DNA of 64,000 nt from Brachyspira alvinipulli ATCC 51933 (lineage in GTDB: Bacteria > Spirochaetota > Brachyspiria > Brachyspirales > Brachyspiraceae): NCBI RefSeq assembly GCF_000518245.1, contig NZ_KI912402.1, forward strand, positions 54,544 to 118,543. The letters are read 5' to 3'. The position numbers and the translations under genes are program-made. Below are positions 1-64,000 of the stretch, piece by piece. The notes below the pieces were generated by a model. It did not search any database and was not told the origin of the DNA. It saw nothing but the letters and a program-made list of their open reading frames with translations. The first letter of the stretch is position 1; each line of letters begins with the position of its first letter.

Positions 1-823
1 GTTCAGCATTTGCATCTAAACCTTCCATAGGATTGTATCCAAACCATTTAACAGCTAGTTTTTCTAATGTGCCGTCTTCTCTCATTTCTACTATAGCTTT
101 GCTTACTTCATCACATAACTTTTTGCTTTCTTCATCTTTTCTAAATGGGAAGGCATTTACTTCCAAATATACTGTATCTCCTGTTAATTTTAAATCTAAT
201 CCAGTTTTAGCTTTTCTGTCTTCAAATATTATTTCAGCTTCTATATATGCATCTATTTTTCCATTAACAACATTATTTGGAAGAGTAATAATTGTATCCG
301 GACTGAATGAAACTATTTCTATTTTACCTTCCGGATCTAATCTTTTTATATTTTCATGAGCAGCACTTCCTAACGCTAATCCTAATTTTTTGCCAAACAT
401 ATCTTCAAATTTATTTATAGAATTATTACTTGATACAACACAAAATTTATATGGGCTTAAAAAGTATGGTTCTGAGAAGTAATATTTTTCCATTCTGGTT
501 TTTGTTATGCTTATTTGCTGCGTTAATGTATCAACCTTTCCAGCGTCTAAAGCACCAAAACATCCATCTAAAGCTAATTGAGTCCATTCTATTTTTTTAT
601 TCAAACGTTTTCCTATTTCTTCCCAAACGTCTATATCATATCCTTCAAGCTGTCCTGCCTCATTAATTTGACTAAACAATGGATGAACGCCTGGAGTTGC
701 TACTTTAATTACTCCAGAAGTATTTTCTGCTGCAGTATTTGTATTATCTGTATTGTTTTTACTGTTTGTACATGATATCAATGTTAATATCATTATGATT
801 AATATTTTTAATAAATGTTTCAT
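1..823 (-). CDS. ABC transporter substrate-binding lipoprotein, amino-acid type (3' end outside window)
   Basis: This is the upstream member of four tandem paralogs and it runs off the window edge, so the last residues are missing. It starts at an ATG at 823 and has a lipoprotein signal ending in LISC. The mature part has the SBP_bac_3 pattern: GYDIDVWEEIGKRL, then QQISIT, then YYFSEPYFLSPYK, and near the end MREDGTLEKLAVKWFGYNP. Such proteins are lipid-anchored and deliver a polar amino acid or similar ligand to an ABC permease. No permease or ATPase gene lies beside it, so the ligand cannot be told. The frame is open across all 823 bases seen. Confidence 0.85.
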   Translation of the reverse strand, partial: MKHLLKILIIMILTLISCTNSKNNTDNTNTAAENTSGVIKVATPGVHPLFSQINEAGQLEGYDIDVWEEIGKRLNKKIEWTQLALDGCFGALDAGKVDTLTQQISITKTRMEKYYFSEPYFLSPYKFCVVSSNNSINKFEDMFGKKLGLALGSAAHENIKRLDPEGKIEIVSFSPDTIITLPNNVVNGKIDAYIEAEIIFEDRKAKTGLDLKLTGDTVYLEVNAFPFRKDEESKKLCDEVSKAIVEMREDGTLEKLAVKWFGYNPMEGLDANAE

Positions 824-848
824 TTTTCACTCCAAAATTAAAAAGTTA

Positions 849-1703
849 TTATTTATTTGTGTTTATTTTAGCCATTATTTTATCTAATTCAGATTTGGCA
901 TCTAAACCTTCCATGGGATTATATCCAAACCATTTAATAGCAAGCTTTTCTAATGTGCCGTCTTCTCTCATTTCTATTATAACCTTGCTTATTTCATCAC
1001 ATAATTTTTGACCGGATTCATCTTTTCTAAAAGGAAATCCATTAACTTGGGTAAATAATACATCCCCAACCATTTTTATGTCTAATCCTGAACTTTCTTT
1101 TAAGTCAGGAAATACAGTGACAGCTGTAACGGCTGCTTCAGCTTTTCCATTAACTACATTGCTAGGTATAGTAGCTGTACTGTCTGCTCTTAATGATATA
1201 ATTTCTATTTTGTTTTCAGGATCTAATTCTTTTATATATTCATGTGTAGCAGAACCTGTTACAAGAGCTAATCTTTTACCATATAAATCTTCTAGTTTTG
1301 TTATTGTATTATTAGTACCTACAACATATAATTTAAAAGGGCTTAAAAAATAAGGTTCAGAAAAAATGTATTTTTCTAATCTAGCTGGTGTAATGCTAAT
1401 CTGCTGAGTTGCTGTATCTACTTTTCCAGCATCCAAAGCACCAAAACATCCTTCTAATGCAAATTGATGCCATTCTATTTTTTTGTTTAAACGTTTTCCT
1501 ATTTCTTCCCAAACGTCTATATCATATCCTTCAAATTCTCCATTAGCATTAACTCTTGTAAAAAGCGGGTGAGTGCCTGGAGTTGCTACTCTTATTATAT
1601 CCTGAGTATTTGCAGAAGTTTCTTTTTGGGAATTATTTTCCGTGCATGATATAACCATAACAATCATACATAGAATTAATAAATTTTTTAGTATTATTCT
1701 CAT
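849..1703 (-). CDS. ABC transporter substrate-binding lipoprotein, amino-acid type (paralog 2)
   Basis: A 284-residue lipoprotein with a signal ending VISC and the periplasmic binding fold of the SBP_bac_3 family. The GYDIDVWEEIGKRLNKK, SEPYFLSPFK and MREDGTLEKLAIKWFGYNP motifs are nearly identical to its neighbours. A clear AAGGAGAA ribosome site lies just upstream of the ATG at 1703. It lies 25 bp from paralog 1 and 32 bp from paralog 3, so the four are probably co-transcribed. Differences cluster in the middle (around residues 150-200), which forms part of the ligand cleft in this family, so the copies may bind different ligands. That last point is inference. Confidence 0.88.
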   Translation of the reverse strand: MRIILKNLLILCMIVMVISCTENNSQKETSANTQDIIRVATPGTHPLFTRVNANGEFEGYDIDVWEEIGKRLNKKIEWHQFALEGCFGALDAGKVDTATQQISITPARLEKYIFSEPYFLSPFKLYVVGTNNTITKLEDLYGKRLALVTGSATHEYIKELDPENKIEIISLRADSTATIPSNVVNGKAEAAVTAVTVFPDLKESSGLDIKMVGDVLFTQVNGFPFRKDESGQKLCDEISKVIIEMREDGTLEKLAIKWFGYNPMEGLDAKSELDKIMAKINTNK

Positions 1704-1735
1704 TTATTCTCCTTGAATTATTTGTATGTTTTTAT

Positions 1736-2575
1736 TTAAAAAGTTTTTAATAATTTATCCAATTCATAATTTACATCTAAGCCTTCCATAGGATTGTATC
1801 CGAACCATTTAACGGCTAATTGTTCTAATGTTCCATCTTCTCTCATTTCTATTATAGTTTTACTCACTTCATCACATAATCTTTTTCCTCTTTCATCTTT
1901 TCTAAAAGGAAAGGCATTAACTTCTGTAAAAACTACATCTCCAACCATTTTTATATCCAAACCTGTACTTTCTTTTAAATTTGGGAATATTATTACAGCT
2001 TCTAATGCTGCATCTATTTTTCCATTAGCTACGTTAATAGGTACTGTAGCAACTGAATCAGGGCTAAATGAAACTATTTCTATTTTACCTTCAGGATCTA
2101 ATGCTTTCATATATTCATGAGCAGAACTGCCTGTATGAAATCCTAATTTCTTACCATATAAGTCTTCTATTTTATTAATACTATTATTGGTTGAAGCTAC
2201 AAAAAATTTATATGGACTCAAAAAATAAGGTTCAGAAAATATATATTTTTCAAATCTTGAAGGTGTAATGCTGATTTGCTGAGTAACTGTATCAACTTTT
2301 CCAGATTCTAAAGAACCAAAAGCGCCTTCCATAGAAATTTGAGTCCATTCTATTTTTTTGCCTAAACGTTTTCCTATTTCTTCCCAAACATCTATATCAT
2401 ATCCTTCTAATTTACCTTCAGAATTTGCTTTACTAAACATTATATGCATTCCAGGTGATGCAACCCTTATAATGTTTTCATCTGTTATATTTTCAGTAGT
2501 TTCTTTAGTATTACCTGAGCATGAAATAATTGTTAAATAAATGAAGCTAAATAAAATAATTAGTTTTTTATTCAT
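1736..2575 (-). CDS. ABC transporter substrate-binding lipoprotein, amino-acid type (paralog 3)
   Basis: A 279-residue member of the same tandem set. The lipobox is IISC at about residue 19. The binding-protein core carries GYDIDVWEEIGKRLGKK, QQISITPSRFEKY and SEPYFLSPYKF, and ends in the shared FGYNPMEGLD block. The ribosome site (AGGA, about 11 nt before the ATG) is weaker than for the other copies. Like the rest of the set it has no transporter partner in view. It could supply a permease encoded elsewhere or act as a surface-exposed ligand scavenger. Confidence 0.87.
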   Translation of the reverse strand: MNKKLIILFSFIYLTIISCSGNTKETTENITDENIIRVASPGMHIMFSKANSEGKLEGYDIDVWEEIGKRLGKKIEWTQISMEGAFGSLESGKVDTVTQQISITPSRFEKYIFSEPYFLSPYKFFVASTNNSINKIEDLYGKKLGFHTGSSAHEYMKALDPEGKIEIVSFSPDSVATVPINVANGKIDAALEAVIIFPNLKESTGLDIKMVGDVVFTEVNAFPFRKDERGKRLCDEVSKTIIEMREDGTLEQLAVKWFGYNPMEGLDVNYELDKLLKTF

Positions 2576-2599
2576 ATCTTTTAATTCCTTTAATTAATG

Positions 2600-3433
2600 T
2601 TAATTTAGAGTATTTGTTAATTTTTCTAATTCAGCTTTGGCATCTAAACCATCCATAGGATTATATCCAAACCATTTTATTGCAAATTTTTCTAATGTTC
2701 CATCTTCTCTCATTTCAGCTATAACTCTGCTTACTTCATCACATAGTTTTTTTCCGTTTTCATCTTTTTTAAATGGGAATGAATTGACTTCTGTAAATAT
2801 AGGTTCTCCAACCATTTTTATTTTAGCACCAGTAGATTTTTTTACTTCATCAAATATTATTACAGCCTCTGTTGAAGCATCTATTTTTCCATTTTGTACT
2901 AAAAGTGGGATGCCTGGTCTAGCTTCTGCTACGAATGTTTCCATTTTTATTTTTTTATCAGGATCTCTTGCTTCTATATGTTCTACAGCTGCTTCTGCAA
3001 TAGTTACAGCAAGAACTTTACCAAATAGATCTTCAAATTTATTTATTGATTCATTTGTTTCAGCTACATATATTTTATAAGGACTTAAAAAATATGGCTC
3101 TGCAAAATAATATTTTTCCATTCTTACAGGTGTTATACTTATTTGCTGAGTTAATGTATCAAGTTTTCCTAACTCTAATTCTCCAAAACCGCCTGTAAGA
3201 TCTATCTGTGTCCATTCTATGGGTCTATTTAAACGTCTTCCAATTTCTTCCCATATATCTATATCATATCCTTCTATTTCCCCATTACTTCCAATTTGGC
3301 TGAAAAGTTTATGTTTAGCAGGCGTTCCAACTTTTATTGGATTTGTGTTTTTTACTTCAGTTTCATTATTTGATTTATTGCAGCTTATGAAAATTATTGT
3401 AAAAATCAAAAATACTATTTTTATGTTTTTCAT
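2600..3433 (-). CDS. ABC transporter substrate-binding lipoprotein, amino-acid type (paralog 4)
   Basis: A 277-residue lipoprotein (lipobox FISC), first in transcriptional order of the four paralogs. It keeps the family blocks (GYDIDIWEEIGRRL, AEPYFLSPYKIYV, MREDGTLEKFAIKWFGYNP). It is the most divergent in the central lobe, where the copies share an HEY/HEN-KxLDPE segment and this one has VEHIEARDPDKK. A GGAG ribosome site lies 7 bases from the ATG at 3433. The promoter for the cluster is probably in the short gap 3434-3492 or further upstream; I could not place it with confidence. Confidence 0.87.
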   Translation of the reverse strand: MKNIKIVFLIFTIIFISCNKSNNETEVKNTNPIKVGTPAKHKLFSQIGSNGEIEGYDIDIWEEIGRRLNRPIEWTQIDLTGGFGELELGKLDTLTQQISITPVRMEKYYFAEPYFLSPYKIYVAETNESINKFEDLFGKVLAVTIAEAAVEHIEARDPDKKIKMETFVAEARPGIPLLVQNGKIDASTEAVIIFDEVKKSTGAKIKMVGEPIFTEVNSFPFKKDENGKKLCDEVSRVIAEMREDGTLEKFAIKWFGYNPMDGLDAKAELEKLTNTLN

Positions 3434-3492
3434 TTACTTCTCCATTTTTATTATTTTCAGAATGCTTTTATTTTTTAACTATGATATTTTTA

Positions 3493-3888
3493 TTATTCCA
3501 GTAGTTTATGTTTTATCATTACTAATTCATTATTATTAATATGTTTACTAATATAATGAATATTTTTTGTAATATATTTTTTTAATGTCCATAAAGTTCT
3601 ATCTTTATTTATAATATTTTTTCTAAGATGGTTAGATATTATAATTTTAACAAAATCTAAGTAGTATGCAGTTACCGATACCTTATAATGAGCTTTAATG
3701 TTTTTTATTGTATGGAAAATATACGTTATATTCTCAATTGTTTTTGTGTTTTGTTTATTTGTTGATATTAAACTTTCAAATATATGTGTTTTTGTATGTA
3801 TATTTATTAACATCTCATAATATGTTTTTTTATTTGAACATGATATTAAAAAAATAATAAATATAATAATTAATATTATTTTTTTCAT
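3493..3888 (-). CDS. small putative lipoprotein of unknown function
   Basis: A 131-residue protein starting with a hydrophobic stretch ending FLISC, a good lipobox, so it is probably a lipid-anchored envelope protein. The mature part is rich in Lys, Ile, Asn and His, with no motif I recognise. An AGGAGA ribosome site lies about 11 bases before the ATG. Its 5' leader carries one copy of the TTCCCGAG-hairpin motif described separately, so it may be regulated together with the PLP lyase and Sao clusters. Function unknown. Confidence 0.65.
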   Translation of the reverse strand: MKKIILIIIFIIFLISCSNKKTYYEMLINIHTKTHIFESLISTNKQNTKTIENITYIFHTIKNIKAHYKVSVTAYYLDFVKIIISNHLRKNIINKDRTLWTLKKYITKNIHYISKHINNNELVMIKHKLLE

Positions 3889-4012
3889 ATATTTTATATT
3901 CTCCTTAATAAAAATCTATGTTGATACAAATTAAGAATATTAATTTTTGATTATAAAAAATTAATATAATATTTATGAAACCATATTAAGAATTGGTATA
4001 TTTGATTTTATA

Positions 4013-4051
4013 TAGGCAACCTGCCTACTTAAGATTATTTTTGCTCGGGAA
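4013..4051 (-). promoter_or_regulatory. conserved leader motif copy A (TTCCCGAG + hairpin)
   Basis: On the minus strand TTCCCGAG (4051-4044) is followed after 16 nt by TAGGC-AGGTT-GCCTA (4027-4013), a 5-bp stem with a 5-nt loop (or 6 bp with a 3-nt loop). It lies about 125 nt upstream of the small lipoprotein gene. Two further copies, upstream of the PLP lyase and of saoT, share the 8-mer, the spacing and the hairpin shape but not the stem sequence. That pattern suggests a structured RNA. It matches no riboswitch class I know. Confidence 0.45.
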
Positions 4052-4281
4052 TTTTATAGTTTTTATAGAGTATTATTGAAGATGAAAATAATTTGTAATT
4101 ATAAAAGATACGCATAACAAATACCCATTTTTTTATTATAGAATATTGCCGTATATTATAAACTAAATAATATTAAAAGCAAATATATTTTAATAAATAT
4201 TAAAAAAATTAATGCTTCCTTAAATGATTGGGTTAATTTTATTTTGAATTATATTATCAAATATTTATTCTTAATATGTAT

Positions 4282-4309
4282 TTGATAAATGGTTATTTTA
4301 TTATATAAT
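4282..4309 (+). promoter_or_regulatory. sigma-70-type promoter placing the start site at the ATG (likely leaderless mRNA)
   Basis: TTGATA at 4282-4287 and TATAAT at 4304-4309 are separated by 16 bp. Only 7 nt lie between the -10 box and the ATG at 4317, and there is no Shine-Dalgarno sequence. Transcription would therefore start at or within a base or two of the start codon. Confidence 0.6.
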
Positions 4310-4316
4310 ATGTTTC

Positions 4317-4709
4317 ATGAATAAAAAAAAGATTATTAGTTTCATTGCATTATTTGTTGTTGTTGTATTGGTTTTATGGTATAAGGCACCAATAAATGGT
4401 ATAAAGCGTTATCCAGAGGATGTTTCAAAAATAGAAATTAATTATAATAATAGGAACATTTTAGTAACAAATACAAATGATATATCTCTTATTATAAAAA
4501 GTTTAAACAGCATATCACTAAATAGATCTATATTTAAAAATTCAACTCCAGGGTATAATATCAAAATTTATAGTTTAAATGATAATAGTATATTAGATGA
4601 AATAACTATATATTCTTCAGAAGTTGCTTCTATAGGAAAGTTTTTTTATACTGATAAAAACAATATGCTTCCATACGAATATTTACTTAAATTATATTCA
4701 AATTATTAA
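4317..4709 (+). CDS. membrane-anchored hypothetical protein
   Basis: A 130-residue protein with one N-terminal hydrophobic segment (residues about 6-22, preceded by NKKK), giving a signal anchor or uncleaved signal. The remainder is probably extracytoplasmic, with alternating hydrophobic residues suggesting beta structure. I do not recognise the family. No ribosome site is present; the promoter -10 box sits 7 bp before the ATG. It stands alone in its direction, with a 66-bp gap to the acetyltransferase gene. Confidence 0.6.
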   Translation: MNKKKIISFIALFVVVVLVLWYKAPINGIKRYPEDVSKIEINYNNRNILVTNTNDISLIIKSLNSISLNRSIFKNSTPGYNIKIYSLNDNSILDEITIYSSEVASIGKFFYTDKNNMLPYEYLLKLYSNY

Positions 4710-4775
4710 AAAATTATTTGATTTATTGTACAAATAATATATAATGATTTCAAAAAATTAGGTATATACAAATCA

Positions 4776-5255
4776 ATGGAAATATTGGCTTATAATATTA
4801 AATATTTAGATCAAATATTAGAATTGTGGAATAATGTAATAGAAGAAGGAATATATTTTCCACAAATAGAAAAACTTACAAAAGAAAATGCTGATTCTTA
4901 TTTCAAGTCACAAGATTTTACTGGTATAGCTGTAGAAGATAATGAAGTCTATGGTGTTTATATTTTGCATCCAAACAATATAGGCAGATGTGGTCATATA
5001 TGTAATGCTTCCTATGCCGTTTCAAAAAGAGCAAGAGGTAAAGGTATTGGTGAAATGCTAGTTAAAGATTCTATGAAACAAGGTGCTAAACTTGGGTATA
5101 GAATATTGCAATTTAATGCTGTTGTAATATCTAATAATACAGCTCATAAACTTTATGAAAAATTAGGTTTTAATAAAATAGGGATTGTAAAAGAAGGATA
5201 TCTTAATATAAACAATATATATGAAGATATAGTGTTATATTATATATCTCTTTGA
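4776..5255 (+). CDS. GNAT family N-acetyltransferase
   Basis: A 159-residue single-domain acetyltransferase. The acetyl-CoA-binding motif A is RARGKGIGEMLVKDSM at about residues 85-100 (R-x-x-G-x-G pattern), and the motif-B region NNTAHKLYEKLGFNKIG follows at about 126-142. These enzymes move an acetyl group from acetyl-CoA to an amine; the substrate is not evident. A weak AGG lies about 13 nt before the ATG. Confidence 0.85.
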   Translation: MEILAYNIKYLDQILELWNNVIEEGIYFPQIEKLTKENADSYFKSQDFTGIAVEDNEVYGVYILHPNNIGRCGHICNASYAVSKRARGKGIGEMLVKDSMKQGAKLGYRILQFNAVVISNNTAHKLYEKLGFNKIGIVKEGYLNINNIYEDIVLYYISL

Positions 5256-5380
5256 TATTAAAAATATTATTTTTTTCATTTATTTTATTGTGCAAATTTA
5301 CATTAAGTATAAAAAAATACAACACTTTTTAAAAAAATAGATTATAATTATAATGTAATGACGTTGGAGAATTGTATATT

Positions 5381-7228
5381 ATGAAAAGATTTCAAAGTTT
5401 AAGAATCAAGATGCCCTTAATTATTATTTCTATGGTAACATTCTTTATTGTTATTTTAATAGTTATAACAGAAGTTAAAGCATCAGATAGTATAAAAAAC
5501 GCCACATATACAGGATATAATAATACAGTTATGGGATATGCTTCACTTATCGATACATGGTTTGTTGATCAATTGGCTATAGCAGGTATATATGGAACAT
5601 CTGAAGAATTAGTGAGATATTTGCAAGTAAGAACTGAGGATATGAGAATCGTTGCATTAAATAATCTTAAAAAATTTAAATCATTAAATGAATATGCTAT
5701 AAATATAGGGTTATCTGATTCATCAGGAGTTGTATTAATAGACTCTGATAATGTTGATTTAGTAAATCAAAATATTTTTGATATACATCCGGATTTAAAA
5801 ACTAAAATAAATGGAAGCAGTAAGGGAGTATTTGGTGATAATATTACTCATTCTTTAACTACAGGCGGATGGTCATTAATATTATTAGAAAAAGTTGTTG
5901 ATGGTAATAATTCTATTATAGGTTATTTATATGTAATATTGGATTGGTCTACTCTAAACAAAAATCATATAGAACCCCTTGTAATAGGAAAAACAGGAAG
6001 TATGTATGCTGTGGATAAAAATTTAGTAATAAAGATACATAGCAGAACTGAAAATATAAATGTAACGGCTCCTGAACAATTTAAGGAGGCATTTAATATA
6101 GGTCAAGGAATATTAAGTTATGTATTTAATAATGAAAAAAGAGTATCATCTGTTATGACTTTAAAATCTCAGCCTTGGGTATTAGGTATTTCTGTTTCAG
6201 AGTCTGAAATTTATGAAGCTAATAGGGCGCTTATGATAATGATGATTGTAATTTCTGTAATTGCAATAGTTGTTATATCTATATTTATTTCACTATTTAT
6301 ACGTTCTATAACAAAACCTCTTCATTTATTGGTTGGAGTTGCTAAAGAAATAGCTGAAGGAGATTTAAGAACTACTAAACAAAAAATACATCGTAAAGAT
6401 GAGCTTGGAGAGTTATCAAATGCATTTGTATCTATGAGAAAGAAACTTGTAGAAACTATAATGGTTGTAGAAGAGTCAGCTAATAATATTACTATGGCTG
6501 CTAAAGAATTATCAGAACAAAATACAGATTTGGCACATAGAACAGAAAGTCAGGCTGCAAGTATAGAGCAAACTTCCGCCTCTATGACTGAGATTTCTTC
6601 TACAATAAAAGAATCAGCAGATAATTCTATAAATGGAAGTAAAATTATATTGGATTCTAAATCATCAGTTGAAAAAGCAGGAAGTATAATAGCAGAAACT
6701 ACAGGTAATATAGAAGCCGTACATGATGCTAGTTCAAAAATTAAAGATATAACTAAAATAATTGAAGATATAGCATTCCAGACAAATATACTTGCTCTCA
6801 ATGCTTCAGTAGAGGCAGCACGTGCTGGAGAACAGGGTAAAGGTTTCGCTGTAGTAGCAAGTGAAGTAAGAAATTTGGCTCAAACTACTCAAACTTCTGT
6901 AAAAAGTATTACTGATTTGATAGAAAATGTTTATGAAAAAATTAATGTAGCTACTGGAACTGCTAGAGAGTCTCAAGAGATATTCGTTGAAATACAAAAT
7001 AAAATAGATGAGGCTTCAAATATTATGATAAATATTAGTAATGGGGCTACAGAACAGCAATCTGGTATAAATGAAATTAAAATTGCTATTGCTGAGATGG
7101 ATTCTACTACACAAAAAAATGCTGCTTTAGTAGAAGAGGCTACAGCTTCAGCAGAATTATTATTTGCCCAATCTGAAGAACTTATGTCAGCTATACATGT
7201 ATTTAAACTTCCTGATGGTACTAAATAA
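5381..7228 (+). CDS. methyl-accepting chemotaxis protein
   Basis: A transmembrane chemoreceptor of about 615 residues. There is a membrane segment at about residues 12-33, an extracytoplasmic sensor of about 250 residues that looks like a Cache-type domain, a second membrane segment at about 283-306, a HAMP linker, and a long cytoplasmic coiled coil. The hairpin tip that contacts CheA and CheW is intact at about 465-493 (QTNILALNASVEAARAGEQG). I chose the ATG at 5381 because TTGGAGA lies 10 bases upstream; an in-frame TTG at 5372 sits too close to that site. Ligand unknown. It ends at a strong terminator. Confidence 0.95.
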   Translation: MKRFQSLRIKMPLIIISMVTFFIVILIVITEVKASDSIKNATYTGYNNTVMGYASLIDTWFVDQLAIAGIYGTSEELVRYLQVRTEDMRIVALNNLKKFKSLNEYAINIGLSDSSGVVLIDSDNVDLVNQNIFDIHPDLKTKINGSSKGVFGDNITHSLTTGGWSLILLEKVVDGNNSIIGYLYVILDWSTLNKNHIEPLVIGKTGSMYAVDKNLVIKIHSRTENINVTAPEQFKEAFNIGQGILSYVFNNEKRVSSVMTLKSQPWVLGISVSESEIYEANRALMIMMIVISVIAIVVISIFISLFIRSITKPLHLLVGVAKEIAEGDLRTTKQKIHRKDELGELSNAFVSMRKKLVETIMVVEESANNITMAAKELSEQNTDLAHRTESQAASIEQTSASMTEISSTIKESADNSINGSKIILDSKSSVEKAGSIIAETTGNIEAVHDASSKIKDITKIIEDIAFQTNILALNASVEAARAGEQGKGFAVVASEVRNLAQTTQTSVKSITDLIENVYEKINVATGTARESQEIFVEIQNKIDEASNIMINISNGATEQQSGINEIKIAIAEMDSTTQKNAALVEEATASAELLFAQSEELMSAIHVFKLPDGTK

Positions 7229-7254
7229 TAATTGATTTTTTGTATATATAAATT

Positions 7255-7280
7255 AAGGGCTTTTAATAGCCCTTTTTTAT
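7255..7280 (+). terminator. Rho-independent terminator after the chemoreceptor gene
   Basis: AAGGGCT (7255-7261) pairs with AGCCCTT (7268-7274) around a 6-nt loop, and the 3' arm runs into a T-rich tract. It lies 26 bp after the stop of the chemoreceptor gene. Confidence 0.85.
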
Positions 7281-7330
7281 TTTTTGTAAAAATTTGATAT
7301 TTATTTATTTTTATATAAAATAGATTATAA

Positions 7331-8473
<1,143 letters not shown>

Positions 8474-8542
8474 TATTATATTTTACATATTTCTGTAAAT
8501 TATTATATAATATATAGATAATAAATAATTAGGTGAGTTTTT

Positions 8543-9364
8543 ATGGATAGTAAATATGCTAATCTTTTGGATAAATATAATGCTATTTTATCTGAAAAGC
8601 CAAATGATTCATATACTATATCAATATTAGCAAGAATTGCTATGAAAGATAATAGATTTGAAGATGCTGAGAATTATTATAATTTTGTTCTTAAAAATGA
8701 TTCTGAGTATCCTGAAGCATTATACATGATGGGGTTTCTTTCTATGAGAAAGAGGCAGTATTCTGAAGCTCTTAATTATTTTAGAAAACTCATATCCATA
8801 GGAAAAGCTAATTCATTTGTATATGAGTATGCTGCTGTTCTTGATAAAGAAAATAGAAGGGAATATTTGGAAAAAGCATTAGAACAATCAAAAGAGATAA
8901 AAACTAGAGCTAAAGATTATAAAAGATGTTCGTATATGGCATTTCAAACATTTATTTGGAAAGAATATAATTTATCTTTGGAATATGCTAATTTAGCTTA
9001 TACTGCCAAACAAACCAATGATATTATTAACTTATTGGGATGTTTATATCATCATAATGAAGATTATGATAGAGCACTTTCACTTTTCCATGAAGTTAAT
9101 GCTAATTATGAAGGTAATAATTCTTATGTTTTATGCAATATAGCTTCTTGTTATAGAAAAAAAAATAGTAATAAAATGGCTATAAGATATTTAGAAAAGG
9201 CTATGGAAGTTGATAGTGAGGATAAATTAATATATTATAATATTGGTTCTATATATGCTATTACTGGAAATAAAAAATTAGCAGCTGAAAATTTTGAAAA
9301 AGCGTTAGAAATAGATGAAAATTATAATGAAGCTAGAAAGGCTTTAGATTCTGTTAAAGAATAA
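8543..9364 (+). CDS. TPR repeat protein
   Basis: A 273-residue protein made mostly of tetratricopeptide repeats, clearest at residues 20-90 and in the last 80 residues, where AIRYLEKAMEVDSEDKLIYYNIGS is followed by a second copy. There is no signal peptide, so it is probably a cytoplasmic scaffold. An AGGTGAG ribosome site precedes the ATG. The partner is unknown. It lies between tgt and an unrecognised 500-residue gene, all in the same direction. Confidence 0.85.
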   Translation: MDSKYANLLDKYNAILSEKPNDSYTISILARIAMKDNRFEDAENYYNFVLKNDSEYPEALYMMGFLSMRKRQYSEALNYFRKLISIGKANSFVYEYAAVLDKENRREYLEKALEQSKEIKTRAKDYKRCSYMAFQTFIWKEYNLSLEYANLAYTAKQTNDIINLLGCLYHHNEDYDRALSLFHEVNANYEGNNSYVLCNIASCYRKKNSNKMAIRYLEKAMEVDSEDKLIYYNIGSIYAITGNKKLAAENFEKALEIDENYNEARKALDSVKE

Positions 9365-9478
9365 TTATTTTTTGTTTACATAATATTAAAAAATTATTTA
9401 AATAATCTTTAAATATTATTTAATTTAGTATATTATATTATTCAATATTTGAAAAAATATATGTGGGGTATTTTAACG

Positions 9479-10996
9479 GTGAATTTTTTTGATTATATTA
9501 AATACAATTTGTTTAACATAAGAACACCCGAATTAGTAGAAAAGATGCGTATGGAAGAGTATTCGGATAGAATATCAAAACAAAAATATGGTTTTGTAGA
9601 TTTAAAGACTAAATCTTTAACAGCTGCTTGTGCGAAATTTGTTTTTGAAATGTATAAAGTTATAGGTCCATTAGTTTCTCCATTAAAAGAAGAATTTATA
9701 ATAAAAGATGGAAAACAATTTTCATATTATCTCATAGAAGTTTCTTTTAATAATGAAATAAAAGAGTTGTATGCTACTTTAAATAGAGATTATATGATGG
9801 CTCAAATACAAGCAGGCAAAAATCCTAATACTGTATTTAATGAAGTTAAAAATAATTTTGTAAAATTTAAAAAATATATAAGCGGTGAAAATGGGAAGGA
9901 AATAAATTTAACTTTTAATTTGCTTAAAGATTTTGCTCAGCTGTCAAATTTTGATTTTTTCCTTTTTCTTAGAGCTTTCTGTCCTTCATTTGTTGATGGT
10001 GCTTATAGTTCTAACCCTCAATTTAAGGCAAGTTCTAATATGCAGATAGTTGATGATATTGTTAAGTTAGATTATGCTGTTAATTCTATTACTATAAGAA
10101 AAGAATTATTATCTGCATTAAATATTTTTCAGCAGTATATAGGTATGCCTCCAATACCGGAAAAAAATATTAAGGCTTTTTTAGCTAGAATAAAATATTT
10201 ACAAACACCAGGGGTATTAAGTGATATTATAATATATCTACTTAAAGATTTTACATATAAGTGTACCATCAATCCTTCTAATGTTAATATATTTGTGAAT
10301 TATATAACAGATTTTACTAATAATCTTAAAAAAGATATGGATAGTATTGTTGCTGAAATAAAAAGTAGTAAAATTGCTGGTATGCGTAATAAAATGTTTA
10401 ATGGTGTAGAAATACTAAAGCTTCAAAATGTTAATGAAGAAAAAAATGAACAGTTAGAAAAATTTGATTGTCCTATATTTACTTGCGTTGAACCTTTGCA
10501 ATACATCAAAACTTTTATTATAGAAATGTTTGATATGAATTATAAAGCTCCATTAAATGATATGTTTTTAGGTGCTGAGTTTGTGCATAAAGATAGAAAT
10601 TCAATGGGATTAGATGCTTTTTATACTTTAAGCGATGTTATAGAAGGCATACAGAAATTTGATACTATGTTAAGTCCTGAATCTGAGAATTTTAAACGTC
10701 TTAAAGGATGGATTATATCAAAGAATAAGGCTAATGCTAATAGAGATCTAATAGAATCTATGGTTAATAAAATAGATGCTGAAGGAAATAAAATTGTTCT
10801 TAGCGTATATAATTCTGTTATAGACCTTACAACAATAGTAAAAAATGTTGTTGAAGATTGTGCTAGCGGAAGTAAAACTGAAATAAGCAATGCTAACAAA
10901 GTTCAGAATTTACAAAAATTTAATTTAAATATAGCTAGGGATATGCTAGATAATTTTGATAATTTTATTGCTCTCATGAAAAATTTTATAAGGTAA
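9479..10996 (+). CDS. unrecognised cytoplasmic protein, about 505 residues
   Basis: I do not recognise this family with confidence; it may be a spirochaete-restricted protein. It has no signal peptide or membrane segment, is rich in Lys, Asn, Phe and Ile, and looks mostly helical. I prefer the GTG at 9479 (N-terminus VNFFDYIKYNLFNIRTPELV), which has GGGG 10 nt upstream; in-frame ATG (9461) and TTG (9449) starts lie further upstream without a better site. It is followed after 8 bp by the flippase-like gene, so the two are probably co-transcribed. Confidence 0.75.
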   Translation: MNFFDYIKYNLFNIRTPELVEKMRMEEYSDRISKQKYGFVDLKTKSLTAACAKFVFEMYKVIGPLVSPLKEEFIIKDGKQFSYYLIEVSFNNEIKELYATLNRDYMMAQIQAGKNPNTVFNEVKNNFVKFKKYISGENGKEINLTFNLLKDFAQLSNFDFFLFLRAFCPSFVDGAYSSNPQFKASSNMQIVDDIVKLDYAVNSITIRKELLSALNIFQQYIGMPPIPEKNIKAFLARIKYLQTPGVLSDIIIYLLKDFTYKCTINPSNVNIFVNYITDFTNNLKKDMDSIVAEIKSSKIAGMRNKMFNGVEILKLQNVNEEKNEQLEKFDCPIFTCVEPLQYIKTFIIEMFDMNYKAPLNDMFLGAEFVHKDRNSMGLDAFYTLSDVIEGIQKFDTMLSPESENFKRLKGWIISKNKANANRDLIESMVNKIDAEGNKIVLSVYNSVIDLTTIVKNVVEDCASGSKTEISNANKVQNLQKFNLNIARDMLDNFDNFIALMKNFIR

Positions 10997-11004
10997 ATTG
11001 TGTA

Positions 11005-11994
11005 ATGAAGAAAAATCATAAAACAGCTTTACAAGTAATTGTAGGTGTTATAATAAGTATTGTTTGTTTATATTTTGCTTTTAGAGGCATAAATATAAAA
11101 GAGTCAATAGAAATAGTAAAAAATATTAATGTTGTATATTTTTTAATTTCCCTAGTATTAAGTATTTTGATAATAGCTTTAAGAGGACTAAGATGGGAAT
11201 GTTTTATTCCTCTTAAAAAACCAATAAAAAAAAGAACTATAGTTATGGCAACATATATAGGTTATATGGGCAATAATATTTTGCCTGCTAAACTTGGAGA
11301 GGTTGCTCGTGCTTATATTTTGGGTGTAAAAGAAGGCGTAAGTAAGTCAGCATTAATAGCTTCTGTTGTTACCGAAAGACTTTTCGATGTTATAACAGGA
11401 GGAGTTATATTAACACTTTCTGTTATATTTATACCTAATTTGCCTAAACAAGTTACTTATGCAGCATTTGCTTTATTTATTTTTTCTATAGTTGGTATTT
11501 TAGTTTTAATATTTTTGGTATGGAAAAGAGAATTTGCTCATAAAGTTTTTCATAAAATTTTTGGAATACTGCCTAAAAATATCGGGGATAAATTAATTGA
11601 ATTTTCCTGCAATTTTATAGACGGAATAGGATTTAAAAATGATCCTAAGCATATATTTTTAATATTTTTATACACTATTTTATATCTTATAGGTCAAATA
11701 CTAACCATAAGTTTTTTAATGGCAGCTTTTAATATTAAAGCATCTGTTATGATAGCATTATTTATGTTTGCTGTAGGCGGTTTTGGATTTGCCGTACCTT
11801 CTGCACCTTCTGGAATAGGACCTTTTGAATGGGCTATTGTATTTGGGCTTTCTCTTATAGGCATAGAAAAAAGTATAGCATTCCCTTATGCTCTTGTATA
11901 TCATATGATGGGTATACTTCCTATAGTAATAATTGGATTTATATTCTTATTTATACTAGGTGTAGATTTAAAAACAGCTACTAAATCTGAATAA
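11005..11994 (+). CDS. lysylphosphatidylglycerol synthase transmembrane-region family protein (flippase-like)
   Basis: A 329-residue polytopic membrane protein with about 8 hydrophobic segments. It has typical blocks of the LPG_synthase_TM/UPF0104 family: RGLRWECF at about 54-61, YIGYMGNNILPAKLGEVARAY in the middle, and PSAPSGIGPFEWA near the C-terminus. The lysyltransferase domain of MprF is absent. Members are thought to move lipids or glycolipids across the membrane, but the substrate here is unknown. It starts 8 bp after the previous gene. Confidence 0.88.
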   Translation: MKKNHKTALQVIVGVIISIVCLYFAFRGINIKESIEIVKNINVVYFLISLVLSILIIALRGLRWECFIPLKKPIKKRTIVMATYIGYMGNNILPAKLGEVARAYILGVKEGVSKSALIASVVTERLFDVITGGVILTLSVIFIPNLPKQVTYAAFALFIFSIVGILVLIFLVWKREFAHKVFHKIFGILPKNIGDKLIEFSCNFIDGIGFKNDPKHIFLIFLYTILYLIGQILTISFLMAAFNIKASVMIALFMFAVGGFGFAVPSAPSGIGPFEWAIVFGLSLIGIEKSIAFPYALVYHMMGILPIVIIGFIFLFILGVDLKTATKSE

Positions 11995-12053
11995 AATAAT
12001 AGGAAAACGTATAATAAATACATTCGCCCAAAAAACTATATATGATATTTTAT

Positions 12054-13394
12054 CTATTCTGCCTGATATAAAGGTATTCCAGATTTTTCTTCTTTTGTCC
12101 TTAATAATCCAAATTGTATTGTTAGTAAAGCAACTATTCCTAATGTGTATTGATAATAGTTAGCTCCCAATATATCGAATGGTGATAATCCAGATATGCC
12201 GCAGCATAATAGCATTTGTCCGCTATGAGGCAATATGCCTTGAGTTACGCAGCTAAATATATCTAATAAACTTGCAACTCTTTTAGGTGCTATATTATGT
12301 ATTTTAGCTATAGTTTTTGCAAAAGGTGCTGAAATAATAATAGCTATTGTGTTGTTAGCCAATGATGCATCTATTAAGCTAACCATAGCAGCTATTCCAT
12401 ATTCGCCTCCTTTTCTTGTTTTTATTCGGCTGTTTAATCTGTTAATAAGTAAATCTATTCCGCCATACTCTTTTGCTATCCCAGTAAGTCCTCTTATCAT
12501 TATAGACACTATAGCTATACTAAACATTCCTGTCATACCGTTGGTAATAGCTTGAGCAAATGTTATTATATTTAATGTACCTAAAAACAATCCTATAATT
12601 CCAGATATTATAGTGCCAAGTAAAAGAACAACTATTACATTTACTCCTGCTACGGATGTGACTAAAACTGTGATGTATGGAATAACTTTAATAATATTAT
12701 AATTAAAATTTCCTTCCAAAGTTGCTTCTATATTAGACATACTGTATAGTATAATTGCAACTATTGCAGCTGGTAAAGCTATTATTAAATTCATTTTGAA
12801 TTTTTCATTCATTTTACATCCAGCTCCTCTGGTAGCCGCTATAGTTGTATCAGAAATTATTGATAAGTTGTCTCCAAACATTGCTCCTCCCATAACAGCA
12901 GCTATTGCTATAGCAGATGATATTTCAGCTTTATCAGCTATTCCAACAGCAATAGGACCTATTGCCGCTATAGTACCCATAGAAGTGCCCATAGCAGTTG
13001 CTATTAATGCAGATACGGCAAATATTCCAGCAAATATAAATTGTAATGGACATATACTTAACCCCAAATTAACTGTTGTTTCTACACCCCCCATAGCTTT
13101 TGATACACCTGAAAATGCTCCAGATAAAATAAAGATGAGACACATTAATATTACACTTGAATCCCCTGCATTTTTTGCAAAAATATCTATTTTATCATCT
13201 AGTTTTCTTTTTCCTATCATAAGAGATACTATAAAAGCAGCAAATAATGCAGTTTCTCTAGGAATTTGCTTAAAAGGATCTGCTACATTTATTACAGAAA
13301 AAACTATTCCTGAACATAAGTATATTAATAAAAATACAATTAATGGTAAAAATGATAATAAACCATAATTTTCCTTTTTATTATTTTTATACAT
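12054..13394 (-). CDS. Na+/H+ antiporter, NhaC family
   Basis: A 446-residue membrane protein with 11-12 hydrophobic segments and the NhaC-type blocks GTSMGTIAAIGPIAVGIA, MGGAMFGDNLSIISDTTIAATRGAGC and SLIDASLANNTIAIIISAP. NhaC proteins exchange Na+ for H+, and some members carry amino or organic acids. It follows the PLP lyase gene by 30 bp with a strong GAGGAGA site, so the two form an operon. That pairing suggests it may move a substrate or product of the lyase (for example methionine or 2-oxobutyrate) rather than serve pH homeostasis; this is inference. Confidence 0.88.
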   Translation of the reverse strand: MYKNNKKENYGLLSFLPLIVFLLIYLCSGIVFSVINVADPFKQIPRETALFAAFIVSLMIGKRKLDDKIDIFAKNAGDSSVILMCLIFILSGAFSGVSKAMGGVETTVNLGLSICPLQFIFAGIFAVSALIATAMGTSMGTIAAIGPIAVGIADKAEISSAIAIAAVMGGAMFGDNLSIISDTTIAATRGAGCKMNEKFKMNLIIALPAAIVAIILYSMSNIEATLEGNFNYNIIKVIPYITVLVTSVAGVNVIVVLLLGTIISGIIGLFLGTLNIITFAQAITNGMTGMFSIAIVSIMIRGLTGIAKEYGGIDLLINRLNSRIKTRKGGEYGIAAMVSLIDASLANNTIAIIISAPFAKTIAKIHNIAPKRVASLLDIFSCVTQGILPHSGQMLLCCGISGLSPFDILGANYYQYTLGIVALLTIQFGLLRTKEEKSGIPLYQAE

Positions 13395-13424
13395 GATTTT
13401 CTCCTCATATAAAAAATATGTCTA

Positions 13425-14642
13425 TTAAAAATTATAGAAACTTTGTTTAAAATCTTCTATCAAATCTTCAACATCTTCTATACCAACAGATATACGTATT
13501 AGACCATCTGTTATTCCTGATTGTTCTCTTATTTCTTTAGGAACACTTAAATGAGTCATGCTTGCAGGATGCTGTATCAAAGTATCAGGGTCTCCTAAAC
13601 TTACAGCTATACTTGCTATTTTTAATCCGTTTACAAGTTTTTTTCCAGCTTCAAAACTGCTCATTCCATTTATATTATCTTTAAGTTCAAAAGAAAATAT
13701 ACCAGAATACATACCATTCATTTGTTTTTTTGCTAATTCATGGAATGGATTAGATTCAAAACCCAGGTAATATATTTCTTTTATGAATGGAACAGTTTTT
13801 AAATATTCTGCTAATTTCATGGCATTATAGCAGTGTCTTTCTAATCTAATAACTAAAGTTTTTAATCCTCTAAGTATAAGATATGAACTTAAAGGGCTAG
13901 GAGTAGTTCCGCATATTTTGGTAGCACCATTAACTCTTATAAGAGATATATCATCTTTTTTACCTATTACAACTCCTCCCAAAACATCACCATGACCATT
14001 CAAATATTTTGTAACACTATGTATTACTATATCAGCACCTAATTTTATTGGGAATTGTATTGGAGGAGGTGCAAAAGTGCTGTCAACTATTACTTTAACA
14101 CCTCTTTCATGAGCTATGTCAGATACCGCTTTTATATCTGTAACCTTCATCAAAGGATTAGTAGGTGTTTCAAAGTATATTAATTTTGTTTTTTCTGTGA
14201 ATGCTTTTTTTACAGCATCTAAATCTGATGTATCAACAAATGTTACATCTATTCCAAATTGGGGTAAATTAGTCCTCATTACTACAGAAGTTCCTCCGTA
14301 AAGAGTATCTCCGCATATAACATGATCGCCTGATTTTAAAAAAGCTACCATTGTGGCTCCAACAGCACCCATTCCAGATGCAGTTGCAACACAGTCCTCT
14401 CCTCCTTCTATTATAGCCATTTTTTCTTCTAGTATTCTAGTAGTTGGGTTTCCTCCTCTTGTATACATGTAGCCTGGTATAGTTTTATTAAATTTCTGTG
14501 CTCCTTCTTCTACTGTTTCAAAACAAAAAGTAGAAGTTTGATATATTGGGGTTGAAAGTGCTCCTGTTAAAGGATCGGGATTTTGAGCTGCATGTACAAC
14601 TTTCGTATTAAATTTTACATTGCTTAAATTTAATTTTGACAT
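13425..14642 (-). CDS. trans-sulfuration PLP enzyme (methionine gamma-lyase / cystathionine gamma-synthase type)
   Basis: A 405-residue Cys/Met-metabolism PLP enzyme. The phosphate-binding YMYTRGGNPTTRILEEKMA block, the SGMGAVGATM segment, the cofactor-ring Asp in VIVDSTFAPPP, and the internal-aldimine Lys in HSVTKYLNGHGDV are all present. In classical methionine gamma-lyase the DTLYGCT loop carries a Cys important for methionine elimination; here it is DTLYGGT. The family is therefore certain but the exact reaction is not. An AGGAGA site precedes the ATG, and the leader carries motif copy B. Operon with NhaC. Confidence 0.85.
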   Translation of the reverse strand: MSKLNLSNVKFNTKVVHAAQNPDPLTGALSTPIYQTSTFCFETVEEGAQKFNKTIPGYMYTRGGNPTTRILEEKMAIIEGGEDCVATASGMGAVGATMVAFLKSGDHVICGDTLYGGTSVVMRTNLPQFGIDVTFVDTSDLDAVKKAFTEKTKLIYFETPTNPLMKVTDIKAVSDIAHERGVKVIVDSTFAPPPIQFPIKLGADIVIHSVTKYLNGHGDVLGGVVIGKKDDISLIRVNGATKICGTTPSPLSSYLILRGLKTLVIRLERHCYNAMKLAEYLKTVPFIKEIYYLGFESNPFHELAKKQMNGMYSGIFSFELKDNINGMSSFEAGKKLVNGLKIASIAVSLGDPDTLIQHPASMTHLSVPKEIREQSGITDGLIRISVGIEDVEDLIEDFKQSFYNF

Positions 14643-14743
14643 TTTTATTCTCCTAAAATAAATTTTGGTATTATTTAAATTGTAATCGGTATCATTATAA
14701 ATTCAGCTTGGGAAGCTAATATATTTAATTTAAATTTGGTAAT

Positions 14744-14782
14744 ATAAACTCACGGTTTATTTAATAAGAATTGACTCGGGAA
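14744..14782 (-). promoter_or_regulatory. conserved leader motif copy B (TTCCCGAG + hairpin)
   Basis: On the minus strand TTCCCGAG (14782-14775) is followed after 14 nt by ATAAAC-CGTGA-GTTTAT (14760-14744), a 6-bp stem with a 5-nt loop. It lies about 100 nt upstream of the PLP lyase start. A second small hairpin, AGCTT-CCC-AAGCT (14717-14705), lies between it and the gene. See copies at 4013 and 29413. Confidence 0.5.
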
Positions 14783-14909
14783 AATATGAATTAATAATAA
14801 AGCTGAAAAATATTATAATATATTTTACAATAAACATTTTTAACTTCCTAAATATTTGAATACAAATAGTATAGCATACTATATTTATAAGTCAATAGTA
14901 TATACTATT

Positions 14910-15536
14910 TTAGCAGTATATTATCACTATGTTTCTTTCTTTGTCTTGAATAGGAAGGTTTTTTATTTCTATATTATATTTATTTTTTGAAATATTTGCT
15001 TCTTTTAATTCTTCTTCTATTTTTTCCATTTTGCCTTTATAAGCTATTAATTTTCCATTTTTTGTTTTTATTTTGGAAAATATTTTTAATAATACGGCAA
15101 TATCAGAAAAAGCTCTTGAAGTTACAGTATCATATTTATCTTTTATTTCATAGGCATTAATACATTTTACTTCTATATTATTTAAATCTAATTCTTTTTT
15201 GGCAATTTTTAGGAAATCGGCTTTTTTGTTTTTAGATTCGCATAAAGTAAATTTTTTATTGCTGTAAATAATAGATAGAGGTATAGCCGGGAGTCCAGCC
15301 CCGGAACCTATATCTATTATATTATCATAATCATAAAAGAAATTTAAAGCTAAAAGACAGTCTGATATATGTTCGGCAAAAAAAATTTCTTTCGTTTTGG
15401 CACCAGTTATATTTACATTTTTATTGTAATCCATAACAAGCGATGCATATTTTATTAGTTTATCTTTATTATTTTCAGTTATTTCAATATTTGTAATTTT
15501 ATAAATATAATCTATTATTGAATTATAATCTATCAT
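14910..15536 (-). CDS. rsmG: 16S rRNA (guanine527-N7)-methyltransferase
   Basis: A 208-residue class I SAM-dependent methyltransferase with the RsmG signature: NITGAKTKEIFFAEHISDCL at about 40-60, motif I IDIGSGAGLPAIPLSII at about 75-91, then KKADFLK and TSRAFSDIAVLL. It methylates N7 of G527 in the 530 loop of 16S rRNA. Its ATG overlaps the stop codon of the upstream gene by one base (TAATG), which implies translational coupling. Confidence 0.95.
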   Translation of the reverse strand: MIDYNSIIDYIYKITNIEITENNKDKLIKYASLVMDYNKNVNITGAKTKEIFFAEHISDCLLALNFFYDYDNIIDIGSGAGLPAIPLSIIYSNKKFTLCESKNKKADFLKIAKKELDLNNIEVKCINAYEIKDKYDTVTSRAFSDIAVLLKIFSKIKTKNGKLIAYKGKMEKIEEELKEANISKNKYNIEIKNLPIQDKERNIVIIYC

Positions 15537-16240
15537 TACCAGCCCAATTTTCTTGCACTTTGTTTTGCACTATCTCCAGCAGAAACATTTGTTATATTGT
15601 AACGTAATTCTCTCTTATCTGTTTTGCTTTTCATTATAAACTCTTGAGGATAAGGTATATTATTAACTGTAGTATAAGCACCTAACTCAATATTTACAAC
15701 ATTATCCATAAAAGCAGTGGAGAAACTTCTTACTCTATAACTAGATGCAGAAAAAACTATAGTATCAACTCTATCATTATAACCTATTTTTAATGTATGC
15801 CAATTTTTTCCTAATGTAATATTACTGCTTACTATTTTTTTTGATAAATCTATAAATTTATACTCTAATACATCAGCATAAACTTTAGGGAAACGCATTA
15901 TAGGGGCTTCTAATGAAAATTCATTAAAGTTTCTTTTTAATGGGGCTTCCAATTCAGGTAAATCCAAAGTAAGTTGATTATCATTTACTTTAGCATCCAT
16001 TATTAAACTTCCTAAAAGCCCGTCTACAACATTCATATATTTATTATTACTATTTTTATAATAATTAACAAGCATAGGCATTTGATCCAAATCATCTCCG
16101 CTGTAAAATGCTCCGCCTGATGAGTATATAGTTGTAAATGGAGATTTTGAAAATCTACTAAAAGCCTCTTTCATAATATCTTTTTCATTTTGAGCAAATA
16201 TTAATTGAGTAAATAATATAGTTAATATAATATATTTCAT
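15536..16240 (-). CDS. exported protein, possibly LolA/LolB-like
   Basis: A 234-residue protein with a cleavable signal peptide (hydrophobic to about residue 16, LIFAQ). The mature protein alternates polar and hydrophobic residues across many predicted strands, ending in a segment about an unfolding substrate or polymer (IPYPQEFIMKSKTDKRELRY) that resembles the LolA/LolB-type lipoprotein-carrier fold. That resemblance is loose. It sits between rsmG, which it overlaps by 1 bp, and an exported TPR protein 40 bp upstream, so a role in envelope assembly is plausible but unproven. Confidence 0.65.
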   Translation of the reverse strand: MKYIILTILFTQLIFAQNEKDIMKEAFSRFSKSPFTTIYSSGGAFYSGDDLDQMPMLVNYYKNSNNKYMNVVDGLLGSLIMDAKVNDNQLTLDLPELEAPLKRNFNEFSLEAPIMRFPKVYADVLEYKFIDLSKKIVSSNITLGKNWHTLKIGYNDRVDTIVFSASSYRVRSFSTAFMDNVVNIELGAYTTVNNIPYPQEFIMKSKTDKRELRYNITNVSAGDSAKQSARKLGW

Positions 16241-16280
16241 TGTTTGCTAACCTCTTTTAATAATCTTATAATTTAAAACC

Positions 16281-18188
16281 CTATTTATCTTCGGTTAAAC
16301 TTTCTATTTTATCTTTTACTCCTTCCTCATCATAATCAAATTCTTTATTAATAGAACTTATTGATTTTCTATAATATTTAAGAGCATTTTTATAATCATT
16401 CTTAGCATAATATGCATCTGCTATATGATAGTATATTTCAGCTTTAGAATCTTCATCAATATATAAAACTGCTTTTAATAAAGTTTTTAAAGCATTATCA
16501 TAGTCGCCCTTTTTATAATAAGCAAAACCTAATGTATCTATATAATGAGGAGATTTAGGTTCAAGTTCCACTGCATTTTTTGAAAGTTCTATAGCTCTGT
16601 CTAGATCTGTTCCTAAAGATGCTAATGCCCAAGCTAAGCTGTTCATATTTTGTGGGGAAGTTTTATCCTGTGAATATTTATAATTAGCATATAAAAGTGC
16701 TGAGTTTGTATTTTTTACAGCCAATGCAGTTATATAAGGTATATTTAATCTGTATTCATTAGTGTTGGATTTATTGCTGTTAAAATATTCTAAATCTTCC
16801 TGCAAATATTTATTAGCATTATTAACATCGTTATCAAATAAGTAACTGTAAGCTCTTAAATAACTATATGAATATTTTTCTTTTTCAAATTGATTTATAG
16901 CATTTATAGCTAAATCGCTTTCGCCTATTTCTGTAGCTGTTAATACTAATGATACTAGTTCATTTTCTTTTATATTATTATTTTTCAAAGATAAATATTT
17001 ATCAATCATCTCTTTTGATGCTTTAAAATTATTTTGATTTTTGAACTCTAAAGCAGCCTGTAAATATAAGTTATTAAATTTTCCAGTATTATCATAGCTT
17101 ATTAATTTTTCTATATGACTAGGAAGAGCATCTATATTGTTAAGCATTAAATAAAATGATATTATATCCATTTCAGCATTCATTTTATTATCTTCATCTC
17201 CTATTTTGTTTATCATTTTATAATATGTCTGTATAATATCTAAGTCTATCTCTCTTCTATCTAGATCTGTTTCTATCATATTTAAAGCATTGCTGTATCC
17301 ATTGTTTTGAGCTTCAAGTATTATAGATAATATTTTAGGAGTGTTATTATCAAGTGTATCTATTTCAGAAAATAATTCTTTATTATATTTATCTGACATG
17401 AAGCTCAAATATGCACTTAAAAATAATGAATCATCAACTATAATACTATTTGAATATGCTTCATTATATTTTTCTAAAGCTTGATAACTTTTCACTATTC
17501 CATAAGCGGCACTGTATTTATCAGCAGGTGATAATTGAACATCTTGAAGTTTATTAAATCTATTGATTGCATTTGAAAATCGGCTTAGATAAAATTCACT
17601 CATACCATAATAAAAGTTATAGTATTGAATATAATTATTGCTTGCTTTTCCATTTTCATTTACTTTAGAAAAATAGTATACTGCTTTTTCAAGTTCTTTA
17701 TTTTGATAATAAGTAAAACCTAATAAAATTAAAGCATCATTGTTGTCTGGCTCCAATTCATAAGCACTTTGAAGATAATATTGGGCTTTTTTTATATCAT
17801 TAATAACAAATATATTTCTTTCTGCAGCTTTAATCAATAATTCAATATCTTCAGGATTATCCAAAACTAATTTATCATAAATTCTTGAACTTTCATAATA
17901 TTCTCCCAAAGCTTCATGAGTTTCTGCCAATGTAATATATATTTCTTTATTTTGAACACATTTAAGAACTTCCTGCAGTATAACTTTTGCACTTTCTAAA
18001 TCTTTAAGTGTTTCTTCTGTTATAGTTTTTGATGCTAATGCTTTTTCTTTGTAATATAAAGCTAGACTATATGCAGCCTTTGCCTCTTCTTCATTTCTAA
18101 TGTATTGAGAAGCTTCATCTTGAGCGAATATATTAATTGCATTAAAAACAAATATTAGTAATATAATGCCGAATCTTTTAACAAACAT
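16281..18188 (-). CDS. exported TPR protein, about 635 residues
   Basis: It starts with a signal peptide (hydrophobic residues about 6-20, ending IFAQD), followed by tetratricopeptide repeats at both ends. The N-terminal block (about 25-260) has LEPDNNDALILLGFTYYQNK, and the C-terminal block (about 510-620) has SPHYIDTLGFAYYKKGDYD and EIYYHIADAYYAKNDYKNA. The middle is more degenerate. It probably acts in the periplasm as a scaffold. GGAG lies 9 bases before the ATG. It is first in a tightly spaced set with the LolA-like gene and rsmG. Confidence 0.88.
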   Translation of the reverse strand: MFVKRFGIILLIFVFNAINIFAQDEASQYIRNEEEAKAAYSLALYYKEKALASKTITEETLKDLESAKVILQEVLKCVQNKEIYITLAETHEALGEYYESSRIYDKLVLDNPEDIELLIKAAERNIFVINDIKKAQYYLQSAYELEPDNNDALILLGFTYYQNKELEKAVYYFSKVNENGKASNNYIQYYNFYYGMSEFYLSRFSNAINRFNKLQDVQLSPADKYSAAYGIVKSYQALEKYNEAYSNSIIVDDSLFLSAYLSFMSDKYNKELFSEIDTLDNNTPKILSIILEAQNNGYSNALNMIETDLDRREIDLDIIQTYYKMINKIGDEDNKMNAEMDIISFYLMLNNIDALPSHIEKLISYDNTGKFNNLYLQAALEFKNQNNFKASKEMIDKYLSLKNNNIKENELVSLVLTATEIGESDLAINAINQFEKEKYSYSYLRAYSYLFDNDVNNANKYLQEDLEYFNSNKSNTNEYRLNIPYITALAVKNTNSALLYANYKYSQDKTSPQNMNSLAWALASLGTDLDRAIELSKNAVELEPKSPHYIDTLGFAYYKKGDYDNALKTLLKAVLYIDEDSKAEIYYHIADAYYAKNDYKNALKYYRKSISSINKEFDYDEEGVKDKIESLTEDK

Positions 18189-18286
18189 TTATGATAACTC
18201 CAAAGTTTAGTTTACATAATTTTAATATATATTTACATTTATATCAATATAAAACTAGAATAATAGATTATAGGTAAATACTATTA

Positions 18287-19285
18287 TTATTTATTTGCAG
18301 TTTCTGCCTCTTTTTGATTATTTTCTTTTGCAAATGCTTTTTCTAATAAATCTTCTAATTTTTTATTAGTATAAAAATCAGCTTTAGCTTTTGTAACTAT
18401 TTCTAATGTATTTTTTCTAGGTATTTTTATAGGTTCTCCCATAAATATATTATAGTTATTTTTCATAAGTTTAATAGTTTCATATCCCATTAATACAGCA
18501 ACTAAACAGAAATGTCTGTATCCAATAGCTTTTTTTTCTATTGTCATAATATATTCAATTGATGTTCTGAATTCATTCATTGCAGATTCAATCATCTGAC
18601 CAAGTGCTTCCATAGATTTATCTATATATGCCCCGTCTTCAAAATATGGAGCAGGATTTTCATTATCAAATAATGTCAAAGGCCAAAATATTCTTTTTTC
18701 TTTATAATCTAGTTTGGCATCTTTTATTATATTTACTTTTTGCAAAAATCTTCCTAAACTTTTTGCTTTTTCCTTATCCAAATCCAAATTATCAGATATT
18801 TTTGTAAGTTCAGTTAAATAAACTCCGACAGTTCCGGCAACGTAATAACAATAATCATCTAAATCTTCGAATGTTGATATATTATGATCTTGATAATATA
18901 TCATTCCATATCCCATTTCTCTTAAGTATGATATTGATATGTTTTTTATATCCTGTTTAAATGCAAAAAATGCCTTTAATACAACCTCTATATTATCTAT
19001 TAATACTTTATCATCCTCATTTATAGTATGTTCTATAACTATTCTTTTAAAATTTTCAAGATTATCAGTATTTTCTGTTTTTAATATGTTTATAAAACCA
19101 GTTATTAAAGTTTCTTTATCTCCTATATTATGACTAGAATCTTCTATAGTATCAATTATCCTAGCAAGCAAGTATTGAACTTCAACTTTATTTTTTTTAT
19201 TTTTATCAAGTAATGGTATAGTCAAAGCAAAACTTCTTGAAACAAGATCTAATAGATATTTTGTATTAATTTTTGTTGCAGCCAT
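18287..19285 (-). CDS. squalene/phytoene synthase family protein
   Basis: A 332-residue all-alpha prenyl-transferring enzyme. It keeps both Asp-rich motifs of the family: RIIDTIEDS (DxxxD) at about residues 42-50, and NIIKDAKLDY at about 190-199. The central YCYYVAGTVGVYLTEL block is also present. Family members join two C15 or C20 isoprenoid diphosphates head to head. It ends in a Lys- and Glu-rich tail. It lies 21 bp downstream of ispF, so an operon for isoprenoid synthesis is likely. Whether the product is squalene, dehydrosqualene or something else cannot be read from the sequence. Confidence 0.88.
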   Translation of the reverse strand: MAATKINTKYLLDLVSRSFALTIPLLDKNKKNKVEVQYLLARIIDTIEDSSHNIGDKETLITGFINILKTENTDNLENFKRIVIEHTINEDDKVLIDNIEVVLKAFFAFKQDIKNISISYLREMGYGMIYYQDHNISTFEDLDDYCYYVAGTVGVYLTELTKISDNLDLDKEKAKSLGRFLQKVNIIKDAKLDYKEKRIFWPLTLFDNENPAPYFEDGAYIDKSMEALGQMIESAMNEFRTSIEYIMTIEKKAIGYRHFCLVAVLMGYETIKLMKNNYNIFMGEPIKIPRKNTLEIVTKAKADFYTNKKLEDLLEKAFAKENNQKEAETANK

Positions 19286-19306
19286 ATTATTATTTCCTAA
19301 ACACTT

Positions 19307-19780
19307 TTATTTTTTTATTAATAAAGACACACAATGAACAGCTATTCCTTCTTCTCTTCCTACAGCGTCCATTTTTTCATTTGTTTTAGCCTTTATTGAT
19401 ATATTTTCTATATTTGTTGATAGTACTTTTGATAGGTTTTCACGCATTAAATCTATATAATTTCTTAATTTAGGTTTTTCTAATATTATTGTAATATCTG
19501 TATTTCCAATTATATAATTTTTGTCTTTCATTATAGAAATAGTTTTTTCTAAAAGGACTATTGAAGAAATATCTTTATATTTATCATCATTGTCTGGGAA
19601 ATGACTTCCTATATCGCCTAAGGCCAAAGCCCCAAGTATAGAATCTATTAAAGCATGAACAACAGCATCAGCATCAGAATGTCCTTTCAATCCAAATTTA
19701 TGAGGAATTTCAATGCCTGCTAATATTAGTTTACGATTTTCTGCAAATACATGTGAATCGTAACCATAACCTATTCTCAT
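19307..19780 (-). CDS. ispF: 2-C-methyl-D-erythritol 2,4-cyclodiphosphate synthase
   Basis: A full-length (157 residues) IspF of the MEP isoprenoid pathway, which cyclises CDP-methylerythritol 2-phosphate to MEcPP with release of CMP. The zinc ligands are in GYDSHVF (Asp8, His10) and GHSDADAVVHALIDSILGA (His near 42). LGDIGSHFPD and the C-terminal KAKTNEKMDAVGREEGIAVH block are also intact. It is a stand-alone IspF with no IspD fused. It heads an operon with the squalene/phytoene-synthase-like gene. dxs of the same pathway lies at 38809. Confidence 0.97.
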   Translation of the reverse strand: MRIGYGYDSHVFAENRKLILAGIEIPHKFGLKGHSDADAVVHALIDSILGALALGDIGSHFPDNDDKYKDISSIVLLEKTISIMKDKNYIIGNTDITIILEKPKLRNYIDLMRENLSKVLSTNIENISIKAKTNEKMDAVGREEGIAVHCVSLLIKK

Positions 19781-20005
19781 TCGTTGGTTTCCTATTTTTA
19801 TTTTATGCTTAAATTATACAAAAATAGATTAATTTGTCAAACTATTTTATATGTTTATTTATAGTATGTATAATATGTATGATTTAATAGTTTGTATTTA
19901 TATCTTATACATTAAAATTATACAAATTATAATTTATATATTGAATACCATGTAAAAATTTATATAATACTATACATAGAAAATATAAAAAAATGGAGAA
20001 GACAA

Positions 20006-21184
20006 ATGAAAAAAATTGGTCTTTTACCTAGAATTATAATAGGTATAATTTTAGGTATATTAGTAGGTATGTTTCTTCCTGGTCCTATAGTGAGGATTTT
20101 TGTAACTATAAGCAGTATCTTTAGCTTATTCTTAAATTTTATAATTCCTCTTATGATAGTTGCTTTTATAGGTTATGGTATTGCCAATTTGACAGAAGGT
20201 GCTACTAAATTAATAGGACTTACTGTAGCAATATCTTATGGTTCAACATTATTAGCAGGAAGTATAGCGTTTTTAGTAGCATCTAATCTTTTCCCAACTC
20301 TTTTAGGTGCTTCTGCTTTAAGCAGCGTAAAAATAGAATCAGGTTTAGAAAGTTATTTTACCATACCTCTAAAACCATTGTTTGATGTTACATCTGCTGT
20401 TGTATTTGCATTTATTTTAGGTATTGGTATAACAATGTTAAGACCAAAAAAACAAGGTGAAGAATTGTTTTCTATAGTAAGAGATGCAGAAGAAGTTATA
20501 CAAGCAATATTAAAGAATATAATAATTCCAATACTTCCTTTACATATTTTAGGAACATTTGCAAATTTAGCTTATGCTGGAAGCATACAGCATATACTTA
20601 TAATATTTGGTAAAGTATTTGCTGTTGTTATCACTCTTCATATACTTTATATTACTGCATTATTTATAATATCAGGTGCTATAGCAAAGAAATCTCCTTT
20701 AATGCTTATTAGAAATCAGATTCCTCCATACTTTACTGCTGTAGGTACTCAGAGTAGTGCGGCAACTATACCTGTAAGTTTGATAGCTGCTGAGAAAAAT
20801 GGAGTATCTGAACAAATAAGAAAATTTGTAATACCTCTTTGTGCTACTATACACTTGGCTGGTTCTATGATAACATTAACTTGCTGTTCTACAGCTGTTA
20901 TATTGATTTTAGGACAAAATCCTACTTATAGTTCAATACTTCCTTTCATACTTATGTTAGGTATTGCTATGGTTGCTGCTCCTGGTGCTCCTGGCGGTGC
21001 TGTAATGAGTGCTTTGCCTTTCTTCTATATGATTGGAATAACAGGAGAAGAATTACAAGGTTTGATGATAGCATTATATTTAACTCAGGACTCATTCGGT
21101 ACAGCTGCTAATGTATCAGGCGACAATGCTATAGCTGTATTTGTTGATTGGTTCTATCAAACAAAATTAAAAAAAGAAGCTTAA
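20006..21184 (+). CDS. dicarboxylate/amino acid:cation symporter (DAACS/SDF family)
   Basis: A 392-residue transporter of the glutamate-transporter fold. Characteristic segments are the N-terminal IIGIILGILVGMFLPG, the re-entrant hairpin TAVGTQSSAATIPVSL (Ser-rich HP1), GSMITLTCCSTAVILIL, and the HP2-like APGAPGGAVMSALPFF. It couples uptake of an acidic or small neutral amino acid to Na+ or H+; the exact substrate is unknown, although the SstT-like serine/threonine carriers are among the closest types I can suggest. A GGAG site lies 8 nt before the ATG. It ends at a strong terminator. Confidence 0.92.
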   Translation: MKKIGLLPRIIIGIILGILVGMFLPGPIVRIFVTISSIFSLFLNFIIPLMIVAFIGYGIANLTEGATKLIGLTVAISYGSTLLAGSIAFLVASNLFPTLLGASALSSVKIESGLESYFTIPLKPLFDVTSAVVFAFILGIGITMLRPKKQGEELFSIVRDAEEVIQAILKNIIIPILPLHILGTFANLAYAGSIQHILIIFGKVFAVVITLHILYITALFIISGAIAKKSPLMLIRNQIPPYFTAVGTQSSAATIPVSLIAAEKNGVSEQIRKFVIPLCATIHLAGSMITLTCCSTAVILILGQNPTYSSILPFILMLGIAMVAAPGAPGGAVMSALPFFYMIGITGEELQGLMIALYLTQDSFGTAANVSGDNAIAVFVDWFYQTKLKKEA

Positions 21185-21214
21185 AAATTGACTTTCATTT
21201 AATAAAATGATAAA

Positions 21215-21254
21215 AGAGACAGCATAATATATTAAAATGCTGTCTCTGTTTTTT
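21215..21254 (+). terminator. Rho-independent terminator between convergent genes
   Basis: AGAGACAGCA (21215-21224) pairs perfectly with TGCTGTCTCT (21238-21247) and is followed by GTTTTTT. It ends the symporter gene. A shorter AAAA run on the other side could let it serve the minus-strand flavin reductase gene as well. Confidence 0.88.
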
Positions 21255-21273
21255 ATATAATAATTATATAAAA

Positions 21274-21810
21274 CTATTCTATTATATAACTGTCCACTAT
21301 TTCAGCATAATAAGCTATATGGCAATCTTTGTTTGCTCCATAAAAAGTGCTTTCTACATTTTGAGGATAAAAAGTGTTCTTTATATTTTCAGGAAGTTCA
21401 TTGTAGTCCTGTACCTTTTTATAAAGAATTTTGCATTCAAGAGTTAAAGGAAGCTCTTTAATTCCAGGAACTGAAATCATATTAGGTTCTTCTAATGTCA
21501 AATTAAGTTCTTTTATTTTATCAATATTATGACCGGATTTCATTCCGCATACTTTTATTATATTTCTGTCTATTTTATTAATTGGAATATTTACTGTAAA
21601 TTCAGGATTTTTATCCAACATACTTCTAGTGTATCTATTTTCTCTTACAAAAATTACAAATACATTTCTATTCCATTCTACACCAAATGTTCCCCATGAA
21701 ATTGACATAGGATTGATCTTGTTATCACATTTTGCTGTTATAAGAATACCTTTATTTAATTCTTTTAAAATATGGTTTATATATTCTAAAATATCTATTT
21801 TCTTTTTCAT
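21274..21810 (-). CDS. flavin reductase family protein (flavoredoxin-like)
   Basis: A 178-residue protein of the FMN-binding split-barrel flavin reductase family. ISWGTFGVEWNRNVFVIFVR followed by RYTRSMLDKNPEFTVNIP is the typical FMN-site block, and KVCGMKSGHNIDK follows. Such proteins bind FMN and pass electrons from NAD(P)H or ferredoxin; the partner is not evident. It is convergent with the symporter gene across a shared terminator. An AGGAGG-type site (in minus sense) precedes the ATG. Confidence 0.9.
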   Translation of the reverse strand: MKKKIDILEYINHILKELNKGILITAKCDNKINPMSISWGTFGVEWNRNVFVIFVRENRYTRSMLDKNPEFTVNIPINKIDRNIIKVCGMKSGHNIDKIKELNLTLEEPNMISVPGIKELPLTLECKILYKKVQDYNELPENIKNTFYPQNVESTFYGANKDCHIAYYAEIVDSYIIE

Positions 21811-21984
21811 TCAATTATCCTCCTTTAATATAAAAAAATTGTACCAAAAATAAGTTAATTTGTCAAAGTAAATGTTTATATTTTGTTTTAAAAAATTAGC
21901 TTATTTACATTTTTACTAATTAAAGTATAATTTATCAAATAAACATAATAATTTTTAATATTGGACATAAAGGTAAATTAATAT

Positions 21985-23442
21985 ATGAATAAGATAAATA
22001 AAATATATATAGGATATCCTCCGTTTGAAAGTGACAGAGGAGTTGCTCTATTATCTCAAAACAGACAATTTCAATGGTTCAAGAGTCCTACATATATTTA
22101 TCCAGTTGTTCCTGCAACTGCTGCCACTATGATAAAAAATGCTGGGTATGATGTTGATTTTGTTGATGCTATTGCTAGAAATATGACTACGCAAAAATGG
22201 TATGAATATTTAAATGAGAAAACTCCAGATTTATTATTCTTTGAAGTAAAAACTCCTGTTATATATAAGGCTTGGAAAATAGTTGATGATTTAAAAGAAA
22301 AATATCCAAATATGATTGTTGTTATTGCTGGAGATCATGTTACTGCTATGTCTGAAGAGACTATGAATAATTGTAAAGTTGATTATTTACTTACAGGCGG
22401 TGATTATGATTTTCTTCTTTTTAATTTAATAGAATATTTAAATGGCAAAGCACAATTAGAAAAAGGTATATACTATAGAGAATCAAATACTATAAAAAAT
22501 ACAGGATTCTTTGAATTAAGACATGATTTAAAAAGCCTTCCGTTTATAGACAGAGATTTAACTCAATGGCAAAGATACGCTTATGATAATGGTAATTTCA
22601 AACGCATACCAGGAACTTATATAATGGCAGGAAGAGACTGCTGGCATCATAGATGTACTTTCTGTTCTTGGACTGGCATATATACAAACTTCCGTGCTAG
22701 AACTGCTGAAAATGTTGTTGATGAGGTAGACTTTCTTTATAATAAATACAATATAAGAGAGATAATGGACGATACCGGATGTTTTCCAGTAAAGAAATGG
22801 CTTAATGATTTCTGTAATTATATGATAGATAAGAAGCTTAATAAAAAAGTTAATATAGACTGTAATATGCGTTTCGGTGCTTGTAATGAAGATGAATACA
22901 GACTTATGAAAAAAGCAGGATTCAGATTTTTATTATTCGGTTTAGAGTCTGCAAGTCAAAATACATTGGACAGACTCATAAAAGGAAATAAAGTTGAAGA
23001 GATACTTCCTTCTTGTAAAGCCGCTTCTGATGCTGGGTTATCTCCTCATATCACAGTAATGCTTGGTTATCCTTGGGAAACTGAAGAAGATATTGAAAAA
23101 ACTTATGAGCTTACTAAAAAACTTCTTCTAAAAGGTTATGCTAAAACTATGCAGGCTACAATAATAATTCCTTATCCTGGTACAGAATTATTTAATCAAT
23201 GTAAAAGAGAAAATTGGCTTACTACAGAAAATTGGGAAGATTATGATATGCGTAAAGCTATAATGAAAACTGATGTAGGCGAAGAAAAAATAAAATGTTG
23301 GATACAAAAACTTTATAATCTTAGCTTTACTCCTCAGTTTCTAATGCATAAAGTATTATCAATAAGAGATTTAGACGACATAAAATATTATTTGAGGGCT
23401 TTTAAAAAAGTATCAAAAGGGCATTTAAAAGATTTTGAATAA
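21985..23442 (+). CDS. B12-binding-domain radical SAM protein
   Basis: A 485-residue protein. The N-terminal portion (about 1-150) looks like a cobalamin-binding Rossmann domain (PVVPATAATMIKNAGYDVDFVDA). It is followed by a radical SAM core with the cluster motif in GRDCWHHRCTFCSW, spaced C-x4-C-x2-C rather than the common C-x3-C-x2-C. Later blocks include GLESASQNTLDRLIKGNK and a TVMLGYPWETEEDIEKT stretch typical of B12-radical SAM methyltransferases. The substrate is unknown. No neighbour points to a pathway. Confidence 0.9.
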   Translation: MNKINKIYIGYPPFESDRGVALLSQNRQFQWFKSPTYIYPVVPATAATMIKNAGYDVDFVDAIARNMTTQKWYEYLNEKTPDLLFFEVKTPVIYKAWKIVDDLKEKYPNMIVVIAGDHVTAMSEETMNNCKVDYLLTGGDYDFLLFNLIEYLNGKAQLEKGIYYRESNTIKNTGFFELRHDLKSLPFIDRDLTQWQRYAYDNGNFKRIPGTYIMAGRDCWHHRCTFCSWTGIYTNFRARTAENVVDEVDFLYNKYNIREIMDDTGCFPVKKWLNDFCNYMIDKKLNKKVNIDCNMRFGACNEDEYRLMKKAGFRFLLFGLESASQNTLDRLIKGNKVEEILPSCKAASDAGLSPHITVMLGYPWETEEDIEKTYELTKKLLLKGYAKTMQATIIIPYPGTELFNQCKRENWLTTENWEDYDMRKAIMKTDVGEEKIKCWIQKLYNLSFTPQFLMHKVLSIRDLDDIKYYLRAFKKVSKGHLKDFE

Positions 23443-23454
23443 TTAATAAAGATA

Positions 23455-23492
23455 AATTGTTAGTACTTTTTTGATATAAGCACTAACAATTT
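23455..23492. terminator. inverted repeat between convergent genes (possible terminator)
   Basis: AAATTGTTAGT (23455-23465) pairs with ACTAACAATTT (23482-23492). It sits exactly between two converging stops, as a bidirectional terminator would, but neither side has a strong T run, so termination is uncertain. Confidence 0.45.
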
Positions 23493-23501
23493 ATAAAAAC
23501 T

Positions 23502-25380
23502 TTATTTCATATTAGCTTTTTTATTCATTATAATAAAGTATACTATATTAAAAATAATAATTAGAAACAATAAACTTATTACTGCTATATGTGAATAAAG
23601 AGAAATATCATTAGCTATGTATAACATTTTTGGAAGTTTCCAATCTACTTTTTTAAATGATGCAAACTTATCTAAATCTTCTTTTTGTTCTATAGAAAAT
23701 CCTGTAAATTGTTTATAATTATTATCAAAAAATATCAAACTATTTGGATGAGTAAAATTATAATAATTGTTTGATATTTTGTATATAGATCCTTCGTCTT
23801 TTTCTTTAAAAGTGTCAAGTACGTAACCATATATAGGTTCGTATGGAAATCGGGAAGAATATAAATTGAAAGAATCTTTATTTATAAATTGTTCTAATAG
23901 TTTTTGCCTTGAATTATTATCTTGTTCATTAAATGATAATATAGTGTTTACTTTATAACTGTTATTGCTCCCTAAATTATTTATTTTATTCCAAGTCTCT
24001 ACACCTATTTCTACATTTATATCATTGAATCCTGATTCATTAGCAAATGTATCAGCATGTTTATATAAAAAGAAAATAATATTATATATATTCAATAATA
24101 ATAGTAATAATATGGCAGATTTTTTATTACCAAATAGCTTATATTTATTAAGTAAATAAGAAAAAAAGATTATAAAAGGTATTATTAACACAGACCCCAT
24201 TCTTAAATTTAAATTTACATTTTTTAGTATTGGAAATAAAGATAAATATAGCCATATTGCAAAAAGTATTATTTTAAACTTATCAATTTTTTTTAAGTTA
24301 TGAAGATATTCCTTAATATATTTTTTATTAACTATACATATTATTATAATTATAGGAATCATCATGAAAGGAAATGATAAATCATTTTCATGTATACCGC
24401 TATATCTAATATTAAAAAATACATTTAAAGAAAATAATTTCTCAAAAAATGCGACTATTGATAAAATGAAATCATGGTAAATTACTTCAAATATTTTATA
24501 AAAAGGTTCATTATCAACCATTGATTTTCCTCTATCTATTTTAGAAGCTAATATAAACGTTGGTATTAATTTAGATAAACTTAGAATAAAAGATATTGAT
24601 ACAGATAATATTACAGAAATACATTTTTTCAAAAAATCTAAATCTAATTTAAAACAAATAGCAGCAATTCCAAGAAGTACAAAACATGTATAGAAAAAGA
24701 TTGTTTGAATAGCTCCGCCAAATATCATAGAAGAAAAAATTAAAGAACCAAATAATATTCTTATAAGAAAACTAAATTTTAATTTAGATATTGTGTTAGA
24801 AAAAAAATATAAAAACTATTAATGCTGTAAGCGGATGATATATAAATGCCCAGTGTCCTGCTCTAAGATGGTATATATAATATCCTGTACATGAAAAAAA
24901 TACAGCACCTGTTAAAGAACTTATAAAATTAAAATTAAAGTCTTTTATAAGAAAAATATATATGCATGTAAATCCAATTATAGAAAATATAAAAGTTAAT
25001 AAATTATAGCTATACCAAAATGGAATGATTAAAGTAAGGAAATATAAAGGAGAATATTGAATATATTGAGGATTTGCATAACTAAGAAGTCCTCCTCCGG
25101 ATAATGGTGAAGCCCATTCAATATCAAGTCCGTTATTTTGATAGTATAAAAACATACTTACAATCTTTGGTTCTATTAAACCATAGTCATGCCCTATATA
25201 TGGATAATTACTATTTAAAAGTAATATTTGCGATATAGATGTAATAAAGCAAAATATAATCAAAATCAATTTTTCTTTTTTCTTGTCTAAAATTATAATA
25301 AAAGTTTCTTTATTGGATTTAATAATATATACAAATGAAACTGTAAATACTATTGTAAGCAAATAAAATAACACCATCAT
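23502..25380 (-). pseudogene. large multi-pass membrane protein (YfhO/GT-C-like), frameshifted at an A8/T8 tract
   Basis: Two adjacent reading frames make one protein of about 625 residues. The first part (25380-24796) ends ALIVFIFFF then stop; the second continues with SNTISKLKFSFLIRILFG into the frame that ends at 23502. The break is at a run of 8 T on the coding strand (24807-24800); removing one T joins the frames. The N-terminus has GHDYGLIEPK and a YANPQYIQYSPLYF loop, with 12 or more hydrophobic segments, like YfhO or other GT-C glycosyltransferase-type proteins. It is either a true pseudogene, a phase-variable gene, or a homopolymer sequencing error. The ATG at 25380 lacks a clear ribosome site. 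Confidence 0.75.
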
Positions 25381-25749
25381 AATATTTTCCTGTTTTATTT
25401 TTCTTTAATTTTTTTAAGATATTATTGTGTTTCTTGAACTATTTATAAAGGAAAGTTGTATTTATAATTTTATAATGTTTTTGATTCTATTATAAAAACA
25501 TTGTTTTATATCTAATTTTATATATATGAAGTATCATAAATATTTTCTGAAACATAATTTTTAATTTATTATTCATAGAGCACTATAAATTTAAAAATAC
25601 TATATTAATTCAATAAAAAAATCAATATTTTTTATTGATTATAGTATTTATATTATAATTAATTCATGTTATACTAAATATGATATTATTTATACATTAT
25701 AAATAAATATTGGTTTTTAATTTAAATAACAAAATATGGAGTAATTATT
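25381..25749. other. 369-bp intergenic region between divergent genes
   Basis: This very AT-rich gap lies between the frameshifted membrane protein gene and the CMD-family gene. It holds an inverted repeat, AATCAATA (25620-25627) with TATTGATT (25633-25640), preceded by an A run, which reads as a weak terminator in the minus direction. A TATACT sequence near 25671 could be a -10 box for the plus-strand gene. I see nothing else. Confidence 0.5.
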
Positions 25750-26307
25750 ATGGCTAGAGTAAAATTTATGGAATATGAAGAAGCTCAAGGAAAAGTAAAA
25801 GAGGCTTTCGATTATCAAATTAAAAAAAGCGGCAGTGTTACAAACATGAAAAAAGCATTATTAAATGACTATGCTACTTATGAAGCATTTATGGGTTGGT
25901 ATGTTTCATTTAATAGATTGGTAGAAGTCGTTGGTAAAAGAGCTGCTATGATATTAGCACATTCTGTTTCTACTACTAACGGATGTATGCTTTGTTCTTT
26001 ATTCTTCATCAGAGATTTAAAAGCCATAGGAGATGATCCTAAAAATCTTAAACTTGATGAAAAAGAACAATTATTATCACAATTAGGTATGCAAATGGTT
26101 AAAGACCCTAACGGTGTAACTGATGAACTTATGAATAATCTTAAAAAACATTTCAATGATTCTGAAATAGTTACTATAGTTGGTTTTGCTGCCCAGATGA
26201 TGGCTACTAACAATTTCAATGCAGTATTAAAAATAGATTTAGATGAATCTTTAGTACCTATACAAGGCGAGTTTGAAAAAGAAACTTGGAGAGCAAAAAA
26301 TAATTAA
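25750..26307 (+). CDS. carboxymuconolactone decarboxylase (CMD/AhpD-like) family protein
   Basis: A 185-residue all-alpha protein with the AhpD-like redox motif in HSVSTTNGCMLCSLFFIRD (CxxC with a preceding family-typical His) at about residues 74-92. The rest matches the usual helical CMD layout, including LDEKEQLLSQLG and a following helix. CxxC-bearing members act as peroxidase or reductase partners; the true substrate is unknown. ATGGAG lies upstream of the ATG as a ribosome site. It is a single-gene transcript ended by a strong terminator. Confidence 0.85.
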   Translation: MARVKFMEYEEAQGKVKEAFDYQIKKSGSVTNMKKALLNDYATYEAFMGWYVSFNRLVEVVGKRAAMILAHSVSTTNGCMLCSLFFIRDLKAIGDDPKNLKLDEKEQLLSQLGMQMVKDPNGVTDELMNNLKKHFNDSEIVTIVGFAAQMMATNNFNAVLKIDLDESLVPIQGEFEKETWRAKNN

Positions 26308-26333
26308 TTTATTATTTAGTAATAATAAAACTA

Positions 26334-26373
26334 TAAAAAATAACAAGGGAATAAAAGTCCCTTGTTATTTTTT
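26334..26373 (+). terminator. Rho-independent terminator after the CMD-family gene
   Basis: ATAACAAGGGA (26340-26350) pairs with TCCCTTGTTAT (26358-26368) around a 7-nt loop, followed by a T run and preceded by an A run. Confidence 0.9.
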
Positions 26374-26421
26374 GTAATAAATATATTATTTATAGATTAA
26401 ATAAAAAATTTGGTAGAATAA

Positions 26422-27264
26422 ATGGTAAGCATAATAATCACAACGAAAAATTCTGAAGATTTTATAGCAAATTGTATTAATGCTGCAAAAAATTCTAATT
26501 ATAAAGATATAGAAATAATATTGGTTGATAATAATTCGGAGGATAGAACTTTAGAAATAGCAAAAGAATTAGGGGCAAAAACTTTTACTAAAGGTCCTGA
26601 ACGTTCTGCCCAAAGAAATTATGGTTCTGAAATGTCAAGCGGCGATATAATAGGTTTTTTAGATGTTGATATGACTTTATCAGAAAATGTTATAACTGAA
26701 TGTTTGGAAATTTTTGATAAGAATAAAAATGTGCAGGCTATTTATATACCTGAAAAAATTTATGGAAATAGTTTTTTTAATAGGGTAAGGAGTTTTGAAA
26801 GGTCATTTTATGATGCAACTGTAATAGATGCTGTAAGATTTTTTAGAAGAGATGCTTTTATCAAAATAGGAGGCTTTGATCTAAATTTAAATGGTACAGA
26901 AGATTGGGATATAGACAGACGCATAAAACAAATAGGAGAAGTTGACATAATAAAATCACCTCTTTATCATCATGAAAACCATACACTTAAACAATATATA
27001 ATAAAAAAAAGTTATTATGCCTCAAACTTTGACAACTATTTTAAAAAATGGGGACATGATGAAACAACTAAAAAACAATTTGGTATGTTTTATAGATATA
27101 TTGGAGTTTATATAGAAAAAGGTAAATGGAAGAAATTGTTTATGCATCCTATTTACTCAGTTTCAATGTATTTTTTAAGATTTTTAATTGGTGTTGTTTA
27201 CATACTTTCTAAATTTAATATTTCAAAAAAAGAAAATGTATATAAGGGTAAGAATGATAAATAG
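26422..27264 (+). CDS. family 2 glycosyltransferase
   Basis: A 280-residue GT-A-fold enzyme. The N-terminus MVSIIITTKNSEDFIANC is typical, followed by EIILVDNNSEDRT, and the nucleotide-sugar/metal-binding DVD is in IIGFLDVDMTL at about residues 77-87. A GGFDLNLNGTEDWDIDRRI segment around 150-170 matches the acceptor-side ED motif. There are one or two hydrophobic segments near the C-terminus. It overlaps the next gene by 11 bp, so both are probably made together, likely for a surface polysaccharide or lipid-linked sugar. Confidence 0.93.
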   Translation: MVSIIITTKNSEDFIANCINAAKNSNYKDIEIILVDNNSEDRTLEIAKELGAKTFTKGPERSAQRNYGSEMSSGDIIGFLDVDMTLSENVITECLEIFDKNKNVQAIYIPEKIYGNSFFNRVRSFERSFYDATVIDAVRFFRRDAFIKIGGFDLNLNGTEDWDIDRRIKQIGEVDIIKSPLYHHENHTLKQYIIKKSYYASNFDNYFKKWGHDETTKKQFGMFYRYIGVYIEKGKWKKLFMHPIYSVSMYFLRFLIGVVYILSKFNISKKENVYKGKNDK

Positions 27265-28519
27265 TAATAAACAACTATTAATAATAATTTCAATATTGGC
27301 AATTATAATAGGAATTTTTATAAGATTTTATATATATAATAAAACTATAGTTGGAAATCCGCCTAGATTGGATGAACAATATCAATTTTATCAGACAGAG
27401 AAGCATTTTAATGAAAAGAAATTTCCAATAGAAGGGGCATTTTTGAATACTCCTAATACTTATGATAGTGAAGATAATGCAAGAATTCCTGGAGGATATT
27501 TTTATTTGTCGTATATGTTTAAATATTTTATAGGAGGAAAAACCTATGAAGGTGCAAGGCTTGTAAATCTAATAATTTCGTTATTGGTAAGTATTATATT
27601 TTTTGTTTGGATTTATAAAAGATTTGGGCTTATAACATTAAGTATTATGCTTTTAATAATGTCAGTAAATGTATATTTTTTAAGTGTAGGAAATGATGTA
27701 TATAATCCTCATAATCCTTTTATACTTTCTTTTATATTCCTACCTGTTCTTTATGAATATTTATATAATGAAAAGAAATTTCTTTATGGGGTTTTACTAT
27801 TTCCTATATTAGCATTATCTGCTCAATGCCATTTTTCTAACTTCTTTTCAATAATTCCTTCTTTAATAGTATTTTTTATAATTAGATGGAAAAAGGATAC
27901 TAAGAAAAATATAATACCTTTATCTATTGGAGTATTTATATCATTTTTGACTTATTTGCCTTATTTGATATATCAATTTCAAAATAACTTTGAAGGGCTT
28001 TCAAAAATATTGGGTAGAAAATCAGAAATAGACGCTGTTAATATAATACAGCCTCCTCAAATATATTCCATACTTCTTTTCACTACAAATGAATCAGGCG
28101 GTAAATATGTTAATGGATTAAAAGATATAATTAATTCTTATTTTGGAAGCAATCCTTTATACGCTTTTAGTTTTATATTTTATATATTATCATTTGTATT
28201 TGCTTTATTGGTATTAATTTATACCTATAAACATTTTTTTACTAAGAAAATGATAACAGAAGATACTAAAGAAACAGATGCATTAAGAGATCTATTATTT
28301 TTCTATATTGTATATATTCTTTCTACAATAGTATTTTATATGCTTGGAGGAATAGCCGGAGGCGGAAGACCTCATTATTTTTATTCTTCATTTACATTAG
28401 GATTTGTGCCTTTTATATATTTTATAGAAAATATAAAATATACAAAACCTAAATATATTAATTATATTTTCTTATATACTTTTTTAAATATGATTGCAAT
28501 TATTATTTATAAAATATAA
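27254..28519 (+). CDS. multi-pass membrane protein, possibly a GT-C glycosyltransferase
   Basis: About 421 residues with some 9-10 hydrophobic segments. After the first segment there is an acidic loop, NPPRLDEQYQFYQTEKHF, that resembles the catalytic-Asp loop of dolichyl-phosphate-mannose-type GT-C enzymes. Another loop carries GGIAGGGRPHYFYS. I chose the ATG at 27254 because AAGGG lies 5 nt upstream and it overlaps the end of the GT2 gene; an open frame extends upstream to 27188 but inside the GT2 gene. Its position after a GT2 supports a role in sugar transfer. Confidence 0.75.
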   Translation: MINSNKQLLIIISILAIIIGIFIRFYIYNKTIVGNPPRLDEQYQFYQTEKHFNEKKFPIEGAFLNTPNTYDSEDNARIPGGYFYLSYMFKYFIGGKTYEGARLVNLIISLLVSIIFFVWIYKRFGLITLSIMLLIMSVNVYFLSVGNDVYNPHNPFILSFIFLPVLYEYLYNEKKFLYGVLLFPILALSAQCHFSNFFSIIPSLIVFFIIRWKKDTKKNIIPLSIGVFISFLTYLPYLIYQFQNNFEGLSKILGRKSEIDAVNIIQPPQIYSILLFTTNESGGKYVNGLKDIINSYFGSNPLYAFSFIFYILSFVFALLVLIYTYKHFFTKKMITEDTKETDALRDLLFFYIVYILSTIVFYMLGGIAGGGRPHYFYSSFTLGFVPFIYFIENIKYTKPKYINYIFLYTFLNMIAIIIYKI

Positions 28520-28525
28520 ATAAAA

Positions 28526-29107
28526 TTAAAACTCTATTATATCATTAAACGATTGTTTATTTTTCCATTTAATAAATTCATCAAATGTTTTAACATTGTC
28601 TTTTAATACAGCCTTATAATATTCTATGCCCATTATTTTTATATCATCTGGTGTTTCGTATTTTAATTTTAAAATAATATTTCTTTTTTCTTCTGTAAGC
28701 ATATTTATTATATTATCAGCAACTTTTTCAAAATATCCATCATAATGAGAACCTTCAAGTATATTAATAATATCTATTTGCCAAATATTATTATCATTAT
28801 ATTTGTAATATAAATGCCATTCTATGCAATGTTCATTCGTGTCCATTAGATTTTTGTATATAACATTTTGTATTTTTTTGTTATTTGATATTTTTGATAT
28901 TGCATTAAAACTTTCTAGTATATCTAATTTAGAAGAATATACATGAAAATCAATATCTTTATTTTTCATAAGAAGCCCCATTTTAAGAGAGCCTACAAGA
29001 TTGATTCTGTAGTTTATTTCTTTAAATATATTTTCTATATTAAGTTCTTTTATGATTTCAAAGGCTATTTTGCTATTATAATTTGAAAGTTCTAATATAT
29101 TTTTCAT
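28526..29107 (-). CDS. nucleotidyltransferase-fold protein
   Basis: About 193 residues from the ATG at 29107 (an in-frame TTG lies 21 bp upstream). The block NLVGSLKMGLLMKNKDIDFH has the GS...DxD pattern of the nucleotidyltransferase superfamily, and WQIDIINI could give the third acidic residue. Such proteins transfer nucleotides to proteins, RNA or small molecules; the substrate here is unknown. A TTGACA/TATAAT promoter ends 9 bp before the ATG and there is no ribosome site, so the message is probably nearly leaderless. It converges on the membrane protein gene, with 6 bp between stops. Confidence 0.68.
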   Translation of the reverse strand: MKNILELSNYNSKIAFEIIKELNIENIFKEINYRINLVGSLKMGLLMKNKDIDFHVYSSKLDILESFNAISKISNNKKIQNVIYKNLMDTNEHCIEWHLYYKYNDNNIWQIDIINILEGSHYDGYFEKVADNIINMLTEEKRNIILKLKYETPDDIKIMGIEYYKAVLKDNVKTFDEFIKWKNKQSFNDIIEF

Positions 29108-29116
29108 AATAAAAAT

Positions 29117-29143
29117 ATTATATTGCAAATTTTTCTATGTCAA
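29117..29143 (-). promoter_or_regulatory. sigma-70-type promoter of the nucleotidyltransferase-fold gene
   Basis: On the minus strand TTGACA (29143-29138) and TATAAT (29122-29117) are separated by 15 bp. Nine bases lie between the -10 box and the ATG at 29107, so the transcript would begin within a few bases of the start codon. Confidence 0.6.
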
Positions 29144-29577
29144 TATTATTAAATAAATAAAAAAATATATTTCAATTAATAATATTATTAAGCATTTTAT
29201 AAAAATACTGTATTAAATGTTTAATTTATATATTTTAGGATTAATTTTATTATATAATTAATAGATAGCTTACAATATATAAAAAATAATTATAAAAAAG
29301 TAATTAATGTACTTTACTTTATTTTTTCTTAATATATAATATAGTATATAGGGTGATGATATGTTTTTAATTAATAATTTTAAATTAATCATTTTCTTAA
29401 ATCAGGATGCCTTTCCCGAGATTTATTCTTTATAATATACCGTGTGTATATTCGATTTTACTTCTAAATAAATAATAATCATAACTTATTAAAATTGAAC
29501 TAATTAATAGTTTTTAAGTTATATATTAATTCTATTTTAATTGAATTAACTTGTATCAATTTTTAAAGGATTTTTAT
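29144..29577. other. 434-bp intergenic region upstream of the Sao cluster
   Basis: AT-rich DNA between divergent genes. The only distinctive element is the TTCCCGAG-hairpin motif at 29413-29452. A TATAAT-like sequence occurs upstream (around 29333-29345) and could drive a long 5' leader that includes the motif. No convincing small ORF or RNA gene was seen. Confidence 0.6.
29413..29452 (+). promoter_or_regulatory. conserved leader motif copy C (TTCCCGAG + hairpin)
   Basis: TTCCCGAG (29413-29420) is followed after 13 nt by AATATAC-CGTGT-GTATATT (29434-29452), a perfect 7-bp stem with a 5-nt loop. It lies 125 nt before the saoT start codon and so in the probable leader of the whole cluster. The loop CGTGT is nearly the CGTGA of copy B although the stems differ. 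Confidence 0.5.
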
Positions 29578-29841
29578 ATGTCTAAAGTATTAGTGGAATT
29601 TATAAATACATGTCCAACTTGTGATGGATATTCTTCATATTTAAATGAATTGCAAAAAGAATATGATGATAAAATAGAAGTAAAATTGTATTATGCGGGA
29701 AAAGATTTTGATTATTTAGAGAAATATGGAATGATAGACAGAGGTACATTAATTATTAATGGAAAAGATAGATATGATGTTTTAAGTAAAAAATTAATAG
29801 AACAGGAAATAAAGAAAGCTATAGAAGCTCAAAATTGTTAA
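29578..29841 (+). CDS. saoT: thioredoxin-like protein of the Sao (organometal) cluster
   Basis: An 87-residue thioredoxin-fold protein. The redox motif CPTC is at about residues 12-15 (EFINTCPTCDGYSSYL). I placed the start at the ATG at 29578, after an AAAGGA site; a longer frame begins 27 bp upstream without a site. In the Sao system, as I recall it from RefSeq naming, homologs carry selenocysteine in this region; here the site is all cysteine. It is the first gene of the cluster and probably supplies reducing or metal-relay thiols. The name rests on gene order plus motif. Confidence 0.72.
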   Translation: MSKVLVEFINTCPTCDGYSSYLNELQKEYDDKIEVKLYYAGKDFDYLEKYGMIDRGTLIINGKDRYDVLSKKLIEQEIKKAIEAQNC

Positions 29842-29868
29842 TAGGAATAATAGGAGGGAAAATTATAT

Positions 29869-30936
29869 ATGTTAATGCGTTTTTTATATGTATTTTGGGA
29901 CTTTCTCCTTATAAGTTCTGAATGGATTATTATTAGTTTGCTATTATCCGGTATAATACATGCATTTGTTCGTCCTCAAGTGCTGCAAAAGTCTATAGGA
30001 AATAAAAAAATATCTTCTTTGATAAAAACAACAATATCAGGAGCAATTCTTCCTATATGCAGCTGCGGAGTTTTGCCTTTAGCATTAAGTTTATATAGAA
30101 CTGGTGCTTATTTAGGTCCTACTCTTTCATTTTTGGTAGCTACTCCTATAATAAATCCTGCAGCAATAATAGTATCATTTGCTATGTTAGGTAAAGAAAT
30201 AACTTTTATATATATATTATGTGGAATATTACTTCCTATAATTATAGGAATATTAGGAAATATTTTTGGAGGAAATGAATTAATATCTCCAGAAGTTTTG
30301 AAATTGCAAAGTATGAATATTAAAATTCCAGAAAATACTTATGTAGATAAAACACCTTGGTACAAAAAATTCTATAATGGTATTTTATGGGGGTTTAATA
30401 ATCTTGGAATAGAAATAAGCAGATTTATTTTAATAGGTACTTTATTCGGAGCTGTTTTGATAACAGTTATACCTCAGGCATTTGTAATGCAGTATTTAAG
30501 CAATCCTAAATTAGTATCAATAATAGGTATAACTGCAGTAGGCTGTATAATGTATGTATGTGCTTTAGGTCATATTCCATTTATTGCGGCATTGATATCT
30601 GCCGGAGCTTCACCTGGTGTAGCAATTACATTTTTAATAACAGGTGTTGCAACAAATATATCTGAATTAATTAGCATGTATAAGCTCATAGGTAAGAGAA
30701 CTTTAATCATATATCTTGTTTCTATGCTTTTTTTTGGTATCTTGATAGGTTATATTACAAATATTTTATTAACGGATCATTTTACGCCCATCTTTGATTT
30801 ATCAAATTCCCAAAGGCAAATAGAAATAGCCAATAACATTAATATTACTTTCCCCAGTTGGTTTAAAAATTTATGTGCAATTATAGTATTATTTATGGGC
30901 TTATATTCATGGTTTATGATTTTAATAAAAAAATAA
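29869..30936 (+). CDS. saoE: ArsP/DUF318-type permease, putative Sao efflux transporter
   Basis: A 355-residue polytopic membrane protein with about 8-9 segments. The diagnostic block is PICSCGVLPLALSLYRTGA at about 63-81, followed by GPTLSFLVATPIINPAAI, as in the ArsP_1 (DUF318) permeases, some of which export organoarsenicals. The CSCG cysteines could bind a soft metal. AGGAGGG precedes the ATG. It follows saoT by 27 bp. In this cluster the most likely job is export of an organometal or its product. Confidence 0.78.
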   Translation: MLMRFLYVFWDFLLISSEWIIISLLLSGIIHAFVRPQVLQKSIGNKKISSLIKTTISGAILPICSCGVLPLALSLYRTGAYLGPTLSFLVATPIINPAAIIVSFAMLGKEITFIYILCGILLPIIIGILGNIFGGNELISPEVLKLQSMNIKIPENTYVDKTPWYKKFYNGILWGFNNLGIEISRFILIGTLFGAVLITVIPQAFVMQYLSNPKLVSIIGITAVGCIMYVCALGHIPFIAALISAGASPGVAITFLITGVATNISELISMYKLIGKRTLIIYLVSMLFFGILIGYITNILLTDHFTPIFDLSNSQRQIEIANNINITFPSWFKNLCAIIVLFMGLYSWFMILIKK

Positions 30937-30967
30937 AGATATTAGTAAATAGGGAAAAACAATTTCA

Positions 30968-31417
30968 ATGTTGAAAGTATTATATGCTGTGTGCGTTTTT
31001 ATACTAATATCTTGCAGTAACAATAAAGAGGATATTTCAAATGTAGATGGAATAAAAAATAATGAACTTTATGAAGCCTATATTGAAAAATATTCGGATA
31101 AAGAATTACTAATATTTTTGGAGGGAGATTTCAGTGGCGATAATATAGATGATTTAATAATAATTTATAGAGAATCAGCTTATTCAAATAAATTGGTAGG
31201 CATATACAAAGATTCAAATGGACGTATATTAATTACTGCTCCAATACCTGCACCTATAGAAAATTACACAATAAGATTTTATAACATAGATGAGAAGGTA
31301 CCGAATGAAATTTTGGTATCAGGACAAAAGGGTGCTAATATAGGATTTGCTGTTTATAGGCTTGAGAATGGTCAATTAATAAGTTTATTTGAAAATGGAA
31401 TGGAGAAATGTTGTTAA
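30968..31417 (+). CDS. saoC: lipoprotein ending in Cys-Cys-COOH
   Basis: A 149-residue lipoprotein (lipobox LISC at about residue 16). The mature protein ends exactly in two cysteines (NGMEKCC then TAA). That C-terminal Cys-Cys is the defining trait of the family I recall as SaoC; in selenium-using members the last residue is Sec (encoded TGA). Here both are TGT. A terminal thiol pair on a membrane-anchored protein would suit capture of a soft metal such as mercury. It lies between the permease gene and the ABC binding-protein gene. Confidence 0.75.
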   Translation: MLKVLYAVCVFILISCSNNKEDISNVDGIKNNELYEAYIEKYSDKELLIFLEGDFSGDNIDDLIIIYRESAYSNKLVGIYKDSNGRILITAPIPAPIENYTIRFYNIDEKVPNEILVSGQKGANIGFAVYRLENGQLISLFENGMEKCC

Positions 31418-31453
31418 AATAAAATATATTAATTAATTTTAAGGAGAACAATA

Positions 31454-32623
31454 ATGAAAAAAAATATTATTATATTTTTAATGATATTATTTGCTGTTTC
31501 TTGCAGCGGTGGGGATTCATCTAAAAACAAATCGGATGTTATATCAGAAGATGTACAAGCTATTGTTGCAGATTATAATTTAGAGGAATTAAGTGCTGAG
31601 GATAAAAAATATAAAATTAATTTAGGTTATTATAATTGTGATCACATGACAGCAGCTTGTGTAGGAGAAGATACAGGAATATATAAAGCATTGGGTTTAA
31701 ATGTTACAGTTACCGGTAACGGTAATGTTCCAGAAGCTATGAGTGCAGGACAAATGGATATGGCTTATGCTGGCTTTACTACTACATTGAATGCTGTAAA
31801 AAATAAAGTTCCTCTATTTATAGCAGCAGAAAATCATACAGGCGGTGCTGAGTATTTTGTTGTTTCTAAAGATATTGAAAAACCGGAAGATTTACTTAAT
31901 AAAAAAATATCTATGGGAGCTAATCCGGAAACAGAAAATTTGAATTGGGCAGAATGGTCTGAACAGTTAAATATACCTAGAGATATTACTAATTATGAAA
32001 ACTTTTCTATGAGTGATTCTGATGCTTATTTTGCATTTAAATTGGGACAATTAGATGGTTACGGTGCATGTGATCCTTGGGGTTCTATGGCTGAATATGA
32101 AGATACAGGAAAAGTATTAAAAAGACAAAATACTGATAGAGAAGCAGACGGACATGGTACTTGCTGTAAAGTTTGTATGAACTATAATTTTGCTAAAGCT
32201 CATCCAAAATTGGCAGAACGTATACTTCTTGCTCATGCTATGTCTATAGAATATATGTATCTTCATCCGTATAAAGCAGCTCAAATATTTGCTGAAAATT
32301 ATAATGTACCTTTGGAAGTTGGACTTATGACTTTATGGAAAAAACTTAATGAAGAGGGCAGAACTATCACTTGGAAATTAAATAGAGATTATGTTCATAA
32401 TCAAATGAAAACTATGAAAAGATTAGGTGTTAGAGATGATATTAATTCTCTTGATATAGATGAGTATATAGATTTATCATACTTTGATAATTGCGGTGCT
32501 AAAGATTTTGACACATTCATCAAAGAAGAAGTAGATCCTATATTCCCTCTTGGTATGAGTTATGAAGAATGGAGAGCTAAAGCTGTAGAAGTTGATAATA
32601 TTAAAGAAGAACCTAAAGTTTGA
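31454..32623 (+). CDS. saoX: ABC transporter substrate-binding lipoprotein of the Sao cluster
   Basis: A 389-residue binding protein (lipobox AVSC) of the NMT1/SsuA/TauA-like type. The N-lobe has YYNCDHMTAACVGEDTGIYK, with two extra cysteines beside the ligand-entry region. Later come MSAGQMDMAYAGFTTTL and GTCCKVCMNYNFAKAHPKLA, a C-C-x2-C cluster. Multiple cysteines are unusual for this fold and fit a thiophilic metal ligand. An AGGAGAA site lies 7 nt before the ATG. The saoX versus saoB assignment of the two binding proteins is from memory and could be swapped. Confidence 0.62.
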   Translation: MKKNIIIFLMILFAVSCSGGDSSKNKSDVISEDVQAIVADYNLEELSAEDKKYKINLGYYNCDHMTAACVGEDTGIYKALGLNVTVTGNGNVPEAMSAGQMDMAYAGFTTTLNAVKNKVPLFIAAENHTGGAEYFVVSKDIEKPEDLLNKKISMGANPETENLNWAEWSEQLNIPRDITNYENFSMSDSDAYFAFKLGQLDGYGACDPWGSMAEYEDTGKVLKRQNTDREADGHGTCCKVCMNYNFAKAHPKLAERILLAHAMSIEYMYLHPYKAAQIFAENYNVPLEVGLMTLWKKLNEEGRTITWKLNRDYVHNQMKTMKRLGVRDDINSLDIDEYIDLSYFDNCGAKDFDTFIKEEVDPIFPLGMSYEEWRAKAVEVDNIKEEPKV

Positions 32624-32654
32624 TATTGTTTTTTATAAATAATAAAGGTAAAAG

Positions 32655-33479
32655 ATGAAGCATATAATAAAAAGAAATAAATATATTATTATATTTAGCG
32701 TCATTTTTATATTGTGCTTCATCTTATTTCAAAATTATAAAGAAAATATTAATAGCAAAAAGAATAAAATTACCATAGCATGTGGTAATGATGCTTCCGG
32801 GATGTTATTTGACTATATAATAAATAGTAAAAATTCAAATTTAGAGTTTTCAAATTTTGATTATATACAATTTTTGGACTGCTGCGGTTCTCAAGCGGAA
32901 TTTGCTTTTATATCTGGAAAGGTAGATATGGCAGTATTATGTCCTGATGCAGCATTTCAATTATTATCAATAGATACCAATTATTATATAGTCGATTCTA
33001 TAGTCAATGGTTCTAATGTTTTAGTATATTATGATGAAATTTATGATCATAATATTGAACCTAAAAATATTGGATATATGAACAAGCGTTTATTGCAGGA
33101 AGAATTATTAAAATCAACATATTCAAACTCGAATTATTATCCAATGCTTGCAACTGCTTTGCCTTATGCTTTGGAAAGAAAAACAGTTGATGCTATTTTT
33201 ATTGATATTATGTTAGCTTTAAAAACAAAAAATACTAGGTTTAAAAAAATAAATACTGAAAAGCCGGATTATTATTTAGTTGTATCAAAAAAATTGAAGG
33301 ACAGTGCTGTACTTAATGATTTTATTAAAATTTATAATGAATCTGTTGATGATATAGAAAATGATACAATATTATCTAATGTGCTTATTAGTTATTTGGA
33401 CATTTCAAATTCTGAAGGAGAAATGAATATATGGAAAACAATGGGAGTCAAATTCCACAAAATAAAAGCAGATCTATAA
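32655..33479 (+). CDS. saoB: second substrate-binding-like protein with a Cys-Cys motif
   Basis: A 274-residue protein held by one N-terminal membrane segment (about residues 10-25). It has the two-lobe binding-protein pattern, with IACGNDASGML near the N-terminus and the marker QFLDCCGSQAEFAFISGKVD at about 75-94, codons TGC TGC. In families I recall under the name SaoB this pair is Cys-Sec in selenium-using species. It overlaps the permease gene by 49 bp. The partner role beside the first binding protein is unknown; it may form a two-component relay. Confidence 0.6.
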   Translation: MKHIIKRNKYIIIFSVIFILCFILFQNYKENINSKKNKITIACGNDASGMLFDYIINSKNSNLEFSNFDYIQFLDCCGSQAEFAFISGKVDMAVLCPDAAFQLLSIDTNYYIVDSIVNGSNVLVYYDEIYDHNIEPKNIGYMNKRLLQEELLKSTYSNSNYYPMLATALPYALERKTVDAIFIDIMLALKTKNTRFKKINTEKPDYYLVVSKKLKDSAVLNDFIKIYNESVDDIENDTILSNVLISYLDISNSEGEMNIWKTMGVKFHKIKADL

Positions 33480-34258
33480 ATTTAGGAAATGCAGGAAACA
33501 GTATTTTTATGAAATTTTATAGCTGTTCTGTACTTATTGCAATTATGGTCATTTGGTATTTTCTTGCTAAAAAGATAGATAATAATTTGCTGCTTCCTGA
33601 TTTTATTATAACTTGTAAGGAGTTTTTTAAATCTTGGATAGATCCTTATACGGTTCAAAATTTACTTATAACATTAGAAAGAGTATTTAGGGGATTTATT
33701 ATAGCTTGTTTAATAGGTTTACCTTTAGGATTATTTATGGGATATTCTAAACCTATACTCTTAGCTGTTTCGCCAATAATAAATTCAATAAGACAAGTTC
33801 CAATAATGGCTTGGATACCTTTAGCTATAGTATGGTTCGGACTTGGAGACGGGCCTACTATATTTTTAATAACTATGAGTGCTATATTTCCGCTCATAAT
33901 TAATACTATAGATGGAGTTCGAGGAATAGATCCTAATTATATTAATGCCGCCAGAAGTATGGGGGCTAAAAATATAGATATAATGATTGATATAATATTG
34001 CCTGGAGCTTTACCTGCATTTTTAACAGGATGCAGGCTCGCTTTAGGTTTGGGATGGATGAGTGTTATTTGTGCTGAATTTATAGCTACAAGCAAGGGTT
34101 TTGGATTTATATTAGTAGAAGCACAACAAAGACTTGAAACTCCTAAACTTTATGCTCTTATGATAGTATCAGCTATAATTGGATTTAGTATGGATAGAGT
34201 ATTGATTATATTAGAAAAACTGCTTACTTCTTGGAGATTTAAAAATGGCAATTCTTGA
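33431..34258 (+). CDS. saoP: ABC transporter permease of the Sao cluster
   Basis: A 275-residue BPD_transp_1 permease with six membrane segments and the EAA loop (ARSMGAKNIDIMIDIILPGALP), like SsuC/TauC. The first ATG (33431) follows GAAGGAG by 10 nt and overlaps the upstream gene; a second in-frame ATG at 33510 would drop a polar N-terminus. Its 3' end overlaps the ATPase gene by 14 bp. Together with the ATPase and the two binding proteins it makes a complete importer, in contrast to the lone binding proteins at 1-3433. Confidence 0.85.
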   Translation: MENNGSQIPQNKSRSINLGNAGNSIFMKFYSCSVLIAIMVIWYFLAKKIDNNLLLPDFIITCKEFFKSWIDPYTVQNLLITLERVFRGFIIACLIGLPLGLFMGYSKPILLAVSPIINSIRQVPIMAWIPLAIVWFGLGDGPTIFLITMSAIFPLIINTIDGVRGIDPNYINAARSMGAKNIDIMIDIILPGALPAFLTGCRLALGLGWMSVICAEFIATSKGFGFILVEAQQRLETPKLYALMIVSAIIGFSMDRVLIILEKLLTSWRFKNGNS

Positions 34259-35021
34259 AGTGAATAATGTATGTAAATCTTTTAAAACTTCAAAAAAATC
34301 TCCGGAAGTTGAAGTATTAAAGAATATTAGTTTTAATATAGAGAAAGGAGAATTTGTAACTTTGCTTGGTCCGTCAGGATGCGGTAAAACTACACTTTTA
34401 ACTATGATAGGAGGTTTTCAAAATCCTACTTCCGGCGAGGTGCTTCTTGAGGGAAATAAAATAGAAAAACCTTCTTCTGAGAGAGGATATGTTTTCCAAA
34501 ATTATGCTTTATTTCCATGGATGAATGTTGAAAAAAATATACTTTATTCTTTAAAATTTTTAAAAATGACAAAAGAAGAAAAAAGAAATAGATTAGAAGA
34601 ACTTTTGGAGATGTCTCATCTTAAAGGGCATGAAAAGAAGTATCCTATATCACTTTCTGGAGGTATGCAGCAAAGGGTTGCAGTTGTAAGAGCATTAGCA
34701 CCTAACCCTAAAATATTGCTTTTAGATGAACCTCTTGGTGCAATAGATTTGCAGATGAGAGAGCATATGCAAAATGAATTATTACAGCTTGTTAAAAATA
34801 GTAACAGCACAGTTTTAATGGTAACTCATGATGTGTCTGAAGCTGTTTATATGAGTGATAGAGTTATAGTTATGAGTTTGAATAAAGGTGAGATAGTTGC
34901 TGATATAACAGTAAATATTAAGCATCCAAGAGAAAGAGATAGTTCTGCTTATATAGAATGTGTTAGAGAACTTACTAATAATGTTAAAAAGGCTTTTATA
35001 AATAAACCTATTGAAGCATAA
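34245..35021 (+). CDS. saoA: ABC transporter ATP-binding protein of the Sao cluster
   Basis: A 258-residue nitrate/taurine-type ATPase. The Walker A is GPSGCGKTT, the Q-loop is FQNYALFPWM, the signature is SLSGGMQQRVAVVRAL, Walker B is ILLLDEPLGAID, and the switch is VTHD. All the catalytic residues are in place, so it should be active. It overlaps the permease gene by 14 bp. The family call is certain; the organometal role is taken from its neighbours. Confidence 0.88.
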   Translation: MAILEVNNVCKSFKTSKKSPEVEVLKNISFNIEKGEFVTLLGPSGCGKTTLLTMIGGFQNPTSGEVLLEGNKIEKPSSERGYVFQNYALFPWMNVEKNILYSLKFLKMTKEEKRNRLEELLEMSHLKGHEKKYPISLSGGMQQRVAVVRALAPNPKILLLDEPLGAIDLQMREHMQNELLQLVKNSNSTVLMVTHDVSEAVYMSDRVIVMSLNKGEIVADITVNIKHPRERDSSAYIECVRELTNNVKKAFINKPIEA

Positions 35022-35082
35022 TAGTATTTTCTTTAATTTATAAATTTTAATAATTACAAATATTTTTGCAGGAGTAATTAAT

Positions 35083-35416
35083 ATGAAAGTAGCTTATATT
35101 TTCAGCAGCCAAAATTCGCATATGATTTTGGATAAAATGATAGTTCCGCAATTATTAAATGACAATCATGGTGCGGAAGTTGTAGGTATGATGTTTTTTG
35201 CAGACAATACTTTTATGCTTACTAAAGGAAGCAGTGTTGGCGATAGGCTTTCAAAAGTATTGGAAAAGAAAAAAATACTTCTTATGGCATGTAATATCTG
35301 TGCTATTGAAAGAGGGATTGACAACAAACTAATTGATGGTGCTTGTATAGGTTGTTTCCCAAGACTTATATAAAGCTTTGGAAGGAAGCGGTGTAGAGCA
35401 GGTAATAACTTTATAA
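35083..35416 (+). pseudogene. saoD: DsrE-related protein, one-base frameshift near the 3' end
   Basis: The frame opens with MKVAYIFSSQNSHMILDKM and runs to GACIGCFP, then hits a stop at 35373 after PRLI. If one A of CCCAAGAC (35358-35365) is dropped, the frame continues as DLYKALEGSGVEQVITL and ends at a TAA at 35414-35416, giving about 110 residues that end just before the next gene, as is usual for DsrE-fold proteins. The MACNICAIERG and GACIGCFP cysteines could act in sulfur or metal relay. GGAG precedes the ATG. This is either real decay or a base-calling error. Confidence 0.72.
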
Positions 35417-35905
35417 GGAGTATTTATGTTTGATACAAATTTTATGGAGAAATATGGTGTATCTGATAAGTATCATAACCTACCTAAAGATATACAAGAT
35501 GCTAGATTAAGATTAATAAATAGAGTTATAGATACAGGCTGTACTATTTCTAAAAAAGAGGCAGTAAATATATGCGGAGATGAGAAATTGTATGATATCT
35601 TGATAGAAAAAGAAATTATTACAATGAGCGGTGATGATGTTGCTTTTTTATATCCTGTATCTGCTATGGAAACGAATCATAGGGTTAAACTTTCTGATGG
35701 AAGAGAATTCTGTTCCATGTGTGCAATTGATGCTTTAGGTTCTTATAGTTTATTTCATCAGGATACAGAGATTAATTCTATATGCAGTCAGACAGGAGAT
35801 AAAATATTTGTTAAAATTAGAGACAGACAAATAGTTGAGCATTTTCCAGATGATATTCATGTTGTTCATGTTGATTTAAATAAAAATAAGAATTGGGCTA
35901 GCACC

Positions 35906-35925
35906 TGCTGAAATATGCTGAAATA
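35906..35925 (+). repeat. exact 10-bp tandem duplication inside saoL
   Basis: TGCTGAAATA is repeated twice head to tail. Ten is not a multiple of three, so the second copy is read in a shifted frame. Each copy contains TGC TGA in the frame that belongs to its own side of the gene: copy 1 in the upstream frame and copy 2 in the downstream frame. Confidence 0.9.
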
Positions 35926-35956
35926 TTATGAATTTCTTTGGTTCAAAGAATAATAT
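35923..35956 (+). other. candidate bacterial SECIS-like hairpin after the TGA of saoL
   Basis: ATATTAT (35923-35929) pairs with ATAATAT (35950-35956), and TCTTTG (35935-35940) pairs with CAAAGA (35944-35949), leaving a 5-nt one-sided bulge and a GGU at the tip (35940-35942). From the TGA of repeat copy 2 to the tip G is 18 nt, about the spacing known for E. coli fdhF. It could be chance in AT-rich coding DNA. Confidence 0.35.
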
Positions 35957-36126
35957 GAATGAATGGCTTAAAAATCAGGATATAGACAATAATACTATTT
36001 ATCTTTTAGATTTGCCTACAGCTTTTAGAGTGGCAACTGCTATATTTAGATTGTAAGTATTTCCTTAAAATTAATTATATATTTTTATGGTGATAGATAT
36101 TATGAAATTAATATCTATCACTTATT

Positions 36127-37344
36127 TTATATATATTCTATTTCTTTTCCTATATATTTGTCTGTGAATAATTCATTATTATAAACTATATTTCCACGTA
36201 CTATAGTAGTTAGTATTTTGCCGCCTCTTTTGAATCCTATATAAGGAGACCATCCTGCTTTTGTAATTATATCCTTTTCTTCTATTTCTGAGTTATCATT
36301 CAAGTCTATTATAACTAAATCAGCATCGTAATTTTCTTTTAGCAATCCCTTATTTTTTATACCGAATATTTTGGCAGCATTTTCACTCATAATTTTTTTC
36401 AATAATTTTAAATCTATAGTTCCATCATTTATTTTTGTAAGCATTAATTCCAATGAATGTTCTATAGAAGGTACTCCGAATGTAAGTTTTTCTAATTTTT
36501 CGCTTATTAAATGAGGAGCATGATCTGTACCTATTGTATCTATAGTACCGTCTAATATTGCATTCCATAAAGCTTTATTATCTGATTTTTCTCTTAATTC
36601 AGGTTTCATTCTAAGAAGCATTTTATTTTTTTCATTTTTATTTACATCTTCAGTATTTAAAAATAAATGATGAGGCGTAGCTTCTCCATATATTATCATT
36701 CCATCATCTTTAGCTTTTTTTAAAGATTCAATTTCACTTTCTAAAGATAAATGACATAAATATAATGGAGTTTTTGTTTTTTTAGCTATATTGATTGCTT
36801 TATCAACCATTTTATCTTCAGCATGAACTGTTACAATTTTAGAGTTTTCAAATAATTTTTCTAATACCTTATAATTTTCTACTAACATGTTCCCAATAGA
36901 AGCATTAAAGAAAATTTTTGTTGAAGCAGATTCATTAATAACATTTTTTATATCATTGCTGTTATCTGCCTTACTTCCTCCGAAATGAAAACCATAATCC
37001 ACATAAGATTTTCCAATCATCATAGCTTTCTTTGATATTAAATTTTCTTTTGATATAGTATTTGGTATAGTATTAGGCATATCAAAGAATGTTGTAACTC
37101 CTCCTCTGGCAGCTGCTTTGCTTCCAGAATTAAAATCTTCTTTATGAGTAAGCCCAGGATCTCTCATGTGAGTATGAGGGTCTATTATACCGCAAAGTAC
37201 GTAATTATAATTGGCATCTATTATCTTATCATCTTTATGTTTTGAAAAATTATTATCTGTATCAATTTTTTTTATTATTCCATTTTCTATTACAATAGAA
37301 ACTATTTTTTCATTATTTATAATTTTAGCATTTTTTATTATCAT
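36127..37344 (-). CDS. pyrC: dihydroorotase
   Basis: A 405-residue class I dihydroorotase, which interconverts carbamoyl-aspartate and dihydroorotate in pyrimidine synthesis. The zinc motif is DPHTHMRDPGLTHKEDF at about residues 56-72. ARGGVTTFFDMPNTIP follows, then a VTVHAED and LYLCHLSLESE region, and the last ligand Asp is in DTIGTDHAPHL. All the catalytic residues are present. It follows pyrB by 65 bp and is probably controlled by the same leader attenuator. Confidence 0.95.
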   Translation of the reverse strand: MIIKNAKIINNEKIVSIVIENGIIKKIDTDNNFSKHKDDKIIDANYNYVLCGIIDPHTHMRDPGLTHKEDFNSGSKAAARGGVTTFFDMPNTIPNTISKENLISKKAMMIGKSYVDYGFHFGGSKADNSNDIKNVINESASTKIFFNASIGNMLVENYKVLEKLFENSKIVTVHAEDKMVDKAINIAKKTKTPLYLCHLSLESEIESLKKAKDDGMIIYGEATPHHLFLNTEDVNKNEKNKMLLRMKPELREKSDNKALWNAILDGTIDTIGTDHAPHLISEKLEKLTFGVPSIEHSLELMLTKINDGTIDLKLLKKIMSENAAKIFGIKNKGLLKENYDADLVIIDLNDNSEIEEKDIITKAGWSPYIGFKRGGKILTTIVRGNIVYNNELFTDKYIGKEIEYI

Positions 37345-37409
37345 AATTTTTATATTATTTTTTATATGGATTATATGATAAAAATATAATCCATATAATT
37401 TGTTTCTTA

Positions 37410-38489
37410 TTATTTTTGTATTTCTTTATTACAGTAGTAACAGAAATCTCCATAGCTTCTTCTAGCTACTTTATTTTTTGTTTCTTCAAAATGAGTAACA
37501 CATTTTGGATTTGTACAAACTACATTTTTATTTTCTATTAATTCATAATCAATATCTTTCTTTTTAGCTTTAGATTCTATAATGCCTGTAGCAAGAGATA
37601 TCATAGCCATTCTTGTAGGAACACCATTTTTAGCCTGTATAAAGTATTTAGCATGTTTTGTATCATCTAAATCTATACTTATTTCATCTACTCTAGGAAG
37701 TGGATGCATTATTATCATATTATCTTTACATTTTCCAAGTATAGTTTCTTTTGATATATTGAAAGCATGTTTTACTTTCTCATATTCATTAGGATCATCA
37801 AATCTTTCTCTTTGTATTCTAGTCATATATAGGCAGTCTATATCTTTTAATATATCTTCATATCTACTTAGTTTTTTGTATTTTATTCCTGCTTGATCCA
37901 ATTCTTTTAATATATAATCTGGTATTTGTATAACATCTGGAGATATGAAATAAAATTCTCCATTAAACATCATTAATGCTTTTGATAGAGAATGAACAGT
38001 TCTTCCATATTTAGTATCTCCAACAAATGCCACTTTTTTATTTTCCATATCTCCAAGTTCATCTCTTAATGTATATAAATCTAGTAAAGTTTGGCTAGGA
38101 TGCTCATTAGCTCCATCGCCTCCGTTAATAATAGGGCAGTCAGTAACTTCTTCAGCAAATTTAGCAGCTCCATCAATATTATGACGCATAACTATAACAT
38201 CAGAGTAAGCAGAAACCATTATTATAGTGTCTCTTAATGATTCTCCCTTTTTTATAGAGCTTATATCCGGATTATCGAATCCCAATACCTGACATCCCAT
38301 TTTATATGCTGCTGATGTAAATGATAATCTTGTTCTTGTGGAAGGTTCAAAGAATATGCTAGTCATTATTTTTCCTTCCATCATTTTTCTTCTCTTCTCA
38401 CTATCAGTGTTATCTAATTCTTTAGCAACATCCAATACCTCAATAATTTCTTCTTTTGATAACTCTTTGATAGATATAAAGTTTTTCAT
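37410..38489 (-). CDS. pyrB: aspartate carbamoyltransferase with fused PyrI-type zinc domain
   Basis: A 359-residue protein. Residues about 1-308 are the catalytic chain: the carbamoyl-phosphate loop FFEPSTRTRLSFTSA, then GGDGANEHPSQTLLDLYT, and MHPLPRVDEI. After a short linker the C-terminus has CTNPKCVTHFEE...FCYYC, the four-Cys zinc module of the regulatory chain PyrI, with no nucleotide-binding PyrI domain. This architecture is known from Thermotoga. The GGGAG site precedes the ATG. A leader peptide and terminator lie upstream, so UTP-dependent attenuation is likely. Confidence 0.95.
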   Translation of the reverse strand: MKNFISIKELSKEEIIEVLDVAKELDNTDSEKRRKMMEGKIMTSIFFEPSTRTRLSFTSAAYKMGCQVLGFDNPDISSIKKGESLRDTIIMVSAYSDVIVMRHNIDGAAKFAEEVTDCPIINGGDGANEHPSQTLLDLYTLRDELGDMENKKVAFVGDTKYGRTVHSLSKALMMFNGEFYFISPDVIQIPDYILKELDQAGIKYKKLSRYEDILKDIDCLYMTRIQRERFDDPNEYEKVKHAFNISKETILGKCKDNMIIMHPLPRVDEISIDLDDTKHAKYFIQAKNGVPTRMAMISLATGIIESKAKKKDIDYELIENKNVVCTNPKCVTHFEETKNKVARRSYGDFCYYCNKEIQK

Positions 38490-38535
38490 TGGTTCTCCCT
38501 TTTTTGAAATAGTTTTGTTATTGTAATTTTGGCAT

Positions 38536-38579
38536 AAAAAAAAGGAATAAAATCACTAAATAGTAATTTTATTCCTTTT
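38536..38579 (-). terminator. attenuator terminator in the pyrB leader
   Basis: On the minus strand a 14-bp perfect stem (AAAAGGAATAAAAT at 38579-38566 with ATTTTATTCCTTTT at 38553-38540) encloses a 12-nt loop. It is followed by four more T, giving an 8-T run in all. It lies 47 bp before pyrB and downstream of a clear promoter, so it must regulate pyrB. The 5' gene (dxs) is on the other strand, so this is not an ordinary end-of-gene terminator. Confidence 0.8.
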
Positions 38580-38663
38580 AAAAAATTCCAAATTCGTTAA
38601 TTTAAAAATTAAATAGGGTAGCAAGTAAAAAATTATTTTATACTTTAAAAAAATATTATTCAT
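38556..38663 (-). CDS. pyrB leader peptide (35 residues)
   Basis: An ATG at 38663 preceded by AGG with 7-nt spacing opens a frame MNNIFLKYKIIFYLLPYLIF and continues as KLTNLEFFKRNKITI to a TAG at 38558-38556, with TGA right behind. The mRNA has U-rich runs (7 U within codons 4-6, then 6 U). The stop codon lies in the loop of the attenuator hairpin, so a ribosome following closely would keep the terminator from forming. This is the layout of the enterobacterial pyrBI leader. Confidence 0.6.
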   Translation of the reverse strand: MNNIFLKYKIIFYLLPYLIFKLTNLEFFKRNKITI

Positions 38664-38693
38664 ATTTTTACCTATCATTCATAAATTGAAAGC

Positions 38694-38721
38694 ATTATAT
38701 CATAAATATAATAAAAGTCAA
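38694..38721 (-). promoter_or_regulatory. promoter of the pyrB-pyrC operon
   Basis: On the minus strand TTGACT (38721-38716) and TATAAT (38699-38694) are separated by 16 bp. The predicted start near 38687 leaves about 24 nt before the leader-peptide ATG. Confidence 0.75.
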
Positions 38722-38808
38722 GGAGAAAATTAATAATTTATATTTTTACTTATTGAAATAAAATCTTTTATGGTTATAATTGCTTTATAATTTAATGAAG
38801 GTTATATA

Positions 38809-40668
38809 ATGTATTTAGAAGAAATTAAAAGCCCGTCTGATTTAAAAAAATTAAATATAGAAGAATTAAAATCTCTATCTTCAGAAATAAGAGAGTTTAT
38901 AATAAATAACGTTTCAAATACCGGAGGTCATTTAGGTAGTAATTTAGGAGTAGTTGATTTAACTTTAGTTCTGCATTATTTATTTGATTCTCCTAGGGAT
39001 GCTTTTATATTTGATGTTGGTCATCAGGCATACACTCATAAAATTATAACCGGAAGAAAAGATAAATTTAATACATTAAGAACTTATGGAGGAATATCCG
39101 GGTTTCCAAAAAGAAATGAATCAGAGCATGATATAGAAGAAACAGGACATGCTTCTACATCTCTGTCGTTTGCTTATGGACTTGCATGTTCAAAAAATAT
39201 ATTAGGGTATAAAGGTGATGTTATAGCTATAATAGGAGACGGTGCTATGACAGGCGGCATGGCATTGGAGGCTATGAATAATATTGCAAATACTGATACA
39301 GATATAATAATAGTATTAAATAATAATGAAATGTCCATAGGTAAAAATATAGGTGCCATATCAAAATTTCTTAATACCACATTGAATGATAATTTAATTC
39401 AGGAGGCTTCAGAAAAGGTTAGAGGATTGGTTTCTACTTTGCCTTTTGGTGATATTGCGAATGAATTTATAGACAGAGGTAAGGGGGCTATTAGAACTTT
39501 TGTTGCTCCTGGTATAGCTTTTAGAGAGATGGGATTTAAATATTTTGGTCCTGTTGATGGTCATAATTATGATGAGCTTATAACTACTTTTCAAAAGGTA
39601 AAATCTATAAGAGGCCCTAGATTAGTTCAAGTTAATACAGTCAAAGGTAAAGGTTATAGAATAGCTGAAGAAAATCCTTCTAAATTTCATGGTATAGCTC
39701 CTTTTAATATTGACACTGGAGAATTGAAATCAAAATCTAGTGCTAAAACTTTTTCTAATTTAGCTGGAGAATGTATTGTTAATGTTGCTAAAGAAAACAA
39801 AAATATAGTTGCTATAACTGCTGCTATGGAATCTGGTACAGGTTTGACTGAGTACGCTAAAAAATTTCCAGATAGATTTTTTGATGTAGGTATAGCAGAG
39901 CAGCATGCGGTTACATTTGCAGTTGGACTTGCTGAAAATGGTATAATACCTTTTGTTTGTTTATATTCTACATTTTTACAAAGAGGATATGATCAAGTAA
40001 TACATGATATTGGTATAATGAATGCTAATGTTAAACTTATGATAGACAGAGCAGGACTAGTTCCAGAAGATGGAGATACTCATCAAGGTGTTTTTGATGT
40101 GTCTTTTTTGAGGATTATACCTAATATTACAATTATGGCTCCAGTTGGAGAAAAGGATTTTATAGATATGGTAACAAAATCTATAGAATATAAAGGTCCT
40201 ACTGTTATAAGATATAATAAGTCCGGTATTAGAGAAGTAAAGGAAAATATTATATCTAGCAATTTTAAAATAGGAAAAGCTCATATTGTAAGAGAAGCTA
40301 AAAACAGTAAAAGGCTTATCATAAGTTATGGACAAACATTAATTGATATAGAAGATGCTGTAACTGAGATTAATTTAGATACTTCAATAATAAATCTTTC
40401 TACTTTAAAACCTTTAGATGAAGATACTATTTTGAATATGATAAAAAAATCTGATAAAATTTTAATTATTGAGGAGAATGTCAAAAAAGGCGGTATAGGA
40501 AGTGCTATATTGGAATTGATGTCTGATAATGATGTATATAAGCCAGTTAAAATTCATGCTTTACCAGATAAATTCTTTGAGGTTGCATCTAGAAATGAGC
40601 TTTTAAAAATATATAAATTAGACAAAGACGGATTGAAAGAAATTATCAGTAATTATTTTAATTTATAA
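38809..40668 (+). CDS. dxs: 1-deoxy-D-xylulose-5-phosphate synthase
   Basis: A full-length (619 residues) thiamine-diphosphate enzyme that joins pyruvate and glyceraldehyde 3-phosphate in the first step of the MEP pathway. The TPP motif is GDGAMTGGMALEAMNN around residue 144. GHLGSNLGVVDLT near the N-terminus, the central EQHAVTFAVGLAENG with its catalytic Glu, and the DRAGLVPEDGDTHQG block are all intact. It belongs with ispF at 19307. The ATG at 38809 has only a weak GAAGG site. Confidence 0.97.
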   Translation: MYLEEIKSPSDLKKLNIEELKSLSSEIREFIINNVSNTGGHLGSNLGVVDLTLVLHYLFDSPRDAFIFDVGHQAYTHKIITGRKDKFNTLRTYGGISGFPKRNESEHDIEETGHASTSLSFAYGLACSKNILGYKGDVIAIIGDGAMTGGMALEAMNNIANTDTDIIIVLNNNEMSIGKNIGAISKFLNTTLNDNLIQEASEKVRGLVSTLPFGDIANEFIDRGKGAIRTFVAPGIAFREMGFKYFGPVDGHNYDELITTFQKVKSIRGPRLVQVNTVKGKGYRIAEENPSKFHGIAPFNIDTGELKSKSSAKTFSNLAGECIVNVAKENKNIVAITAAMESGTGLTEYAKKFPDRFFDVGIAEQHAVTFAVGLAENGIIPFVCLYSTFLQRGYDQVIHDIGIMNANVKLMIDRAGLVPEDGDTHQGVFDVSFLRIIPNITIMAPVGEKDFIDMVTKSIEYKGPTVIRYNKSGIREVKENIISSNFKIGKAHIVREAKNSKRLIISYGQTLIDIEDAVTEINLDTSIINLSTLKPLDEDTILNMIKKSDKILIIEENVKKGGIGSAILELMSDNDVYKPVKIHALPDKFFEVASRNELLKIYKLDKDGLKEIISNYFNL

Positions 40669-40679
40669 TCTTTGTTTTT

Positions 40680-41852
40680 TTACAGTTTTATTTTTTTCTT
40701 ATCTTTAAGATATTGAATAAATATATCTGATATTATAGGATCAATCATTATGTCTTTTTCCAAAAAATTTTCAGTCATAAATTGTACTGCTTCTTTAGGA
40801 GATTTATTCAAACAGTTTGTTAATGTATCATATACATCTATAACTTCTAAAATTTTAGCAGGAAGATATGTTAAACTTTGCAATGTTAATACATCTTTAT
40901 AATCATAGGACACAATATATTCTATTATATGTTTTGGATTTCTTTTTAATGTTGCTTTATATAATTCTGTAAATAGTCCATATCCATAACTATAATATTC
41001 ATGATGCAGTGAAACAGTTAATGCTACACCTTCACTTCCTCTCATAAAGTATTTTGCAAAAGCATAATCCTGTAATGAGTGATTGTCTTTTACATCATTT
41101 GCTATTGGTATATAATCTCTACTTTTTTTTAATGATATATCATGCATTAGTACACCAGTAACAGTATCTATAATAGTATCATTTTCTATTTTTCTTACAC
41201 CTAGTTTCACATTTGAATCTAATGTATTTGAATATTCAAGTAGATTGTATCTTTGATATATTCTTTCAGCATATTTATAATAGCTTTTTTTAAAGTCTAT
41301 TCTCATTTTATTAGCAGCACCTTGTCGCAATTTTTCATTAAAAAATGCTATAGTTTCTATTGACATTATAAATACTCTATTAACATGACCTATAGTTGTA
41401 TTTGTTTTTAATTCTTTCATATTATCAAACATATTATCACTTTCATATTCTTTAGAGTATATTATATTTGATATTTCTGCTATAAGAAGCTGAATCATTC
41501 TTGATAAACTAGTTACTTCTTCATCACTATTGTTTAAAGTATTATTTTCTTTTTTGTATAAGTAATTTATATATTGTATTCTTAATATAAAACCTATTTC
41601 TAATAATATTTTTAATATTTCGTTAGCTGTTTTATAGTCTAAAAAATTCTTATTGTAATGAGTTAATTTTGCTACATATTGTCTTATATATGAAGTGACT
41701 TCTTTATTTGACATGTTTATTATATTTTCAAGTACTTTTTCTTCTTCTTTTGAAGTCTCTAAATCAGATGAAATACAAAACTCGAATATATCATGAAATT
41801 CTTTTATTTTATTATTCAATATTTTCCTCTTAAAATTATCAATATACAGCAT
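40680..41852 (-). CDS. HD-GYP-like protein with altered signature
   Basis: A 390-residue protein. The N-terminal 200 residues are helical and unrecognised. The C-terminal half resembles an HD-GYP domain of the cyclic-di-GMP phosphodiesterase type: LMHDISLKK for HD(I)GK, then a conserved His, VSLHHEYYSYGYG for HHExxxGxGYP, and VIDVYDTLTN for the final Asp motif. HD and HHE are kept, but the Lys after HD and the GYP Pro are changed, so activity may be reduced or different. It is convergent with dxs, with 11 bp between stops. Confidence 0.68.
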   Translation of the reverse strand: MLYIDNFKRKILNNKIKEFHDIFEFCISSDLETSKEEEKVLENIINMSNKEVTSYIRQYVAKLTHYNKNFLDYKTANEILKILLEIGFILRIQYINYLYKKENNTLNNSDEEVTSLSRMIQLLIAEISNIIYSKEYESDNMFDNMKELKTNTTIGHVNRVFIMSIETIAFFNEKLRQGAANKMRIDFKKSYYKYAERIYQRYNLLEYSNTLDSNVKLGVRKIENDTIIDTVTGVLMHDISLKKSRDYIPIANDVKDNHSLQDYAFAKYFMRGSEGVALTVSLHHEYYSYGYGLFTELYKATLKRNPKHIIEYIVSYDYKDVLTLQSLTYLPAKILEVIDVYDTLTNCLNKSPKEAVQFMTENFLEKDIMIDPIISDIFIQYLKDKKKIKL

Positions 41853-41899
41853 ATTATAAACTATAAATTAATATTTTTCAAATACTAATGATAGTTATA

Positions 41900-43279
41900 C
41901 TATATGCCAAGTTTTTTTATTGCTTCAGAAATATGATCTATAGCTATAATTTTTACATTTTCTACATTTTTTATTTCTTTTACTGCTCTTTTAGAAATAT
42001 ATACTTCTTTAAGAGAGAATTTTTTCATTTCTTTTATTCTTCTTTCTATAAATCTTACAGGTCTTACCTCGCCGGAAAGTCCAAGTTCTCCAATATATGC
42101 TGTTGTTCTCTGTATTGATATTCCAGACATACTTGAAGCTATTGCCATTGCTATAGAAAAATCGCTTGCTGTTTCTTTAACATTAAGTCCGTTTGCTATA
42201 TTTATATATACATCTTGATTTGAAAGGTTTAAATGTGCCCTTTTTTCAAGTATGGCTATTATTATAAGTAATCTGTACTGATCATAACCAATAGTGAGTC
42301 TCCTAGGATATCCAAATGCACTGCTTCCAACCAAAGCCTCTTGTTCAACGCAAAATACTCTGCTTCCTTCTATGACAGGAGTTATTACACTTCCAGCAAA
42401 TACAGCTTCATTTAATCCTCTTGTAAATACTTTTGAAGGATCTTTTACTTCCATAAGTCCTTTTTCTGCCATTTCAAAAATACCTACCTCGTCAGCTGCT
42501 CCATAACGGTTCTTTACAGCTCTTAATATTCTGTATATTCCTTTATCATCACCCTCAAAATATAATACGCAGTCAACAATATGTTCTAATATTTTAGGTC
42601 CTGCTATAGTTCCTTCTTTTGTTATATGTCCAACTAAAAATATTGTTATATTTTTTAATTTAGCTGTCTGCATTAATGCCCATGCACAGTTTTTTATTTG
42701 TGCTGGTGAACCTGCTATACTGTTAGTAGACGGACTATATATTGTTTGTATAGAGTCTATTATTGCAAGTGTAGGAGGGTTGTCCAACAAAGTATTTATT
42801 ATATTATCACAGTTTGATTCTGATGATATAAGAAAATCTGAATCTTCTAGTGTGAGTCTGTCGGCTCTTAATTTTATTTGTTCAAGAGATTCTTCTCCTG
42901 TAAAATAATAAACTTTTTCATTTTTGGCTATATTAGATGCTGTTTGTAATAGCAGGGTAGACTTACCAATTCCTGGTTCTCCTCCAATAAGTATTACGCT
43001 GCCTTGTACAATTCCTCCGCCTAGTACTCTGTTAAGTTCATCTATGTTTGTAGATATTCTTGTGCTTTCATTAGTTTTAATTTTTTTTATAGATGTTAAT
43101 TGTGCTTTATCTGATGATATATTTGTTTTATCTCTTATAGATTTATTAGTATCTTCAGATGGTTCTGTGAAAGGCTTTAAAGTATTCCAAGAACCGCATG
43201 ACGGACATTTGCCCATCCAATTAATTGTGCTTTCTCCGCAATTATCACATACGAATATAGTGTTATTTTTCTTTGCCAT
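41900..43279 (-). CDS. radA: DNA repair protein RadA
   Basis: A full-length (459 residues) RadA/Sms. It has the N-terminal zinc finger CDNCGES...GKCPSCGSW (residues about 10-33), Walker A GGEPGIGKSTLL at about 87-98, the RadA-specific KNRYG motif, and a C-terminal Lon-like domain ending with the ERRIKEM region. It is a branch-migrating ATPase that helps process recombination intermediates. The start lacks a strong ribosome site; no alternative is better. It is followed by 73 bp from the GldG-like gene. Confidence 0.96.
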   Translation of the reverse strand: MAKKNNTIFVCDNCGESTINWMGKCPSCGSWNTLKPFTEPSEDTNKSIRDKTNISSDKAQLTSIKKIKTNESTRISTNIDELNRVLGGGIVQGSVILIGGEPGIGKSTLLLQTASNIAKNEKVYYFTGEESLEQIKLRADRLTLEDSDFLISSESNCDNIINTLLDNPPTLAIIDSIQTIYSPSTNSIAGSPAQIKNCAWALMQTAKLKNITIFLVGHITKEGTIAGPKILEHIVDCVLYFEGDDKGIYRILRAVKNRYGAADEVGIFEMAEKGLMEVKDPSKVFTRGLNEAVFAGSVITPVIEGSRVFCVEQEALVGSSAFGYPRRLTIGYDQYRLLIIIAILEKRAHLNLSNQDVYINIANGLNVKETASDFSIAMAIASSMSGISIQRTTAYIGELGLSGEVRPVRFIERRIKEMKKFSLKEVYISKRAVKEIKNVENVKIIAIDHISEAIKKLGI

Positions 43280-43351
43280 ATTTTTAAGTTTAAATTATTT
43301 ATTTTTATTTCTAATAAAAATTGTATAAACCTAGCGAATGCATACAATTTT

Positions 43352-45409
43352 TTAAATATTATTTTTTTCTTCTAGTTTATTATTAAACTTCTCAAAAATT
43401 TTCTGTCTTCTTTTTTTATCTGAACTCCATAGCATAAGTCCGAATACTATAACAGCTATAGGAAGCATAACTATATTTATAACTCTTACAAATAATTTGA
43501 TGCTTTCAGGTACATTGTAAGGAGGATTAAATATTGCTCCTTTTCTTCTTATACTCATAAGTCCAGTATCACCAGCCATATAATCAACTAAATTCATTAA
43601 AAATATCTTGTTAGCCGTATATGCGCTGTTTTTTGCCATTTCATAAGATCCTACAACTAAAACTTTTCCGCTTGTTGTAGAGTTTATTCTGTTGATACCG
43701 CTATTGATATTATTCTGCATGTTTGTTGCTGCAGGTATTTCTTTTCCTTCAAATGCACTATTCATATTACCTTCAAATACAGCAGCAAGCAGTCTTTTAG
43801 ATAATTTACTTTCATTGCTTGGCATTCCTGTCATTGAAGCTGCAAACTGTTCACTTTCTGTCCAGCTTTTTTCGCTTGTATGAATAAGCGGAGTTACTTT
43901 TATTTCTGAATTATTTGTATTTATTAATATTTCTGATGATATAGGAGTAAGCATAAGATTAATACTTTTAGTTATATCACTTTTAGCATTAATATTTTCC
44001 GGAGATATAAGCGGTATATAATACATCTTCTGTTCCGGCATACCTTGCTGTAATTGTGCCTTATATGCATTATCATCAAATACCATGTTGGTAGCTATTG
44101 AAAAACCATAATTTGGAAGTATTTCATTTAATCTGTTTGTAACAGGTATAAGAGTAGGACCGTACATTTGAGCATTAGGATCATTTTGATTAATTTGTAC
44201 CCCATTAAGCATAAATAATACTGGCTTTCCGCTCATAATAAACTGATCCAATTTATATAATTCATAGTCGCTGAATTCAGTTTTACTTCCGGCTATTATT
44301 AAAGCATCTATATTTGAAGGTATATCATTTAATGAAATATCAACTGCTTCAAAATTATAATTAGCTTCTATTTCTGATATATATTCGCTTACGCTGTCAT
44401 AAGCATCATTAGGATTTCCTCCAAATTGAGGAGGTACAGTTATATAATTAGCCTCTTCATGTCCTTGTATATATCCTACAGTAGCTTTTAATCCAAGCAT
44501 GCTGTCTATACTTTTTAATATTTCATTTTCTATTTCATCAAATGCACCGTATAATATATAGGATGTTGAAAGCTCCATAACATTATCCCCATTTTCTAAA
44601 ACTAATGAGAAATATGCACTTCCTTTATTTGCTACAATATTTCCTTGATTGTCTTTTATATCATTCCATTCTATTTTTTTTACATTCAGCTTCTTTAATA
44701 AATCTTCATTTTCTTTTGAAGGATTTGTCATATCAACATTTATGAATTGTACTTTATTCATTAAATTTTTGTTTGCACTAGCTACAGCTTTCATTATAGA
44801 ATCTGGTATAAGTTCTACAGCACCTATAGGAAGAAGATTATATATTTCAGAAGATGATACAAAATAAACATTTAAATTATTTTCCAATCTTGTAAGTTTA
44901 TCATTTTTATCCATCATTTTTCTTATAGTAGTATCTATATTGTATTCCAAACCTTCTGTTGATTGTACAAATGGTATTGTCTCTATAGAATCGCCGTATA
45001 TGAATGCTAACCCCATATAAGCAACTTTTGTTTGAGTTTGGTCTTTTTCTAAAACGCTTATTTGTGTAGGACTAACTCCATATTGACTTGCTTGGGCAGA
45101 ATCCTTTGAGGCATCTACTACTTCAAAGCTCAAATTCTTTCCGCCTGCTGATTTATACCCTTCAAATAGATCTTTGATATATTTTTCATAAGTAGAAAAT
45201 GGAGGAGGCAGATTAGGTGTTACAAAGAATTTTACAGTCATAGGTTCTTTTAAATTTTTTACTAATGTTTTGCTTTCTTTGCTTAGAGAATATACTTTAT
45301 CTCTAGTTAAATCTATTGCAGGAGTAAATTGATTTATTATTGCATTTATTAAAAATATTATTATAACTACTAGTATAAAAGTGATTATTCTGTCTTTCTT
45401 ATTTCTCAT
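43352..45409 (-). CDS. GldG/ABC_transp_aux family protein
   Basis: A 685-residue protein with one N-terminal membrane segment (about 9-27), a large extracytoplasmic portion, and one membrane segment near the C-terminus (about 645-665). The sequence SKESKTLVKNLKEPMTVKFF near the N-terminus and GYIQGHEE in the middle are typical of the GldG family, the auxiliary part of an ABC system used in gliding bacteria and found in many others. Neither GldA (ATPase) nor GldF (permease) is beside it, so partners must lie elsewhere. It stands alone between radA and tRNA-Phe. Confidence 0.82.
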   Translation of the reverse strand: MRNKKDRIITFILVVIIIFLINAIINQFTPAIDLTRDKVYSLSKESKTLVKNLKEPMTVKFFVTPNLPPPFSTYEKYIKDLFEGYKSAGGKNLSFEVVDASKDSAQASQYGVSPTQISVLEKDQTQTKVAYMGLAFIYGDSIETIPFVQSTEGLEYNIDTTIRKMMDKNDKLTRLENNLNVYFVSSSEIYNLLPIGAVELIPDSIMKAVASANKNLMNKVQFINVDMTNPSKENEDLLKKLNVKKIEWNDIKDNQGNIVANKGSAYFSLVLENGDNVMELSTSYILYGAFDEIENEILKSIDSMLGLKATVGYIQGHEEANYITVPPQFGGNPNDAYDSVSEYISEIEANYNFEAVDISLNDIPSNIDALIIAGSKTEFSDYELYKLDQFIMSGKPVLFMLNGVQINQNDPNAQMYGPTLIPVTNRLNEILPNYGFSIATNMVFDDNAYKAQLQQGMPEQKMYYIPLISPENINAKSDITKSINLMLTPISSEILINTNNSEIKVTPLIHTSEKSWTESEQFAASMTGMPSNESKLSKRLLAAVFEGNMNSAFEGKEIPAATNMQNNINSGINRINSTTSGKVLVVGSYEMAKNSAYTANKIFLMNLVDYMAGDTGLMSIRRKGAIFNPPYNVPESIKLFVRVINIVMLPIAVIVFGLMLWSSDKKRRQKIFEKFNNKLEEKNNI

Positions 45410-45563
45410 ATTTTACCTACTATTATGATTATTGATAAAAATTATCAAAATTGATTGTTTATTATATATTTAATAATCCTATTTGTCAAAGTTTGATTAG
45501 CATAAAATATATTTCAATAAAACCTTTAAATATGCTTTTTGTAATAAAATTAACAAATAGTAC

Positions 45564-45591
45564 TTGACATTTTTTATTGCTATGCTATAAT
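45564..45591 (+). promoter_or_regulatory. promoter of tRNA-Phe
   Basis: Consensus TTGACA (45564-45569) and TATAAT (45586-45591) with a 16-bp spacer, ending 11 bp before the mature tRNA 5' end. Confidence 0.8.
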
Positions 45592-45602
45592 AATTTTCAC
45601 TT

Positions 45603-45675
45603 GCCGAGTTAGCTCAGTAGGTAGAGCAAAGGACTGAAAATCCTTGTGTCTAGGGTTCGATTCCCTGACTCGGCA
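45603..45675 (+). tRNA. tRNA-Phe (GAA)
   Basis: A 73-nt cloverleaf. Acceptor GCCGAGT pairs with ACTCGGC, the D stem is GCTC/GAGC, the anticodon stem AAGGA/TCCTT holds the loop CTGAAAA with anticodon GAA, and the T arm has TTCGATT. CCA is not encoded. It is preceded by a consensus promoter. Confidence 0.97.
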
Positions 45676-45747
45676 CATTCCTTTATAATTTCTTAATACT
45701 AATCAGTAAAGCACTATATAAAATCTTCTTATTGAATTAAATTATTA

Positions 45748-46476
45748 ATGGTTAATAATATGGATATAGAAAAAGATATAATTGATTATATTAATCCTAT
45801 TTATGAGGATAATCATTTGATAGTAGCTGTAAAACCTCCCAATATACCTACTCAAGGCGATATTACAGGAGATGTGTCTTTTTTTGATAATATTAAAGAT
45901 TATATAAAGATAAAGTATAATAAGCAAGGTAATGTATTTTTGGGTCTAGTTCATAGATTGGATAGACCTGTTTCCGGTATTATGGTATTTGCTAAGACTT
46001 CTAAAGCTGCTTCAAGATTAAGCGAAGCTATAAGAGATAGAAAATTTGAAAAAACTTATTATGCTGTTGTTAAAGGTATACTTTTAGATAAAGAGGGCAG
46101 ACTTGAAAATTATCTTATAAAAAAGACCAATAAATTAGGAAATATAGCACAAGTAGTTTTTGAAAATACTAAAAATGCTAAAATAGCTAAACTTAAATAT
46201 AATGTAGTAGGCGAGGATATAATAAAAAATTTAAGTTTGCTTAAAGTAGAATTAGAAACAGGAAGATTTCATCAAATAAGAGTACAGCTTGCAAATTTCG
46301 GGCATGCTATATATGGTGATAGGAAATACGGAAATTATATAAAATATGACAGAGATGATATTCCTCTAGCTTTATTTGCCAAAAGTTTAAGATTTCCGCA
46401 TCCAACTAAAGATGAAATGATTTATGTAGAGGCTGATTTGCCAAATTATAATCCTTGGAATATTTTTAATAATTAA
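45748..46476 (+). CDS. RluA-family pseudouridine synthase
   Basis: A 242-residue enzyme that converts specific uridines of rRNA or tRNA to pseudouridine. The catalytic Asp is in VHRLDRPVSGIMVFAKT at about residues 70-86, and ETGRFHQIRVQLANFGHAIYGD lies near the C-terminus. No S4 domain is present at the N-terminus, so it is nearer RluC/D-lite or TruC/RluA than full RluD. The start could be the ATG at 45748 or that at 45760; neither has a ribosome site. It sits between tRNA-Phe and tRNA-Lys. Confidence 0.93.
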   Translation: MVNNMDIEKDIIDYINPIYEDNHLIVAVKPPNIPTQGDITGDVSFFDNIKDYIKIKYNKQGNVFLGLVHRLDRPVSGIMVFAKTSKAASRLSEAIRDRKFEKTYYAVVKGILLDKEGRLENYLIKKTNKLGNIAQVVFENTKNAKIAKLKYNVVGEDIIKNLSLLKVELETGRFHQIRVQLANFGHAIYGDRKYGNYIKYDRDDIPLALFAKSLRFPHPTKDEMIYVEADLPNYNPWNIFNN

Positions 46477-46504
46477 TTTAATGTTATTTTTTTTATTATT
46501 GCAC

Positions 46505-46532
46505 TTGACAAAATAAATTAATAGTGTATAAT
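46505..46532 (+). promoter_or_regulatory. promoter of the tRNA-Lys/tRNA-Glu unit
   Basis: Consensus TTGACA (46505-46510) and TATAAT (46527-46532) with a 16-bp spacer, 30 bp before tRNA-Lys. Confidence 0.8.
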
Positions 46533-46562
46533 ATACAAACATTTGATTGATATAAAAAATAC

Positions 46563-46635
46563 GGGCCAATAGCTCAGTCGGTAGAGCATCGCCCTTTTAA
46601 GGCGGTTGTCGAAGGTTCGAACCCTTCTTGGCTCA
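46563..46635 (+). tRNA. tRNA-Lys (TTT)
   Basis: A 73-nt cloverleaf. Acceptor GGGCCAA pairs with TTGGCTC (one G-U pair), the anticodon stem TCGCC/GGCGG holds CTTTTAA with anticodon TTT, and the T loop is TTCGAAC. CCA is not encoded. Confidence 0.97.
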
Positions 46636-46663
46636 CATAGAAATTAGTTTTCTATTATATCAT

Positions 46664-46737
46664 GCCGGTGTGGTGAAGAGGTTTAACACACAGGATTTTC
46701 ATTCCTGCATTCGCGGGTTCGAAACCCGTCACCGGTT
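46664..46737 (+). tRNA. tRNA-Glu (TTC)
   Basis: Acceptor GCCGGTG pairs with CACCGGT, the anticodon stem CAGGA/TCCTG holds TTTTCAT with anticodon TTC, and the T stem GCGGG/CCCGT flanks TTCGAAA. It is 28 bp after tRNA-Lys and probably in the same transcript. CCA is not encoded. Confidence 0.96.
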
Positions 46738-46747
46738 CATTGAATAG

Positions 46748-46773
46748 CCACTCTGTTTTAGAGTGGTTTTTTT
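46748..46773 (+). terminator. Rho-independent terminator of the tRNA unit
   Basis: CCACTCT (46748-46754) pairs with AGAGTGG (46760-46766), 5-nt loop, then seven T. Confidence 0.93.
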
Positions 46774-46783
46774 ATGTCTTTAT

Positions 46784-47587
46784 TTATATAGTGATATATT
46801 CTTGAAAAATATTTATGGCATTTATCTTATTATAAGAATCTCCGCCTCTCCAATTCATAAGTTTCTCTGATAATTCTGTATCTCTATATTCTCTTTCTTC
46901 TTTGGCTTCTAAAATATCTAAATATGATAATATTTCAAGCAGTATGATTCTTTCATTTTTTGATGATGGAAATATATCTTTTAGTGTTTTTTCCATTTTA
47001 TTTACAGAATGATTTTTAATATTATAAGAATCTATTTGTTTTAGTATTTTATTAAAAATTTGTATATCTTCTTTTGTAGGATTTAATTCATTGAAATTCA
47101 ATTTTTTAAACTCACATAAGTCAAAATAAATATATGACAAATGCTCAAGCCTTACACCTCCCCATTTAAATTTTTCAAAGTTATATACATTTCTATCTTT
47201 TAAATTAAAATTATCTCCTAAGATGTAATATTTATAACATTCTTTACAATAATCGTTATTATTTAAATAACTATGAAGGTGGATTTTTTTAGCTAAGTAG
47301 TAACTTGATATAAAACTTCTTAAATGCAATGCTCTAGTTGATAAACTGCATAAAAATGCTTTTGTTGTATTTTTAAAATCGATTTCATCTATTAAATTTT
47401 TGATATTTTTTATAAGCTCATCATGATTAATTATTTCATCAAAGAAGTCAAACATTAAACCTTTTTCTTTGGCATACAAAAAATCGTCATTATCTATTGA
47501 CATTTTTTTATCATCTATCCATCCGTTTTTCCAGAAATAATTGAATAATATTTTTTTAGCTTTTTTATCTATTTCTATCATTTGCAT
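46784..47587 (-). CDS. unrecognised protein of about 267 residues
   Basis: I do not recognise this family. It is cytoplasmic by sequence (no signal or membrane segment), acidic to neutral, and mostly helical. A CKECYKYYILG segment with two Cys and a WGGVRLEHLSYIYFD block in the middle look like conserved features. The C-terminus ends LMNWRGGDSYNKINAINIFQ. It is a single gene between the tRNA terminator and the terminator of the TPR gene upstream, so it needs its own promoter in a very short gap or depends on readthrough. Confidence 0.6.
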   Translation of the reverse strand: MQMIEIDKKAKKILFNYFWKNGWIDDKKMSIDNDDFLYAKEKGLMFDFFDEIINHDELIKNIKNLIDEIDFKNTTKAFLCSLSTRALHLRSFISSYYLAKKIHLHSYLNNNDYCKECYKYYILGDNFNLKDRNVYNFEKFKWGGVRLEHLSYIYFDLCEFKKLNFNELNPTKEDIQIFNKILKQIDSYNIKNHSVNKMEKTLKDIFPSSKNERIILLEILSYLDILEAKEEREYRDTELSEKLMNWRGGDSYNKINAINIFQEYITI

Positions 47588-47599
47588 AAAGTTCCTTAT

Positions 47600-47625
47600 A
47601 AAAAATAAGGGGCATTAAGCCCCTT
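47600..47625 (-). terminator. Rho-independent terminator after the TPR gene
   Basis: On the minus strand AAGGGGC (47625-47619) pairs with GCCCCTT (47613-47607), 5-nt loop, followed by ATTTTTTAT. It lies 20 bp after the TPR gene's stop. Confidence 0.85.
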
Positions 47626-47644
47626 AAAATTTAGGCTAAGAAAC

Positions 47645-49540
47645 TTAATTATTGTACATAAGTTCCTTTTTAGCTAAGACCTGTCTTAAACCGTCTTTAG
47701 CTTGAGAATCGCTTCCATTATAACTTAAAGCATTTCTGTAGCTTTCTTCAGCATTATCAAGTTCATTCATTCTGTAATAGCATTTTCCTAAAGCTAAATT
47801 TATATCAAATAGATCTCTTTTAGATGTTGCCACATTCAAAGCCTCATTATAAGCATATATGGCATCATTATACTGCAGTCTTCTATATGAGAATGCTCCG
47901 TAAAGCATATAGTTTTCTACACTAGGAGACATTTCTACAAGCTGTCTATAATATGTTGTAGCATCATTATATGAGCGTATCTCTTCCATCATAGTAGCAA
48001 GAGTAATCCAAGCATTTTCTCTAACTAAAGTTGTATTGTTTTCATCATTAGCAGCTATTAACAGAGATTCTTTTGCCTTTTCATAATCTTTTGTTTTATA
48101 ATAAAGCATTCCGCCTCTGTATATACTTTCTCTATCTTTAGGATATTTTGATAAAGTATAATTATAATAGTTTATAGCTTCATTATTGTTTCCTATGCTT
48201 TCATAATAAATAGCAAGTGTTCTGCTAGGGAATGCATTACCAACATCCTCTTCAATAGATTGTTTTAATAATTTTATTCCTCTGTCAGAATTTCCATAAT
48301 ACAATTCTAACTCTCCAAGTCTAGGCATAAATATTGCATTATTAGTTTCTATTTTATATATTTCCTGATAATATTTTAGAGATGGAATAAAATTTTTCTG
48401 CCTGTATGTTATATCTCCAAGTCTTTCTAATGCTGTTTTATATAAATCATCTTTATTATCAGCCATTATTATTTTTTTATAATTTGCTTCAGCTTCTTTA
48501 AGCATACTTCCTTTATAATAAGCATTAGCAAGAAGTCCTGTAGCTTCATAAGTATTTGTATAATCTTTCATTTTAGTTAATCTTAAATAATATTTTACGG
48601 CTCTGTCATAGGCATTTTCTTTTTCGTATAATTCGCCCAATGCAAGTATAGTTTCCACATCATTTGGATTTTGATCCAATATTTGTTCATATACTTTTTT
48701 GATTCCATCATAATCTTCAACTTGTTCATATATTTTTACAAGTCTTCTTACAGAATCCGGTTTTGTTTCAGAATTAACTAAACTTTTTAAATACATTTCT
48801 ATAGCACTGTCTGTATCTCCTGATATTACATATATATCTCCAAGTATAGTTGCTGCTTTATCTACATATTCGCTTTTACTTCTTCTAACTAATTTGCTTA
48901 AAGTGTCATAAGCTACACTTTGGAAACCTTCATTAAGTGCTATTAAACCTACATAAAATAATGCTTCATCATTCTCTTCTAATGATAATACCCTCTCATA
49001 ATATCCTTTAGCTAAACGTGGCAAATCTCTTTCTATATAAAAACGTCCTAAAGTAAGAAGGCTAGGTATATAGTTGCTGTTTATTGATAATGATGTTTCT
49101 AATGATGTTAATGCTTCATCATACATTTCCTTTTCTAAATATGAGATTCCTAAATTATGTTTTAATTGCTCATCTAAATATAATGAATTTGTCATTTTAT
49201 TAAATACTTTTATTGCAGAATCATAATCTTCTGTTTCATTATATATTTTTCCCAATAGTATATTTGCTTCATATTGTTTTTTAGGATCTATTGTATCTTT
49301 TATTTCTTTTTGCAAAATTGATTTAGCTTTATTGTAATCTTTATTTTTATAATATTCTTTTGCAAGAGTGTATTCATCCACTATTTGGGAGTTCATTCTT
49401 ACTTTACCCTGAATTATTGCTACATTTAATGATATTATAGCTATAAATCCTAATGCACCTATACATAATATAAAAACTATTGTTTGTATATTTTTATATT
49501 TTGCTTTTCTTTTATTGTATGTCATTTTCTTGTATGCCAT
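47645..49540 (-). CDS. membrane-anchored TPR protein, about 631 residues
   Basis: One membrane segment near the N-terminus (about residues 18-40, after a Lys-rich start) is followed by some 15 tetratricopeptide repeats filling the rest (for example DEALTSLETSLSINSNYIPS and EKENAYDRAVKYYLRLTK). The repeats probably face outside the cytoplasm, unless the anchor is in the reverse sense. It overlaps nusB by 29 bp, implying co-translation, and ends at a strong terminator. Its protein partner is unknown. Confidence 0.9.
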   Translation of the reverse strand: MAYKKMTYNKRKAKYKNIQTIVFILCIGALGFIAIISLNVAIIQGKVRMNSQIVDEYTLAKEYYKNKDYNKAKSILQKEIKDTIDPKKQYEANILLGKIYNETEDYDSAIKVFNKMTNSLYLDEQLKHNLGISYLEKEMYDEALTSLETSLSINSNYIPSLLTLGRFYIERDLPRLAKGYYERVLSLEENDEALFYVGLIALNEGFQSVAYDTLSKLVRRSKSEYVDKAATILGDIYVISGDTDSAIEMYLKSLVNSETKPDSVRRLVKIYEQVEDYDGIKKVYEQILDQNPNDVETILALGELYEKENAYDRAVKYYLRLTKMKDYTNTYEATGLLANAYYKGSMLKEAEANYKKIIMADNKDDLYKTALERLGDITYRQKNFIPSLKYYQEIYKIETNNAIFMPRLGELELYYGNSDRGIKLLKQSIEEDVGNAFPSRTLAIYYESIGNNNEAINYYNYTLSKYPKDRESIYRGGMLYYKTKDYEKAKESLLIAANDENNTTLVRENAWITLATMMEEIRSYNDATTYYRQLVEMSPSVENYMLYGAFSYRRLQYNDAIYAYNEALNVATSKRDLFDINLALGKCYYRMNELDNAEESYRNALSYNGSDSQAKDGLRQVLAKKELMYNN

Positions 49541-50048
49541 CTAAAATCCCATTAACAAATTTATAAGAATCTTTATCACTAAATATTTTAGCGATTTCCA
49601 CTGCCTCATCTATAACTACAGATTTTGGTATGTCTTTTAAAAATATTAAAGAATATATAGACATTCTTATAATTGATTTGTCTACATATTGTATTCTTTT
49701 TATATCCCAATTATTGGAATATTTTTCTATTAAATTATCTATTCTTTCTAAATTTTTTATAGTACCTTCTACTAGATTTTTAGCAAACACAAATATATTT
49801 TCAGGTATTTTTTTATCATAATCAAAATTTAAAATATCATTTATATCAACTTTTCTTTCATTGATTTCATAAGAATATAATGACATTACAGCATATATTC
49901 TAGCCTGTCTTCTTGCACCATATGATGATAAGTCTAAATCTTTTATATTTTCATTATTTTTAGTTTTTACTAAAACTTTCTTTTTAATAGCCTTTTTAGG
50001 TGAAGACTCATTATTTTCAATATTATTAATATCTTTTTCTTCAGGCAT
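49512..50048 (-). CDS. nusB: transcription antitermination factor NusB
   Basis: A 178-residue protein. Residues about 45-175 form the all-helical NusB fold (ARRQARIYAVMSLYSYEIN, then YVDKSIIRMSIYSLIFLKDIP, then VVIDEAVEIAKIFSDKDSYK). The first 40 residues are a Lys-, Asn- and Glu-rich extension not found in E. coli NusB. With NusE it binds boxA RNA for rRNA antitermination. It overlaps the TPR gene. Confidence 0.93.
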   Translation of the reverse strand: MPEEKDINNIENNESSPKKAIKKKVLVKTKNNENIKDLDLSSYGARRQARIYAVMSLYSYEINERKVDINDILNFDYDKKIPENIFVFAKNLVEGTIKNLERIDNLIEKYSNNWDIKRIQYVDKSIIRMSIYSLIFLKDIPKSVVIDEAVEIAKIFSDKDSYKFVNGILDGIQENDIQ

Positions 50049-50199
50049 ATTTATAATCCAAAACTATTTTACTACTGGTATTATCGGAATATTATATATA
50101 AAAATAATTTTATATAATATTTTTATATAACTTTATCATATTAAGAAGGCTATGAGATTATACCCATAGCCTACAAAATATTATTAGATTTTTACTTAT

Positions 50200-50760
50200 T
50201 TATTTTACAGTATCTAATTCTTTTTTTATTCTAGAATAAACTTCTTCAGGTGTGCCTACACTTTCTATTTTTATTATTTTAACTTTATCATTATAATAGT
50301 CTAATACAGGTTTGCTTTGGCTTTCAAATACTTTTAATCTATTTCTTATAGTTTCTTCATTATCATCAGCACGTCCTCTATTTAATAATCTCTCTATTAT
50401 TATTTTTTCTGAGGCATATAAATCTATAACTGCATTAATTTTATAATTTAAACTATCTAATATTTTTGATAATTCTTTTGCTTGTTCCATAGTTCTAGGG
50501 AATCCATCTAACATAAAACCATTTTTACAGTCATCTTTCTTTATTCTATCAGTAAGCATATCAATAACTAAACTGTCAGGCACTAATTCTCCCTTATCCA
50601 TATAAGATTTAGCAGTTTTTCCTAATTCTGTGCCATTAGAGATGTTTTCTCTTAACATATCGCCTGTAGCAATATGTGCTATTGAATAATCTTTTTCTAT
50701 TAAAGCAGATTGAGTTCCTTTTCCTACACCAGGAGCTCCTATGAAAATTATATTAAGCAT
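50200..50760 (-). CDS. adk: adenylate kinase
   Basis: A 186-residue kinase that interconverts ATP + AMP with two ADP. The P-loop is [11 protein letters not shown], the AMP site has ATGDMLR, and GFPRTMEQA and [19 protein letters not shown] follow. The LID is the short form without the zinc-binding insertion. It is flanked by an imperfect inverted repeat (AGGCTATG / CATAGCCT, about 50144-50169) that may end its transcript. Confidence 0.97.
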
Positions 50761-50889
50761 ATTATAACTCCAATAATATATTATTATATGCAGTATAGTA
50801 AATAATAATGTTTTGTCAAATATTATTGTAAAAAAGTTTTATATATAGGATTTTTTTGTATTATGGCTATAAATGTATGATATGTATAA

Positions 50890-52494
50890 TTACCATCGCC
50901 ATGAGTATGTTAAATTGGCTCCTCCATATCCGGCATTGAAGGATAATTTTTCTACAGCGAAGTTTGATTCATTTACCCAAAGCATATAGTATATTCCTGT
51001 AGTTAAAGCAAATGCTCCTGTAAGAACCATACCGGCTATATATACATTCATTGCTGTATTATAATGCGTCAAATCTATAGGAGGTCTTGTAGGTGAGTTT
51101 TTATATTGATCATAGTACTTTACCATAGTTGAATCTAGTATTTCTCCAGCATATATGTATGTTCCAGCTGAAAATATAGCACTTGCTATCGTTAAACCTA
51201 AGAATATTTTGGTATTTCTTTCATAATTTTTAAATATTTTGTCTGCTAGAGTAGGTTCTTTAAATTTTTTCATAGTTGGTGTTAATAATAGAGTATTAGT
51301 GCTGTCTACAGTGAATGTTCCATAATAATCAATATAATTTGTATTCGTTATTTTTATAGAATATGTGCCGAATCCGAAATATCTGTCTATTGTATTTGTA
51401 GGCTTTTCTTTTACTCCATTTATAACTACAGAACTTGCATCTTCTCCAGGTATATTTATTTGAACTCTTGCCCTATTTGTAAGTTCTTTTAATTTAAAGC
51501 TTAATAATATATTTTCATTAGGTCTTTCAAATGCCAGCATCGTATCTATTGTTTCATATGTTTCTTTTTGTATTGTAAATCTATGGCTGTTTGTTGTTAA
51601 TGCGGGTACATATAAAGTTTGTCCGCTTTTTCCTATAAAAACATCATCAACGTAAACGAATGCATCCTTTGGAGTAACATCTATGGCTATAATTCCTGTT
51701 TTATCCAAATAACTTATTCTATTAGCTATTTCTAATGCATAATTTGGTATTTGTTCATCTATTTTAGCTTCAGGTATAGTAATAGAATAAGAATTAATTT
51801 TTCTTTCTCTTATATAAGCTATATATGTTGTTACGCTTATATTTGGTCTTTGATATTCTACTGTACCGAATATTGCTATATCAGCATTCCTTGTAAATAC
51901 ATACTTTTTTATATCATCTCCAAAATATTCATAATAAGTTTTACCTATATCGACTTTTTGTATAAAGTTATTTGTACTCTTTAATATTACATTACTTCCA
52001 TTATAATCAAATAATATTTCATCTTCTTTTAAGATAAATCCTTTTGTTTCAGGGGTTATCAATCTTACATTGCTTCTTACATCACCCCAATTTGTATAAT
52101 ATGTTTTTTCATAATTTGTTACTATAGTAATATTAGTACCATTCTGATGACTTTTATATGTTATATTAGTAAATTGAAATACTTTATAGTCATATGCTCT
52201 TTCAAAATCTCTTGGGGTAATTACATAGTTTGTTTCTGATTGTAATTTTAATGTTTTATTGTACTCTATTTGATTAGCTATAGCATCAGCTACAGCAAAA
52301 GATAAATAATTATAGTTAGTATTATTGCCTATATTGGTATATATGTAAATATCTATTTTAGCAGTTTCAGAGCTTGTATAATAAGGTCTTACTTCTTCTA
52401 TTCTAATAGGCTTTCCTCCAAAAGGATAAAGAGGTGAATATAACAAAATAGTAAATAATACTAATAATAATTTAGTAATTTGTTTTATATACAT
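50890..52494 (-). CDS. exported PEGA-domain-like protein
   Basis: A 534-residue protein with a signal peptide (hydrophobic residues about 8-24). A PEGA-like segment occurs at about 260-310 (IDVTPKDAFVYVDDVFIGKS) and a second, weaker copy follows (RVQINIPGEDASSVVINGV). Two hydrophobic segments near residues 430-450 and 480-505 could anchor it. PEGA domains occur in surface-layer and envelope proteins; the role here is unknown. No ribosome site precedes the ATG. Confidence 0.7.
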   Translation of the reverse strand: MYIKQITKLLLVLFTILLYSPLYPFGGKPIRIEEVRPYYTSSETAKIDIYIYTNIGNNTNYNYLSFAVADAIANQIEYNKTLKLQSETNYVITPRDFERAYDYKVFQFTNITYKSHQNGTNITIVTNYEKTYYTNWGDVRSNVRLITPETKGFILKEDEILFDYNGSNVILKSTNNFIQKVDIGKTYYEYFGDDIKKYVFTRNADIAIFGTVEYQRPNISVTTYIAYIRERKINSYSITIPEAKIDEQIPNYALEIANRISYLDKTGIIAIDVTPKDAFVYVDDVFIGKSGQTLYVPALTTNSHRFTIQKETYETIDTMLAFERPNENILLSFKLKELTNRARVQINIPGEDASSVVINGVKEKPTNTIDRYFGFGTYSIKITNTNYIDYYGTFTVDSTNTLLLTPTMKKFKEPTLADKIFKNYERNTKIFLGLTIASAIFSAGTYIYAGEILDSTMVKYYDQYKNSPTRPPIDLTHYNTAMNVYIAGMVLTGAFALTTGIYYMLWVNESNFAVEKLSFNAGYGGANLTYSWRW

Positions 52495-52821
52495 AAATAA
52501 TATTTTTATTTATTAATTTTATATCAAAAAACATCTTTTATCAATATATGTAAATTATATTATTCTTTTATTGATTATATATTTAAAACTGATAGATGTA
52601 TTTATGTAAAAAATATAGATTTATTAAATAATTCACTTTATATCTATATATATTACTATTATATATAATATTTTTAATATAATAATGTTTTAAATTAGTA
52701 ATCTTATTGAATTTTTTTGTTTATTTTAGGGTTATTAATAATAAATATATTGACAATTTTTATAGTTTAATGTATCTTACTTTGTTAGATTACTATATAT
52801 AATAATTAACGGAGAAGTTTT
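52495..52821. other. 327-bp intergenic region between divergent genes
   Basis: AT-rich DNA with one recognisable element, the promoter of the plus-strand aminotransferase gene (52750-52778). I see no second promoter strong enough to assign to the minus-strand gene, and no RNA or small ORF. Confidence 0.6.
52750..52778 (+). promoter_or_regulatory. promoter of the first aminotransferase gene
   Basis: TTGACA (52750-52755) and TATCTT (52773-52778) with a 17-bp spacer; TG directly precedes the -10 box. Confidence 0.55.
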
Positions 52822-54018
52822 ATGGATATATCTAAAAGAATTCAGAGATTGAAAGTTTCGCCTGTTAGAAAATTGAACCCTTATGCTGAAGATGCGTTAA
52901 AGAGAGGAGTGAAGATTTATCATCTTAATATTGGACAGCCTGATATAGCCACTCCTAAAATTTTTTTTGAAGCAATTTCTAAATATAATGGTACTACCCT
53001 TAGATATGAACATTCAAGAGGTTTGGCTTTACTTATTGATAAAATACAAAAATATTATGATAAGCTAGGTGTGCATTATGAAACAGAGGATATAGTTATA
53101 ACTAGCGGAGGAAGTGAAGCAATATCATTTGCAATGTTAGCTATATTTGATGAAGGCGATGAAATATTAGTTTCTGAACCGCTATATGCTAATTATAAAA
53201 GTTTTTATGATGTATATGATATAAAATACAATGCTGTTAGAACTTATGCTGAGGATGGATTTCATTTGCCTAACTGTGAAGAAATAGAGAAGCATATAAC
53301 CCCTAAAACAAAGGCATTTATGCTGGCAAATCCTTCAAACCCTACTGGTGTTGTATACACTAAAAGAGAGTTAGATGATATAGCATATTTAGCTAAAAAA
53401 TATGACTTATTTATCATAAGCGATGAAGTTTATAGAGAATTTGTTTATGGAGATAGAAAGGCAATAAGTTTCGGTACTTATAAAGATTTAGAAGAGCATG
53501 TTATTATAATAGATTCTATATCAAAAAGATTTTCTGCATGCGGTGCCAGAGTTGGATGTCTTATAAGTAAGAATAAAAAGTTAATGACAGCTGTATTTAG
53601 AGAATGTCAGGCAAGATTGTCTCTTCCTACATTAGATATGCTTGGAGCTGTTGCATTGTATGAACTTCCGGATAACTATTTTGATGATGCCTTGAAAGAG
53701 TATGATTACAGAAGAAAAATAATATTTGAAGAACTTAATAAAATGGAAGGTGTTGTAGCCAGAGAACCTGAGGGAGCTTTTTATGTACTTGCAAAACTTC
53801 CTGTAAAAAATGCTGAAGATTTTATTATATGGCTTTTAAAAGATTTTAATGTCAATGGTGAAACTGTTATGTTTGCTCCTGCTGAGGGATTTTATGCAAC
53901 TCCTGGATTAGGTAAGGACGAGATTAGAATTTCATATGCTTTAGATACAAATGATCTAAAAAAAGCTATGAATATACTTAGAGAGGCTTTGATTAAATAC
54001 AAGGAGGTAGAAAAATAA
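52822..54018 (+). CDS. PLP-dependent aminotransferase, class I/II (copy 1)
   Basis: A 398-residue fold-type I aminotransferase. The N-terminus has KLNPYAEDALKRG and HLNIGQPDIATP. ANPSNPTGVVYTKREL is the PLP-phosphate/substrate block, ISDEVYREFVYG holds the ring-binding Asp, and DSISKRFSACGARVG has the aldimine Lys. EIRISYALD near the C-terminus carries the carboxylate-binding Arg. The substrate is unknown. A CGGAGAAG ribosome site lies 6 nt before the ATG. It has its own promoter. Confidence 0.95.
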   Translation: MDISKRIQRLKVSPVRKLNPYAEDALKRGVKIYHLNIGQPDIATPKIFFEAISKYNGTTLRYEHSRGLALLIDKIQKYYDKLGVHYETEDIVITSGGSEAISFAMLAIFDEGDEILVSEPLYANYKSFYDVYDIKYNAVRTYAEDGFHLPNCEEIEKHITPKTKAFMLANPSNPTGVVYTKRELDDIAYLAKKYDLFIISDEVYREFVYGDRKAISFGTYKDLEEHVIIIDSISKRFSACGARVGCLISKNKKLMTAVFRECQARLSLPTLDMLGAVALYELPDNYFDDALKEYDYRRKIIFEELNKMEGVVAREPEGAFYVLAKLPVKNAEDFIIWLLKDFNVNGETVMFAPAEGFYATPGLGKDEIRISYALDTNDLKKAMNILREALIKYKEVEK

Positions 54019-54064
54019 TATTATGATATATCTGATTTAAAATATAATTTTTTCTTCTTTAATA

Positions 54065-54092
54065 TTGACAATTTTGAAGTTTGGTATATTCT
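54065..54092 (+). promoter_or_regulatory. promoter of the second aminotransferase gene
   Basis: TTGACA (54065-54070), then a -10 candidate TATTCT (54087-54092) at 16 bp. The TTGACAATTTT start is shared with the promoter of copy 1, so the duplication probably included the control region. Confidence 0.5.
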
Positions 54093-54131
54093 ATTTTTTT
54101 GAATCATTATTAATTGTATTGGAGAAGCATT

Positions 54132-55331
54132 ATGGAAATATCCAAAAGAATTCAGAGGTTAAAAACTTCGCCTGTAAGAAAGTTGAACCCTTATGCTGAA
54201 GATGCAGTAAAAAGAGGTATAAAAATCTATCATCTTAATATAGGGCAGCCTGATATTGAGACACCAAGTGTATTTTTAGAGGCTATTTCTAAGTATAAAG
54301 GTAAAACTCTTCAATATGAACACTCAAGAGGTATTAAACCGCTTATCAATAAAATTCAAGGATATTATGATAAGTTGGGTATTCATTATGAAGAAGAAGA
54401 AATCACTATAACTAATGGAGGTAGTGAAGCTTTATTATTTACTTTGCTTGCTATTTTTGATGAGGGTGATGAAATATTAGTAGCAGAACCTTATTATGCT
54501 AATTATAACAGTTTTTATGATGTATTAGATATTAGACGCAATGCTGTTAGAACTTATGCTGAAAATGGTTTCCATCTTCCTAGCCGTGATGAGATAGAAA
54601 AACATATTACTCCAAAAACAAAGGCATATATGTTTTCTAATCCTTCAAACCCTACTGGTGTTGTTTCTACTAAACAAGAACTTGATGATATTGCTTATCT
54701 TGCTAAAAAGCATGATATGTTTATCATAAGCGATGAAGTTTACAGAGAATTTGTATACGGAGATAGAAAGGCAATCAGTTTCGGTACTTACAAAGATTTG
54801 CAGGAAAACGTTGTTATAATAGACTCTATATCAAAAAGATTCTCTGCATGCGGTGCTAGAATAGGATGTATAATAAGTAAAAACAAACCATTTATGAGTG
54901 CTGTATTTAGAGAATGTCAGGCTAGATTATCAGCTCCTACATTGGAAATGGTTGGTGCTGCTGCTTTATATGATTTACCTGATAACTATTTTGAAGCTGC
55001 TAGAAAAGAATACGACAATAGAAGAAAAATATTATTTGAAGAGCTTACAAAAATGGATGGAGTAGTAATGAAAGAGCCTGAAGGTGCTTTTTATGTGCTT
55101 GCTAAACTTCCAGTAAAAAATGCTGAGGATTTTGCTATTTGGCTTCTTAAAGATTTTAATATTGACAATGAAACAGTTATGTTTGCTCCAGGTGAAGGTT
55201 TCTATGCAACTGAAGGTCTTGGTAAAGATGAAATCAGAATGTGTTATGCATTAGATGCTAAAGATTTGAAGAGAGCTATGGAAATTTTAAAACAAGGTTT
55301 AATTAAATACAAAAAAGAAGTAGAAAAATAA
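54132..55331 (+). CDS. PLP-dependent aminotransferase, class I/II (copy 2)
   Basis: A 399-residue paralog of the previous gene, identical over most of its length, with the same ISDEVYREFVYG and DSISKRFSACGARIG blocks. I chose the ATG at 54132 (TTGGAGAAG upstream, and the N-terminus aligns with copy 1) over an upstream in-frame start at 54114. Differences are spread along the chain (for example LLFTLLAIF against ISFAMLAIF). Two copies could allow separate regulation or different substrate ranges. Confidence 0.95.
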   Translation: MEISKRIQRLKTSPVRKLNPYAEDAVKRGIKIYHLNIGQPDIETPSVFLEAISKYKGKTLQYEHSRGIKPLINKIQGYYDKLGIHYEEEEITITNGGSEALLFTLLAIFDEGDEILVAEPYYANYNSFYDVLDIRRNAVRTYAENGFHLPSRDEIEKHITPKTKAYMFSNPSNPTGVVSTKQELDDIAYLAKKHDMFIISDEVYREFVYGDRKAISFGTYKDLQENVVIIDSISKRFSACGARIGCIISKNKPFMSAVFRECQARLSAPTLEMVGAAALYDLPDNYFEAARKEYDNRRKILFEELTKMDGVVMKEPEGAFYVLAKLPVKNAEDFAIWLLKDFNIDNETVMFAPGEGFYATEGLGKDEIRMCYALDAKDLKRAMEILKQGLIKYKKEVEK

Positions 55332-55350
55332 AAATAATTTTTTACATAAT

Positions 55351-55386
55351 AAAAAAGGGACTATTTTTATAGTCCCTTTTCTTTTT
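55351..55386. terminator. bidirectional terminator between convergent genes
   Basis: AAAAGGGACTA (55353-55363) pairs with TAGTCCCTTTT (55370-55380). It is flanked by an A run on the left and CTTTTT on the right, so it can end both the aminotransferase gene and the minus-strand OLD-like gene, whose stop is at 55393. Confidence 0.9.
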
Positions 55387-55392
55387 ATAATA

Positions 55393-57417
55393 TTATTTTA
55401 TTTCTCGTATAACTGTAAAGAAGTTATCAATAGTTGCCTCAGATATTAAATCTTTTTCATAATATTCCATTATATTATTTTTAAATAAACTTGAATATAG
55501 GGCATCTTTATTTTTACTGTCTATTTTATAAGTTTCTTTATCATTTTCACAAAATAAATCTTCTATAGTAATAAAATTTGGATTTATATCTGTAAGCTGA
55601 GTTATTTTCAAATTTGTACCTTCAGCCAATTCATTAAATTGATTAGCTGATTTATCTCCGTCAATTAGTAAAATAGGATTTGCAGATAATTTGCATAAAG
55701 ATTCTATTATTATATTTTTTTTGCCTTCATCATTTTCTCTTCCAACGCCATTAATAGGCATAAAAGCAATGTTTGTTTCTTTATTTTCTATATGTTCCAT
55801 TAATATTTTAAAAGCTGTTAGATAATTATAATCTGTGATTCCTTCTACATATATTATTCTCATGTTTTTTGTAATGTCTATATGTTTTACTCCGAATGCA
55901 TTGACAATTTTTTCCAATGTATCAGCTTTACCATAGGTTGCTGAGAAATCATTTTCTATTTTTATTCCTATACCATCTTGTTTTACTTCTACTATTTTTA
56001 ATTCATCTAGATAATTTATATCAGCAAAATATGGAATTTGAATAGATGTTATTATAGTAATTCCATTATCTTTTGCAAACTGTTTCAAAAACTCTCTAAG
56101 TTCTCTTATTAAAGGTACTGATAAATGCTGTTCCGGTTCATCAATTATAATTATATCTCCTTTTTTCAATTCATTAGAGGTTATTGTATTAAAAAATAAA
56201 CTAAAAAACCAATTAAATCCGTCAGATTCATTTTCCAAATTTGTAAGCCCGTTTTTAGTTTCAAAATATATTTTTATAAAGCTTTCTTCTAATGATATCT
56301 TAAAAATATACTCATTATTTGATTTGTATAATTTATTAAATTTTTTTGATATGGTATTTTCAAAAAGTTTGTTTATTTCTTTTTCTATTTGTTTTATAAA
56401 AGCTACATCTAATGATACATTTTTATATATGTTTATCAAATATTCATAAAATTCCATATTATCAGTTGATTTGAATAATGAATATAAAAAATTGGATTCT
56501 CGAATAAAGTTAAAATTATTATTATCTTTACGATTGTTTGGTGAAGAAATTCCCTTTTTAGAATAGCATGGTATTATAAGCTCATCAGATTTTATATTTT
56601 CTCTATGAACATATATTTTAGTATCTGTTAAACAATCTATTTTAGCTAATATACTGGATAAATATTTTAAACTGTTATCATTAATTTCATTTTCATTTAA
56701 ATTTAAATCATAATATTTAGAGTCTTTATCTATTTTATAAGATTTTGAATCTATAATACTTGTTAATAATTTTAATTTATATATATCTTTGCGTTCTGTT
56801 TTTTCATTAATTATATTTGTGATTTTAGATACAGCGTAGTTTAGTATATTATTATAGTATGTATTTTCTTTTTCATTATTATTTTCTTTAATTTCATTAT
56901 TACATGAATCATATTCTATATCATTATCAATTTTATAATTATTTTCATAAATATAAAATAGCTGATTATAATAATTATCATTGCTGTTTCTAAAATTAAA
57001 AATATTATCTAATATTTTGTATATATAACCTTTATTTATAAGTATATTTATTATATTATTGGTTTCTGAAATATCCCATACAATATTATTATCTTCTGAC
57101 CCTCCTTTATATATAATTCCATTTTCTGATTCGATAAATACATTTAATTCTGGTTTGCAATTTATAAAACCATCTATTTTAGGATTATCCTTTTTATTAT
57201 CAATATTTCCAATAAATGTTTTTTCAATTGCAGATAGTACATTACTTTTACCTATTCCATTAGCTCCTATAATACTTATTAATGCTCCCTCTTGCATATT
57301 GCTATTAAGATATAATCTGCCGTATTTAAGCTCATTTTCTTTTTTATTAACTATATTTTCATCAATTGCTATAGGATTAATATTTCTAAAGTTTTTAATT
57401 GTTAAATATCTTTTCAT
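55393..57417 (-). CDS. OLD-like ATPase with C-terminal TOPRIM domain
   Basis: A 674-residue protein. The N-terminal half is an ABC/SMC-like ATPase: Walker A IIGANGIGKSNVLSAIEK at about 48-65, and Walker B GDIIIIDEPEQHLSVPLIRE at about 415-435. From about 510 it has a TOPRIM domain with YVEGITDYNYLTAF (acidic Glu) and PILLIDGDKSANQF (DxD). This is the layout of class 1 OLD nucleases, some of which act against phages. There is no UvrD-like partner, so it is not a Gabija pair. The long coil-like middle is Asn-rich. Confidence 0.82.
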   Translation of the reverse strand: MKRYLTIKNFRNINPIAIDENIVNKKENELKYGRLYLNSNMQEGALISIIGANGIGKSNVLSAIEKTFIGNIDNKKDNPKIDGFINCKPELNVFIESENGIIYKGGSEDNNIVWDISETNNIINILINKGYIYKILDNIFNFRNSNDNYYNQLFYIYENNYKIDNDIEYDSCNNEIKENNNEKENTYYNNILNYAVSKITNIINEKTERKDIYKLKLLTSIIDSKSYKIDKDSKYYDLNLNENEINDNSLKYLSSILAKIDCLTDTKIYVHRENIKSDELIIPCYSKKGISSPNNRKDNNNFNFIRESNFLYSLFKSTDNMEFYEYLINIYKNVSLDVAFIKQIEKEINKLFENTISKKFNKLYKSNNEYIFKISLEESFIKIYFETKNGLTNLENESDGFNWFFSLFFNTITSNELKKGDIIIIDEPEQHLSVPLIRELREFLKQFAKDNGITIITSIQIPYFADINYLDELKIVEVKQDGIGIKIENDFSATYGKADTLEKIVNAFGVKHIDITKNMRIIYVEGITDYNYLTAFKILMEHIENKETNIAFMPINGVGRENDEGKKNIIIESLCKLSANPILLIDGDKSANQFNELAEGTNLKITQLTDINPNFITIEDLFCENDKETYKIDSKNKDALYSSLFKNNIMEYYEKDLISEATIDNFFTVIREIK

Positions 57418-57769
57418 AAATTCTCCATGTTTTTTAATTCTATAATATTAGTACTTTATTTGATTGTTTGTTATATTATATTTAATTTATAAAAATGTAA
57501 ATTATATTAATATATGTTTTTATTGTACTAAAAGAATATATAAATTTTTGATATTATAAATATGAAATTATTATTTATTATCATATCAAGAAAGAATTTT
57601 TTTCATATTTTTAGGTTTTGTATTAAAAAATGTTTTTAAGGTAAACTTTATATTTGAATTGAAATTGACATCCCAAATATATTTATAATAAAAATTTTTT
57701 ACTATTTTTAATATGTATTTCAATCTGTAATCAATATTACTTAAATAAATATTTTCGTATTGTACTAAT
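57418..57769. other. 352-bp intergenic region
   Basis: AT-rich DNA between two minus-strand genes (the DUF285 gene's stop at 57770 and the OLD-like start at 57417). I found no RNA, repeat or convincing promoter. The end of the stretch near 57661 has a TTGACA, but the -10 box is too close (13 bp). Confidence 0.5.
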
Positions 57770-58282
57770 TTATTTAATTAATTCCTTCAATTCATCATAA
57801 TAGGTATTTTCAAGTTTTTTTATGAATTCTTTATTTTTTTTGTAATTAATCTTATCAGAATTTAATTCTTTATAAACTTCTTTTATGTCGAGGCATTCAA
57901 GCATAGTTTGAAGTTTCTTTTTGTATTTTTTATTTTTGCATGCATTGTAAAACATTAAAATAGTTTTTATATGATTGAATGAATTTGCATTTTCAAATAT
58001 TTCTTCAAATTCAATTAATTTTTTTATATTCCAAGAAGTTAAATCTTTATTAAAATATTCAGCATTATTAAACATATATTTCATGTCAGTAACATTTGAT
58101 ACATCCCAAGTTTCAATACCATCAAAATTTTCCCTTTTACTATTTTGAAATAGATAAGACATGTCAATCATATTGCTTGTATCTATATCGTAAAGATTTA
58201 TACTTTCATCTTCTAGAATGTCAAGTAAAGCATATTTGTATTTTACTGTATATTTCTTATTTTCTGTATTTTTCAGCGTCAT
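57770..58282 (-). CDS. short BspA-like (DUF285) repeat protein
   Basis: A 170-residue member of the same family as the next gene but with only three 25-residue repeats (for example IETWDVSNVTDMKYMFNNAE). The N-terminal cap (LEDESINLYDIDTSNMIDMSYLF) and the C-terminal cap (KKKLQTMLECLDIKEVYKEL, then KLENTYYDELKELI) match those of the longer neighbours. It looks like a contracted copy. No signal peptide is seen. It follows the 58321 gene by 38 bp. Confidence 0.8.
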   Translation of the reverse strand: MTLKNTENKKYTVKYKYALLDILEDESINLYDIDTSNMIDMSYLFQNSKRENFDGIETWDVSNVTDMKYMFNNAEYFNKDLTSWNIKKLIEFEEIFENANSFNHIKTILMFYNACKNKKYKKKLQTMLECLDIKEVYKELNSDKINYKKNKEFIKKLENTYYDELKELIK

Positions 58283-58320
58283 ATTTTATCCTCATCAAAT
58301 TAAAGCAATTTAATATTAAA

Positions 58321-59823
58321 CTATATCTTTTTATTTTTAGGTTTTTGTTTGTATTTTTTTATAATTTCTTCTTTATTATTAATTAGTTCTTTTAATTCTG
58401 TATAATAAACATTTTCTAATTTATTGATAAAATCTTTTAATTTGGAATATTTAAGAGATTCTATATAAACTTCTTTTATATCACAATTTTCAAGCATAGA
58501 TAAAAGTTTTTTCTTATGATTTCCTCTGGCAATAAAATAAATATTAAGTATTGATTTAACATTTTTAAAAGAAAGAGTATTTTCAAAAATATTATCAATA
58601 ACACAAGTTTTATTAATTTTCCAATTTTCTATTGATTGATTAAAATTTTCACATCCTGAAAAAATGCTATTCATATTTTTAACATTAGATACATTCCAAT
58701 GACTAACATCCTGATTGAAATTCTTTGCATTATAAAACATGCGGTTCATATACAAAACACTAGAAGTTTTCCAATTATCTAAAGGCTGATCAAAGTTATA
58801 AGCATTCTCAAACATACCAAGCATATTTTCTATTTTACTTACATTCCAATTATTAATATACTGATTAAAATTTTCTGCTTCAAAGAACATACATCTCATA
58901 TTTTCAACTTTAGAAGTATCCCATTTATCTAATGGCTTATTGAAACTTTTACATTTACAAAACATATTACTCATATCTTTGACATTATGTACATCCCAGT
59001 CATTTATATCAGAATTAAATCTTTCCGCTTCTTCAAACATAGAACGCATATTTTCAACATTAGAAGTGTTCCAATTATTTAAAGGCTGATTAAAATTTTC
59101 AGCACATTTAAACATGCTGTTCATATCCGTAACATTAGAAACATTCCAATCATTCAAACTCTGATTAAAATTCTTACATCTCTCAAACATACTACACATT
59201 TTAGTAACATTAATTACATTCCAATTACTAATAGATTGATCAAAATTTTCTGCCTCAAAAAACATGCAGCTCATATTCTCAGCATTAGATGTGTTCCAAC
59301 TATTTAAATCCTGATTAAATTTTTTACATCCACTAAACATTCCGTACATATTTTTAACATTACTTACATTCCAATTATTCAAAGGCTGATTGAAAGATAA
59401 TGCCCCATAAAACATAAAGCTCATATTTTCAACATTAGATACATTCCAGCTATTTAAATTTTGATTAAACTTTTTGCAGTCAAAAAATATACTGTTCATA
59501 TCTTTTACTTTATAAACATTCCAATCACCTATATATTGATTAAATTCTTCAGCACCAAAAAACAAAAAAGCCATATTTTCAATATTAGATACATTCCATT
59601 TTGATATATCGCTATTAAATTTTCTGCAATTAAAAAACATATCATGCATATCTATAACATTAGAAGTATTCCAATTTTCAATACCATTAAATTTTTTTCT
59701 TTTAGATTCTTTAAATAATTCGCTCATATCAGTGATTAAACTTGTATCAATATCTCCCAAATAAATACTTTCATCTTCTACCAATTTTTTTAATTCTTCT
59801 TTAGTTTGAGGCTTGTATTTCAT
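58321..59823 (-). CDS. BspA-like (DUF285) repeat protein with about 15 repeats
   Basis: A 500-residue protein formed almost wholly of 25-residue repeats of the type WNVSNVxxMxxMFxxCxxFN (15 W positions from ENWNTSNV to ENWKINKT). The N-terminus MKYKPQTKEELKKLVEDESI is shared with the 61340 gene. DUF285 repeats form a leucine-rich-like solenoid, used by some bacteria for surface binding, but here there is no signal peptide or anchor. The DNA period is 75 bp, so copy number could change by recombination. Confidence 0.88.
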   Translation of the reverse strand: MKYKPQTKEELKKLVEDESIYLGDIDTSLITDMSELFKESKRKKFNGIENWNTSNVIDMHDMFFNCRKFNSDISKWNVSNIENMAFLFFGAEEFNQYIGDWNVYKVKDMNSIFFDCKKFNQNLNSWNVSNVENMSFMFYGALSFNQPLNNWNVSNVKNMYGMFSGCKKFNQDLNSWNTSNAENMSCMFFEAENFDQSISNWNVINVTKMCSMFERCKNFNQSLNDWNVSNVTDMNSMFKCAENFNQPLNNWNTSNVENMRSMFEEAERFNSDINDWDVHNVKDMSNMFCKCKSFNKPLDKWDTSKVENMRCMFFEAENFNQYINNWNVSKIENMLGMFENAYNFDQPLDNWKTSSVLYMNRMFYNAKNFNQDVSHWNVSNVKNMNSIFSGCENFNQSIENWKINKTCVIDNIFENTLSFKNVKSILNIYFIARGNHKKKLLSMLENCDIKEVYIESLKYSKLKDFINKLENVYYTELKELINNKEEIIKKYKQKPKNKKI

Positions 59824-60370
59824 GACTATGTTTCCTTACAGTTTTTTATTATTCTATATTATTTATATATATTTTCAATTTCAGAATTATAGTATTTTAT
59901 TCAAACAATTTTTTATATCAACTTTTCAAGTGGTATATACCTAAACAATTACATTTTGTCAAAAACAAATTTATATTTCTGCTGTTATATCTGTGGCTTT
60001 ACTCCAGCCCCCACTTCTTTTGCGACCAATTGCCTGTGGGTGCGAGCTGCGGGAAAAAGAACAATAAAATTTTTTAACATATTCTAATATAAAAAATAAT
60101 TTATTTATATTAAGGTATTTGCAGGGCTTTGCCCCGTCCAAGCGTTTTTTAAATTGCTTTGTTTTCAGCTAAAAAATGCAGTTCTTTTGGTTCTTTGCTA
60201 ACCCAACGCACGGTTAGAAATATTTATAAACTAAGTTAAATAATCATTATAATTTTATTTATAAACAAAAACATTTTTCAACGTGCGTAATATTTTACGC
60301 TAATTATTATAGTATTAAATTTTTTTCTATATTATAATGATTTCAATAAATTTATATTTAGGAAATTTTT
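59824..60370. other. 547-bp intergenic region with GC-rich patches
   Basis: The region between divergent genes is AT-rich except for two islands that differ from the rest of the window: around 60005-60060 (CAGCCCCCACTTC, then GGGTGCGAGCTGCGGG) and 60120-60215 (CAGGGCTTTGCCCCG hairpin, then CCAACGCACGGTTAG). GTGCGT motifs recur nearby (60283) and in the gap at 61195. No tRNA or clear ORF is seen. They may be remnants of a dispersed repeat. Confidence 0.55.
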
Positions 60371-61066
60371 ATGTCAGTTGATAATGATTCTGGTAGGGAT
60401 TCAAAATATTATTTTGATAAGGCAAATATTTTTTCTCTTGAAGGAAAATATGAAGAAGCCATAGCATATTATAATAAGGCTATAGAGTTAGACCCTAATA
60501 ATAGTGCTGCTTATTATAACAGAGGACATGTTAAAGATTATTTAGGTGAATATGAAGAAGCTATTAAAGATTATGATATGGCTATAGAGTTAGACCATAA
60601 TTATACTTATGCTTATAATAACAGAGGGCTTGCTAAAGATTATTTAGGTGAATATGAAGAAGCTATTAAAGACTATGATAAAGCTATAGAGTTAGACTCT
60701 GATTACAGTGATGCTTATAATAACAGAGGACTTGCTAAATATTATTTAGATCAATATGAAGAAGCTATTAAAGATTTTAATAAAGTAATAGAATTAAACC
60801 CTAATGATAGTGATGCTTATTATAATAGAGGAAGTGTTAAAGATGTTTTAGGTGAATATGAAGAAGCTATTAAAGACTATGACAAGGCTATAGAGTTAAA
60901 CCCTAATAATAGAGCTTTTTATAATAACAGAGGAGTATCTAAAGAAAATTTAGGAGAGTACAATGAAGCTTTAAAAGATTATAAAAAGGCTTTGGAATTA
61001 GACCCTAACTATGATACTGTTAGAGAAAATATAAAAGATATTCAAGATAAATATGGCTTGAAATAA
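60371..61066 (+). CDS. TPR protein with near-identical repeats
   Basis: A 231-residue protein of six 34-residue tetratricopeptide repeats (for example GEYEEAIKDYDKAIELDSDY). The DNA of successive 102-bp units is almost the same, so the array probably arose by recent tandem duplication and may vary in length between strains. No signal peptide. An AGGAAA site lies before the ATG. It is flanked on both sides by GC-rich intergenic patches and by DUF285 genes. Confidence 0.9.
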   Translation: MSVDNDSGRDSKYYFDKANIFSLEGKYEEAIAYYNKAIELDPNNSAAYYNRGHVKDYLGEYEEAIKDYDMAIELDHNYTYAYNNRGLAKDYLGEYEEAIKDYDKAIELDSDYSDAYNNRGLAKYYLDQYEEAIKDFNKVIELNPNDSDAYYNRGSVKDVLGEYEEAIKDYDKAIELNPNNRAFYNNRGVSKENLGEYNEALKDYKKALELDPNYDTVRENIKDIQDKYGLK

Positions 61067-61339
61067 AATTAAGAATTTTATTATTGTGTCTATTTTGTAA
61101 CCACGTACTTATTTTTTATTATAAAATTTAATTACATTTCCCCACCCTCAGGGCTTTTTATGTCATCTGATGTTTTTACATAGGTTTTCTTTTTTGCCGT
61201 GCGTAGAGTAAAGTTTTAAATTTAAAAAAATCTTGGGCGGGCGTTAACATTTCTAAACAGGCAATAAAAGTAATTTTAACTAAAATTTCAAAACAAGCTA
61301 TAAAGTATAAAGGGCGGGGCTTTAAAATAATTTTTTTAT
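61067..61339. other. intergenic region with GC-rich patches
   Basis: Like the gap before the TPR gene, this AT-rich gap has GC-rich islands: CCCCACCCTCAGGGC (about 61140), GCCGTGCGTAGAGTAAAG (61196), CTTGGGCGGGCGTTAAC (about 61232) and AAGGGCGGGGCTTTAAA (61310-61326). The CCGTGCGT core is also found inverted at 60205-60215. No gene recognised. Confidence 0.55.
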
Positions 61340-63730
61340 TTAAGCAAATATATCAGTAAGCCTAAAATCACAAATCATCAAAATAAGTAATGTATAAATA
61401 AATCTTTCTGACACTTTTTTATTATTTTCGTTATAAAAGTTAATGTTTATTTTTACTTTATCTTTGTAATCAATTTTACTATTAGCATTTATTTTTATTT
61501 CGAAACAACCTCCTTTTTTTAAATTATAACTTTCAACTACGCCAAAATCTAAATAATTAGGACTCATTGAATACCTAATACCGAAAGCCTTAAAACTGCC
61601 ATAAGATATTTCAACGTTTTGTAATTTATTTATCTCACTTTCTAAATTATTTTTATTTAATCTTATTATAGTTAATTGATTGATTGGCTGACTAAGTTCA
61701 TAATCTTCTAATTGACGCTTCCATTTATTTATAGTTTCATCGTCCATTTCGGCAGGGCTTGCTAAACTTATAAAACTATTTTCATTAATTGTAACTTCTT
61801 CATCTTCACAGTTTGAATAACTTCCATCACCTGCATATCTGAATGTAGTTATAAAATTACTGTCTTTATCATACAAATCCCATATAAGTGAAGAAGAAAA
61901 TTTATTCATTATAGGGTTGTTAATAAATACTTCTTTGAAAAAACTATAATTATATTTCTTTTCATATATTAATAATTTTGTTAACTTTAAAGATAATTTC
62001 TTTATAATATCAGGTATTTCCTTCTTTATATATTTAATTTCTGCTTTTATACTTTCTTCTAAATTCTTAGGAGTAGTTTTTAATTCTTTATTATTTTTTA
62101 TATCAAATACTTTTACAGAATAATCACTATTCAAAATCAATTTATAATCATCGTTAATAATTTTTTCACCTCTTGAATCAAATCCAAAATTTGAACTAAA
62201 CTTCAATTCTAAATCATCAATATCAAGACCTATTTCTTTTGATATTTTATTATTTATTAAATAAAAAGCCTCTTCTTTCAATTCTGATTTTTTAGTTTTT
62301 GAATATATATCATATAATAATTTAATACTGTATTGTGTTGTTTTTACTGATGATAAAATTATTAAGAGAAAATTAGAGTCTTTCTCTTTTTTATATATTT
62401 CTCTTAAAGCTTCATCGCCTCCATACAAACTATAAACAATGGCAGAAGTTTCTTTATGAGTTTCTATATAAATATTTTTAGCAAAACTTAAAAAACTTTC
62501 TTTGTCAAGTAAATCTATTATAGAATTAATCTCAAGCAAATAATAAATATCTCTTTTTAACTCTAAATATTTTAAGTATATATATTTTATAACTTTTATA
62601 TCAACTATTCTTGATTTATCTTTTATTAACACATTACAATTTTCTATATAGGAAACTTTCTTCTCATCTTTTTTACTTAATTTAATAGTTTCTTCATATT
62701 TTTCAATACTGTCAAATATTTCATAATCAACAACTTCTTTCAAATCATCATAATAAATATTTTCTAATTTTCTTTTAGCGAATTGAACTTTTTTATTTTT
62801 TATTTCTGAAGATATTTTATGAATATCTTTTATATTTTCTTCTATTTTTTTAATTATAATTTTATTATCATTATAAAAAGCATATAAATATAAAATCCAT
62901 TTCAAACTTAATTTATCTATATTTTTAGAAATAACATCAGACCAATCATCTAAATACTCAAGAGATTCAATATTCCAATCCTCTAAAGAATCATAATACT
63001 GAAAACCGCTTTTTGAAAACATTTCACTCATATCTACAACTTTATTAACTTTCCAATTATTCAAAGGCTGATTAAAATTTTTGGCATCATAAAACATACC
63101 ATGCATATTCTCAACATTAGAAGTATTCCAACTATTTAAATCTTGATTAAAATTTATGCATCCATTAAACATTAACTGCATAGTTTTTACATTTGAAGTA
63201 TTCCATTTATCAAGAGGCTGATTAAAATTCCTTGCTTGCGAAAACATACCATTCATATTTTCAACATTAGAAGTGTCCCAATTATTTAAATCCTGATTGA
63301 AATTTAAAGCCATATTAAACATTGCTCTCATATCAAAAACATTACAAGTATTCCATTTATTAAGAGGCATATTAAAACTTTCAGCTCCAGCAAACATAGC
63401 ACCCATATCCTTTACATTGGAAACATTCCAATCATTAATAGGCTGATTAAAATCAAGGCATCTTAAAAACATACCTCCCATATTTTCAACTTTAGATACA
63501 TTCCACTTTTCTATATTATGATTAAAATATACAGCATCGCTAAACATATTATGCATATCTTTAACATTTGAAGTATTCCATTTCTCAATACCTTTAAAAT
63601 CTTTCCTCAAACTTTCATGAAAAATATTGCTCATATCAGTGATTAAACTTGTATCAATGTCGCTTAAATATATATTTTCATCTTTCAATAATTCTTTTAA
63701 TTCATCTTTAGTTTGAGGTTTATATTTCAT
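61340..63730 (-). CDS. DUF285 repeat protein with DUF4132-like C-terminal region
   Basis: A 796-residue protein. Residues about 1-260 are nine 25-residue DUF285 repeats after the shared N-terminal cap (MKYKPQTKDELKELLKDENI). A cap like that of the two neighbours (KLENIYYDDLKEVV) follows, then a 450-residue region in which SSLIWDLYD...FRYAGDGS, then the Ser/Pro stretch SLASPAEMDDETINKWKRQL and EDYELSQPINQLTI, resembles the DUF4132 domain. No signal peptide. The combination of the two parts is unusual; function unknown. It follows recF by 20 bp. Confidence 0.8.
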   Translation of the reverse strand: MKYKPQTKDELKELLKDENIYLSDIDTSLITDMSNIFHESLRKDFKGIEKWNTSNVKDMHNMFSDAVYFNHNIEKWNVSKVENMGGMFLRCLDFNQPINDWNVSNVKDMGAMFAGAESFNMPLNKWNTCNVFDMRAMFNMALNFNQDLNNWDTSNVENMNGMFSQARNFNQPLDKWNTSNVKTMQLMFNGCINFNQDLNSWNTSNVENMHGMFYDAKNFNQPLNNWKVNKVVDMSEMFSKSGFQYYDSLEDWNIESLEYLDDWSDVISKNIDKLSLKWILYLYAFYNDNKIIIKKIEENIKDIHKISSEIKNKKVQFAKRKLENIYYDDLKEVVDYEIFDSIEKYEETIKLSKKDEKKVSYIENCNVLIKDKSRIVDIKVIKYIYLKYLELKRDIYYLLEINSIIDLLDKESFLSFAKNIYIETHKETSAIVYSLYGGDEALREIYKKEKDSNFLLIILSSVKTTQYSIKLLYDIYSKTKKSELKEEAFYLINNKISKEIGLDIDDLELKFSSNFGFDSRGEKIINDDYKLILNSDYSVKVFDIKNNKELKTTPKNLEESIKAEIKYIKKEIPDIIKKLSLKLTKLLIYEKKYNYSFFKEVFINNPIMNKFSSSLIWDLYDKDSNFITTFRYAGDGSYSNCEDEEVTINENSFISLASPAEMDDETINKWKRQLEDYELSQPINQLTIIRLNKNNLESEINKLQNVEISYGSFKAFGIRYSMSPNYLDFGVVESYNLKKGGCFEIKINANSKIDYKDKVKININFYNENNKKVSERFIYTLLILMICDFRLTDIFA

Positions 63731-63750
63731 TTTTAGCTCCTCTATAATTT

Positions 63751-64000
63751 TTATATCTTTATATTTGGTATATCAAATACTTTTCCGTTTTCAAAGTTTT
63801 TTACTTTTTCTTTTTCTGTAACAGTTATAAATACCTGTCCTAATGTTTTTATATATTCAAGTATATTATCGCGTCTTATATTATCAAGTTCAAGCATAGC
63901 ATCATCAATCAATAGAATAGGGGATTTTTTTCTGTATTCTGATAATATTTTTTCGCTTGCCAATTTCATTATAAGAGTAAACATTCTCTTTTCGCCTTGA
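63751..64000 (-). CDS. recF: DNA replication/repair protein RecF (5' part outside window)
   Basis: The last 82 or so residues of RecF. The signature region is QGEKRMFTLIMKLASEKI, and Walker B is SPILLIDDAMLELDNIRRDNI, followed by LGQVFITVTEKE as in other RecF C-termini. RecF is an SMC-like ATPase that loads RecA at gaps. The frame runs off the window at 64000. The DUF285-DUF4132 gene begins 20 bp after its stop. Confidence 0.85.
   Translation of the reverse strand, partial: QGEKRMFTLIMKLASEKILSEYRKKSPILLIDDAMLELDNIRRDNILEYIKTLGQVFITVTEKEKVKNFENGKVFDIPNIKI

Follow-up and report, generated by a model that had tools for sequence, protein, structure and literature searches.

The SAO system is described as a multi-selenoprotein operon (PMC13188914), and a table in that source, which follows Haft and Gwadz (2023, J Bacteriol 205:e0025922), lists SaoL as a selenoprotein with the family model NF040728 and the motif CU. 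Selenocysteine (Sec) in SaoL is not presented here as a discovery, because SaoL is already published as a selenoprotein family. The enzyme that SaoL resembles is MerB, in which Cys96 and Cys159 bind mercury and Asp99 assists thiol addition (PMC4525700). What is new in the present analysis is small, namely, a broken saoL allele, the assignment of the Sec codon to the Cys159 position of MerB, and the observation that NF040728 ends one codon before Sec.

A complete sao operon was identified at 29551–36056 of the window, the stretch of 64,000 nucleotides of Brachyspira alvinipulli DNA that was analysed. The gene order is saoT-E-C-X-B-P-A-D-L, and the genes were named by NCBIfam. The eight genes upstream of saoL are as follows:

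29551–29841, + strand: saoT, thioredoxin-like protein in the Cys form (CPTC); NF040730, 131 bits
29869–30936, + strand: saoE, efflux transporter; NF040736, 487 bits
30968–31417, + strand: saoC, Cys-Cys-COOH protein; NF040734, 159 bits; Cys form in 11 of 11 Brachyspira
31454–32623, + strand: saoX, substrate-binding protein; NF040735, 506 bits
32655–33479, + strand: saoB, substrate-binding protein; NF040727, 322 bits; no internal stop in 11 of 11 Brachyspira
33431–34258, + strand: saoP, ABC permease; NF040733, 387 bits
34245–35021, + strand: saoA, ABC ATPase; NF040729, 371 bits
35083–35417, + strand: saoD, DsrE-related, broken by a 1-nt insertion at 35361/35362, the open reading frame stopping early at 35373

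Among the genes checked, SaoL alone appears to contain Sec in the Brachyspira sao operon, since, of the other family members described with Sec in PMC13188914, SaoC, SaoB and the SaoT of the window are Cys forms or lack an internal TGA. A candidate second Sec at the C-terminus of SaoE (Q-C-TGA in several relatives) was rejected, as this motif arises where saoE overlaps the start codon of saoC. The saoD gene is intact, with 110 codons, in the sister MAG and in five other relatives, and is missing between saoA and saoL in G010, G012 and G016. Frameshifts were also observed in the operons of other Brachyspira, in saoD of G001 (L027) and in saoA of G010 (L018); they may represent real decay or sequence errors.

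The saoL locus is composed of the following features:

35426–36056, + strand: saoL, predicted MerB-like organometallic lyase gene, lying in two frames
35426–35911, + strand: 5' part of saoL, 161 codons followed by the TGA of copy 1 (open reading frame list, NF040728 and residue mapping)
35906–35915, + strand: copy 1 of the tandem TGCTGAAATA, with TGA at 35909–35911 in frame with the ATG
35916–35925, + strand: copy 2 of the tandem TGCTGAAATA, whose TGA at 35919–35921 lies in the +1 frame and keeps the ancestral spacing to the hairpin
35916–36056, + strand: 3' part of saoL, C-U-NIMNFF...IFRL, in the +1 frame, with TAA at 36054–36056
35934–35950, + strand: predicted bacterial SECIS hairpin UUCUUU-GGUUC-AAAGAA (pairing, synonymous constraint and fold)

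The frame that opens at the saoL ATG (35426) is ended by TGC TGA at 35906–35911, with 161 amino acids upstream of the UGA, and the +1 frame from copy 2 reads TGC TGA and then NIMNFFGSKN...IFRL up to the TAA. A first, sequence-only reading of this DNA had described an exact 10-bp duplication at which the frame changes, a TGC TGA in each copy in the frame of its own side, and a MerB C-terminus that continues in another frame; each of these was recovered at the coordinates given above. The 3' fragment alone gave a weak MerB match, and full-length relatives match MerB through that part. The sister MAG (L030/G020) has a single TGCTGAAATA unit at exactly the same place. No second copy of saoL was found elsewhere in the genome by search.

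The ancestral state of the gene was evaluated in relatives. A SaoL/MerB gene was detected in 11 of the 26 Brachyspira representative genomes searched, and the identical 11 carry saoB. The 10 other Brachyspira saoL genes all have one copy at the TGCTGAAATA site, where TGC or TGT is followed by TGA and NIMNFF in a single frame of 206 codons. Each clostridial match extending across the site contains one TGA, located at the same codon in the 17 that were read out. Within the matches of the profiles used, a Cys form of SaoL at the UGA codon was found in none of the 27 intact copies examined (10 Brachyspira and 17 clostridial). Because all relatives with a single copy have the in-frame TGA, the UGA predates the duplication. 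The comparison with homologues proposed in the sequence-only reading thereby agrees with its parsimony argument: the 10 other Brachyspira have TGA and one 10-bp unit each, and a form with TGC or TGT only was not encountered. One clostridial SaoL (L053 and L055, G517) is split into two frames near residue 135 with the UGA retained, and is possibly another decaying copy.

Slippage could in principle remove one unit of a perfect tandem 10-mer, and saoL might thus be phase-variable, with the two-copy state as one position of a reversible switch. We regard this as extremely unlikely, given that slippage is rare with two copies, that the second unit occurs in none of the 10 relatives, that a longer repeat tract is absent, and that the saoD lesion is independent.

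The genome contains the machinery for Sec. The genes for tRNA-Sec (anticodon UCA), SelA and SelB form one cluster (selC-selA-selB), selD is also present, and grdA carries an in-frame TGA; all four genes for which a search had been suggested were thus found. Among Brachyspira, selB was detected in 11 of the 11 sao operon carriers tested. Across the genus, the operon is patchy and the Sec trait is not: SaoL and SaoB are absent from 15 of the 26 Brachyspira, and a tRNA-Sec match is present in all 26.

Bacterial SECIS elements are hairpins with a G in the apical loop, located 16–37 nt after the UGA. The saoL hairpin agrees with this rule for both copies, with its loop starting 18 nt past the copy-2 UGA and 28 nt past the copy-1 UGA. 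The hairpin with a GGU tip 18 nt after copy 2 had been noticed from the letters alone, and its position and stem were upheld by the homologues. It is similar to the Escherichia coli fdhF SECIS in the apical-loop GGU and the 18-nt distance from the UGA, and differs from it in stem sequence and in its shorter stem. The six stem pairs are formed in 100% of the alignment cells over 17 distinct sequences. One of these pairs is U-A in Brachyspira versus C-G in Clostridia, a two-sided change that is probably a single event, and G-U variants occur at others. Outside the alignment, three clostridial sequences (L050–L052) have UUUUUUC...GAAAAAA, a further compensated change identified by eye. In Brachyspira, synonymous constraint along saoL is highest at codons 163–173, which lie over the hairpin (7 of 9 invariant versus 23 of 109; Fisher p = 0.0009), and the rare codons TTC and AAG (13% each) are fixed within this segment.

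In the folding check that had been suggested, the energies lie near those of shuffled sequences (z from −0.65 to −1.96, and +0.15 in one). As the z-scores are little better than shuffles, they were not counted as support. An Rfam scan of the hairpin region returned no relevant match, only chance snoRNA-like ones. A lower stem (columns 11–15 with 39–43), paired in 61% of cells, was rejected. On the basis of the pairing in every aligned homologue and the synonymous constraint, we regard the hairpin as a bacterial SECIS that functions in the relatives. From the in-frame TGA throughout the relatives, the complete machinery and the conserved hairpin under synonymous constraint, we infer that the ancestral saoL UGA was a Sec codon, at which Sec would have been inserted. 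The sequence-only reading had named three observations that would speak against Sec, namely, homologues with a Cys codon instead of TGA, a genome lacking selB or tRNA-Sec, and a hairpin that is not conserved downstream; none of them was made.

The position of the Sec codon relative to the MerB active site was determined by profile alignment. A profile of 20 SaoL sequences gave an ungapped alignment with MerB R831b and MerB2 across the active site, in which the UGA falls on Cys159 and the preceding TGC on residue 158. With a profile of 4 SaoL sequences, the R831b pair was aligned as Cys-Cys at the cost of a gap of one residue. The ungapped alignment is favoured because MerB2 has a single Cys there, and the assignment of the two codons to Cys159-Cys160 was given up for residue 158 and Cys159 on the evidence of the 20-sequence profile. 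The proposal of the sequence-only reading that TGC TGA stands at Cys159-Cys160 was hence correct for the active-site position and one residue off in register. SaoL Cys99 corresponds to Cys96 of R831b, Asp102 to Asp99, and Sec (U162 in the numbering of the sister) to Cys159.

The predicted structure of the sister SaoL (Sec read as Cys, pLDDT 88) has the MerB fold, with Z values of about 19 (19.3 to 3f2g) and an identity to MerB of 17–20% over the fold. SaoL is a predicted MerB-fold organometallic lyase with Sec at the position of the catalytic Cys159. It is like MerB (R831b; PDB 3f0o, 1s6l) in its fold, in the positions of Cys96 and Asp99, and in having its UGA on the Cys159 position, whereas it carries Sec, not Cys, at 159. 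MerB2 (5c17) has Ser at the site of SaoL Asp102. The MerB triad Cys96/Asp99/Cys159 is matched by C99, D102 and U162 of the sister SaoL, and the truncated product of the window is without the third. Because the UGA sits on Cys159, the predicted 161-residue product lacks one catalytic residue together with the last 44 residues.

The saoL gene of the window is very probably a genuine member of the SaoL selenoprotein family that was recently pseudogenised by the 10-bp duplication of its Cys-Sec codons, and its function has very probably been lost. In an intact SaoL, Sec would be inserted at the UGA by SelB and tRNA-Sec, directed by the hairpin 18 nt downstream. Recent replication slippage, which we infer as the cause, would have duplicated the 10 bp holding the Cys and Sec codons, and ribosomes starting from the saoL ATG would now reach the UGA of copy 1 (UGA-1) first. 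Termination at UGA-1 would yield 161 amino acids with the catalytic Sec missing. Sec insertion at UGA-1, from which the hairpin is now 28 nt away, would be followed by 13 wrong codons up to a TAA and would yield 175 amino acids. The UGA of copy 2 (UGA-2), at the ancestral hairpin distance, and the last 44 codons would stay out of frame. Since UGA-1 leads to a stop or into the wrong frame, and the reading frame of the ATG includes neither UGA-2 nor the last 44 codons, saoL would be a young pseudogene. The earlier claim that the TGA was, or still is, read as Sec is accordingly retained for the past, given the TGA in all relatives found, the Sec machinery and the constrained hairpin, and is dropped for the present, where UGA-1 opens into the wrong frame and UGA-2 is unreachable without a +1 shift.

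Such a shift would be needed if the duplication were tolerated: ribosomes would move by +1 at or after UGA-1 and read UGA-2 as Sec, thereby producing, by frameshifting together with Sec recoding, a full-length selenoprotein with a few extra residues before Cys-Sec. The +1 frame is open between the two UGAs, UGA-2 retains the ancestral 18-nt hairpin distance, and the out-of-frame part has no amino-acid change assigned to the window lineage; however, a recent lesion accounts equally well for this missing decay. No known slippery motif is visible, and the shift is disfavoured because tRNA-Cys, under the codon–anticodon rules, cannot re-pair in +1 on UGC-UGA. With the two-UGA arrangement present in none of the relatives and the adjoining saoD broken too, a tolerated duplication is considered very improbable.

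About 14.7 kb of the window aligns to the sister MAG (L030), and the differences were compared with the open reading frame lists. The saoL 10-bp unit and the saoD 1-nt insertion are the only frame-breaking coding indels in this region, and the remaining indels are intergenic or at gene ends. In the 44 codons past the lesion, no amino-acid change is assigned to the window lineage, the differences from the sister lying on the sister's side, which points to a recent lesion. The upstream part of saoL has a pN/pS of 0.073 and shows no clear relaxation. This pattern is compatible with a recent lesion and with a sequencing error in a gene that is intact.

Under the latter explanation, the second 10-bp unit, and possibly the extra nucleotide in saoD, would have arisen by error in sequencing or assembly, and saoL would in reality encode an intact, ordinary SaoL selenoprotein. 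The undecayed sequence after the lesion and the occurrence of two frameshifts within 550 bp agree with it, but an exact 10-bp duplication is atypical for base-calling, the other coding frames in the 14.7 kb have no frame-breaking indel against the sister MAG, and the operon frameshifts in saoD of G001 and saoA of G010 fit real decay. We therefore consider an error unlikely, and retain recent pseudogenisation as the preferred reading.

The allele was compared with the SaoL family. The first 161 SaoL residues score 181.4 bits against NF040728, whose curated cut-off is 140. The model ends (159/159) at the Cys before the UGA, and Sec-truncated proteins score full length; automatic annotation is consequently blind to the difference between intact and broken SaoL, because NF040728 stops just before Sec. 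The window gene is like the family in its score over the cut-off, its sao operon context and its Cys-Sec motif, and unlike it in that the 10 bp with the Cys-Sec codons are duplicated and the frame changes afterwards. A UGA after Cys, followed by NIMNFF in one frame, was found in the 10 Brachyspira relatives and the 17 clostridial sequences, and not in the window saoL, which is filed as a broken SaoL member because the duplication puts its C-terminus in another frame.

For the family, the gain is that the predicted Sec of SaoL sits on the position of the catalytic Cys159 of MerB, a position that is never Cys in the 27 intact copies. For the organism, the locus would represent a selenoprotein gene that is being lost through a duplication of its own Sec codon, in a genome that retains the Sec machinery and other selenoproteins.
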